From contig JAJRWR010000030.1 in the NCBI GenBank assembly GCA_024276695.1, positions 1 to 35,190 on the forward strand: a DNA stretch of 35,190 nt. The letters run 5' to 3'. This document shows, piece by piece, positions 1-35,190 of this stretch (position 1 is the first letter of the stretch; the number at the start of each line of letters is the position of its first letter). This stretch comes from an archaeon. Lineage in GTDB: Archaea; Thermoproteota; Nitrososphaeria; Nitrososphaerales; Nitrosopumilaceae. The notes beneath the pieces were generated by a model. The model made no database searches. It was not told the DNA's origin and was given only the letters and a program-made list of their open reading frames with translations. The position numbers and the translations under genes were made by a program.

Positions 1-1
1 A

Positions 2-154
2 CATCTTACTACAGCATTAAAACAACAAGGATTAGCAGATAAAATTAATCATATTAGCACAGCTGGTGGGGCATTGGTGCTTTACCTAACAGGTGAAAAA
101 TTACCAATGATTAAAGCATTAGAAGATGCTGTAATTAAATACAAATCTAAATAG
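2..154 (+). CDS. pgk: phosphoglycerate kinase, C-terminal end (partial)
   Basis: Only the last 50 residues are in the window; the 5' end lies outside. The frame reads HLTTALKQQGLADKI, then STAGGALVLYLTGEKLPMIKAL, which matches the end of phosphoglycerate kinase, where the glycine-rich STAGGA segment lies near the nucleotide site. The enzyme interconverts 1,3-bisphosphoglycerate and 3-phosphoglycerate; in this lineage it would act mainly in gluconeogenesis (inference). The stop codon overlaps by 8 bp the 3' end of the convergent zinc-ribbon gene on the other strand. Confidence 0.85.
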   Translation, partial: HLTTALKQQGLADKINHISTAGGALVLYLTGEKLPMIKALEDAVIKYKSK

Positions 155-494
155 AAGATTTGCAAGCAGGATTAGGGCAGATTCTTTCTTCAGATATTCC
201 AAGATAGACATCATTTTCACATGCATCACAATAGAATTTCTCCATAGGATCAAATAGTTTCAGATACATTGTGGTAAAGTTTTGTGCAATATTTCTTGCC
301 AGACCAGAATCACAAAGGTCATTGAAAAAAGATTCAGTATCATCAATTATCCAAGAAGGATCTAAATCACCATTTGTTTTTAGTACATCAAAAATATCAT
401 CATTTGTAAACCTGTTATCAATATCGTTGTATTTTTCAAAGATAATTTTTCTAATTTGAAGTGGAATTGGGATTGTAGGTGTAAAATCACTCAT
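147..494 (-). CDS. winged-helix-like protein with C-terminal zinc ribbon
   Basis: A 115-aa protein of unknown exact function. Residues ~10-80 are predicted helical with a final beta-rich stretch, consistent with a winged-helix fold. The C-terminus has two cysteine pairs (CDAC and CPNPAC), a small zinc ribbon. It starts 1 bp after the sufU stop on the same strand, so it is most simply the last gene of the SUF operon. A role as regulator or accessory factor of Fe-S assembly is inferred from position only. Its 3' end overlaps pgk, which is convergent. Confidence 0.6.
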   Translation of the reverse strand: MSDFTPTIPIPLQIRKIIFEKYNDIDNRFTNDDIFDVLKTNGDLDPSWIIDDTESFFNDLCDSGLARNIAQNFTTMYLKLFDPMEKFYCDACENDVYLGISEERICPNPACKSSI

Positions 495-495
495 A

Positions 496-939
496 CTAGT
501 ATAGATTTGCTGCCTCTTCTTTTAGTTTATCTACATCTTCAGTATCTTTTAGATTCTTGCCAATATAGGTATAAAGAGCAGATTTGAGTACCTTTAGAGA
601 AAGTAATGCACATTTGATTCGAACCGCCTGTAGGTGTTCAAGACCTAATTCACTTAAAATATCATTTTTTTCTAGGGCTCTTGCTTCTTCAAGAGTTTTA
701 CCCTTTGTAATTTCTGTTAAAACTGAAGAACATGCCATACAAATTGCACATCCTTTTCCGTGAAATTTAATATCAGTAACTTTGTTTTCATCAATTTTCA
801 TATCAATATCAATACTATCACCACATAGAGGATTGGAGTCATGAAAAGTTACATCATGATTTTCAATTTCCCCATAGTTGATTGGATTTCTCGAATAATC
901 AACGATCATTTCATGGTAAATATCTGCATTGCCACTCAT
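496..939 (-). CDS. sufU: SufU/NifU-like Fe-S cluster scaffold or sulfur-transfer protein
   Basis: A 147-aa protein of the IscU/SufU family. The three conserved cysteine sites are visible: NPLCGD (Cys39, with Asp41 as the usual metal ligand), GKGCAICMAC (Cys64) and RIKCALL (Cys110). In the family these bind zinc or a nascent cluster and accept sulfur from SufS. Unusually, Cys67 and Cys70 follow Cys64 where the bacterial family has mostly Ser/Ala, giving a C-x2-C-x2-C array. The start codon overlaps the sufS stop by 4 bp, so the two are translationally coupled, fitting their direct partnership. Confidence 0.9.
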   Translation of the reverse strand: MSGNADIYHEMIVDYSRNPINYGEIENHDVTFHDSNPLCGDSIDIDMKIDENKVTDIKFHGKGCAICMACSSVLTEITKGKTLEEARALEKNDILSELGLEHLQAVRIKCALLSLKVLKSALYTYIGKNLKDTEDVDKLKEEAANLY

Positions 940-2180
940 AATTTGAACACCTTTGCCACAATATTTAACGAATTTACCAGAATATCAATGTCTTGTTTAG
1001 TATTGTAAATGTAAAAACTAGCTCTTGATGTTGCTGCAACATTTAGTCGCTCCATCAGTACTTGTGCACAATGATGTCCAGATCTAACTGCAATTCCTTC
1101 TTCGTCAATAATTTGAGCAACATCATGAGGGTGAACATCTGCAAAATTAAACGAGATAACACCACCACGTTTTGAAATATCTTTTGTTCCATAGATGTGT
1201 AGTCCTTTTACTGCAGATAATTTTTCTATAGCATATTTTGTTAATTCAATTTCATGTTCTCTAATATTATCCATTCCAATTTTTGTAAGGTAGTCAATTG
1301 CGGCACCTAAACCTACAACATCAGCAATATTTGGAGTACCTGCTTCAAATTTGTAAGGCAAGTCATTCCACGTAGTTTCATACTTGTGAACCTCTCTAAT
1401 CATGTCACCACCACCATGAAATGGATTCATGGTTTCAAGGACTGATTTCCTAACCCACAAAACTCCAATTCCAGTTGGTCCGAGCATTTTGTGGCCAGAG
1501 AATGCAAAAAAATCACATCCTAGCTTTTCAAGGTCAACTTTCATGTGAGGTACTGCTTGTGCACCATCAACTAAAGTAAGAACACCTGTAGCTTTGCATT
1601 TCTCAATAATTTTTTCAGCATTAGTAATTGTTCCAAGAACATTTGACATTAAACTAAAAGTTACAAGTTTGACTCTGCCTGTTGCCAAAATTTTATCAAG
1701 GTCATCTAAAATTAATTCACCATTATCATCCATTCCAATGTATTCTAATTTGGCATGTTTCTCTTGAGTTAAGAGTTGCCAGGGTACAATGTTACTGTGA
1801 TGTTCATATTCAGTAGTTACAATAATGTCTCCTTCTTTGATATGAGGTCTACCCCAGGCATATGCAACTAAATTAATTGCCTCAGTTGTACCTCTAACAA
1901 AAATAATTTCTTGGCGATTTTTTATGTTTACAAAGTTTGCAATCTTATCTCTTGTTGCCTCATAAGCTTCAGTTGCTTCCTCAGCAAGTGCATACACTGC
2001 TCTGTGAATATTTGCATTATGGTTTTGATAATAATCAGTGATAGCATCAATTACTTGATTTGGTTTTTGTGTTGTAGATGCATTATCAAGATAAATAAGA
2101 GGTTTATTATCCCTAACAGTTCTTTTTAGAATTGGAAAATCGTTTTTAAGATTTTCAAATAAGGATTCCGTACTTTGCAT
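936..2180 (-). CDS. sufS: SufS-type cysteine desulfurase
   Basis: A 414-aa PLP enzyme that takes sulfur from cysteine for Fe-S cluster assembly. Visible landmarks are the substrate/PLP region LDNASTTQKP near residue 31, the PLP-binding lysine in SGHKMLGPTG (Lys231), and the catalytic cysteine in RSGHHCAQ (Cys371), which is the class II (SufS) arrangement. Length is normal for the family. It lies between the Rieske gene (3 bp upstream) and sufU (4-bp overlap) in the SUF operon. Confidence 0.95.
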   Translation of the reverse strand: MQSTESLFENLKNDFPILKRTVRDNKPLIYLDNASTTQKPNQVIDAITDYYQNHNANIHRAVYALAEEATEAYEATRDKIANFVNIKNRQEIIFVRGTTEAINLVAYAWGRPHIKEGDIIVTTEYEHHSNIVPWQLLTQEKHAKLEYIGMDDNGELILDDLDKILATGRVKLVTFSLMSNVLGTITNAEKIIEKCKATGVLTLVDGAQAVPHMKVDLEKLGCDFFAFSGHKMLGPTGIGVLWVRKSVLETMNPFHGGGDMIREVHKYETTWNDLPYKFEAGTPNIADVVGLGAAIDYLTKIGMDNIREHEIELTKYAIEKLSAVKGLHIYGTKDISKRGGVISFNFADVHPHDVAQIIDEEGIAVRSGHHCAQVLMERLNVAATSRASFYIYNTKQDIDILVNSLNIVAKVFKL

Positions 2181-2183
2181 ATC

Positions 2184-2492
2184 TTAAAGCTCCACGTAAA
2201 TTTCGTCAGCATCTATTTTAACATTGTATATTTTTAGAGGAGTTTCAGCGGGGAGATTTTGCGGTTCGCCATTTATCAAATTAAAGACTGAAAGATGTAA
2301 AGGACATCTAATGCCTTCATCACTTAGGAAACCAGTAGAAAGATCAGCATAAGCATGAGTACATATCAAATCAGTTGCATGAATTTTACCTTTGAGATTT
2401 GCTATGAGGAGTTTCTTATCCTCATGAACAAATCCAAAAAGTTGACCTTCTTTTACCTGCTCCATACTGCAAGCTTTAATCCATTCAGACAA
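2184..2492 (-). CDS. Rieske-type [2Fe-2S] ferredoxin
   Basis: A 102-aa small soluble Rieske protein. The cluster ligands are clear: Cys44-x-His46 (CTH) and Cys63-x2-His66 (CPLH), spaced as in the ferredoxin components of aromatic dioxygenases. There is no signal peptide or membrane anchor. It sits inside the SUF operon, 4 bp after sufD and 3 bp before sufS. A role as electron donor in cluster assembly is inferred from this placement; Rieske ferredoxins also serve many oxygenases and reductases. Confidence 0.88.
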   Translation of the reverse strand: MSEWIKACSMEQVKEGQLFGFVHEDKKLLIANLKGKIHATDLICTHAYADLSTGFLSDEGIRCPLHLSVFNLINGEPQNLPAETPLKIYNVKIDADEIYVEL

Positions 2493-2496
2493 AATA

Positions 2497-3897
2497 TCAC
2501 CTATACTTGTAATGTTGTTCTATTTCAGAATCTTCATTGTAACGAGTTTCCTCAATTTCAACAAATTTGGCCAATTCTTCATCAGTGTTAATTGTAAGTT
2601 CTCTATTTTCCCATTTGGATTCAATAAGATAAGCAATCCATGCTCTAACTTGGATTGACATTTTTCTTGAAAGAGGTTCCAAGAATCCTTCAATAATTAT
2701 TCTCTCAGCTTCTGCATGTGTAAGACATCTAGTTTTCAAATAGAATATTTGTTCTTCATCAATTTGTGCAACAGATGCAGAGTGAGTAGCCTTTACATCA
2801 TTAGTGAAAATTTCTAATCCAGGAATAGCGTCAGATTTTGCATCTTTGTCTAATAGAATTGAACGACCAGACAAAAATGAATTTGATTTTGCAGCATTCT
2901 CTTTGATTCTAATCATTCCTTTGAAAAGAGATTTTGATTTGTTTCTAAGAATTGATTTTTCTACAACTCTACCTTCAGTTGCTGGACTTTCATGATTAAC
3001 GTTAGTTTGAATATCAAAGGATTGTTCATTATTTCCAAAGATTACCTCTGAATCATTACAGGATGCACCAGTTCCATTTAGGAAATATTCTATTTTGTAT
3101 CGAGATAGCATCGAACCAAATAATCCCGAATACCAATTTACTTTGGCATCTTGAGCCAAATCTGTTCTTTTTGTTGAAAATACTACTGCGTGTTGATCAA
3201 TCATTTGTAAAGTAGTAATATCCAACTGAGCATTTGCACCAACATTAGTATTCATCAATTCCAAATATGCCTGTTGAGTTTGAATACCTGGAGAGTATAA
3301 TTCTTGAACAATGCTAGCCTTACTACTTTCATCTGCAAAGATAATATTTCTTGAAATTGTAGAATGGCCATCTTCAGATAAACAAGTCATGAAATAAATT
3401 GGTTTGTCCACAATCAAATTACGTGGAATGTGAATGAACATGCCTGAATTAAAAGCAGCATTGTTTAATGCAGTAAATTTGTCTTCTTCAGATTTTGAAG
3501 CCTCTAGAGCCTTTTTTACCAGTTCAAAATTATTTTCTATTGCATCAGAAATTGAAGAAATTACTAATCCCTTTGATTTTAGTTCATCAGGTAGATTGAT
3601 TTTCAGAATATTAGTTCCAATTTGAATAATGCAGATTTCATTTTCTAGTTCACTTAATCGTTTTGTTAAGAAACCAGGAATTGTTTCTGTAGTAGATGTT
3701 GAAATAGATACTTTTTCAGGATCCATTTTTTTTGCATCAGTGTATTTGTTGTATAGTGGGGATAGTTCAAGAGGTAAACGATCATAGATAGATAATGAAT
3801 TTTTTCTGTAATCTTTTAGCCAATCAGGTTCATTTCCTGATGAGGAGATCTCATCAATGAGACTAGTGTTTAGTTTGGAAAGAAGTTCTTGAGACAT
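2497..3897 (-). CDS. sufD: SufD-like subunit of the SUF Fe-S assembly scaffold
   Basis: A 466-aa protein of the SufB/SufD family. The C-terminal half holds the beta-helix core with the family signature around the KSNSFLSGRSILLDKDAK and ATHSASVAQIDEEQIFYLKTR segments. These are equivalent to the parts of SufB that carry the conserved histidine and form the dimer interface. It is more divergent than the neighbouring sufB product, which argues for SufD. It follows sufB after 29 bp on the same strand. In known systems SufB, SufC and SufD form the complex on which clusters assemble; SufC is not encoded in this window. Confidence 0.88.
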   Translation of the reverse strand: MSQELLSKLNTSLIDEISSSGNEPDWLKDYRKNSLSIYDRLPLELSPLYNKYTDAKKMDPEKVSISTSTTETIPGFLTKRLSELENEICIIQIGTNILKINLPDELKSKGLVISSISDAIENNFELVKKALEASKSEEDKFTALNNAAFNSGMFIHIPRNLIVDKPIYFMTCLSEDGHSTISRNIIFADESSKASIVQELYSPGIQTQQAYLELMNTNVGANAQLDITTLQMIDQHAVVFSTKRTDLAQDAKVNWYSGLFGSMLSRYKIEYFLNGTGASCNDSEVIFGNNEQSFDIQTNVNHESPATEGRVVEKSILRNKSKSLFKGMIRIKENAAKSNSFLSGRSILLDKDAKSDAIPGLEIFTNDVKATHSASVAQIDEEQIFYLKTRCLTHAEAERIIIEGFLEPLSRKMSIQVRAWIAYLIESKWENRELTINTDEELAKFVEIEETRYNEDSEIEQHYKYR

Positions 3898-3926
3898 GAT
3901 TAATCAAAATTAAGTATATCGGAAAT

Positions 3927-5336
3927 TTAACCCACCGAGTCATCCATTTCTAGTTTGATGAGTCTATTTAGTTCAACAGCATACTCCATTGGCAATTCTT
4001 TTGTAAATGGCTCCATGAATCCATTAACAATTAGAGACAATGCTTCTTCTTCATTAAATCCTCTACTCATAAGATAGAAGATTTGTTCATCACCAATTTT
4101 TCCAACAGTTGCTTCGTGAGTAATTGTTGCATCTTCCTGATTGATTTCCATGTAAGGATAAGTATCAGTTTTTGATGTATCGTCTAAGAGTAATGCATCA
4201 CATCTTACAGTAGATTTTACGCCAGTAGCACCTTTTGCTACATTTAGCATTCCTCTATAAGTGGAACGTCCATCTAGTCTACTTACTGACTTTGATGTGA
4301 CTTTGGAAGTGGTATTTGGTGCAAGGTGAACCATTTTTGCGCCTGTATCTTGATGTTGTCCCTTACCAGCAAAGGCAATTGATAGTGTTTCACCGTAGGC
4401 TCTCTCACCCATAAGATATACTCCAGGATACTTCATTGTCAGTTTACTTCCAATGTTTCCATCAATCCATTCGACTGTTGCACCTTCATATGCATAAGCA
4501 CGTTTGGTTACAAGATTGTAAACGTCAGAACTCCAATTTTGAATTGTAGTGTATCGTAATTTTGCATCTTTGTGTGCGACTAATTCTACAACTGCAGAGT
4601 GTAGGGATTCTGAAGAATAGACAGGAGCAGTACACCCTTCAATGTAATGTACTTCTGCACCTTCATCAACAATGATCAATGTTCTTTCAAATTGGCCAAT
4701 GTTTTCTGCATTAATTCTAAAGTATGCTTGTAGAGGCATGTCAACTTTGACACCAGGTGGAACATAGATGAATGAGCCACCACTCCAAACTGCACTGTTT
4801 AATGCTGCAAATTTGTTATCCTCTGGAGGGATAATTTTACCAAAGTATTTTTTAAATAACTCTGGATGTTCGATAAGAGCTGCATCTGTATCTAAAAAGA
4901 GAACGCCTTGTTTTGCCAAGTCTTCTCTTAGACTGTGATATACAACTTCGGATTCATATTGTGCACCAACACCGGCTAAGAATTTCTTTTCAGCTTCTGG
5001 AATTCCAAGCTTCTCAAATGTATTTTTGACATTATCTGGAACATCATCCCAGTTCTTTTCTACTTTGTCAGATGCTTTTGCATAATAGTAAATATTTTGG
5101 AAATCAATTACACTAAGATCTCCACCCCAAGTTGGCATTGGTTTTTGCATAAAAATTTCATAAGAACGTAATCTAAAATCAAGCATCCATTGCGGTTCTT
5201 TTTTCATTTTACTAATTTCTATTACAGTATCCTTTGTCAGGCCTTTCTTGCTAAGATGGACATACATTTCTGTAGAGTCTTTAAAATCATATTGAGAATA
5301 ATCCATGTCTAGATTTTCAGCAGTCATGTCAGTCAT
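3927..5336 (-). CDS. sufB: SufB Fe-S assembly scaffold subunit
   Basis: A 469-aa SufB. The family hallmarks are [20 protein letters not shown], the [12 protein letters not shown] segment (the conserved cysteine used in sulfur transfer), and [20 protein letters not shown] near the C-terminus. It is the first gene of the SUF cluster. The start is not certain: the first ATG is at 5336 and a second in-frame ATG lies at 5327. A TATA-like TTTATAAT on the minus strand (about 5355-5348) would place a leaderless transcript near 5327, slightly favouring the second start. Confidence 0.95.
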
Positions 5337-5346
5337 AACTCCGTTA

Positions 5347-5356
5347 TATTATAAAT
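5347..5356 (-). promoter_or_regulatory. TATA box of the suf operon
   Basis: On the minus strand the sequence reads ATTTATAATA about 20-30 bp upstream of the two candidate sufB start codons. Archaeal TATA boxes centre about 26-27 bp before the transcription start, which would fall at 5324-5327, on the second ATG. This is an assignment by spacing and not by any measured transcript. Confidence 0.45.
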
Positions 5357-5404
5357 ACATGGGGAAAAGTAGGCGAAGCTAGTTAGGATAAGCTAAATTT
5401 TAGA

Positions 5405-6211
5405 TTAGATAGTTAGTGTGTTCTTCATCATATCAAAAGCGCCAGCAATTGTATGAATTTCAGCAACAGTATTTTTGATTTTGAGTTTTTTTAATTCATT
5501 TGATGTAAACGGTCCAATAGAGACTACAGATATTTTTTCAAGATTATCAAGTAAAATATCCATTGTATAGTCTTTCGACATTATTTCAAAGAATCCACGA
5601 ACAGATGAAGCACTAGTAAATACAACACCATCTATTTTATCCTGTGAGAACAATTCACGAAATCCATTCCATTGAGTGGTATCTCTAAATGCACATACAT
5701 CATATAGATAAATTTCTACAACATTAATTCCAATCTTATTTAGTAATTCCTTGAGAAAAGAGTTTGAAGCACCACTGCGAGGAATGATTACTTTTTTTCC
5801 AACTGCGTGAATTTGAGAAAACTCTTCTCCAACTCCAATGGATGAACTGTTTTTTGGTTCATGGTTCACTTTGATTCCATATGTGTTTAAAGTTGCAGTG
5901 GTTTTAGGGCCAACTGACATTACTATAGTATTTGCAACTGCTAATTGCAGTTTTTCAAAGTTCCCAACATTTTTTGCAGTATCAAAGAGTATCTTTACAG
6001 CTTTTGAGCTAAGAAAAACAGAATAATCAGGGTGTTCCGATTCCACTAATTTCAAAAACTCATCGACAATTTTTTCACCTTTACTTACTAGCTCTATTGT
6101 GGGTAACGAAATTGGAGTTGCGTTGTTTTGTTCTGCTAATGCGATAAATTCAGAAGCGTCATCTTTTGAGCGTGTGATTGCGATAGTCTTTCCATCAAGC
6201 ATTATTTCCAA
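5405..6211 (-). CDS. hemD: uroporphyrinogen-III synthase
   Basis: A 268-aa protein matching the HemD family in length and weakly conserved motifs: an N-terminal GKTIAITRSKDDA strand-loop, a central VVFTSASSVRGFFE segment, and C-terminal VSIGPFTSNEL. It closes hydroxymethylbilane into uroporphyrinogen III. HemD is always weakly conserved, so the operon position is strong support: it overlaps the methyltransferase gene by 10 bp and ends the hem operon. Start could also be the ATG at 6202 (residue 4), which would remove the overlap. Confidence 0.88.
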   Translation of the reverse strand: MEIMLDGKTIAITRSKDDASEFIALAEQNNATPISLPTIELVSKGEKIVDEFLKLVESEHPDYSVFLSSKAVKILFDTAKNVGNFEKLQLAVANTIVMSVGPKTTATLNTYGIKVNHEPKNSSSIGVGEEFSQIHAVGKKVIIPRSGASNSFLKELLNKIGINVVEIYLYDVCAFRDTTQWNGFRELFSQDKIDGVVFTSASSVRGFFEIMSKDYTMDILLDNLEKISVVSIGPFTSNELKKLKIKNTVAEIHTIAGAFDMMKNTLTI

Positions 6212-6942
6212 CCTAGAGAATCTGACAAATCAACCACATTGCCAATTATAATATTTGTAGGAGGAGTAATTTTGTTTTCTTTGACTTTTTTTGCAATATT
6301 AGTTACAATTCCTTTGATCATTTTTTGTTTAGGAGTAGTACCATTTTGAATCACAGCTACAGGTGTTTTTTTATCCATCCCACCTGCAATTAATTGTTTA
6401 CAGATTACATCAATTCGAGATAATCCCATCATGATTACTATAGTGTCAACTGATTTTGCAAGGTTTTTCCATTTTACAATCTCTTTTTTCTTTTCGGGAT
6501 CTTCATGTCCTGTTACAAAAACTACTGATGATGCATATTTTCTATGAGTTAGGGGAATGCCAGCATACGTTGCAGAACCAATTCCGGATGTAATCCCTGG
6601 AACAATTTCATATTTCACTTTGTTTTCTTTGAGAAACTCTGCTTCTTCACCACCACGTCCAAAGATAATCGGATCACCGCCCTTTAGTCTAACTACATTT
6701 TTTTTAGATTTTGCATATTGTACCATTAAATCATTAGTTGTGTTTTGATGTGTTGTATCATCACCTACTGCACGTCCAACATATACTTTTTCGGCTTTTT
6801 TAGGAATCATGGAAATTATTTTTTTGCTAACCAATCTATCATACAAAACAACATCTGCCTTTTGTAACAATTCAACTGCACGTAATGTGATTAATTTGCT
6901 ATCTCCAGGTCCTGCTCCAACAAGATACACTTTTCCAGTCAT
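6202..6942 (-). CDS. cobA: uroporphyrinogen-III C-methyltransferase
   Basis: A 246-aa SAM-dependent methyltransferase of the CobA/SUMT family. It makes precorrin-2, the entry point to cobalamin, siroheme and (through siroheme) the archaeal heme route. Signatures seen are VYLVGAGPGDSKLITLRAVE at the N-terminus and VVRLKGGDPIIFGRGGEEAE (SAM-binding and catalytic region). It is a single-domain enzyme without the CysG dehydrogenase/chelatase part. The start overlaps the hemC stop by 4 bp. Confidence 0.94.
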   Translation of the reverse strand: MTGKVYLVGAGPGDSKLITLRAVELLQKADVVLYDRLVSKKIISMIPKKAEKVYVGRAVGDDTTHQNTTNDLMVQYAKSKKNVVRLKGGDPIIFGRGGEEAEFLKENKVKYEIVPGITSGIGSATYAGIPLTHRKYASSVVFVTGHEDPEKKKEIVKWKNLAKSVDTIVIMMGLSRIDVICKQLIAGGMDKKTPVAVIQNGTTPKQKMIKGIVTNIAKKVKENKITPPTNIIIGNVVDLSDSLGWK

Positions 6943-7874
6943 GCCTTATTCCATTCCTCCACTTTTTCTCTCCAATTTAATGCAAGATCATTTACTCCTT
7001 TCGTACGCAATTCTTCTCCAGCACTTTTTCCCAAAGATTTAGGATCATCTTTCTTTCCAGTTTTATCAACCTGAAGAGATTGTTTTCCATCTACTGAAAA
7101 TGCAGATACACTCAAAGTCATCTCCGAGCCATTTGATTTTGCATATGCCCCCAATGGAAATCGACATCCAGAATCAACATAATCAGAAAGTGAGCGCTCA
7201 GCCTCTATTTCTAAACGAGAATCAATGTCTTCAATTTTTTTTAGCATTGAAATTGTTTCAAGATCATCTGCTCTTGCAACTATAGCTATAGCACCTTGAC
7301 CTGGAGATGGAGAAAAATCATCTACGGATAATGAGGTGTATTTCACATCAACTCCCAGTCTTGAGATTCCAGCTTGGGCAAGAACAATTGCATCATATTT
7401 TTCACCAGATATTTTTCTAATTCTAGTTTCAATATTTCCACGGATTGGTTTTACAATTACATCTGGTCTTTTTCTTGAAACCTGAACTGCTCGTCGTAAA
7501 GAGCTAGTTCCGATTACTGAACCCTCTTTGATGTCATCCAATGTTGAACCATCTGAAGAAATAAACACATCATTTACTGCTTCACGTTTTGGAATAGATG
7601 CCAATACTAAATTATCATCAAGTTTTAACGGAACATCCTTCAAACTATGTACTGCAAAATCTACTTCCTTTTGAGCAACTGCCCTATCAATCTCTTTTTC
7701 AAAAATTCCTTTTTGATCTATTGTAAATAACGGTCTTGTGTCAACATCACCCTTGGTAGTGATTGATTTGATTTCATAATCACGTTCAGGATTTACTTTT
7801 TTTAATTCAGAAATTACCCAATTAGTTTGTGCAACAGATAACTGACTTCCTCTAGCTCCTACAATATACTTCAA
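6939..7874 (-). CDS. hemC: porphobilinogen deaminase (hydroxymethylbilane synthase)
   Basis: A 311-aa HemC. It joins four porphobilinogen units using a covalent dipyrromethane cofactor. The cofactor cysteine is visible in DSGCRFPLGAYA (Cys237), the catalytic aspartate in VHSLKD (Asp80), and the substrate-binding arginines in GTSSLRRAVQ (Arg127/128) and RGNIETR. Length is normal. It overlaps hemL by 4 bp and cobA by 4 bp, so the four genes form a tightly coupled operon. Confidence 0.95.
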   Translation of the reverse strand: MKYIVGARGSQLSVAQTNWVISELKKVNPERDYEIKSITTKGDVDTRPLFTIDQKGIFEKEIDRAVAQKEVDFAVHSLKDVPLKLDDNLVLASIPKREAVNDVFISSDGSTLDDIKEGSVIGTSSLRRAVQVSRKRPDVIVKPIRGNIETRIRKISGEKYDAIVLAQAGISRLGVDVKYTSLSVDDFSPSPGQGAIAIVARADDLETISMLKKIEDIDSRLEIEAERSLSDYVDSGCRFPLGAYAKSNGSEMTLSVSAFSVDGKQSLQVDKTGKKDDPKSLGKSAGEELRTKGVNDLALNWREKVEEWNKA

Positions 7875-9172
7875 TTTTTCACCGATTTTAATGCCAAATA
7901 ATATGCATCAAGTGTTTTGTTTAGATCAGTTTGTGTGTGTGCATCAGAAAGAAAAATTACTTCAAACTGAGACGGAGCAATGAAAATTCCATTTTTTAGT
8001 AAAGTCTGAAACATTTTTTGGAATTTCTTTGCATTTGAATTCTTTGATGTTTGATAATCCACAACAGGCTTGTTTGTAAAGAAAATTTGGAACATTGAGG
8101 CTGTAAAGTTGATTTGGTGAGGTATTTTCATGTCAGTGGCCATATCATCCAATGCAGTAGAAAACAGTAGATTGAATCTTTCAAGTTTAGAGTAAAGTTT
8201 GTTTTTGATTTTGTTTATCGTCTTAATTGAACTGATTGCAGCACTAACTGAAATTGGATTTCCTGCAAAGGTACTTGCTTGGTAAACTTTACCGTCAGGG
8301 GAAAGCAAGTCCATGATTTCTTTTTTGCCGCCAACAGCAGAAATTGTGAATCCATTACTTAGCGCTTTTGCTATTGTTGTGATGTCAGGTTTTATTCCAA
8401 AATGTTCTTGAGCTCCACCCGGTGCAACTCTAAAACCAGTTACAACTTCATCAAAGATTAATGGAATATTATTTTCTTTAGTAATTTTTCGTAAATCATG
8501 TAGGAAATTCTTTGCAGGCAGGATCAAACCCATGTTAGCTAATATGGGTTCAACAATGACTCCTGCAATATCTTTATTTTTTCTAATTGTTTTTTTTAAA
8601 TCTTCAATATTGTTATATTCTACAACTAGAGTGTTTTTTGAAACTTCATCTAATCCACCATCAGAAACAGAAATTCCATTGTGTGCAGAGCCAGAACCTG
8701 CTTTTACCAAAACAGAATCATGTGCACCATGATAACATCCTTCAAATTTTATAATTTTTTTCTTTTTTGTAAAACCACGTGCTAATCGGATTGCAGTCAT
8801 GGTAGACTCACCGCCAGTATTCATCAATCTCACTTTGTCAATAGATGGAAAATTTCCAATGATTAATTTTGAGAGTTCAATTTCAGATTCAGTCGGAGTG
8901 CAATAAAGTGTACCCTTTGAAAGTTGGACAGATACTGATCTAAGAATTTCTTTACGTCTATGTCCTAAGAGTAATGCCCCATAAGCATTGCAGAAATCAA
9001 TGTAACAGTTATTGTCTGCATCCCAAATGTATGCCCCATTTGCTTTTTTTGTAAAAAATGGATATGGCTCAAAATATCTGACAGGACTATTAACGCCTGA
9101 CGGAATTACTTTTTTTGCAGTATTGAACAGTTTTTTGGATTCAGTCAACCATTCAAGGGTATTTTTGGTCAT
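7871..9172 (-). CDS. hemL: glutamate-1-semialdehyde 2,1-aminomutase
   Basis: A 433-aa class III aminotransferase-fold PLP enzyme. It makes 5-aminolevulinate from glutamate-1-semialdehyde in the C5 pathway that starts from Glu-tRNA. Signatures are GVNSPVRYF at the N-terminus, LMNTGGESTMTAIRLAR, the PLP-contacting IFDEVVTGFR, and the Schiff-base lysine in TTIAKALSNGF (Lys269). The partner enzymes HemA and HemB are not in the window. It begins only 2 bp after the aquaporin stop, so it may be read through from the arsenic-type promoter. Confidence 0.94.
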   Translation of the reverse strand: MTKNTLEWLTESKKLFNTAKKVIPSGVNSPVRYFEPYPFFTKKANGAYIWDADNNCYIDFCNAYGALLLGHRRKEILRSVSVQLSKGTLYCTPTESEIELSKLIIGNFPSIDKVRLMNTGGESTMTAIRLARGFTKKKKIIKFEGCYHGAHDSVLVKAGSGSAHNGISVSDGGLDEVSKNTLVVEYNNIEDLKKTIRKNKDIAGVIVEPILANMGLILPAKNFLHDLRKITKENNIPLIFDEVVTGFRVAPGGAQEHFGIKPDITTIAKALSNGFTISAVGGKKEIMDLLSPDGKVYQASTFAGNPISVSAAISSIKTINKIKNKLYSKLERFNLLFSTALDDMATDMKIPHQINFTASMFQIFFTNKPVVDYQTSKNSNAKKFQKMFQTLLKNGIFIAPSQFEVIFLSDAHTQTDLNKTLDAYYLALKSVKN

Positions 9173-9174
9173 TA

Positions 9175-9858
9175 TTATTCGTAATTTACCGCTCTTTGTG
9201 CTTGGAATTTCTTTCTAAATAGAAATGCGACAATCAGGGTTCCAACATAGGGGGCAGTCCAATAAAGCCATAGATTTTCAAAGGCTCCAGACAATAATGC
9301 AGGTGCCAATGCTCTTGCAGGATTCATTGATGCCCCAGAAATAAAAGCCAAGAATAAAATATCTAATCCAACGATTCCTCCGATTGCAACACCACTAAAT
9401 CCTCTTAGGCCTTTTGTATATACAACATAGAATATGACACCCATAAGCATTACAGAAGCTAAAACTTCAACTGAAAAAATCAAAAATATTGAAAAATCAT
9501 AATTTGGGATATTTGTTCCAAGATTTACTTTGTCTCCAATGAATGTTAAAACAAAAAGAGAACCCAGTATTGCACCAATTATTTCTGCTATAAAATAATA
9601 TACAACTTGAATTTTTGATATATGACCCGTAATGTAATAGCCAATAGTCACTGCAGGATTAAAGTGAGCTAGAGAAATTTTTCCAAAAGAATACACACCA
9701 ATTAGTAATGCAATAAATGGGGCCACAGCTGCAAATGGAATTCCCAATTGACCATCAAAGACATTAGCATCATAAACTATGGAACCAGTCGCAAAAACTA
9801 CAAGAATAAAAGTTCCAATTAACTCTACTGTGAAAATCTGTAAATTAGAATAGGTCAT
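9175..9858 (-). CDS. aquaporin-family channel, probably arsenite/metalloid-type (AqpS-like context)
   Basis: A 227-aa MIP-family channel with about six membrane helices and both NPA boxes: AHFNPAVTIG near residue 67 and ASMNPARALAP near residue 180, the latter followed by the usual selectivity-filter arginine. MIP channels pass water, glycerol or neutral metalloid hydroxides. Its start overlaps the ArsC-like gene by 1 bp, the layout known for aqpS in some bacterial ars operons, where the channel replaces an arsenite pump. Arsenite as substrate is inference from context; water or glycerol transport is the alternative. Confidence 0.8.
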   Translation of the reverse strand: MTYSNLQIFTVELIGTFILVVFATGSIVYDANVFDGQLGIPFAAVAPFIALLIGVYSFGKISLAHFNPAVTIGYYITGHISKIQVVYYFIAEIIGAILGSLFVLTFIGDKVNLGTNIPNYDFSIFLIFSVEVLASVMLMGVIFYVVYTKGLRGFSGVAIGGIVGLDILFLAFISGASMNPARALAPALLSGAFENLWLYWTAPYVGTLIVAFLFRKKFQAQRAVNYE

Positions 9859-10265
9859 CAGTCTGCTTTCTCAAGGGATTTAATTAGGGTCATCACTTCT
9901 GATTTTATTTTATCACGAATTTTTCTGACTTCTTCAAGGGATTTTTCTTTCGGATCAGAAATATTCCAATCAAGTACATCTTTTACAAATAATGAAGGAC
10001 ATGATTTTTTATCCATACATCCCATATTGATGGTCTTAGAAGAATTTTCAATCATAAAGTTAGACAATAGTTTGGGTTGTTGATTTGCCATATCAATACC
10101 AATTTCTTTCATCACCTGAATTACAATCGAATTGAGTTGTGATGACGGAGTGGTTCCAGCACTAGAAACATTGAATCGATTTGGAGCGAATTTTCTAAAA
10201 AAAGCCTCAGCCATTTGGCTCCTACCAGCATTTTCTACGCACACAAATAGGATACTTTCAGACAT
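9858..10265 (-). CDS. arsC: arsenate reductase, LMW phosphatase-type (ArsC-like)
   Basis: A 135-aa protein of the low-molecular-weight phosphatase/thioredoxin-coupled ArsC fold. The P-loop CVENAGRSQMAEAF begins at Cys9 (C-x5-R-S). The thiol relay appears as Cys83 and Cys89 in MGCMDKKSCP, and the general-acid loop as WNISDP. In ArsC of this type three cysteines shuttle a disulfide to thioredoxin; here the second pair is spaced C-x5-C, between the C-x6-C of Staphylococcus-type and the C-x3-C of mycobacterial-type enzymes. It is divergent from arsR and overlaps the aquaporin gene by 1 bp. Confidence 0.85.
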   Translation of the reverse strand: MSESILFVCVENAGRSQMAEAFFRKFAPNRFNVSSAGTTPSSQLNSIVIQVMKEIGIDMANQQPKLLSNFMIENSSKTINMGCMDKKSCPSLFVKDVLDWNISDPKEKSLEEVRKIRDKIKSEVMTLIKSLEKAD

Positions 10266-10310
10266 TATTCATTATCATATAAATAATAGTTTATATAAAG
10301 TTAGATTGAT
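10266..10310. promoter_or_regulatory. divergent arsC/arsR promoter with inverted-repeat operator
   Basis: The 45 bp between the two start codons contain a perfect inverted repeat, ATATAAA-N6-TTTATAT, at 10277-10296. The two arms also serve as TATA boxes. For arsR on the plus strand ATATAAAT (10277-10284) predicts a start near 10306. For arsC on the minus strand TTTATATAAA (10299-10290) predicts a start near 10268. Both transcripts would be almost leaderless. A dimeric ArsR bound to the repeat would block both promoters at once (inference). Confidence 0.6.
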
Positions 10311-10610
10311 ATGAATGGGATCAGTCTCTTAAAATGTATTTGTGACGAAACACGTTTTGGAATTTTAGAGTTATTACAAAAAAACAGAGAGCTATGTGTA
10401 AATGATTTTGTGGAGAAATTACAAAAGGATCAGCCACTAGTTTCACATCATCTAAAAACATTGAAAAAATGTGGAATTGTCAAATCACGAAACGAAGGCA
10501 AAAAAGCAATGTATTCAATTTCAAATAATCAATTATCAGAATTAATTTCAGTAGTTACCAAAACAAGTAAGAAAATACCAGTTTTATGTTCAGAAAATAA
10601 TTGTTGTTAA
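10311..10610 (+). CDS. arsR: ArsR-family metalloid-responsive repressor
   Basis: A 99-aa winged-helix repressor of the ArsR/SmtB family. The recognition helix is in the QPLVSHHLKTLKKCGIV segment (residues 41-57), followed by the beta wing. Candidate metalloid ligands are Cys9, Cys11 and Cys29, the last in RELCVNDF. That segment matches the family ELCVCDL motif but lacks its second cysteine. There is also a C-terminal SENNCC tail (Cys93, Cys98, Cys99). The ligand set therefore differs from the classical pair and would have to be assembled from other cysteines. The 3' end overlaps the convergent sbtB gene by 4 bp. Confidence 0.85.
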   Translation: MNGISLLKCICDETRFGILELLQKNRELCVNDFVEKLQKDQPLVSHHLKTLKKCGIVKSRNEGKKAMYSISNNQLSELISVVTKTSKKIPVLCSENNCC

Positions 10611-10909
10611 AATTTTTCAGATCTTAATACGCCAACTTCACTGACATAAATAACGATAGCGAAATCAGCAAATAAGGTTCTAGAAATTTCTTCTACAACA
10701 TCTTGTAATTTTTCTTCACGCATAATTACTTCAACTTTGACATTTTTTTCATTTTTGAATCCCTGACCACGAATACCACGTGCACCATTACCGTCTACCT
10801 CATATGTTGTATACCCAGTGATTTCATGTTTATTTAAAATATCAATGATATTTTTTTGAGCTAAAATTTCACATGTAATTGTAAGTAATTTTACGTTGTA
10901 TAGTTTCAT
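10607..10909 (-). CDS. sbtB: SbtB-like PII-family regulator of bicarbonate transport
   Basis: A 100-aa PII-like protein. The T-loop region GYTTYEVDGNGARGIRGQGF (about residues 32-51) closely resembles the SbtB form, and the C-terminal FADFAIVIYVSEVGVLRSEKF matches the SbtB end (YISxVExLRxxKF). The cysteine-bearing R-loop extension of some cyanobacterial SbtB is absent. In cyanobacteria SbtB binds adenyl nucleotides and inhibits the SbtA transporter. Its start overlaps the sbtA stop by 4 bp, the pairing expected for the complex. Ligand and regulation in this archaeon are inference. Confidence 0.82.
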   Translation of the reverse strand: MKLYNVKLLTITCEILAQKNIIDILNKHEITGYTTYEVDGNGARGIRGQGFKNEKNVKVEVIMREEKLQDVVEEISRTLFADFAIVIYVSEVGVLRSEKF

Positions 10910-11991
10910 ACCCAGTCCTTTGCGATGTAATTGAATAAGTCTATCGATCCTTCTCCATTATGAACAAGTGTCGAGATTGTAAACATGATAGGGAGTAAGA
11001 CGATAATGTTGTATGGGAATGTAATTCCTAATGCAGATGTAATGTATAGACTTGGTTTTGCTTGAGGAATGGCATGACGCAACACAGCAGGTGCTGCAAT
11101 AAATGAAGCACTAGCCAAAAGCAGACCAAACATTACGGCGCCACCTAGGCTCAAACCCATAACAGTTGCAATAAGAACACCAATAATTCCATTGAATGTT
11201 GGCAGGATTACAGCAAATGCCGTAAGAAAAACGCCAACTTTTTTAATATCATCTAATCTTTGACCTGCAATTATTCCCATCTCAATCATAAAAATAACAA
11301 TTGCACCGGTAAACATTTCATCAAATACAATTCGGATTGAACTAAATCCTTCTTCCCCTATGATATACCCAATAACTATACTACCTAAGAGGATTACAAT
11401 TGCTTTACCAGTAATTGATTCATGTAATACTTGGGAGAGTTTTGTTTTAGTTTCTTGTAGTCCAATATCCATATCAGAAGTATCACCTTTAGTGAAGGAT
11501 TGTTTTTTCTGACGAATTTGTTTGGATACAGCCATGTTTGTCAAAAATATTGCCATGATAAAAGCAACTGGTTCTAAAACAGCTAGAATAGCTGCTAAAT
11601 ATCCTTCAGATGTTACACCTTGATTTTTGAGAAACGACAATCCAACTGAAAATGTGACAGCGCCAACTGCTCCATATGTTGATGCTAATGCATATGAATC
11701 AAAAATGTTGAATTTACCTAATCTTCGTAAAATTTGATAGTGATTTAAGGTAAACAGCAAAGACAATCCAATTGCAACTAACATTGGAATCAACATGTTC
11801 TCAAATCCTGTGTTTCTCATTTCTATTCCACCATGAAGTCCAATTGCTGCAAGAAGATATATTGGTAAAAATTCAGAAATTGCTTCAGGGATTTTTAAAT
11901 CGGATTTTATTCTAGCGGCAATTATCCCAAACAGAAAGAACAGGATTATTGGAGTAAGTAGATTTGACTGTATTAATTGTAATATTTCCAT
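10906..11991 (-). CDS. sbtA: SbtA-type sodium-dependent bicarbonate transporter
   Basis: A 361-aa integral membrane protein with about ten helices in two similar halves, separated by a charged cytoplasmic loop near residues 155-190. The N-terminal signature (KSDLKIPEAISEFLPIYLLA, then IGLHGG) is that of the SbtA family (Sbt_1). Cyanobacterial SbtA takes up bicarbonate with sodium. Ammonia-oxidising archaea fix bicarbonate by the 3-hydroxypropionate/4-hydroxybutyrate cycle, so a bicarbonate importer next to its PII-like partner fits autotrophy. Substrate is inferred from family and partner. Confidence 0.85.
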   Translation of the reverse strand: MEILQLIQSNLLTPIILFFLFGIIAARIKSDLKIPEAISEFLPIYLLAAIGLHGGIEMRNTGFENMLIPMLVAIGLSLLFTLNHYQILRRLGKFNIFDSYALASTYGAVGAVTFSVGLSFLKNQGVTSEGYLAAILAVLEPVAFIMAIFLTNMAVSKQIRQKKQSFTKGDTSDMDIGLQETKTKLSQVLHESITGKAIVILLGSIVIGYIIGEEGFSSIRIVFDEMFTGAIVIFMIEMGIIAGQRLDDIKKVGVFLTAFAVILPTFNGIIGVLIATVMGLSLGGAVMFGLLLASASFIAAPAVLRHAIPQAKPSLYITSALGITFPYNIIVLLPIMFTISTLVHNGEGSIDLFNYIAKDWV

Positions 11992-12042
11992 TGGAATATT
12001 TCAAAAAAAATGCTGAAATAAAAACCAAGGTATTATTGAAAA

Positions 12043-13029
12043 TCAAACAAACAGATCAATTAGATAAGTAAATCCAATCCCCATTGCAGCACTACCAGGA
12101 ATTGTAATAATCCATGAAAATACAATCTGTCTACTAACCTTCCACCGTACTGCACGTTTTCTTCTGGCAGCGCCTGCACCCATAATGGTTCCAGTGATTG
12201 CGTGTGTAGTACTAGCAGGAATGCCAAATATTGCAAATATTGCAAGCATCAATCCACCACCAGTTTCTGCTGCAAATCCCTGGTATGGTCGGAGTTTGGT
12301 AATTTTTACACCTAATGTTTTGATGACTTTGTATCCTCCAAAGAAGGTACCCAGTCCCATTGCAGTTGCAGCAGCAAGTATTACCCATAATGGCATCTCA
12401 AGTTCAGGAATCATTCCGGCTGAGAATAAAATTAAAACGATGATTCCCATTGTTTTTTGTCCATCATTTGCTCCATGAGTTAAAGCAAACCAAGCTGAAG
12501 AGATTATTTGTAATTTACCAAATGTTTTATTGACAGGTCCAGGTTTACGACTAGCAAATATCGTAATTATTAAGGTGGTTAACAATAAACCAAAAATTAT
12601 CCCACCAATTGGTGCAATAACAATTCCTGCAAAGACCTTTGTCAATCCACCATAAACTAATTTTTCAAATCCCAATCCTGCAATGCCGGCACCCATAATT
12701 CCTCCAACCAAAGAATGGCTGTTTGAAATAGGTAATCCGAAATAAGTACAAAGAGTACTCCAACCAATGGCTCCTGCCAATCCACCAACAATCATGTATA
12801 CTGTAATGTCATCAGGGCTAACGATTCCTTTTGCAATTGTAGTCGCAACTGCAACACCAAAAACAAAGGGTCCAATGAAATTCATTGCGGCAGATAAGCC
12901 AACAGCATGAATGGGTTTTAGAACACGTGTTCCAATAACAGTGGCAACAGAATTTGCAGAATCATTAAACCCATTTACAAAATCAAATATTAATGCAACA
13001 ATAATTGCACCTACTGCTATCTCTATCAT
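12043..13029 (-). CDS. pitA: PiT-family inorganic phosphate transporter
   Basis: A 328-aa membrane protein with the two inverted PiT signatures: FVNGFNDSANSVATVIGTR at the N-terminus and LTHGANDGQKTMGII in the second half. It also has paired SHSLVGGIMGAG and TTHAITGTIMGAG motifs. The family co-transports phosphate (or metal-phosphate) with protons or sodium. It starts 9 bp after the stop of the PhoU-like gene on the same strand, the usual Pit accessory arrangement. Confidence 0.93.
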   Translation of the reverse strand: MIEIAVGAIIVALIFDFVNGFNDSANSVATVIGTRVLKPIHAVGLSAAMNFIGPFVFGVAVATTIAKGIVSPDDITVYMIVGGLAGAIGWSTLCTYFGLPISNSHSLVGGIMGAGIAGLGFEKLVYGGLTKVFAGIVIAPIGGIIFGLLLTTLIITIFASRKPGPVNKTFGKLQIISSAWFALTHGANDGQKTMGIIVLILFSAGMIPELEMPLWVILAAATAMGLGTFFGGYKVIKTLGVKITKLRPYQGFAAETGGGLMLAIFAIFGIPASTTHAITGTIMGAGAARRKRAVRWKVSRQIVFSWIITIPGSAAMGIGFTYLIDLFV

Positions 13030-13038
13030 TCAATCATC

Positions 13039-13668
13039 TCAGGTATATTTTAGAACGATATCTTCAATGACATCTGCAACATCTACACATCGATCAGATG
13101 CAGTTTCCATTGTTTCATAGATATCTTTTAGTTTGATGATTTTGATTGCATCATTACTCTCAAATAGTTCTCTAATGGCTTCTCGGTACAAGTCATCAAC
13201 AGTATGCTCAATGTCACTAGTATTTCTACAATGTTCAATCATATCCTTTGAATTTTTGATATGTTGTAACTTTGAAATCATGTATTCCACTTCTTTTGTG
13301 GATTTGACTAGTTCATGAGCCATCTCTACAGCGTATGGTGGAGGAATTGTAATTTTGTAGCTGTAAATCCTTGCTGCAATACCATCCATAAAATCAATCA
13401 CATCATCAATTTTTGAGGCAATTCTCTGCATATCCTCACGATCTAGAGGAGTTATGAAGGTCTTGTTTAATTCAGAAAAGATATCACGTGTTAAAACATC
13501 TGCCTCAGTTTCAAGTGTATGAATCTTTTTTGTTTGTTCAACATTAGTAAGGTCATCGAACAAAATCACTACAGCTTCAGAGGTTTCAACTGCTTTTTTT
13601 GCTAAATCATCTAAAATTTTTAAGAGTTCTTTTTCATTTGACTTTAACCAAGATAGCCATTGTACCAT
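13039..13668 (-). CDS. PhoU-like DUF47 accessory protein of PiT transporter
   Basis: A 209-aa all-helical protein of the TIGR00153/DUF47 group. Supporting features are the helical heptad pattern throughout, REDMQRIASKIDDVIDFMDG near residue 75, and the C-terminal ETASDRCVDVADVIEDIVLK helix with the conserved acidic/Arg pattern of PhoU-like proteins. It is the upstream gene of a two-gene operon with the PiT permease. It probably modulates phosphate uptake; the mechanism is not established for this family. Confidence 0.9.
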   Translation of the reverse strand: MVQWLSWLKSNEKELLKILDDLAKKAVETSEAVVILFDDLTNVEQTKKIHTLETEADVLTRDIFSELNKTFITPLDREDMQRIASKIDDVIDFMDGIAARIYSYKITIPPPYAVEMAHELVKSTKEVEYMISKLQHIKNSKDMIEHCRNTSDIEHTVDDLYREAIRELFESNDAIKIIKLKDIYETMETASDRCVDVADVIEDIVLKYT

Positions 13669-13781
13669 GATTTATTGAGTTGGATTTTGGATATAGGGCT
13701 AGTGAACATACAGTATATTGCACTATATAGAAACAATACAATCAAGAGATCTAAAAATGATCGTAAAAATCAGATGTTAAA

Positions 13782-13806
13782 TTAAAAAAATAAGATAATA
13801 AAAAAG
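13782..13806 (-). terminator. T-rich 3' end after the triple-repeat secreted protein gene
   Basis: Directly downstream of the stop codon the minus strand reads a run of T-tracts interrupted by A. Archaeal RNA polymerase stops on such U-rich stretches without a hairpin. Assignment is by composition and position only. Confidence 0.4.
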
Positions 13807-13808
13807 GT

Positions 13809-15425
13809 TTACTCTCGAACTGTAAATCCAGGAGCCCATTGATCAGTATTTCTTAGATCAAAAGTGCTTTCAGTATTTGCTTTTTCTACATTAAACATTG
13901 TATCGTATGCGGGATTATTTGGATGGTATCCTTGGCATTCAAAATCAAAAATGTTTTCCAGAGCGAATTTGTTTTTGACATAGCTTTCCTCTTTGTTTGT
14001 TTCTGTCTCAACAGTATAATCAATTGCTCTACAATTTACATAGTTAAAGCCACGAATTACTTTACCATCAGATACCAAATCAACATCAATATCAACCAAG
14101 TTTACATTACCAGTACCGGCAACACCTTGAATTTTCATTGTATCATCTACGTGATTATACAATATCGGATAATCGCCTACAATTCCACGTAACTCCAATG
14201 TTGGATAAGTGGCCTTGTCAAGAATTGTCTCATCACCAGTATCTTCAGTTGCAGTTAACACTTCACTTTGCTTAAACATGGAAAACTCTATTGTTTCAGT
14301 TCCATCAGCAAGAGTAAAAGTCGCAATTGCATCCAAGCCACCGTCAGTGTTTTGAATTAATTCTACATACTCATTTGTTAGGGATGCGGTTTTCCAAACA
14401 GGAACATCCCCTCTCAGAGTATCATAATACATGTTCACACCTTCAAATCCAGAACATGTAAAAGATGATTGAAGAACTATAACAAATCCACTTTTTCCAG
14501 TAAATCCTTCTTCTTTGTCAGCTTGAGTGGTGATTCGTGCATCAGATATTCTACAAGAGGTAAAATCAAATCCTCTCAATGTTGATTCAGTATTTGTAAA
14601 TTCAACTAGTGCATCAAAATCAACATTAGAACCAGTTGAAAGCCCAGATAGTTGTCTTGATCGGTCTATTGCATTAAACAATAGAGGATAGTAATCTAAA
14701 ACTCCCTCCACCTCAAACTCTGCGACAACATTTTCAGAGGATTCCCCATATCCTGAAACTAGATTAAATACAGGGAAATGAATTTTTTCTGCTCCATTTT
14801 CAAAGTTGAATGTTATTACAGTACTCATGTCATTAGCAAATTTAAATCCAGAATCTCCAAAATCAGTGAAAGTTTGATAAGTATTTATCAAATTTGCATC
14901 CAAATAATTAGAATTTAGTCCACTGCATACAAAGTCAATTTTATCTATGATAGCAAATCCTACTTTTTTGAAATAACTTTCATAGTCATTAGAATCAAGT
15001 GTTTCTACTTGATAATTGTCGATTCTACAATTGCTGTAATCAAGAGCAATAATTGATTCACCCTCTTTTACAAAATCTGCAACAACATCAAAATATTTGA
15101 ATGAATAATCAAACGCAGCGTTAGATAATCTATACTTGTATGCCTCATCCATTGCGGCATGCAATAATGGAGAATTAGTAACAGTTCCTTCTACTGAAAA
15201 TGAAACTCCAGAGTTATCTGCAAAATTTTCACCCATTTCAAAGACAGGGAATTCATACGTTTCGATTCCATCTCGGAATGTGAATGTCAAAATAGGAGTT
15301 ACATCACCTATCATTTTGTATCCTTCATTTTCTTCAGCATATGCATTTGTGAATCCAAATGATGTCACTGTAAATAATACAACAATACTGAAAATTGCAA
15401 TATTCTTTGTGTTTTTACAAGTCAT
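13809..15425 (-). CDS. secreted protein with three tandem ~130-aa repeats
   Basis: A 538-aa protein of unknown function. Residues 1-30 form a signal peptide ending AYA. The rest consists of three homologous domains, about residues 46-170, 202-327 and 367-500. Each opens with a strand such as TFRDGIETYEFPVF, has a middle YPLLFNAIDRS-like helix, and ends with one NCRI/SCRI/NCRA cysteine and a second one about 33 residues later (Cys133/167, 291/324, 465/497). Each domain therefore probably carries its own disulfide. The protein ends shortly after the third domain without a membrane anchor. A surface or extracellular structural role is inferred from the signal and repeats only. Confidence 0.75.
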   Translation of the reverse strand: MTCKNTKNIAIFSIVVLFTVTSFGFTNAYAEENEGYKMIGDVTPILTFTFRDGIETYEFPVFEMGENFADNSGVSFSVEGTVTNSPLLHAAMDEAYKYRLSNAAFDYSFKYFDVVADFVKEGESIIALDYSNCRIDNYQVETLDSNDYESYFKKVGFAIIDKIDFVCSGLNSNYLDANLINTYQTFTDFGDSGFKFANDMSTVITFNFENGAEKIHFPVFNLVSGYGESSENVVAEFEVEGVLDYYPLLFNAIDRSRQLSGLSTGSNVDFDALVEFTNTESTLRGFDFTSCRISDARITTQADKEEGFTGKSGFVIVLQSSFTCSGFEGVNMYYDTLRGDVPVWKTASLTNEYVELIQNTDGGLDAIATFTLADGTETIEFSMFKQSEVLTATEDTGDETILDKATYPTLELRGIVGDYPILYNHVDDTMKIQGVAGTGNVNLVDIDVDLVSDGKVIRGFNYVNCRAIDYTVETETNKEESYVKNKFALENIFDFECQGYHPNNPAYDTMFNVEKANTESTFDLRNTDQWAPGFTVRE

Positions 15426-15524
15426 TAAACTGTAAAAATAATTTTCACACTATAAGCTATCAGATGGTTTTCTACTTATGAAACATGTTTCTAGATAGTA
15501 CCAGTAATTCTATATAGAAATTAT

Positions 15525-17093
15525 CTATTCTTCACAGTTTAGTAAGAGATCTTTTTCAGAATCAAGATAGCATCTATCAGAGTTTGCACCACCGTCAATT
15601 ATATCAGAACCAGAATGGGCATAAATTATATCAATTCCAGACTGTCCCTTTAGAATATCATTGCCAGAATTACCCTTTATTGTATCATCTCCAGCACCAC
15701 CAGAAATAATATCATCACCATGGCCACCAAAAATGCAATCATTTCCTAATCCGGCAGAAATAAGATCATTTCCTGCCAATCCAAAAATTAGATCATCCCC
15801 ATCAGTTCCCTGAATCACATCATCACCCTGAGTTCCCTCAATTAGATTGTAATCTGAATATGCCTTCCCACAAGTTTTCACAGTAATGGTTTGAGAATCA
15901 TTAGATGAATGTCCAACTTGATCAAATGCAATCCAGATTATCGTAGTAACACCAGGAGAAAAGGCGCCTGGAGCATTGTTGATGATGGTCTTGATTCCAC
16001 TTTCGTCAGTTGCAGTGGCATTACCAATGGATACATTAGTTAGATAATCATCAGCCTCAACTACTAATGAAATAGGTGCAACAATCACAGGTTTTGATTG
16101 GTCATAGATTACCTCTTTAACTATCTCAGGTTCAACATAATCAACTAACTCAGGTTCAACATAAAATGGAGTTTCAAATGACTTGATATTATGTTCTGCA
16201 GAATCTACAACTAAAAGTTCTCCATTAATTCCAAAAACGATATCAGTTATAATTTCAAAAGAATTAGGATACGGCCCCACTTGATCAAAAACATTTAGAT
16301 TTAAATTTGAATCCTGAGACAAATGTAAAATTCTATTAGTAGCTGCATTTACAATAAACATTTCACCAGAAGGATCAATAGATATTGCCTCAGGTACAAA
16401 TACATAGTTTGATGAATAAAACGTGAATGATTTTACAAAGTTTCCATCAGTATCAAATTTTTCAATCTTGCTATTTCCTTTATCAGTGACGTAGACATTA
16501 CCATCACCATCAATATCAATTCCAACTGCAGTTAGAAATTGACCTTCACCCAATCCACTAGATCCAAATGATGAAATAAATTCTCCATCAGTAGTGAATT
16601 TCTGAACTCTTTGATTTCCAGTATCTACAACATATACAATTCCATTATACGTTGCAATTCCATTTGGAAAATAAAATTGTCCTTCATAGATTCCTTTTTC
16701 ACCCCATTGAGAAACAAATTCTCCATCAGTAGTGAATTTCTGAACTCTATTTAGATCTCGATCAGCTACAAAAACTGAATCATCAGATACTGCAATTCCT
16801 GAGGGATAATGAAATTCTCCAGATAATTTCCCACTTTTGCCCCATTCTGTCAAGTATTCTCCCTGACTTGTGAATTTTTGAATACGCTTGTTACCTAAAT
16901 CACTAACATAGATACTGCCATCATCACCTACTGCAATGAATTGAGGGTGAGAGAAAAGTCCAGGTTCAGAAATTCCAAAAGAGCCCCATTCAGAAAGATA
17001 ATCATAATCTCCAAACCCAAATGATATTTGTGCAAAAGAATTAGATAACAAGAGTACAGAAACAATCAAGATTACAAAAGATATTTTCAACAA
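15525..17093 (-). CDS. secreted NHL-repeat, HYR and RTX-like repeat protein
   Basis: A 522-aa mosaic exoprotein. A signal peptide (residues 1 to ~21) is followed by about six NHL repeats to residue ~300, with units such as GNKRIQKFTSQGEYLTEWG, which form a beta-propeller. Next is a HYR-like Ig domain (about 335-410; VVEADDYLTNVSIGNATATD). Residues 419-522 carry glycine/aspartate nonapeptides of the hemolysin calcium-binding type, such as GGAGDDTIKGNSGNDIL. A calcium-stabilised surface adhesin or matrix protein is the likely role (inference). Three nearly identical QKFTTDGEF units show recent repeat homogenisation. Confidence 0.82.
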   Translation of the reverse strand: MLKISFVILIVSVLLLSNSFAQISFGFGDYDYLSEWGSFGISEPGLFSHPQFIAVGDDGSIYVSDLGNKRIQKFTSQGEYLTEWGKSGKLSGEFHYPSGIAVSDDSVFVADRDLNRVQKFTTDGEFVSQWGEKGIYEGQFYFPNGIATYNGIVYVVDTGNQRVQKFTTDGEFISSFGSSGLGEGQFLTAVGIDIDGDGNVYVTDKGNSKIEKFDTDGNFVKSFTFYSSNYVFVPEAISIDPSGEMFIVNAATNRILHLSQDSNLNLNVFDQVGPYPNSFEIITDIVFGINGELLVVDSAEHNIKSFETPFYVEPELVDYVEPEIVKEVIYDQSKPVIVAPISLVVEADDYLTNVSIGNATATDESGIKTIINNAPGAFSPGVTTIIWIAFDQVGHSSNDSQTITVKTCGKAYSDYNLIEGTQGDDVIQGTDGDDLIFGLAGNDLISAGLGNDCIFGGHGDDIISGGAGDDTIKGNSGNDILKGQSGIDIIYAHSGSDIIDGGANSDRCYLDSEKDLLLNCEE

Positions 17094-17161
17094 TCAATCA
17101 TGACAAAATTTGAGAAATACAACCAAAGTTAGCTAATGTTACAATTGTTGTCAATTTTATC

Positions 17162-17947
17162 TTAAAATGGTTTATTTACTTCACGCGTAAACACATAGCT
17201 TGCAAGTGCAACCATTGCAAGTACAAATGCCACCAAAATTCCGAGGCTCAAAATTATTGGAATGTCACCTTCTGAAACCCCTGTCATCAATTCTCTAACC
17301 AGTAAAACAGTATAAGTTACGGGATTTAGTTTTGCAATGACTGCTAGCCAATCAGGGAGTAACTCTAACGGGAATAATGCAGGACTTAACATGAATAATG
17401 GCATTCCAAGAAAATTGATCATTCCCCAGAAAGTTTCTTGAGACTTTGCAGTAGCTGCAATCATTACAGAAATTCCAGAGAATCCTAATGAAAATAAAAT
17501 GACTATTGCCATGATTGGCACAATCATGATTGGATTTGGGAAGTTAACACCTATTGCCAGAGCAATTCCCAAGATCAAACTTGCTTGTAATGCAGCAATT
17601 AAAGAGATTGCAGACATTTTTCCTAAAGCAATTGCAGAACGAGAAATTGGAGAAGACAATGCTTTATTCATAAAGCCATACCTTCTATCCCACAAAGTAT
17701 TCACACCACCAAAAATACTAGTGAAAATTGCAGTAAGAATAATGACGCCAGGTGCCATAAATTCAATGTATTCACCTTCAAATCCGACGGATTGAATTAA
17801 AGGTTGAGTTCCAGAAAATGTATTTCCGATAACAATAATCCAAATTGCAGGTTGAATTAATCGAATTAAAACTCCACTACGGGATTTTTTGTATCTTTTT
17901 AATTCCCTCCAAAAAATTGTATACGTATCATATAACAAAGTGTTCAT
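17162..17947 (-). CDS. ABC-2 type transporter permease (DrrB-like)
   Basis: A 261-aa membrane protein with six predicted helices and the ABC-2 family core, including NTLWDRRYGFMNKALSSPIS after helix 2 and the FFLG-like segment around MINFLGMPLFMLSPALFPLE. It would form the export channel for the ATPase encoded immediately upstream, whose stop overlaps this start by 4 bp. Substrate is unknown; DrrAB-type exporters move lipophilic molecules, antibiotics or polysaccharide precursors. Confidence 0.88.
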   Translation of the reverse strand: MNTLLYDTYTIFWRELKRYKKSRSGVLIRLIQPAIWIIVIGNTFSGTQPLIQSVGFEGEYIEFMAPGVIILTAIFTSIFGGVNTLWDRRYGFMNKALSSPISRSAIALGKMSAISLIAALQASLILGIALAIGVNFPNPIMIVPIMAIVILFSLGFSGISVMIAATAKSQETFWGMINFLGMPLFMLSPALFPLELLPDWLAVIAKLNPVTYTVLLVRELMTGVSEGDIPIILSLGILVAFVLAMVALASYVFTREVNKPF

Positions 17948-18963
17948 GCACGTAACCTTTTCATCTTTGCATGTTCACGTTTTCTATTAAATCCTGAATC
18001 ATCACCTTTGATTTCATGTCCAGTATAAGAAATGAAAACATCATCAAGTGTTGGTTGGGTTAAAGAAATTGATTTGATTTTGATTTTAAGATCTGAGGAA
18101 ATTTGAAAAATTTTTGGAATTATTTCAGTTCCATGAGATGCAAACAAGGTAAGTTTAGTTCCATCTTCATTAATTTTCTTTACAAATTCAATTTTCCTAA
18201 TATCTGACAAGAAAGAATCATGATTTTCACCATCACCAATTAGAATAGAAATAACCTCATTACCCATTGCATTTTTCATGTTTTCAGGAGAGTCAATCAC
18301 CTGAATTTTTCCACCATCAATAATACCGACCCTATCACATAGCTGGTCTGCCTCCTCCATGTAGTGTGTAGAGACAAAAATAGTCATATTAAATTCAGTA
18401 TGAATTTTCTTGATATATTCCCAAATTTTTCTACGAGTTTGAATATCTAATCCAACTGTAGGCTCGTCAAGAAACAATACTTTTGGTCGATGTAGCAATC
18501 CACCTGCAATATCCAATCTTTTTCTCATGCCACCAGAATATGTTACAACAGCTTGATCTTGTTTATCAACAAGTTCAATTAATTCCAAAACTTCATCAAT
18601 TCTTTTTTTGATTTCATTTTTTGGAATGTGATTTAGCTTTGCTTGTAACAGGAGATTTTCTCTTCCTGTTAGATATTCATCAACTGTTGATTCTTGTTGA
18701 ACATAACCAATATTTTCTCTTACTTTTTTTGGGTTTGCAGTCACATCAAATCCAGAAATCAGAGCTTCTCCAGATGTTGGTTTCAATAAAGTCGTTAAAA
18801 TCATCATGGTAGTACTTTTTCCAGCACCATTAGGTCCCAAGAAACCAAAAATCTCCCCTTTTTCAACTGAAAATGAAATGTCATTTACTGCAATTACATC
18901 ACCGAACGATTTGGTAAGGGATTTTGTCTCTATCGAATACAACACATTGATCGCATTTGCCAA
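17944..18963 (-). CDS. ABC transporter ATPase (DrrA/CcmA-type)
   Basis: A 339-aa ATPase. Walker A GPNGAGKS begins at residue 43, the signature motif is YSGGMRKRLDIAGGL, Walker B is VLFLDEPTVGLD, and the switch histidine is in VSTHYMEEADQLCDR. A C-terminal domain of about 100 residues follows, as in daunorubicin-resistance (DrrA) proteins. It pairs with the ABC-2 permease by a 4-bp overlap. The secreted RTX-like protein nearby should not be linked to it: RTX export uses a different (type 1) exporter. Confidence 0.92.
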   Translation of the reverse strand: MANAINVLYSIETKSLTKSFGDVIAVNDISFSVEKGEIFGFLGPNGAGKSTTMMILTTLLKPTSGEALISGFDVTANPKKVRENIGYVQQESTVDEYLTGRENLLLQAKLNHIPKNEIKKRIDEVLELIELVDKQDQAVVTYSGGMRKRLDIAGGLLHRPKVLFLDEPTVGLDIQTRRKIWEYIKKIHTEFNMTIFVSTHYMEEADQLCDRVGIIDGGKIQVIDSPENMKNAMGNEVISILIGDGENHDSFLSDIRKIEFVKKINEDGTKLTLFASHGTEIIPKIFQISSDLKIKIKSISLTQPTLDDVFISYTGHEIKGDDSGFNRKREHAKMKRLRA

Positions 18964-19075
18964 TTATAAATTGCTAATCAATCGAATTTTGGATTAGTTT
19001 CTAGATTAATTCCTAAAAAATACAAGAATGAAAACACATACCATCATAATCGTAGGAGAATTATGCATTTGTTAA

Positions 19076-19093
19076 GTAAAAAAAGAAAAGGAT
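19076..19093 (-). terminator. T-rich 3' end after the small membrane protein gene
   Basis: Just downstream of the stop codon the minus strand carries TCCTTTTCTTTTTTTAC, a typical archaeal U-rich stop site. Assigned by composition only. Confidence 0.35.
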
Positions 19094-19100
19094 AGATAAG

Positions 19101-19580
19101 TTAGTTTTTCCTTAGTTTTCCTATTTTGTAGATAAGAAATCCAGAAAATCCAATTGCTGCAATCTGTAAGATCTTTGCAACAGTATCAGTGATTCCTACA
19201 TCTGTTTGTAATCCTGTGATTAGGAGATCTACGGTTCTAGTAAGAATATAGAATACTACCATTGCTAAAGAACCAATTAAAGATATTACGTATGGTTTTC
19301 TACTAACATGTTTCTTGTGTATCATCCATCCACTTACTGGAATATATGCAAGACCAACTAGTGAGAAAAATGCGGCCTCGTGTAATTCAGTTTCTTCACC
19401 TCTTTTCACTTCAAGGCCCTCATTTTCGTCATTATCTAGGATCATTTTGTTTTCTTCGTCAGAATCTTCTTCGTTAGCTTCCTCATATGCTGCATCAAAA
19501 TAAACAGTACTTGCAGTTAACATCAAGATAACTAGTGCAAAGATTGCTATTCGTGTAGTTTTCATTTTATTAATATTCAA
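19101..19580 (-). CDS. small membrane protein with acidic extracellular loop
   Basis: A 159-aa protein of unknown function. A signal-anchor (residues ~9-27) is followed by a very acidic stretch rich in Glu/Asp to residue ~60. Three hydrophobic helices then occur around FFSLVGLAYIPVSGWMI, VISLIGSLAMVVFYIL and IAAIGFSGFLIYKIG. It is a single gene with 100-140 bp on either side. No catalytic motif is visible. Confidence 0.6.
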   Translation of the reverse strand: MNINKMKTTRIAIFALVILMLTASTVYFDAAYEEANEEDSDEENKMILDNDENEGLEVKRGEETELHEAAFFSLVGLAYIPVSGWMIHKKHVSRKPYVISLIGSLAMVVFYILTRTVDLLITGLQTDVGITDTVAKILQIAAIGFSGFLIYKIGKLRKN

Positions 19581-19685
19581 AATTTAAAATAGTATATTAC
19601 AAATGTGAGACAATCACCTAAATGAAAATTAAAATATAATCAAAAACATGGCTGAAAAAATACAATAATTAGATACTTGTACTAG

Positions 19686-19880
19686 TTATTTTTTCTTTAT
19701 GATTGTAACAAAGAATAAAATTAAAATTATCAAAAAGATAAAAGAACTTATTATTTCAGATTCTATATCTTCAAACCAATCAAATGTTTCTTCAGTATAT
19801 TCAAAAAAGAGATTAATTGAGAACAATCCAAATGCACCAGCTGCAAAAAGAATTTTTTTCCAAACCCTTCTTGTTGCCAT
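19686..19880 (-). CDS. small two-helix membrane ORF, possibly chimeric with transposase remnant
   Basis: A 64-aa frame with two hydrophobic segments (KILFAAGAFGLFSINLFF and SSFIFLIILILFFVTII) separated by an acidic EETFDWFEDIESE stretch. Its first residues (ATRRVWKKI) look like the out-of-frame continuation of the truncated IS5-type transposase. The true gene may therefore start further in, or the frame may have arisen at the decayed element's edge. No function can be given. Confidence 0.3.
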   Translation of the reverse strand: MATRRVWKKILFAAGAFGLFSINLFFEYTEETFDWFEDIESEIISSFIFLIILILFFVTIIKKK

Positions 19881-20080
19881 TTGTTTAATCTCCTGTTTGC
19901 AGTAGAATCATCACCATACTTTTTTGGCATCTCACTCCATCTGCATCCAGCAATCAAAACGTAAATGATTCCATTAATTGTTGTGCGGCCATCACTTCTA
20001 GGTCTTCCAGTACTGGCATGTTTCGGAAGATGTGATTCTATAATGTTCCATTGCTTGTCTGATAATTCTTGGTATTTCAT
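19763..20080 (-). pseudogene. IS5-family transposase, N-terminal remnant with frameshift
   Basis: The first ~72 residues read as the N-terminal helical domain of IS5-type transposases: LSDKQWNIIESHLP, TGRPRSDGRTTINGIIYVL, then AGCRWSEMPKKYG and the RRLNKWQQEG segment. After residue 72 homology continues in another frame (VWKKI) as if one G had been lost from the run at 19865-19867. The DDE catalytic domain is missing altogether, so the element is dead. No clear terminal inverted repeats were found by eye. Confidence 0.75.
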
Positions 20081-20318
20081 GGAATGGGTTTTGCATCAAT
20101 ACAAATAGATCCAAATGATTTCTATTTTTTTACTAAATGATCAGTTTTGAGATGAGTTGCAAGTAAAGACAAAGATGATCCAGATTAGAAAAAATAATCC
20201 GTTCCTGAATTGGCACATAGCTAGAAAGATGTATGTAAATTAGCTACTTAGAAATTGCCAAGTACGGATTTAGCCGATCCTCATAAAAAATTTAAAGACC
20301 AAATAATGAAATCAGTAC
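20081..20318. other. intergenic stretch without recognised features
   Basis: AT-rich, between the transposase remnant and the mini zinc ribbon. No gene, tRNA or clear repeat was seen apart from the TATA-like element at 20291-20296 assigned to the mini zinc ribbon. Confidence 0.4.
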
Positions 20319-20417
20319 ATGAAAGGATTATGTCAAAAATGTCACTCATCAAATGTAGATGTAACAGTTCTAGAAGGGATTCCAGTCTGCGAGATATGTT
20401 CTAAAAAAACAGAGTAA
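20319..20417 (+). CDS. mini zinc-ribbon protein (32 aa)
   Basis: A 32-aa ORF with ATG start that reads KGLCQKCHSSNVDVTVLEG then VCEICSKKTE. Two C-x2-C pairs separated by 16 residues make a minimal zinc ribbon. A TTTAAA element at 20291-20296 lies about 26 bp before the ATG, which fits a leaderless archaeal transcript and supports that the gene is real. A paralogue of the same design is at 30469-30576. Function unknown; nucleic-acid or protein binding is plausible for such ribbons. Confidence 0.6.
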   Translation: MKGLCQKCHSSNVDVTVLEGIPVCEICSKKTE

Positions 20418-20453
20418 TCAAAAAAGATTATTTTAAAAAAGAAGATTAAAGAA

Positions 20454-20906
20454 TTATTCAATAGATTTGAATTCTTCTTTGGTCATTCTTAGAATGACTT
20501 TTTCGCCTATCCCCCAAATTTCAGATTTAGATAGGATTTTTGAATGCATTAAACCATCAGATACTTCAATTGATTCCAATTCATTGGTATCAGGATTCCT
20601 ATGTAATCGCTTTACTTTACCAATTTTATGACGATCAATATCAGTTACGGGAATTCCAGTTCTTACAGGAGGTCTACTAAGAAGCAGCGTTTCCTCAGAA
20701 AACCTGTCAATGTAATCTTCGGATAGAAAATAGTCCTTGTTGAATCCCTGATGAATAGTTACGCCAGATACGGCAAGTGTGTCTTGGTTTATGTGAATGT
20801 GTTTGACTTTACCATATTCGATACCCTCTCTATCGATTACTTTTTTTCCAGTAAAAGTATCTGCTGTGGCTATGTTTGTAGGCATTCCTTCTAGTTTTAC
20901 TGACAT
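20454..20906 (-). CDS. PRC-barrel domain protein
   Basis: A 150-aa protein with two PRC-barrel-like repeats: GKKVIDREGIEYGKVKHIHI near the N-terminus and GIPVTDIDRHKIGKVKRLHR in the second half, each followed by strands. PRC barrels occur in ribosome maturation (RimM), photosynthetic H subunits and small archaeal proteins that bind partner proteins. The start was set at 20906 because the longer frame to 21026 would overlap the divergent gene and adds an unlike sequence. Only 2 bp separate its start from the first possible start of the divergent gene. Confidence 0.75.
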   Translation of the reverse strand: MSVKLEGMPTNIATADTFTGKKVIDREGIEYGKVKHIHINQDTLAVSGVTIHQGFNKDYFLSEDYIDRFSEETLLLSRPPVRTGIPVTDIDRHKIGKVKRLHRNPDTNELESIEVSDGLMHSKILSKSEIWGIGEKVILRMTKEEFKSIE

Positions 20907-20908
20907 AT

Positions 20909-21313
20909 ATGAAAATCCTAGGATTTGCTTATCACAACAAATATCAGAAATTTCTATCAATGGGGTTAAATTACTTGACTGTAAAAAAATCACGCATGGA
21001 AATAAAAGGGAATTTGTTTTGTCCAATTCTTATCACAAAGGGAAGAAAGACAGGTAGGGAGCACAGAGTTATGCTCCGAGCAGTTAATCATAATGGGAAA
21101 ATTTACTTTTCAAGACATAAACCTGATGGAGATTGGTTTCAAAATGCATTGGCAAATCCCCTAGTCAAAATACAATACAATGATTCTATTTTCATAGGAA
21201 ATGCAAAACAAGTTACAGATGATAAACTAAATGAAGAAATTTCTCTTTTGAAATATACAGAAGAAGAAAGAGCTAAAGAAAAAAGAGTGTCAATTGAAAT
21301 TACATTAGAATGA
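20909..21313 (+). CDS. Ddn-like split-barrel (F420/flavin-dependent oxidoreductase family) protein
   Basis: A 134-aa protein resembling the deazaflavin-dependent nitroreductase (Ddn/DUF385) family. The ITKGRKTGREHRVMLRAV segment corresponds to the family TxGRKSG..R.VPL motif, and DWFQNALANPLVKIQYND to its W-x-NL-x-ANP-x-V segment. Proteins of this family bind F420 or related cofactors; the archaeon would have F420 (established for the group). The annotated start at 20909 is only 2 bp from the divergent PRC-barrel start. An ATG at 20960 (MGLNYLTV) is an alternative that leaves room for promoters. Confidence 0.6.
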   Translation: MKILGFAYHNKYQKFLSMGLNYLTVKKSRMEIKGNLFCPILITKGRKTGREHRVMLRAVNHNGKIYFSRHKPDGDWFQNALANPLVKIQYNDSIFIGNAKQVTDDKLNEEISLLKYTEEERAKEKRVSIEITLE

Positions 21314-21314
21314 A

Positions 21315-22042
21315 TTAATTAAATTTAAATTTCCACAAATAATATGCAGTGATTCCACCTAGAATCACAGTAATAATTAGAAAAGGTAAAAACAAATCAG
21401 AGTTTACAGAAATTTCAGAATTAACCATAGTTTCTGTAACGTTCAAACTGTATTGAGCAGCATCTCGAGATTCAGATTCTGCAATCATAGGTGCAGGAAG
21501 TGAACGTATAGATTCGTCAATTGGGAAAGACTGTATGCTCTTTGCAGACTCTTCAATTGAAGGAAGATCTCCGCCTGTAAAATCATTGACATTTATTGTT
21601 TTATTTTTAAATTGAGATAATGAAAGTAATCCGAAAATGCCAGTTGCAATTCCTAGTCCCGCAACTTTGTAAATATGTCTAAATGAGCGAACAAGTAACT
21701 TGCTTTCTTTAGTTTTCTTTGAGAGTTTTGGAGGAACAATCACAATACTAAATTTTGTTGCAGTGTAAACTTTCATGTCTTGAGATTTTGAGTTTTTCTC
21801 AATTTTGGATATCTTGACAATTCCCAAATTTTGGAGTTTGATCAAGTGGTATTTTACCAACTGTAGAGAAATGCCAGTTTTTGAGCAATTTGATTTGCGG
21901 TTAATTCCTCATTGAAGAGTAATTGCAGGATTTCACGACTAGAATCATTTGTAAATAATTCACCAAATGACTTTATCTTATCATCATCAGTTGCAAGAAT
22001 TTTTATTTTTTCAGTTAATTCATCAGCATCATCATTAGACAT
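21315..22042 (-). pseudogene. membrane-anchored HTH regulator, interrupted by one-base frameshift
   Basis: Two overlapping frames together make one protein of about 236 aa. The first (from 22042) has the sequence up to TANQIAQK; the second (from 21860) continues VKYHLIKLQNLGIVKIS, the recognition helix and wing of an ArsR-like HTH. A single A missing from the minus-strand run (T5 at 21878-21882 on the plus strand) would restore KTGISLQLVKYHL. After a basic linker come a membrane helix (VAGLGIATGIFGLLSL), an external segment and a second helix at the C-terminus. It is divergent from the beta-propeller surface protein. Either a broken gene, a phase-variable gene, or a sequencing error. Confidence 0.75.
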
Positions 22043-22161
22043 TGAACATGATAATAGAAATCCAACTTATGTAAGTTGTTTGGTGAAATTGAAATTTCAC
22101 TAATCCTTTTATCACAAACCATCAAGGAATAGCAATCATTAAAACTGATGATTTAAAAAAG

Positions 22162-24417
22162 ATGATAAAAATGAGTTCAAAAATAATAATCGCAATAGCC
22201 ATCTCGGTAATAGTTACAGCAGGAATTATGTATGTGATGGATACGGATAAACAGCCACAAATTGTACAAACGCCAAATCCAGAAATTATCTATGTCAGCA
22301 AAATATCAGAATATTTTGAGGGTACAAACGAAATAAAGAAAATCTCATCACAACAAGAATTACAAAATATTTTAGAAGCATCTTCATCAGGTGGTAGGAG
22401 TTTTGATCCAATGGTGTTTAGAAATTTTGCAGATGGCTCAGGAATATTTGAGACTGTAGAATCCACAGGAATGCCAGTTCCCTCAGTGGAACCAATGCCA
22501 ACAGATGGAGTATCCAAACTAGAATCTGGAGGGACTGATTATTCAACTACCAATGTTCAAGTTGCAAATGTGGATGAACCAGACTATCTCAAAAATGATT
22601 CAAAATACGTATACATTGTATCACAAAATACACTTTCAATAATTGATGCATATCCGGCAGAAAACGCAAAATCAATTCTTAAAATTGCACTAGACGTTGA
22701 ATCACAACATATTCAAAATATGTTCCTAAAGGATGACAGACTAGTCATATTTTACAATGGGCAAAGTGACGATGAGATAATACCACAGTTTGACTTTGTT
22801 CCAAGACGCTCTTACAGTTCTGTCACTCATGCACTAATTGTGGATGTATCAGATAAAAAAAATCCAACTATTCTCAAAGACTATTCCATTGATGGTCACT
22901 TTAGAGATGCAAGAATGATTGGGGATTATGCATACTTTGTAACAAACAGCAATGTAGACCGTCAATATCCAAGATTGCCAGCAATCATGGAGGGTTCAGT
23001 TAGAATCATGACTCCAGAAGCATTTTACTTTGACAATGTAGAGCAGTTTTCAAACTTTAACACATTAACTGCAATCAACATTTTTGATAATACAATAAAT
23101 TCAGAAACATTCCTTATGGGATACACTGGATCATTTTATGTTTCAAAAGACAACTTTTACTTGACTTATCAACAAAATATGCCGTATGGGTTTTATGAAA
23201 ATTCATCAAGAGATAGATTCTTTGATGTAATAGTACCGCTATTACCAAAAAATATTCAAGATAAGATAAAGACAATCGAGAATTCAGAATGGGAGAGTGC
23301 ATCATCACAATGGAATACAATTTCAGAACTAATGCAAAAATCATACAATGAAATGAACAAAAATGATAAAGAGGTATTGTTTGATAAAATTAAGAGTGCT
23401 CTAAATGAATATGACAGAAAAATTCAAGAAGATACAAGAAAGACAATAATTCACAAAATATCAATTGATGAAGATAAAATTGAATATGTTGCAAAAGGTA
23501 CAGTTCCAGGCATATTACTAAATCAATTCGCCATGGATGAAAACGGAGACAGATTTAGAGTTGCCACTACTACCGAAATTTATACTCAATACGAAGGAAC
23601 AGTTCGCTCAAATGCAGTATATGTGTTAGATGAGCAATTAGAGATAGTTGGAGAATTAGAAGAGATTGCACCTGAAGAGAGCATCTTTTCTGCCAGATTC
23701 ATGGGAGATAGACTATACTTGGTAACATTCCAACAAATCGATCCATTCTTTGTAATTGATTTGTCATCAGACACTCCTAAAATTCTAGGAGAATTGAAAA
23801 TTCCAGGATTTTCAAACTATTTGCATCCATATGATGAGGAACATGTAATCGGAGTGGGTAGAGATACCAAAGAAATTGGGGATGGAAGGGTTCAGCAGTT
23901 GGGAATCAAAATAGCATTATTCAATGTGGCAGATGTAAGTAACCCAAAGGTTGTAGATGATATAGTTATTGGAGATAGTTCCACTCAATCAGAAGCACTA
24001 TACAATCACAAAGCATTTTTCTTTGATAAATCAAGAGAGGTATTATCAATTCCAATTAGTGGAGATACTGAAAGTCTAGATAGTGCAAGTTCAAAGATGT
24101 TTGCACCAGAGTATAATCGCTGGAGTGGATTTTATGTATTTGATTTGAATAAATCAGATGGAATTAACACCAAAGGAACAGTTACTCATTCTGACAGTGA
24201 TTCACGATATTATGGAATGAACAATGCAAGAACATTTTACATTGAGAATGTATTGTATACCGCATCACAAGGATATCTAAAGATGAATTCCTTTGATGAG
24301 TTAGAGGAAATCAATTCAATAAAACTTGAAAAAACTGGCAAGTTTATTGAATACTTTGAAGTAGAAGAGTCACCAATACAATTAGAAGCAGTTTCAGAAC
24401 CAGATATGATGCCTTAG
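22162..24417 (+). CDS. secreted or membrane-anchored beta-propeller protein (Beta_propel family)
   Basis: A 751-aa protein with an N-terminal membrane anchor or signal (IIIAIAISVIVTAGIMYV). A conserved core begins at YSTTNVQVANVDEPDYLKND, which is the hallmark of the archaeal/bacterial Beta_propel (PF09826) family. Repeated blade-like strands such as RLVIFYNG, YAYFVTNS, DRLYLVTF follow to the C-terminus. Function of the family is unknown; it is extracellular. The divergent gene, 119 bp away, is a membrane-anchored HTH protein, suggesting a sensor-regulator with its surface partner (inference). A second ATG at 22171 is an equally good start. Confidence 0.82.
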   Translation: MIKMSSKIIIAIAISVIVTAGIMYVMDTDKQPQIVQTPNPEIIYVSKISEYFEGTNEIKKISSQQELQNILEASSSGGRSFDPMVFRNFADGSGIFETVESTGMPVPSVEPMPTDGVSKLESGGTDYSTTNVQVANVDEPDYLKNDSKYVYIVSQNTLSIIDAYPAENAKSILKIALDVESQHIQNMFLKDDRLVIFYNGQSDDEIIPQFDFVPRRSYSSVTHALIVDVSDKKNPTILKDYSIDGHFRDARMIGDYAYFVTNSNVDRQYPRLPAIMEGSVRIMTPEAFYFDNVEQFSNFNTLTAINIFDNTINSETFLMGYTGSFYVSKDNFYLTYQQNMPYGFYENSSRDRFFDVIVPLLPKNIQDKIKTIENSEWESASSQWNTISELMQKSYNEMNKNDKEVLFDKIKSALNEYDRKIQEDTRKTIIHKISIDEDKIEYVAKGTVPGILLNQFAMDENGDRFRVATTTEIYTQYEGTVRSNAVYVLDEQLEIVGELEEIAPEESIFSARFMGDRLYLVTFQQIDPFFVIDLSSDTPKILGELKIPGFSNYLHPYDEEHVIGVGRDTKEIGDGRVQQLGIKIALFNVADVSNPKVVDDIVIGDSSTQSEALYNHKAFFFDKSREVLSIPISGDTESLDSASSKMFAPEYNRWSGFYVFDLNKSDGINTKGTVTHSDSDSRYYGMNNARTFYIENVLYTASQGYLKMNSFDELEEINSIKLEKTGKFIEYFEVEESPIQLEAVSEPDMMP

Positions 24418-24421
24418 AAAA

Positions 24422-25066
24422 TTAAACCAAATGAACTATTGTTGTGTGTCCTCGTCTATCAATTTCAATATCATTTTCAACTTCACTAACAGTTACAGTA
24501 AATGAAATTACATCACGCGGTTTGGCATTTTCTGCATGAAGTTTCAAGTTAAGATCAAGCATTTCAAATTCAGATGTAGGCAAATTGGATTGATCCAAAT
24601 ATGCATCACAAGTAGACTCTATTCTAAATCGGTCATCTTTAAAGTGAAATCCAAGCTTCATTTTTCTTCCCGGTCTTCCAGCAGCCTTTACATTTACATC
24701 AATAATTCCAGGCTTTGTTTCAGTATAGCTTGATTTTCGGTTTACAAAAACGCCAATATCAAATGGTTTGCCAGCAGTGAATTCGGCCATCTTTTGGATT
24801 CCATCATTCATAACTACATCTATTGCTTTGATTGATTGTGGGACTTTTGCAATCCATTCATTTGTTCTAGTTATAGTAGCATGGATTCCAGCACGTCTTC
24901 GTTTATCCTCATCTTCAGGCAATTTGTAATAATCAACCCAGGCTTCATAATCATGAGAAATGTCTTTGATAAAATCAATGCAAGTTCGCCTGTAATCATC
25001 TACATTATCAGTTCTTAGTGAAGCATCATCTGTTCTCATACCATCATAATCCATGGGCATTGCCAT
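24422..25066 (-). CDS. conserved hypothetical protein (214 aa)
   Basis: Function not recognised. The protein is soluble, with helical residues ~20-110 (including WVDYYKLPEDEDKRRRAG) and a beta-rich C-terminal half (GVFVNRKSSYTETKPGIIDV, then KLGFHFKDDRFRIEST). No signal peptide or membrane helix is present. It is convergent with the beta-propeller gene (4-bp gap) and divergent from the 159-aa gene at 25148, sharing an 81-bp promoter region with it. Confidence 0.55.
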   Translation of the reverse strand: MAMPMDYDGMRTDDASLRTDNVDDYRRTCIDFIKDISHDYEAWVDYYKLPEDEDKRRRAGIHATITRTNEWIAKVPQSIKAIDVVMNDGIQKMAEFTAGKPFDIGVFVNRKSSYTETKPGIIDVNVKAAGRPGRKMKLGFHFKDDRFRIESTCDAYLDQSNLPTSEFEMLDLNLKLHAENAKPRDVISFTVTVSEVENDIEIDRRGHTTIVHLV

Positions 25067-25110
25067 ATTCTAGACTAATCAAAGTTCTAAAAAAACTAAT
25101 CTTGGCTGAA

Positions 25111-25127
25111 ATTAATGATTATAATAG
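25111..25127 (+). promoter_or_regulatory. TATA box deciding the start of the 159-aa gene
   Basis: ATTATAATAG-type sequence centred near 25122 lies 26 bp before the ATG at 25148. This is the spacing of a leaderless archaeal transcript and argues against the upstream ATG at 25115, which would lie inside the promoter. Confidence 0.5.
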
Positions 25128-25147
25128 GAATTTTTCAAAGATCAATT

Positions 25148-25627
25148 ATGATATTTTCAGAATTGGTTGCAGACTTGCAAAACGGTCTAAAAAAAGACCT
25201 AGCACAAATTAGATTTCTTTTAAAGAAAAACCCAGCAATGGCATATACAAGAATTGTAGAAATTGGTAAAGAAGTTGGAAAAATGTACAATATCAAACTA
25301 ATTGTAAATTTTCCAAAACAAGGTAAAATAGAAGAATTTGAAATGTATGGAAAACGAGATTTGAGTTTAATTATAGATTACGACAGAAAGAGATTTCCGA
25401 TAGATAGAGAAATTATCAAACAAAAAGCATTAGAAATGTTAGGAGACGTCAAAACAGAGGATGCTTACATGTATGAAAATAAAGAAGGAGTAAGGGTATT
25501 TACAGATAATTGGAAAATAGACATCTTGCCACATTCAGTTCACATATGGACAGAATTTAATGATAAGGTGACAGCATTTTGTGATTGGTTAATGGAAAAT
25601 GCTTACGAGATGAAAAAGAAGGAATAG
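25148..25627 (+). CDS. conserved hypothetical protein (159 aa)
   Basis: Function not recognised. A helical N-terminus (residues ~5-55) includes NGLKKDLAQIRFLLKK and the conserved-looking MAYTRIVEIGKEVGKMY. It is followed by alternating strands and helices ending in the tryptophan-rich HSVHIWTEFNDKVTAFCDWL. No signal peptide or transmembrane helix. The start at 25148 was chosen over 25115 from the TATA spacing. Probably a lineage-specific soluble protein. Confidence 0.55.
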   Translation: MIFSELVADLQNGLKKDLAQIRFLLKKNPAMAYTRIVEIGKEVGKMYNIKLIVNFPKQGKIEEFEMYGKRDLSLIIDYDRKRFPIDREIIKQKALEMLGDVKTEDAYMYENKEGVRVFTDNWKIDILPHSVHIWTEFNDKVTAFCDWLMENAYEMKKKE

Positions 25628-25635
25628 TTTTAAAA

Positions 25636-25995
25636 TTAAAGACTTTCGAGTTCTTCAAGCAATAATTGTGCCTCTGTATTTTTTGGTTCAAGTTTAACTA
25701 TACGTCTGCAACAATCAATGGCTTCATTTTTTTGCTCCAAAGCTAAATGAGTATTGGTTTTCAGAGTCAAGTTTTCAACATCGTTGTTATCTAATTCAAA
25801 TGCTTTTTCAAAATAAGGCAGTGCTCTCTTGAAATCATCAACAATTGAGAATGCACTACCCATGATAAACATAAAATCATGATCATCAGAAAATTCCGAT
25901 TCCAGATTCCTTCCAAACGCGATGGCCTCATCATACTCTCCATCTCTGAGTAATTTTTTGAGACGTCGTTTAGGATGTTTGAAAAGACCAACCAT
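25636..25995 (-). CDS. TPR-repeat protein
   Basis: A 119-aa protein made of about three tetratricopeptide repeats: EYDEAIAFGRNLESEFSDD, then DFKRALPYFEKAFELDNND and KNEAIDCCRRIVKLEPKNTE. TPRs mediate protein-protein contacts. The basic N-terminus (FKHPKRRLKKLLRDG) may contact nucleic acid or membrane. Single gene, convergent with the 159-aa gene (8 bp apart). Confidence 0.8.
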   Translation of the reverse strand: MVGLFKHPKRRLKKLLRDGEYDEAIAFGRNLESEFSDDHDFMFIMGSAFSIVDDFKRALPYFEKAFELDNNDVENLTLKTNTHLALEQKNEAIDCCRRIVKLEPKNTEAQLLLEELESL

Positions 25996-26044
25996 GTTAT
26001 TTCAGAATTTTTAATAAATAATCACAATTTGAATGTAGATGAAT

Positions 26045-27526
26045 CTAGGACGATATGGTCATGATTCCTTCTTCAATAAGGAATTGAATTCCACCTACAA
26101 AAGAATCATCATCTATTTCACCATTAGCCCACCATCCAGCATTGTTCTTAATCCAGGATGGAATTTCATTACTACCTCCAGAAGATCCTTGAGAAGTTGG
26201 AGGAATTTTCATGATTCCTTCTTTAATTAGGAATTGTATGCCTTGAACAAAGGAGCTATCATCTATTTCACCATTAGCCCACCATCCAGCATTGTTCTTA
26301 ATCCAGGATGGGATATTTTGGGTAGGTGTAACAATGGTTACTGTTGGATTATCAACTAGAGGATTATCTTCAATTTCAATTTCTACAATAGCATATCCTC
26401 CCATTGATGCATCAGGTACCTGATATTCTGGGCCTGTGCCGTGAACAAATATTGCATATCGAGTAAGTCCTGCCGGTTCTTCTACGGGGAAAAGAAGATG
26501 AATTTGACCAAATCCGTTAAACAGATCATTTCGTCCAAGGTCTTCGGCATATGAGCGCAGTTTTTTGCCATTCTCATCTACAACCCAGATATCATAATGG
26601 ACCTGATCTATAAATTCTACATCATTAAATTTGCTCATAAAATTTATTTTCCAATCAATATTGCAACCTTCGATAGGAAATTCAGGAGCATAGTTGTACT
26701 GAATCATCATAGAGTTTGTATTTGTAGAAACACGACCACTAATATAATCAGAAAATTTTGTAGGACATCCTAATAATTCTTCTTTTGGAATTGTTTCTAC
26801 AACATCTTTGAAAGGATCATCCATCACATTTTCTTTAAAATCCAACAAAGTGTATTGATGCATTATTGGAGCAATACCCGTGGTAATCCATGCATAAGTT
26901 AATGCCTTAACAGGATAAGGGAAATCATCTACTATCCAGATTTCATTCCAATCACCACTATACCAACCAACAACAATTGAATCAACAGTTCCTGCAGGAA
27001 CTGTTATTGTCTCTGCACGTATTGGAATTAATTGAGATCCACCAATTGCACCAATTTTACCCCATGCGGCATCACTAAATTTTTGTGGTCCATGTATTCG
27101 ATCATCTTCATTTGCAGTAGCAAAAGCACCTAACCAAGCCAATGACGACTTGAATGCAATAGCATAATCAAAAAGATCATCATCAAACAATATAGGTTCA
27201 GGAACATTTTGACCAAGACCCATTGAGCCTTTGATTATTTTATTGCCATCAAGGATTACAATTTTTGCATCCCACAATGTTTCAGTTTCATATTGTATGA
27301 GTCCCTTGATCCATATTTTCAATTTAATTGGGGCACAATCATTAAGATCTAATTCGCACAAAGAATACTCGAAATAATCCCCTTCTTTAAGACCCTCACC
27401 CAAATACCACGTACCATCAACATTAACACCACCTGCTGTACCAGTACCTTGACCATAAGAAAGATTTGAAAATCCAAAACTAGAGATGATGGTCAAAAAC
27501 ACAAATAATACGATAAATCTATTCAT
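26045..27526 (-). CDS. secreted protein with two C-terminal WIKNNAGWWA repeats
   Basis: A 493-aa exported protein: signal peptide residues 1 to ~25 (cleavage near SYGQG), then a large domain of unknown fold. A beta-rich part follows at about 260-390 (YDIWVVDENGKKLRSYAEDL and RYAIFVHGTGPEYQVP). The C-terminus holds two 39-residue repeats (405-443 and 455-493) beginning IPSWIKNNAGWWANGEIDD. This repeat is common on surface proteins of ammonia-oxidising archaea and may act in cell-wall association (inference). The repeats are 54 bp identical at DNA level. Confidence 0.75.
   Translation of the reverse strand: MNRFIVLFVFLTIISSFGFSNLSYGQGTGTAGGVNVDGTWYLGEGLKEGDYFEYSLCELDLNDCAPIKLKIWIKGLIQYETETLWDAKIVILDGNKIIKGSMGLGQNVPEPILFDDDLFDYAIAFKSSLAWLGAFATANEDDRIHGPQKFSDAAWGKIGAIGGSQLIPIRAETITVPAGTVDSIVVGWYSGDWNEIWIVDDFPYPVKALTYAWITTGIAPIMHQYTLLDFKENVMDDPFKDVVETIPKEELLGCPTKFSDYISGRVSTNTNSMMIQYNYAPEFPIEGCNIDWKINFMSKFNDVEFIDQVHYDIWVVDENGKKLRSYAEDLGRNDLFNGFGQIHLLFPVEEPAGLTRYAIFVHGTGPEYQVPDASMGGYAIVEIEIEDNPLVDNPTVTIVTPTQNIPSWIKNNAGWWANGEIDDSSFVQGIQFLIKEGIMKIPPTSQGSSGGSNEIPSWIKNNAGWWANGEIDDDSFVGGIQFLIEEGIMTISS
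26048..26164 (-). repeat. WIKNNAGWWA repeat, second copy
   Basis: Encodes residues 455-493 of the secreted protein. It shares an identical 54-bp block (26109-26162) with the first copy at 26258-26311. Confidence 0.85.
26198..26314 (-). repeat. WIKNNAGWWA repeat, first copy
   Basis: Encodes residues 405-443. The identical 54-bp block includes third codon positions, so the two copies were duplicated or homogenised recently. Confidence 0.85.
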
Positions 27527-27647
27527 AACAACGATTACAAAATATCCTAGTTAAACGTTATTCATCTTTGTAAAAAATGAGGGAAATTTGCAATAACATG
27601 TAATTAAAATAAGCAAATATAGAGGAACAAGTACAGGAATTCCAGAA

Positions 27648-27815
27648 ATGTGCGAATGTTCCAAAATCCACTTGTTTGAAGTAGAATTCAAACTAGACGG
27701 GATGGCCGTGGTTCCTACTCATAAGAACTGCGGATTTGCACTGGATGAGAAACAAGCTGACAAGTTCCAAAAAGAGTTAGTAAAATCATGGGGCTTTGAG
27801 GACGAAGACGATTAA
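27648..27815 (+). CDS. small acidic protein (55 aa) with N-terminal CxC
   Basis: A 55-aa ORF beginning MCECSKIHLFEVEFKLDG, with a third cysteine in HKNCGFALDE and an acidic tail GFEDEDD. An AAATATAG element at 27615-27622 sits about 27-30 bp before the ATG, as for leaderless transcripts. The codon pattern is coding-like and the N-terminal C-x-C plus Cys28 could bind a metal. Function unknown. It is convergent with the metallothionein-like gene 39 bp away. Confidence 0.55.
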   Translation: MCECSKIHLFEVEFKLDGMAVVPTHKNCGFALDEKQADKFQKELVKSWGFEDEDD

Positions 27816-27817
27816 TT

Positions 27818-27850
27818 CATTAAAAAATAAAAAATAAAAAATAAAATTTG
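27818..27850 (-). terminator. T-rich terminator of the metallothionein-like gene
   Basis: Immediately after the stop codon the minus strand is three repeated TATTTTTT-like blocks, a strong U-rich archaeal terminator. The tract lies between two convergent small genes. Confidence 0.5.
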
Positions 27851-27854
27851 CTAT

Positions 27855-28001
27855 CTATGACATTTGTCCAACAGCTTCTTTACAAACGTCAGTTGAACAT
27901 TTGCAATCTGAACTGCAGATACAATGACCTTGCATTGCGCAGTCACAGGAGTAATCTGGATCGCCGCTATCAGCTTCGCATCCACATGCTTGATCTACCA
28001 T
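27855..28001 (-). CDS. metallothionein-like cysteine-rich protein (48 aa)
   Basis: A 48-aa ORF with nine cysteines arranged as four C-x-C motifs plus one more: ACGCE, SCDCAM, HCICSS, DCKCST and VCKEA, with one histidine next to a pair. There is no signal peptide, aromatic residues are almost absent (one Tyr), and many Asp/Ser/Gly are present, as in metallothioneins. A TTTTAAAA box at 28024-28031 lies about 26 bp upstream of the ATG (leaderless), and a T-rich tract follows the stop, so the gene has its own promoter and terminator. It would bind soft or borderline metals (Cu, Zn, Cd) or metalloid in the cytoplasm (inference). Confidence 0.65.
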   Translation of the reverse strand: MVDQACGCEADSGDPDYSCDCAMQGHCICSSDCKCSTDVCKEAVGQMS

Positions 28002-28023
28002 GATAAATCAGTAATTGTACTTG

Positions 28024-28031
28024 TTTTAAAA
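28024..28031 (-). promoter_or_regulatory. TATA box of the metallothionein-like gene
   Basis: Perfect palindromic TTTTAAAA centred 26-27 bp upstream of the start codon at 28001, the canonical distance to an archaeal transcription start. This predicts a leaderless mRNA. Confidence 0.5.
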
Positions 28032-28054
28032 GGTTAGTACATTCAGATAGAATA

Positions 28055-28939
28055 CTATGCACTTGTGAGAATCTCAAGAATTTCATTGCAAGATTTTTGC
28101 ACAAGATCTGATTGTTGTTTAAGCAGATTAAAGTCAGCCTCAACATCAAATGCAATTTTTAGGATGTGAAAAAGACCTTGTTTACGGTTTAATGTATGCT
28201 TGATTTTGATAAAGTTTTCTTTGTTTACATATCCTAGATAAAAATAACAATCCGAAAGCATAGAATTTTTCACAAAGAAATCATGTTTTTGTTGAATAAT
28301 TTCAGAATGGTTATTTTTTTCAATTAAATCAGAAAATCCAATTGTTGATTTCAACATGCGTTCAAGCAACGTTGGGGTAGCTCGCTCAATTCCAACAGTC
28401 TGAGTTACAATAGAGACATGTCCATTGATAGAATTTTTCTCTAGTTTTCGAAGTAGATCAAGCATATGAGAAGGACTTGAACGCTGATGATTAATTGAGG
28501 AAATTGCATCAGCTAAATAGAAAGTTGCACATTTTTGCCAACATGGTGCAAATACATCGGAGGACTCTATTGCTTGGATAGTTTTTTGGCAACAAAATTG
28601 GGATTCAATTAGACAGTTTTTTGCAAAATCAGAAAATAAAGATGCATGTTTTTCACGAATTTTAGCAAGCATCATTCGTAGATCCCATGACTCATCATGA
28701 ATAATTTGCATTTGATCATATTGTAGAAGTTTCTCAGAATGAGTTTCAGACATTGATGCATGATGAAGAATTACAAATTCATCATCACACTTGATAATTT
28801 TGTCAGATTCGGATTTTTCATCAAAAACAAAAACATCATAATCACATGAATCAAAAGATAGATTAGAAATTCTGCACCCTCCAAACCCCACAGGATGTCC
28901 AGATAACCCATTTTCTTCAATGAATTTTTTAATATTCAT
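28055..28939 (-). CDS. conserved hypothetical protein, possible nucleotidyltransferase-like fold
   Basis: A 294-aa protein not clearly recognised. Near residue 20 it reads VGFGGCRIS and then SCDYDVFVFDE, which resembles the G-G/S...D-x-D pattern of the nucleotidyltransferase superfamily. The rest is mostly helical with several cysteines and includes CWQKCATFYLADAISS and LLERMLKSTIGFSDLI. No membrane segment. The fold suggestion is weak: the third acidic residue of a nucleotidyltransferase site is not evident. It could be a degraded or a wholly different family. Confidence 0.45.
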   Translation of the reverse strand: MNIKKFIEENGLSGHPVGFGGCRISNLSFDSCDYDVFVFDEKSESDKIIKCDDEFVILHHASMSETHSEKLLQYDQMQIIHDESWDLRMMLAKIREKHASLFSDFAKNCLIESQFCCQKTIQAIESSDVFAPCWQKCATFYLADAISSINHQRSSPSHMLDLLRKLEKNSINGHVSIVTQTVGIERATPTLLERMLKSTIGFSDLIEKNNHSEIIQQKHDFFVKNSMLSDCYFYLGYVNKENFIKIKHTLNRKQGLFHILKIAFDVEADFNLLKQQSDLVQKSCNEILEILTSA

Positions 28940-29051
28940 ATGAAAGAATATCTTTGATTTTTCTATAAAGGAATCAACTCACAAAGTTTCACAAATTCAT
29001 GCAAAGTCAAAACATTTCCTTTAAATTGAGATTGAATTTATTTTTTATCAA

Positions 29052-29126
29052 GCTCCTATAGTGTAGTCCGGTTAAGCATTTTGGCTTCTCAAGCCAAAGA
29101 CTCGGGTTCAAATCCCGATGGGAGCA
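29052..29126 (+). tRNA. tRNA-Glu (anticodon CTC)
   Basis: A 75-nt cloverleaf can be drawn. The acceptor stem GCTCCTA pairs with TGGGAGC with one G-T. The anticodon arm is TTGGC-TTCTCAA-GCCAA with anticodon CTC (Glu, codon GAG), and the T arm is TCGGG-TTCAAAT-CCCGA. The discriminator base is A and CCA is not encoded, as usual in archaea. No intron. Glu-tRNA is also the precursor for 5-aminolevulinate in the C5 pathway served by hemL in this window. The 3' side marks the left edge of the accessory region. Confidence 0.92.
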
Positions 29127-29293
29127 TTACGTATATGGGGATATAGTTAAGAGAGATATTTTCGTACCCACATGGAAATGAATATATCAAAAAATCTTGA
29201 ATCTTTCTTTTGTTTTTTTGTAAGACGTTCTGTTGTATTCTCTTACGAGTTGATTTAATCAAGAATATTAGGCTGGATTTGATACAATAGACA

Positions 29294-30274
29294 TTGGAGA
29301 ATAAATCTAGAATATTGGATAAAGATGTTGAGGAGATAGGAGACAAACTTCTAGAGTATTTGGGACCAATTATGTCAAAAATATCTGGAGAGAAAATTCC
29401 TAAACGTCTGAACAAGAAAGATAGAGATGATTTGAAAAATACGTTAGACTTTTTTAGTATTCAAGGTGAGAAAAAGACTGCACTTGATAATTCTGTATTA
29501 CCTAAAAATTTCAAAATAAACCAACAAATACAATTCATGGATAACTTGTTTGCTAATATGCTGGGAATACAAGATAGTAATCCTACAAAATTAATGATTG
29601 AGCAAGGTGATCCTAAGATTTTATATTCCAGAATGTTAAACTCTGAAAAAAAAGCAAATGCATTTCAGAAAAATATCCATGATATCTATTACAAAATTGG
29701 AAAGTTAGGACGAATGTCTCAATTTGAAAAATTTCAAGAATCAATAGGAATAGATACATTCATTTCTCACTCACAAAGTGCAGAACGATTAAACAAACAT
29801 GTGAAATATCTTTTAAGATCGAGAAAACGATTTTCAAAGAGAATTATTGAACGACATATTGACATCTTCAAAGAATCTGCAGGTTATCTTGAAACATTAT
29901 TCTTTATACTTTATGGAATGAATTTGATAATCAAAAACAAATACAAGCCATTTAAAGAAATTAGAAACAAGTATCAGATAGGCAGCATAGTGAAAGAACT
30001 TGAAAAGGAAGGCTTGTTTGTGTCTTTAGTTAAACCATATAATCCACATATACGAAATTCCATTCAACATTCTACACATCAGATTGACTCAATTGAAAAG
30101 AAAATAGAATTTTTTGACAGAGAATACCATTTAGTTATGGATTTTGCTGATTTTGTCAATTATGTGCAGAAGATTGGAGTATTGGAAATAATGTTGTCTA
30201 GAATTGAGTATGAATTGTCTCATCTTAAATTCCTTGAATACCAGAAATACAGAGAGATATTTTTTAAAAACTAA
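29294..30274 (+). CDS. hypothetical helical protein with HEPN-like RN-x3-H motif
   Basis: A 326-aa, predominantly helical, lysine-rich protein without a recognised family. The first frame codon is a TTG; the first ATG is at 29372 (residue 27, MSKISGEK). In the C-terminal third, PHIRNSIQHS (Arg254, Asn255, His259) lies after a long helix and before an IEFFDREYHLVMDF strand-helix segment. This arrangement is common in HEPN ribonuclease-like domains. HEPN catalysis uses R-x4-6-H, here R-x4-H. The assignment is by motif and layout only. It is the first gene after tRNA-Glu. Confidence 0.45.
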   Translation: MENKSRILDKDVEEIGDKLLEYLGPIMSKISGEKIPKRLNKKDRDDLKNTLDFFSIQGEKKTALDNSVLPKNFKINQQIQFMDNLFANMLGIQDSNPTKLMIEQGDPKILYSRMLNSEKKANAFQKNIHDIYYKIGKLGRMSQFEKFQESIGIDTFISHSQSAERLNKHVKYLLRSRKRFSKRIIERHIDIFKESAGYLETLFFILYGMNLIIKNKYKPFKEIRNKYQIGSIVKELEKEGLFVSLVKPYNPHIRNSIQHSTHQIDSIEKKIEFFDREYHLVMDFADFVNYVQKIGVLEIMLSRIEYELSHLKFLEYQKYREIFFKN

Positions 30275-30468
30275 TTTTTATTGTATCTAATTAAAAATCT
30301 AGGTCATTAAACACATCATCCCAGTAAACAGATCCCAGATAAACCCAATGGAACTCTCTAATCATGTTTGTCGTTTTTAGAAAAAAGTAGTCAATTCCAA
30401 AAATGAATATTCGTTGACCCAGATCGAACAAACTTTCAATCAAAACAGTTCTAATTTGATTTTAAATT

Positions 30469-30576
30469 ATGAAAGAGTCCATGATAGGATTATGCTCAAA
30501 ATGCTACTCGTCAGGGGTTTCGCTTGTATTAGATGAGGAAACATTTGAGGTAGTGTGTGACAAGTGCAGGAATTAG
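30469..30576 (+). CDS. mini zinc-ribbon protein (35 aa), second copy
   Basis: A 35-aa ORF reading MKESMIGLCSKCYSSGVSL then VVCDKCRN, with two C-x2-C pairs. It shares the GLC-x2-C-x-SS design with the 32-aa ORF at 20319. Spacing between the pairs is 18 residues. The region around it (30275-30646) holds no other recognisable gene. Function unknown. Confidence 0.55.
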   Translation: MKESMIGLCSKCYSSGVSLVLDEETFEVVCDKCRN

Positions 30577-30646
30577 AATAATATCCATTGCCAAACAAAC
30601 GTGCACTTTCTTGCCAGATAAACAAGAATGATTGTAATTAATCTAT

Positions 30647-30865
30647 CTATATTCTTTTTACTTGTTGTAAAATCATTAATCTATGTCTGGTCTGCGTTCC
30701 CTTGGGTTTTGTCCTTAGCACATAACTGCAGCATGGACAATGCTTGCCATCCCAGTTTATGAAAATCTCGCATATTGAGCATCTTTTCTGACCATTATCA
30801 TACCTGCTGTTTATTCCAAAAGGCTTGTTTGCCTTGTACCTGGGACAGATTCCTTTGCAAGCCAT
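30647..30865 (-). CDS. small zinc-binding protein (72 aa)
   Basis: A 72-aa protein with seven cysteines: ACKGICPRYKANKPFG at the N-terminus, RCSICEIFINWDG in the middle, and HCPCCSYVLRTKP. These make a zinc ribbon or double zinc site, followed by a basic tail (TRHRLMILQQVKRI). Small proteins with this ACKGIC...WDG...CPCC pattern are, from memory, recurrent in ammonia-oxidising archaea. A nucleic-acid-binding or transcription-associated role is a guess from the basic tail. Confidence 0.65.
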   Translation of the reverse strand: MACKGICPRYKANKPFGINSRYDNGQKRCSICEIFINWDGKHCPCCSYVLRTKPKGTQTRHRLMILQQVKRI

Positions 30866-31109
30866 GATGTGAATATAAAATTAGGAATTTATGAATCTAA
30901 AGAATCATACATAACGATTAACCATCGATCAAAATTAAATTGAGAAATTCTGGGAAATGCTTAAGTTTCAAAATGTCATAACTAACGTAAGAATAAAGTT
31001 CACCTCTACCCCTTGAGTGAGATGCTCTAAAGGAAACCAAACGGGATTTTGCATGGGCTTTGTTCTTTTTAATCGCATTATTCTAAAACAAGCAATTCTG
31101 TATTATTTC

Positions 31110-31125
31110 ATTTCCCTGTGGAAAT
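31110..31125 (-). terminator. short hairpin downstream of the TPR surface protein gene
   Basis: ATTTCC-CTGT-GGAAAT forms a perfect 6-bp stem with a 4-nt loop 20 bp beyond the stop codon at 31146. It may mark the transcript end, although no long T tract follows. The rest of 30866-31145 shows no gene or RNA that I recognise. Confidence 0.3.
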
Positions 31126-31145
31126 AACATTATCAAAAAGTTATC

Positions 31146-33626
31146 TTACTGGGATTTTGAAACATCCATAACTGTTTGATAAATTTCCCTGTATGCGGGT
31201 ATGTCAGGATATATCTGAACAGCCACGTCAGCATTCTCCAAAGCCTCATCATATCTTTCAAGGATCATCAGAGTGAATGCTTTTCCAACATATGCGTCTG
31301 CATAGTTTGGGTCTATCTTGATTGCCTGATCAAAACTCTGTATTGCCCTATTGTGCTGGTCCGCACTGGACAATGCATGTCCCAAGCGGAACCACCCCTC
31401 TGCAAAGTCAGGATTGGTTTTAATAATCTCTTCAAATGTCTCTAATTCCCTTTTAGATTCTCCTAATCTTGAAAGAGATTTTCCCTTGGTAATAATGGCT
31501 TCTGGATTATTGATGTCTAAATTCTCCAAAATAAAATCAGCAGTCTTTATTGCCTGTTGATATTCATGACCATGGTACAATATTTCAGATTCACGCAACA
31601 GCAGCTGTATATCCATCTCTGGTTTTTCACCAAACTGTTCTAGTTTTTCTACAAGATGCATGCTGTCATTTTTGATGTTTTCAATACAATCAATGACTTG
31701 GTTGGGTACTATGTATTCCCTGCTTCTTTTCTCATCATTTATTGTGAATTCTTGTTTTTCAAAAATCAGTCCTAGCAACTCGTTGTTTTGTTTCAGACTG
31801 TTTTTTATTTCCTCAATGTAGGTATTTGTAACAAATTTCTGAGTCATGTCTTTTCTGGAACAGTTATCATCAAACAATGACAAGAAGACTTTTTGATGAG
31901 TACGTTCTGGAATCATATCCTCCAATAAAGAAAACTGTGACTCTTCTCTTACCTGAAATTTGTGTTGTTCCATAACATCATTCCAAGATACCGTCATGGT
32001 ATAGACTCCTGCATCATGGATTCTTGGAGCTTCAAAATCATATTCTGTGGACCATGTATAGTCTACATATCCAATTTCCGTGCCACCAATGTCTATTGGC
32101 TGTGGGTTTTTCCAGACTATGTTGCCTTTAGAGTTATTGATTGTCACATCTAGATGACCTTCATTGGGCAGATGACCCTGAGTCAAAATCTCAAAAGAGA
32201 TGGGCTGCCCTGACAGGTAAACCTCCTTGAGGTCATATGTCCTTATTATGAGGGATCTGTCCTTGAAGGGATTGAAAAATGATTCAGGAATGGATAAAAG
32301 TCCGTCTCCCTTCTCAAATGGGATGGATTCTGCAATTCTGTACAGCTCTGAGAATGGCATTCCGCCTTCTATGACGTACAGCATATTATGATCCAAGTAT
32401 GTCGTTATTCTTCCAAAAATACTATCTCCGTAATTTACCTTTTCCAGTGCAGCTGGATATCCATTGACATATGTCGTCATGGAATCTGCAGAGAACCTTT
32501 CTGCCAGTCGTGTGAACTTGTCAGATTCGTGCATCTCATATGGATATCCATATGATTTTGCATCTGCTAGTCTGATTGCCAACCCGCCAGACGCAAGAAA
32601 TTCTGGGTTTATTCCATGGCCCAACTTATCTTTAAATGATTCGCTTTGTGTGCTGTTTGCATAGTATGTTGCAGCTTCGGGATAGTGGTAAAATCCGCAC
32701 TCATACTTGTAGCCTAACGGAAGATACGAAGGCGATTCTGGAATCTTGTGGATTTTTGCATATGGCAAGAATATGTCATGCGATGGAGCGCAATCATAGT
32801 ACGGTGTTACAGTTATGGTCCCTTTGAGGTTTGCAGGAGTTATTGTATAGTTTAGAGGAATACCATATGGCGTGCCCCAACTTCCAAAGTGGTACGAGAA
32901 TGACTTTTCTGGAGGGATGATGATTTTATCCTCGTTTGTATTCTTGGAAAACTCGTTTTCAAACAGTCTCTCTGGTTCATGTGGATTATAATATCTATCA
33001 TCTTCATTTCTCTGGTAATTGATTGGGTCAGTGGACCTTAATGTGATTTCTCTGTTCAATTCATTGTGAAAAATAACGGTATTGTTAATTCCTCCATCAA
33101 AGATTCTAATGTTGCCATTGGCAAGTGTTGCAAGTCCGATATCGTTTCTTGTGACGTTGATAAATACTGGCATGTTCTCCCAAAAATGAGATTCAAACAT
33201 TATGCGTACCATCATCTGTTCGTTTTTGTATTCAAATGGACAGTCAAAATAATATACGGTATCTGGAATTTGCGCAACGTTGTTGTCTGTTGGGATTTTT
33301 ACTGCATCAAAGTCATACATTTCAATCATATCCAAGACAAGGCTTGTCTTGATATCAGTATCAAAGCGAGTGTAAAATTCTGGTGGAGTGTCAGAAAATT
33401 GAACATCTTTTCTAATTTGGGAGGTTTCTTCTAAGTATCTTGATAGAAAATCCAGAGGATACACAATATTGTCATCTGATATTGTAAAACAAATTGGTTT
33501 TTCATAATCTTCTGGTACTGCATACAGTCCAATTTTTGCATTCCTTGAGATCAGGTCATCATACTCTATGGAGTCATACTTGAATGCAGAAATTTGTTCC
33601 CCATCATTAAAAACAAAAAAAGAATT
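31146..33626 (-). pseudogene. TPR protein with 5' truncation
   Basis: The reported frame begins with GTG at 33464 (772 aa), but coding sequence continues upstream in frame for 54 codons (for example SAFKYDSIEYDDLISRN and PEDYEKPICFTISDD) to a TAG at 33627-33629. No ATG, GTG or TTG occurs in that stretch, so the true N-terminus, probably with a signal peptide, is missing. Visible parts are a beta-rich domain in the first ~400 residues, an Ig-like segment near 420-520, and four TPR units at the C-terminus (for example HNRAIQSFDQAIKIDPNYAD). Translation from the internal GTG would give a cytoplasmic protein. Base composition is visibly richer in GC than neighbours, suggesting a separate origin. 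Confidence 0.6.
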
Positions 33627-34067
33627 CTAGATTATAATAAATTAATTAAAAATAATACAAACCATCCAATGATAAAATACATTGAGAAATACATTAAATC
33701 ATTTAATGAACTTAAAACAATTCCTCTAGTGTGTTATTTTTTTACCTTAAGGAATTTAATTGTGCATGCAGGCATTAGAGAAATATATCATAATCTTCAA
33801 TCTGATCAAAAAGCAATAGACAGTAGAAGATTTAACATCGACATGTTTCAAAGTTTTCTTCTTTTAGAAGATGGAGGTTTCCTTCTGACAGAAGATGGCA
33901 ACAGATTGATATTAGATAGTGAATCAGTAACCGATTTTGATTATGTTAGTAGATTAAATGAAAATGAAAAAATATCCTTGCAGAAAAAACTTCAATCCTC
34001 TGAGGCTATGGATTTACTAAGTGAATACAAAAAAAATATAGATACATTTCAATCCAAATTACTCTAA
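33594..34067 (+). CDS. hypothetical protein with HEPN-like RN-x3-H motif
   Basis: The frame opens with TTG at 33594, but ATG at 33669 (residue 26, MIKYIEKY) is the better start: a TTATAATAA box near 33632-33640 lies 26-30 bp before it. That leaves 132 aa. The motif LRNLIVHAG (Arg53, Asn54, His58 in the long frame) follows a hydrophobic helix, as in HEPN domains. The remainder is polar, including QSFLLLEDGGFLLTEDGNRL. Function is not established; toxin- or RNase-like activity is possible from motif alone. Confidence 0.4.
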   Translation: MFPIIKNKKRILDYNKLIKNNTNHPMIKYIEKYIKSFNELKTIPLVCYFFTLRNLIVHAGIREIYHNLQSDQKAIDSRRFNIDMFQSFLLLEDGGFLLTEDGNRLILDSESVTDFDYVSRLNENEKISLQKKLQSSEAMDLLSEYKKNIDTFQSKLL

Positions 34068-34609
34068 AAAATAATTTAGTGGCAATGACATTGATTCATT
34101 CATAATTTCATCATCCATACTCTCAATTCTTCCCAACCAAAACCTTTTCCTATCTGCATTCAGGTTAAATTCTCTAGTAATCGGTTTAATTTTTCCAATG
34201 TCTTGTAGCTTATTTTGAATTATACTGGAACGTAGTCTCGAATTTCTCAATACATTGAATCGATAGTATAATCTACCTCCTTTCTCAAATGTATCTAGAT
34301 GCTCTATTTCCTTAGTTCCTAATTTTCCTAATCCTCTCTGCTTCCATGTACCATTGAATCGATAGAATCCATTCTGTAACACAAAGACGTCATCAGTCTC
34401 ATTATCAAATGAAAAATCACCCAGTCTAATAGAATTTACATCTATAGTTTCTTGGTTGTACAGATAGAATCTGTTGCAAAGAACACTACATTTTGCTCAA
34501 TGACATTTTCACGCACAAAATCATACAGTTGAGCACGTGTAAGACTAGTAATAGATATGTTGATTATTGCTAACAACAATTGATTCTTTAGAAAAAATTG
34601 TTGACGCAA
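34059..34609 (-). pseudogene. family B DNA polymerase (viral/casposon-like), C-terminal remnant
   Basis: Two frames join into one polymerase tail. The upstream frame (34609-34442) reads ISITSLTRAQLYDFVREN and then VVFFATDSICTTKKL, similar to polymerase motif C (YxDTDS) preceded by the ITAxAR helix. The downstream frame (34496-34059) continues FVLQNGFYRFNGTWKQRGLG, and ends NLNADRKRFWLG like protein-primed or DNA_pol_B_2 enzymes. The frames join near 34445-34460 by a 1-base shift. The palm motifs A and B are absent and the first catalytic Asp of motif C is Ala, so it is inactive. Most likely debris from a casposon or virus. Confidence 0.55.
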
Positions 34610-34669
34610 CTAATTCTGATGAATCATTTTATAGCACTCTTAAAATAGTGATTTTGATAAAAAAATACA

Positions 34670-35190
34670 ATGATTTCAAAAAACATTTTTGTAGCGTTTT
34701 CTTTACTTATCTTAGCATTCATTCCCATAGCTTATGCTGAAAATATTGAAATCGATAAGCAAGTGTATCACTATGGCGAGCGGATTAACGTTTCTGGAAC
34801 TATCTATTTACCTGATAATGCCATTGTTAGAATTGATATAATTACTCCAAATGGTGATTATGAATATTTCTTTGATCGTAGTAATGAATATGATCTAGTA
34901 ATACTTCCACGTGAAAATAATCCCTTTTGGCAGGAATTTGGTGAATATACACTTCAAGTGAGCTATGTTTTTGATACTAAAGATAGTTTGCCGCAAGATC
35001 TGAACATTGTTGATTCTGTTACATTTCAATTTACTCCTAAAATGGATCTTGATGATGACATAAGAAATGATGATGACATAAGAAATGATGATGACATAAG
35101 AAATGATGATGACATAAGAAATGATGATGACATAAGAAATGATGATGACATAAGAAATGATGATGACATAAGAAATGATGATGACATAAG
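34670..35190 (+). CDS. secreted protein with DDDIRN tandem repeats (3' end outside window)
   Basis: The frame from ATG at 34670 is open to the window end (173 codons). A signal peptide covers residues 1 to ~23 (FVAFSLLILAFIPIAYA, cleaved before ENIEID). Next is a small beta domain (about 24-120; YHYGERINVSGTIYLPDNAI), the kind found in archaeal surface proteins. From residue ~128 the hexapeptide DDDIRN repeats at least seven times and runs off the edge. A TTTTATAG box at 34628-34635 fits a promoter with a short leader. Likely an extracellular, possibly calcium-binding protein (inference). Confidence 0.65.
   Translation, partial: MISKNIFVAFSLLILAFIPIAYAENIEIDKQVYHYGERINVSGTIYLPDNAIVRIDIITPNGDYEYFFDRSNEYDLVILPRENNPFWQEFGEYTLQVSYVFDTKDSLPQDLNIVDSVTFQFTPKMDLDDDIRNDDDIRNDDDIRNDDDIRNDDDIRNDDDIRNDDDIRNDDDI
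35051..35190 (+). repeat. perfect 18-bp tandem repeat
   Basis: Unit gatgatgacataagaaat occurs seven full times plus 14 bp of an eighth, with no mismatch, and continues beyond the window. It encodes DDDIRN per unit. The absence of third-position changes indicates recent expansion by slippage. Confidence 0.95.

Follow-up and report, generated by a model that had tools for sequence, protein, structure and literature searches.

A putative pumpless arsenic module with an AqpN/NIP-like channel of unusual filter in ammonia-oxidizing archaea

In the aqpS operon of Sinorhizobium meliloti, a channel of the MIP (aquaporin) family stands next to ArsR and an arsenate reductase in the place of the ArsB or Acr3 pump, and arsenite exits the cell downhill (PMC4435449, PMC6205960). 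The channel is the only transporter in all 18 of the 18 MIP-bearing bacterial ars operons (PMC4435449), and in Salinispora the reductase and the aquaporin-type channel are coupled within one fused protein, AqpS-ArsC (reviewed in PMC6205960). Channels of the AqpN type have been named from Bacteria and Archaea (PMC4245216) and reported from Nitrososphaerota (PMC11316224). For the ammonia-oxidizing archaea (AOA), a Nitrososphaera genome paper recorded an arsenic pump only in Nitrososphaera and none in the Nitrosopumilus relatives, and handled aquaporins under osmotic stress (PMC4084955); the divergent aquaporins of desert-soil AOA have been read as an adaptation to desiccation (PMC8627038). The strategy of arsenate reduction followed by arsenite leak, although known in bacteria, seems to be undescribed for AOA, and we found no description of an AOA arsC-aquaporin module in the open-access literature.

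The locus analyzed here lies in a stretch of 35,190 nucleotides of a Nitrosopumilaceae genome (hereafter, the window) and consists of the following features, the last of which is context outside the operon:

9175-9858, minus strand: MIP channel, AqpN/NIP-like, 227 aa (Pfam MIP PF00230, 140.9 bits)
9858-10265, minus strand: ArsC, LMW-phosphatase-type arsenate reductase, 135 aa (LMWPc PF01451, 71.5 bits)
10266-10310: divergent promoter/operator, the 45-bp arsR/arsC intergenic region (sequence, and comparison of 66 intergenic sequences)
10277-10296: inverted repeat ATATAAA-N6-TTTATAT
10278-10285: TATA-like box TATAAATA, 26-33 bp before the arsR ATG
10290-10299: TATA-like box TTTATATAAA, 25-34 bp before the arsC ATG
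10311-10610, plus strand: ArsR/SmtB-family repressor, cysteine-rich, 99 aa (HTH_5 PF01022, 57.5 bits)
12043-13029, minus strand: PiT phosphate permease (PHO4, 292.7 bits)

The arsR gene diverges from arsC and the channel gene (hereafter, mip), and the arsC stop and the mip start have one base in common (TGATG). The first-pass annotation had described ArsR, ArsC and the channel as packed together with a 1-bp overlap and a shared divergent promoter, and had taken the organism to import phosphate through a PiT permease; the open reading frame coordinates and the Pfam and NCBIfam matches bear out the packing, and a PiT gene is present in the window. With arsR, arsC and mip in a single locus, the gene composition is that of a pumpless aqpS/AqpN-type ars operon, and the module is best filed, from its sequence, as an archaeal, lineage-wide, pumpless variant of the bacterial aqpS/AqpN ars operons with an unusual filter. 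Compared with AqpS by description, the window module is archaeal, its arsR is divergent and no arsH is seen; compared with the Salinispora fusion, reductase and channel are two genes overlapping by one base. Adjacent to the module, at 10607-11991, a P-II-like gene overlaps a gene for an Sbt_1 bicarbonate transporter by 4 bp, a pair that marine AOA retain next to the ars module and that resembles the SbtA-SbtB pairing of cyanobacteria.

The catalytic residues of the reductase are those of LMW-type ArsC proteins. The P-loop Cys9 and the relay cysteines Cys83 and Cys89, recognized already in the first-pass annotation, are invariant among 64 homologues, as are the P-loop arginine R15, D104 and P105, and the fold is LMWPc. 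The best NCBIfam match, TIGR02689, stays under its cut-off (87.7 bits against 157.6); neither the NCBIfam model for thioredoxin-type nor that for glutaredoxin-type arsenate reductases is matched above its cut-off, and the best PDB match is the arsenate reductase 3t38_A.

The regulator belongs to the metalloregulatory helix-turn-helix family (NCBIfam HTH_metalloreg NF033788, 84.2 bits, cut-off 55). Among 42 homologues, C9, C11, C54 and C93 are invariant, and C29, C98 and C99 are mostly kept, so that the protein combines the ArsR-family winged helix with conserved cysteines, as in ArsR/SmtB sensors of As(III). The classic ArsR pair, ELCVCD, is represented in the window protein by ELCVND. The conserved cysteine set is one that fits the needs of a thiolate metalloid sensor. 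The sequence ATCAATttAaaTTTATATaAActaatATTTAT is common to 66 distinct arsR-arsC intergenic sequences. Spacing of TATA boxes such as that found here is expected for leaderless archaeal transcripts, and the distances on both the arsR and the arsC side match the expectation for two such transcripts. A single repressor dimer sitting across the divergent promoter would shut off both genes.

In the channel, the two NPA boxes claimed previously are found at residues 67-69 and 179-181, and the aromatic/arginine (ar/R) filter, with positions taken from alignments that recover the known filters of Escherichia coli AqpZ (F-H-T-R), GlpF (W-G-F-R) and OsNIP2;1 (G-S-G-R), is P47-I167-A176-R182 (P-I-A-R), for which we found no characterization in the literature. 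Relatives of this channel have P-I-A-R or, in one subclade, H-V-A-R. The second MIP of the same genome (contig C13) shares with the window channel and with AqpZ the MIP fold and the NPA boxes, but has the filter H-H-A-R, including the histidine that marks water channels, and belongs, like AqpZ, to a separate clade with filters of the water type. Membership of the window channel in the AqpZ group was rejected given that H5 is Ile167 instead of His, with the sequence comparison also against it; membership among the GlpF aquaglyceroporins was likewise rejected (P-I-A-R versus W-G-F-R; less than 30 bits to GlpF chains). The label "aquaglyceroporin," applied to the bacterial counterparts in the first-pass annotation, is accordingly inaccurate by descent for what is an AqpN/NIP-like MIP, with less than 30 bits to GlpF chains compared with 96 to NIP2;1.

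Among PDB sequences, the window channel is most similar to OsNIP2;1 (Lsi1), a plant NIP metalloid channel (95.7 bits), ahead of AqpZ with about 69 at most and GlpF with about 29 at most. The two channels are alike in lacking a His at H5 and having a small LE1 residue, and differ in that OsNIP2;1, about 32% identical, has the G-S-G-R filter and takes up silicic acid in plants. A confident AlphaFold2 model (pLDDT 91.6) has aquaporin NIP2-1 as its best structural match (7cjs_A, Z 31.6), with AqpM and other aquaporins tied at Z of about 31; because these match equally, the fold alone cannot choose the channel type.

Phylogenetic analysis places the AOA ars-type MIPs in one clade (100/100), separate from the water-type paralogues of AOA (100/100). 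The careful tree puts them on the AqpN/NIP side of a split whose other side holds AqpZ and the AOA water-type paralogue (support 93/91), whereas a quick tree that contained GlpF and AQP2, with their very long branches, has them nearer to AqpZ (87), and approximately unbiased tests reject neither AOA with AqpZ (p-AU 0.18) nor AOA with the paralogue (p-AU 0.23). As far as can be resolved, the window channel lies outside the water-channel clade; its AqpN kinship is probable, not proven. The clustering with water channels that had been named in advance as a potential refutation is not seen, given the position on the AqpN/NIP side and the lack of the water-type His, with the alternative placements left unrejected by the AU test.

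AOA aquaporins have been discussed in terms of osmotic stress or desiccation (PMC4084955, PMC8627038), an interpretation that would make the window channel an osmotic water channel. Among named NCBIfam equivalogs, aquaporin Z scores best (95.3 bits, under the cut-off of 256), which speaks for this view; the absence of His from H5, the separate water-type MIP in the same genome and the ars linkage speak against it, and we consider it very improbable. By its filter, the window channel falls outside the water type.

The closest bacterial sequences are those of the AqpN clade (36-43% identity), which are mostly found in ars clusters. Among the best plasmid-borne relatives, the majority of which are in arsenic clusters, Deinococcus has arsR-arsC-aquaporin, Oscillatoria combines the MIP with arsR, PstS, arsH and arsC, Calothrix with an arsenical-resistance protein and an arsenate reductase, in Priestia it is close to ArsN1, ArsR and an arsenic transporter, and in Alicyclobacillus close to arsM; Hymenobacter is the exception. 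The filter of the bacterial relatives is F-A-A-R in 17 of the 17 read, in contrast to P-I-A-R or H-V-A-R in the AOA channels with their own 100/100 clade; the window channel lacks F-A-A-R, a feature of the AqpN clade in these 17 members that is not established as clade-defining. On Alicyclobacillus and Priestia plasmids (L160-L162), an AqpN-type MIP gene lies between the gene for a radical SAM protein with an RCCLKC tail and that for a GTP-binding protein, and in two of these three loci arsinothricin-annotated genes are nearby.

Comparison of hundreds of related genomes, the check proposed in the first-pass annotation, revealed conserved arsC-mip linkage. Of the 150 best MIP matches in the family, 124 have an arsC listed within 1.2 kb, and inspection of the neighboring sequences of most of the remaining ones revealed a diverged or frame-shifted arsC alongside in 11 more, so that adjacency holds for at least 135 of these 150. 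In a species-wide scan of close relatives with one genome per species (79 loci, 75 with enough flank), arsC adjoins mip in 69 of the 75 informative loci, which span Nitrosopumilus, Nitrosopelagicus, Nitrosotenuis, Nitrosotalea, Nitrososphaera and Nitrosocosmicus. Since the same gene order recurs across the family, the arrangement is not a chance one. PiT is directly beside arsC-mip or mip at five loci (L120, L126, L132, L148, L152). In many terrestrial AOA, the order is HxlR<>arsM-arsC-mip, where arsM scores above the arsenite-methyltransferase cut-off of NCBIfam and the divergent regulator matches PF01638. This HxlR-family regulator has a conserved IPLCC motif and diverges from either arsM-arsC-mip or arsC-mip (L210:933-1310, minus strand; L197, L217, L221, L230, L238); it is a putative sensor of arsenic that does not belong to the ArsR family. 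Nitrosocosmicus sp. SS (L231) has a second copy of the module, which, given the in-frame stops in its MIP and the filter H-N-A-R, looks like a decaying duplicate.

The linkage has exceptions. ArsC was detected in 158 of 220 family genomes and in 105 of 128 good ones; a MIP is present in 128 of the 128 good genomes, 23 of which lack ArsC. In one genome (G208, L082:1498-2181), the MIP remains at its syntenic position, flanked by hemL and the P-II-like gene, but arsR and arsC are missing; another locus (L101) keeps arsR and the MIP with no detectable arsC; and at L102, L103, L105 and L115-L119 the MIP has no arsC alongside, the filters at L115-L119 being P-I-A-R, P-V-A-R or H-V-A-R. The retention of the MIP without arsC in some genomes weakens the case for an exclusive arsenic role, and the channel may have a second substrate. 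Conceivably, it is a general small-solute channel, for ammonia, urea, glycerol or boric acid, that was later linked to arsC, with arsenite an incidental permeant. Along with the persistence of the MIP in the absence of arsC, the H-V-A-R subclade carries a histidine at H2, like plant TIPs, and the ammonia-permeable TIP2;1 (5i32) is among the structural matches at Z 30.7, although all aquaporins score alike. However, the linkage to arsC, arsR or arsM holds across deep divergence and in bacteria, and amo, urease and glp genes were not seen linked in the loci read; we regard this possibility as unlikely, if the strongest of the competitors.

The absence of ArsB and Acr3 from the window, reported in the first-pass annotation, extends to the whole source assembly (1.56 Mb, 41 contigs, rated 99.48% complete), where profile searches for Acr3/SBF (PF01758), ArsB (PF02040), CitMHS (PF03600) and ArsP (PF03773) gave no match and the controls did; an Acr3 pump under another ArsR elsewhere in the genome was part of the second of the observations that could have overturned the proposal. 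Because the assembly is in 41 contigs, a pump could lie in a gap. The search for a true ArsM in this genome returned only weak generic matches to arsenite methyltransferase (best E 5.6e-6). Across the family, SBF/Acr3 is found in 2 of 220 genomes; one of these matches (G095:C113), which has an arsC and an arsM of its own next to it, lies on an 8-kb contig in a 76%-complete genome, so that either the contig is foreign or the gene was acquired in a rare event.

The ArsB model matches a CitMHS/ArsB-like transporter in 38 of the 220 genomes (for example, L096, L097, L098 and L099). Its identity as ArsB was rejected: the ArsB Pfam model gives the two scanned proteins 81-89 bits, compared with 287-302 for CitMHS, and the neighbors at the two loci read are unrelated, with no ars linkage. 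Genomes without ArsC carry this transporter more often (15 of the 19 strongest; Fisher p 2e-6, uncorrected for kinship), an enrichment that, together with its presence in relatives, would suit a scenario in which ArsC and ArsR detoxify arsenate, an unrecognized pump exports arsenite and the MIP is minor. Yet, the transporter is absent from the genome of the window, and considering also the better fit of the scanned proteins to CitMHS and the lack of ars linkage at the two loci, we see little chance that this scenario is correct.

Judging from gene identity and linkage, the catalytic and sensor cysteines, promoter conservation, the contrast between filters and the absence of the standard pumps, the window module probably is a system of pumpless arsenate detoxification, in which reduction is followed by the exit of arsenite through the channel. 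The aqpS-like strategy proposed in the first-pass annotation is thus supported by the sequence, and neither computable route to its refutation succeeded. The substrate, flux direction, inducer, electron donor and co-transcription are those that we infer for the following scheme. Arsenate would enter along with phosphate, presumably through PiT, and would be reduced by ArsC via the Cys9-Cys83-Cys89 relay; uncharged As(OH)3 would then leave the cell down its own gradient through the co-transcribed AqpN/NIP-like channel. ArsR would sit on the 45-bp divergent promoter across both TATA-like boxes until released by As(III), whereupon arsR itself and arsC-mip would be switched on. A channel cannot bring internal arsenite below the outside level.

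The majority of the AOA relatives carry the three-gene arsenic module too, with arsenite most likely leaking out via the channel. More tentatively, and as a view more likely wrong than right, it may be proposed that the AOA lineage as a whole relies on a dedicated arsenite channel with an uncharacterized P-I-A-R/H-V-A-R filter, a channel whose linkage to arsC would predate the divergence of marine and soil lineages; in soil, the module would include arsM under a cysteine-bearing HxlR-family regulator, a would-be new type of arsenic sensor, and in marine forms, it would be governed by ArsR, mostly without arsM. In these terms, one of the two types of AOA aquaporins would gain a role in arsenic metabolism, as opposed to the osmotic reading (PMC4084955, PMC8627038), and the P-I-A-R channel would provide a naturally occurring variant of the filter with which metalloid selectivity can be probed. 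AOA, which import arsenate as a result of phosphate uptake in phosphate-poor water, would pay no energy cost of efflux under the reduction-plus-leak strategy and would release arsenite into the environment. These organisms are among the most abundant archaea.
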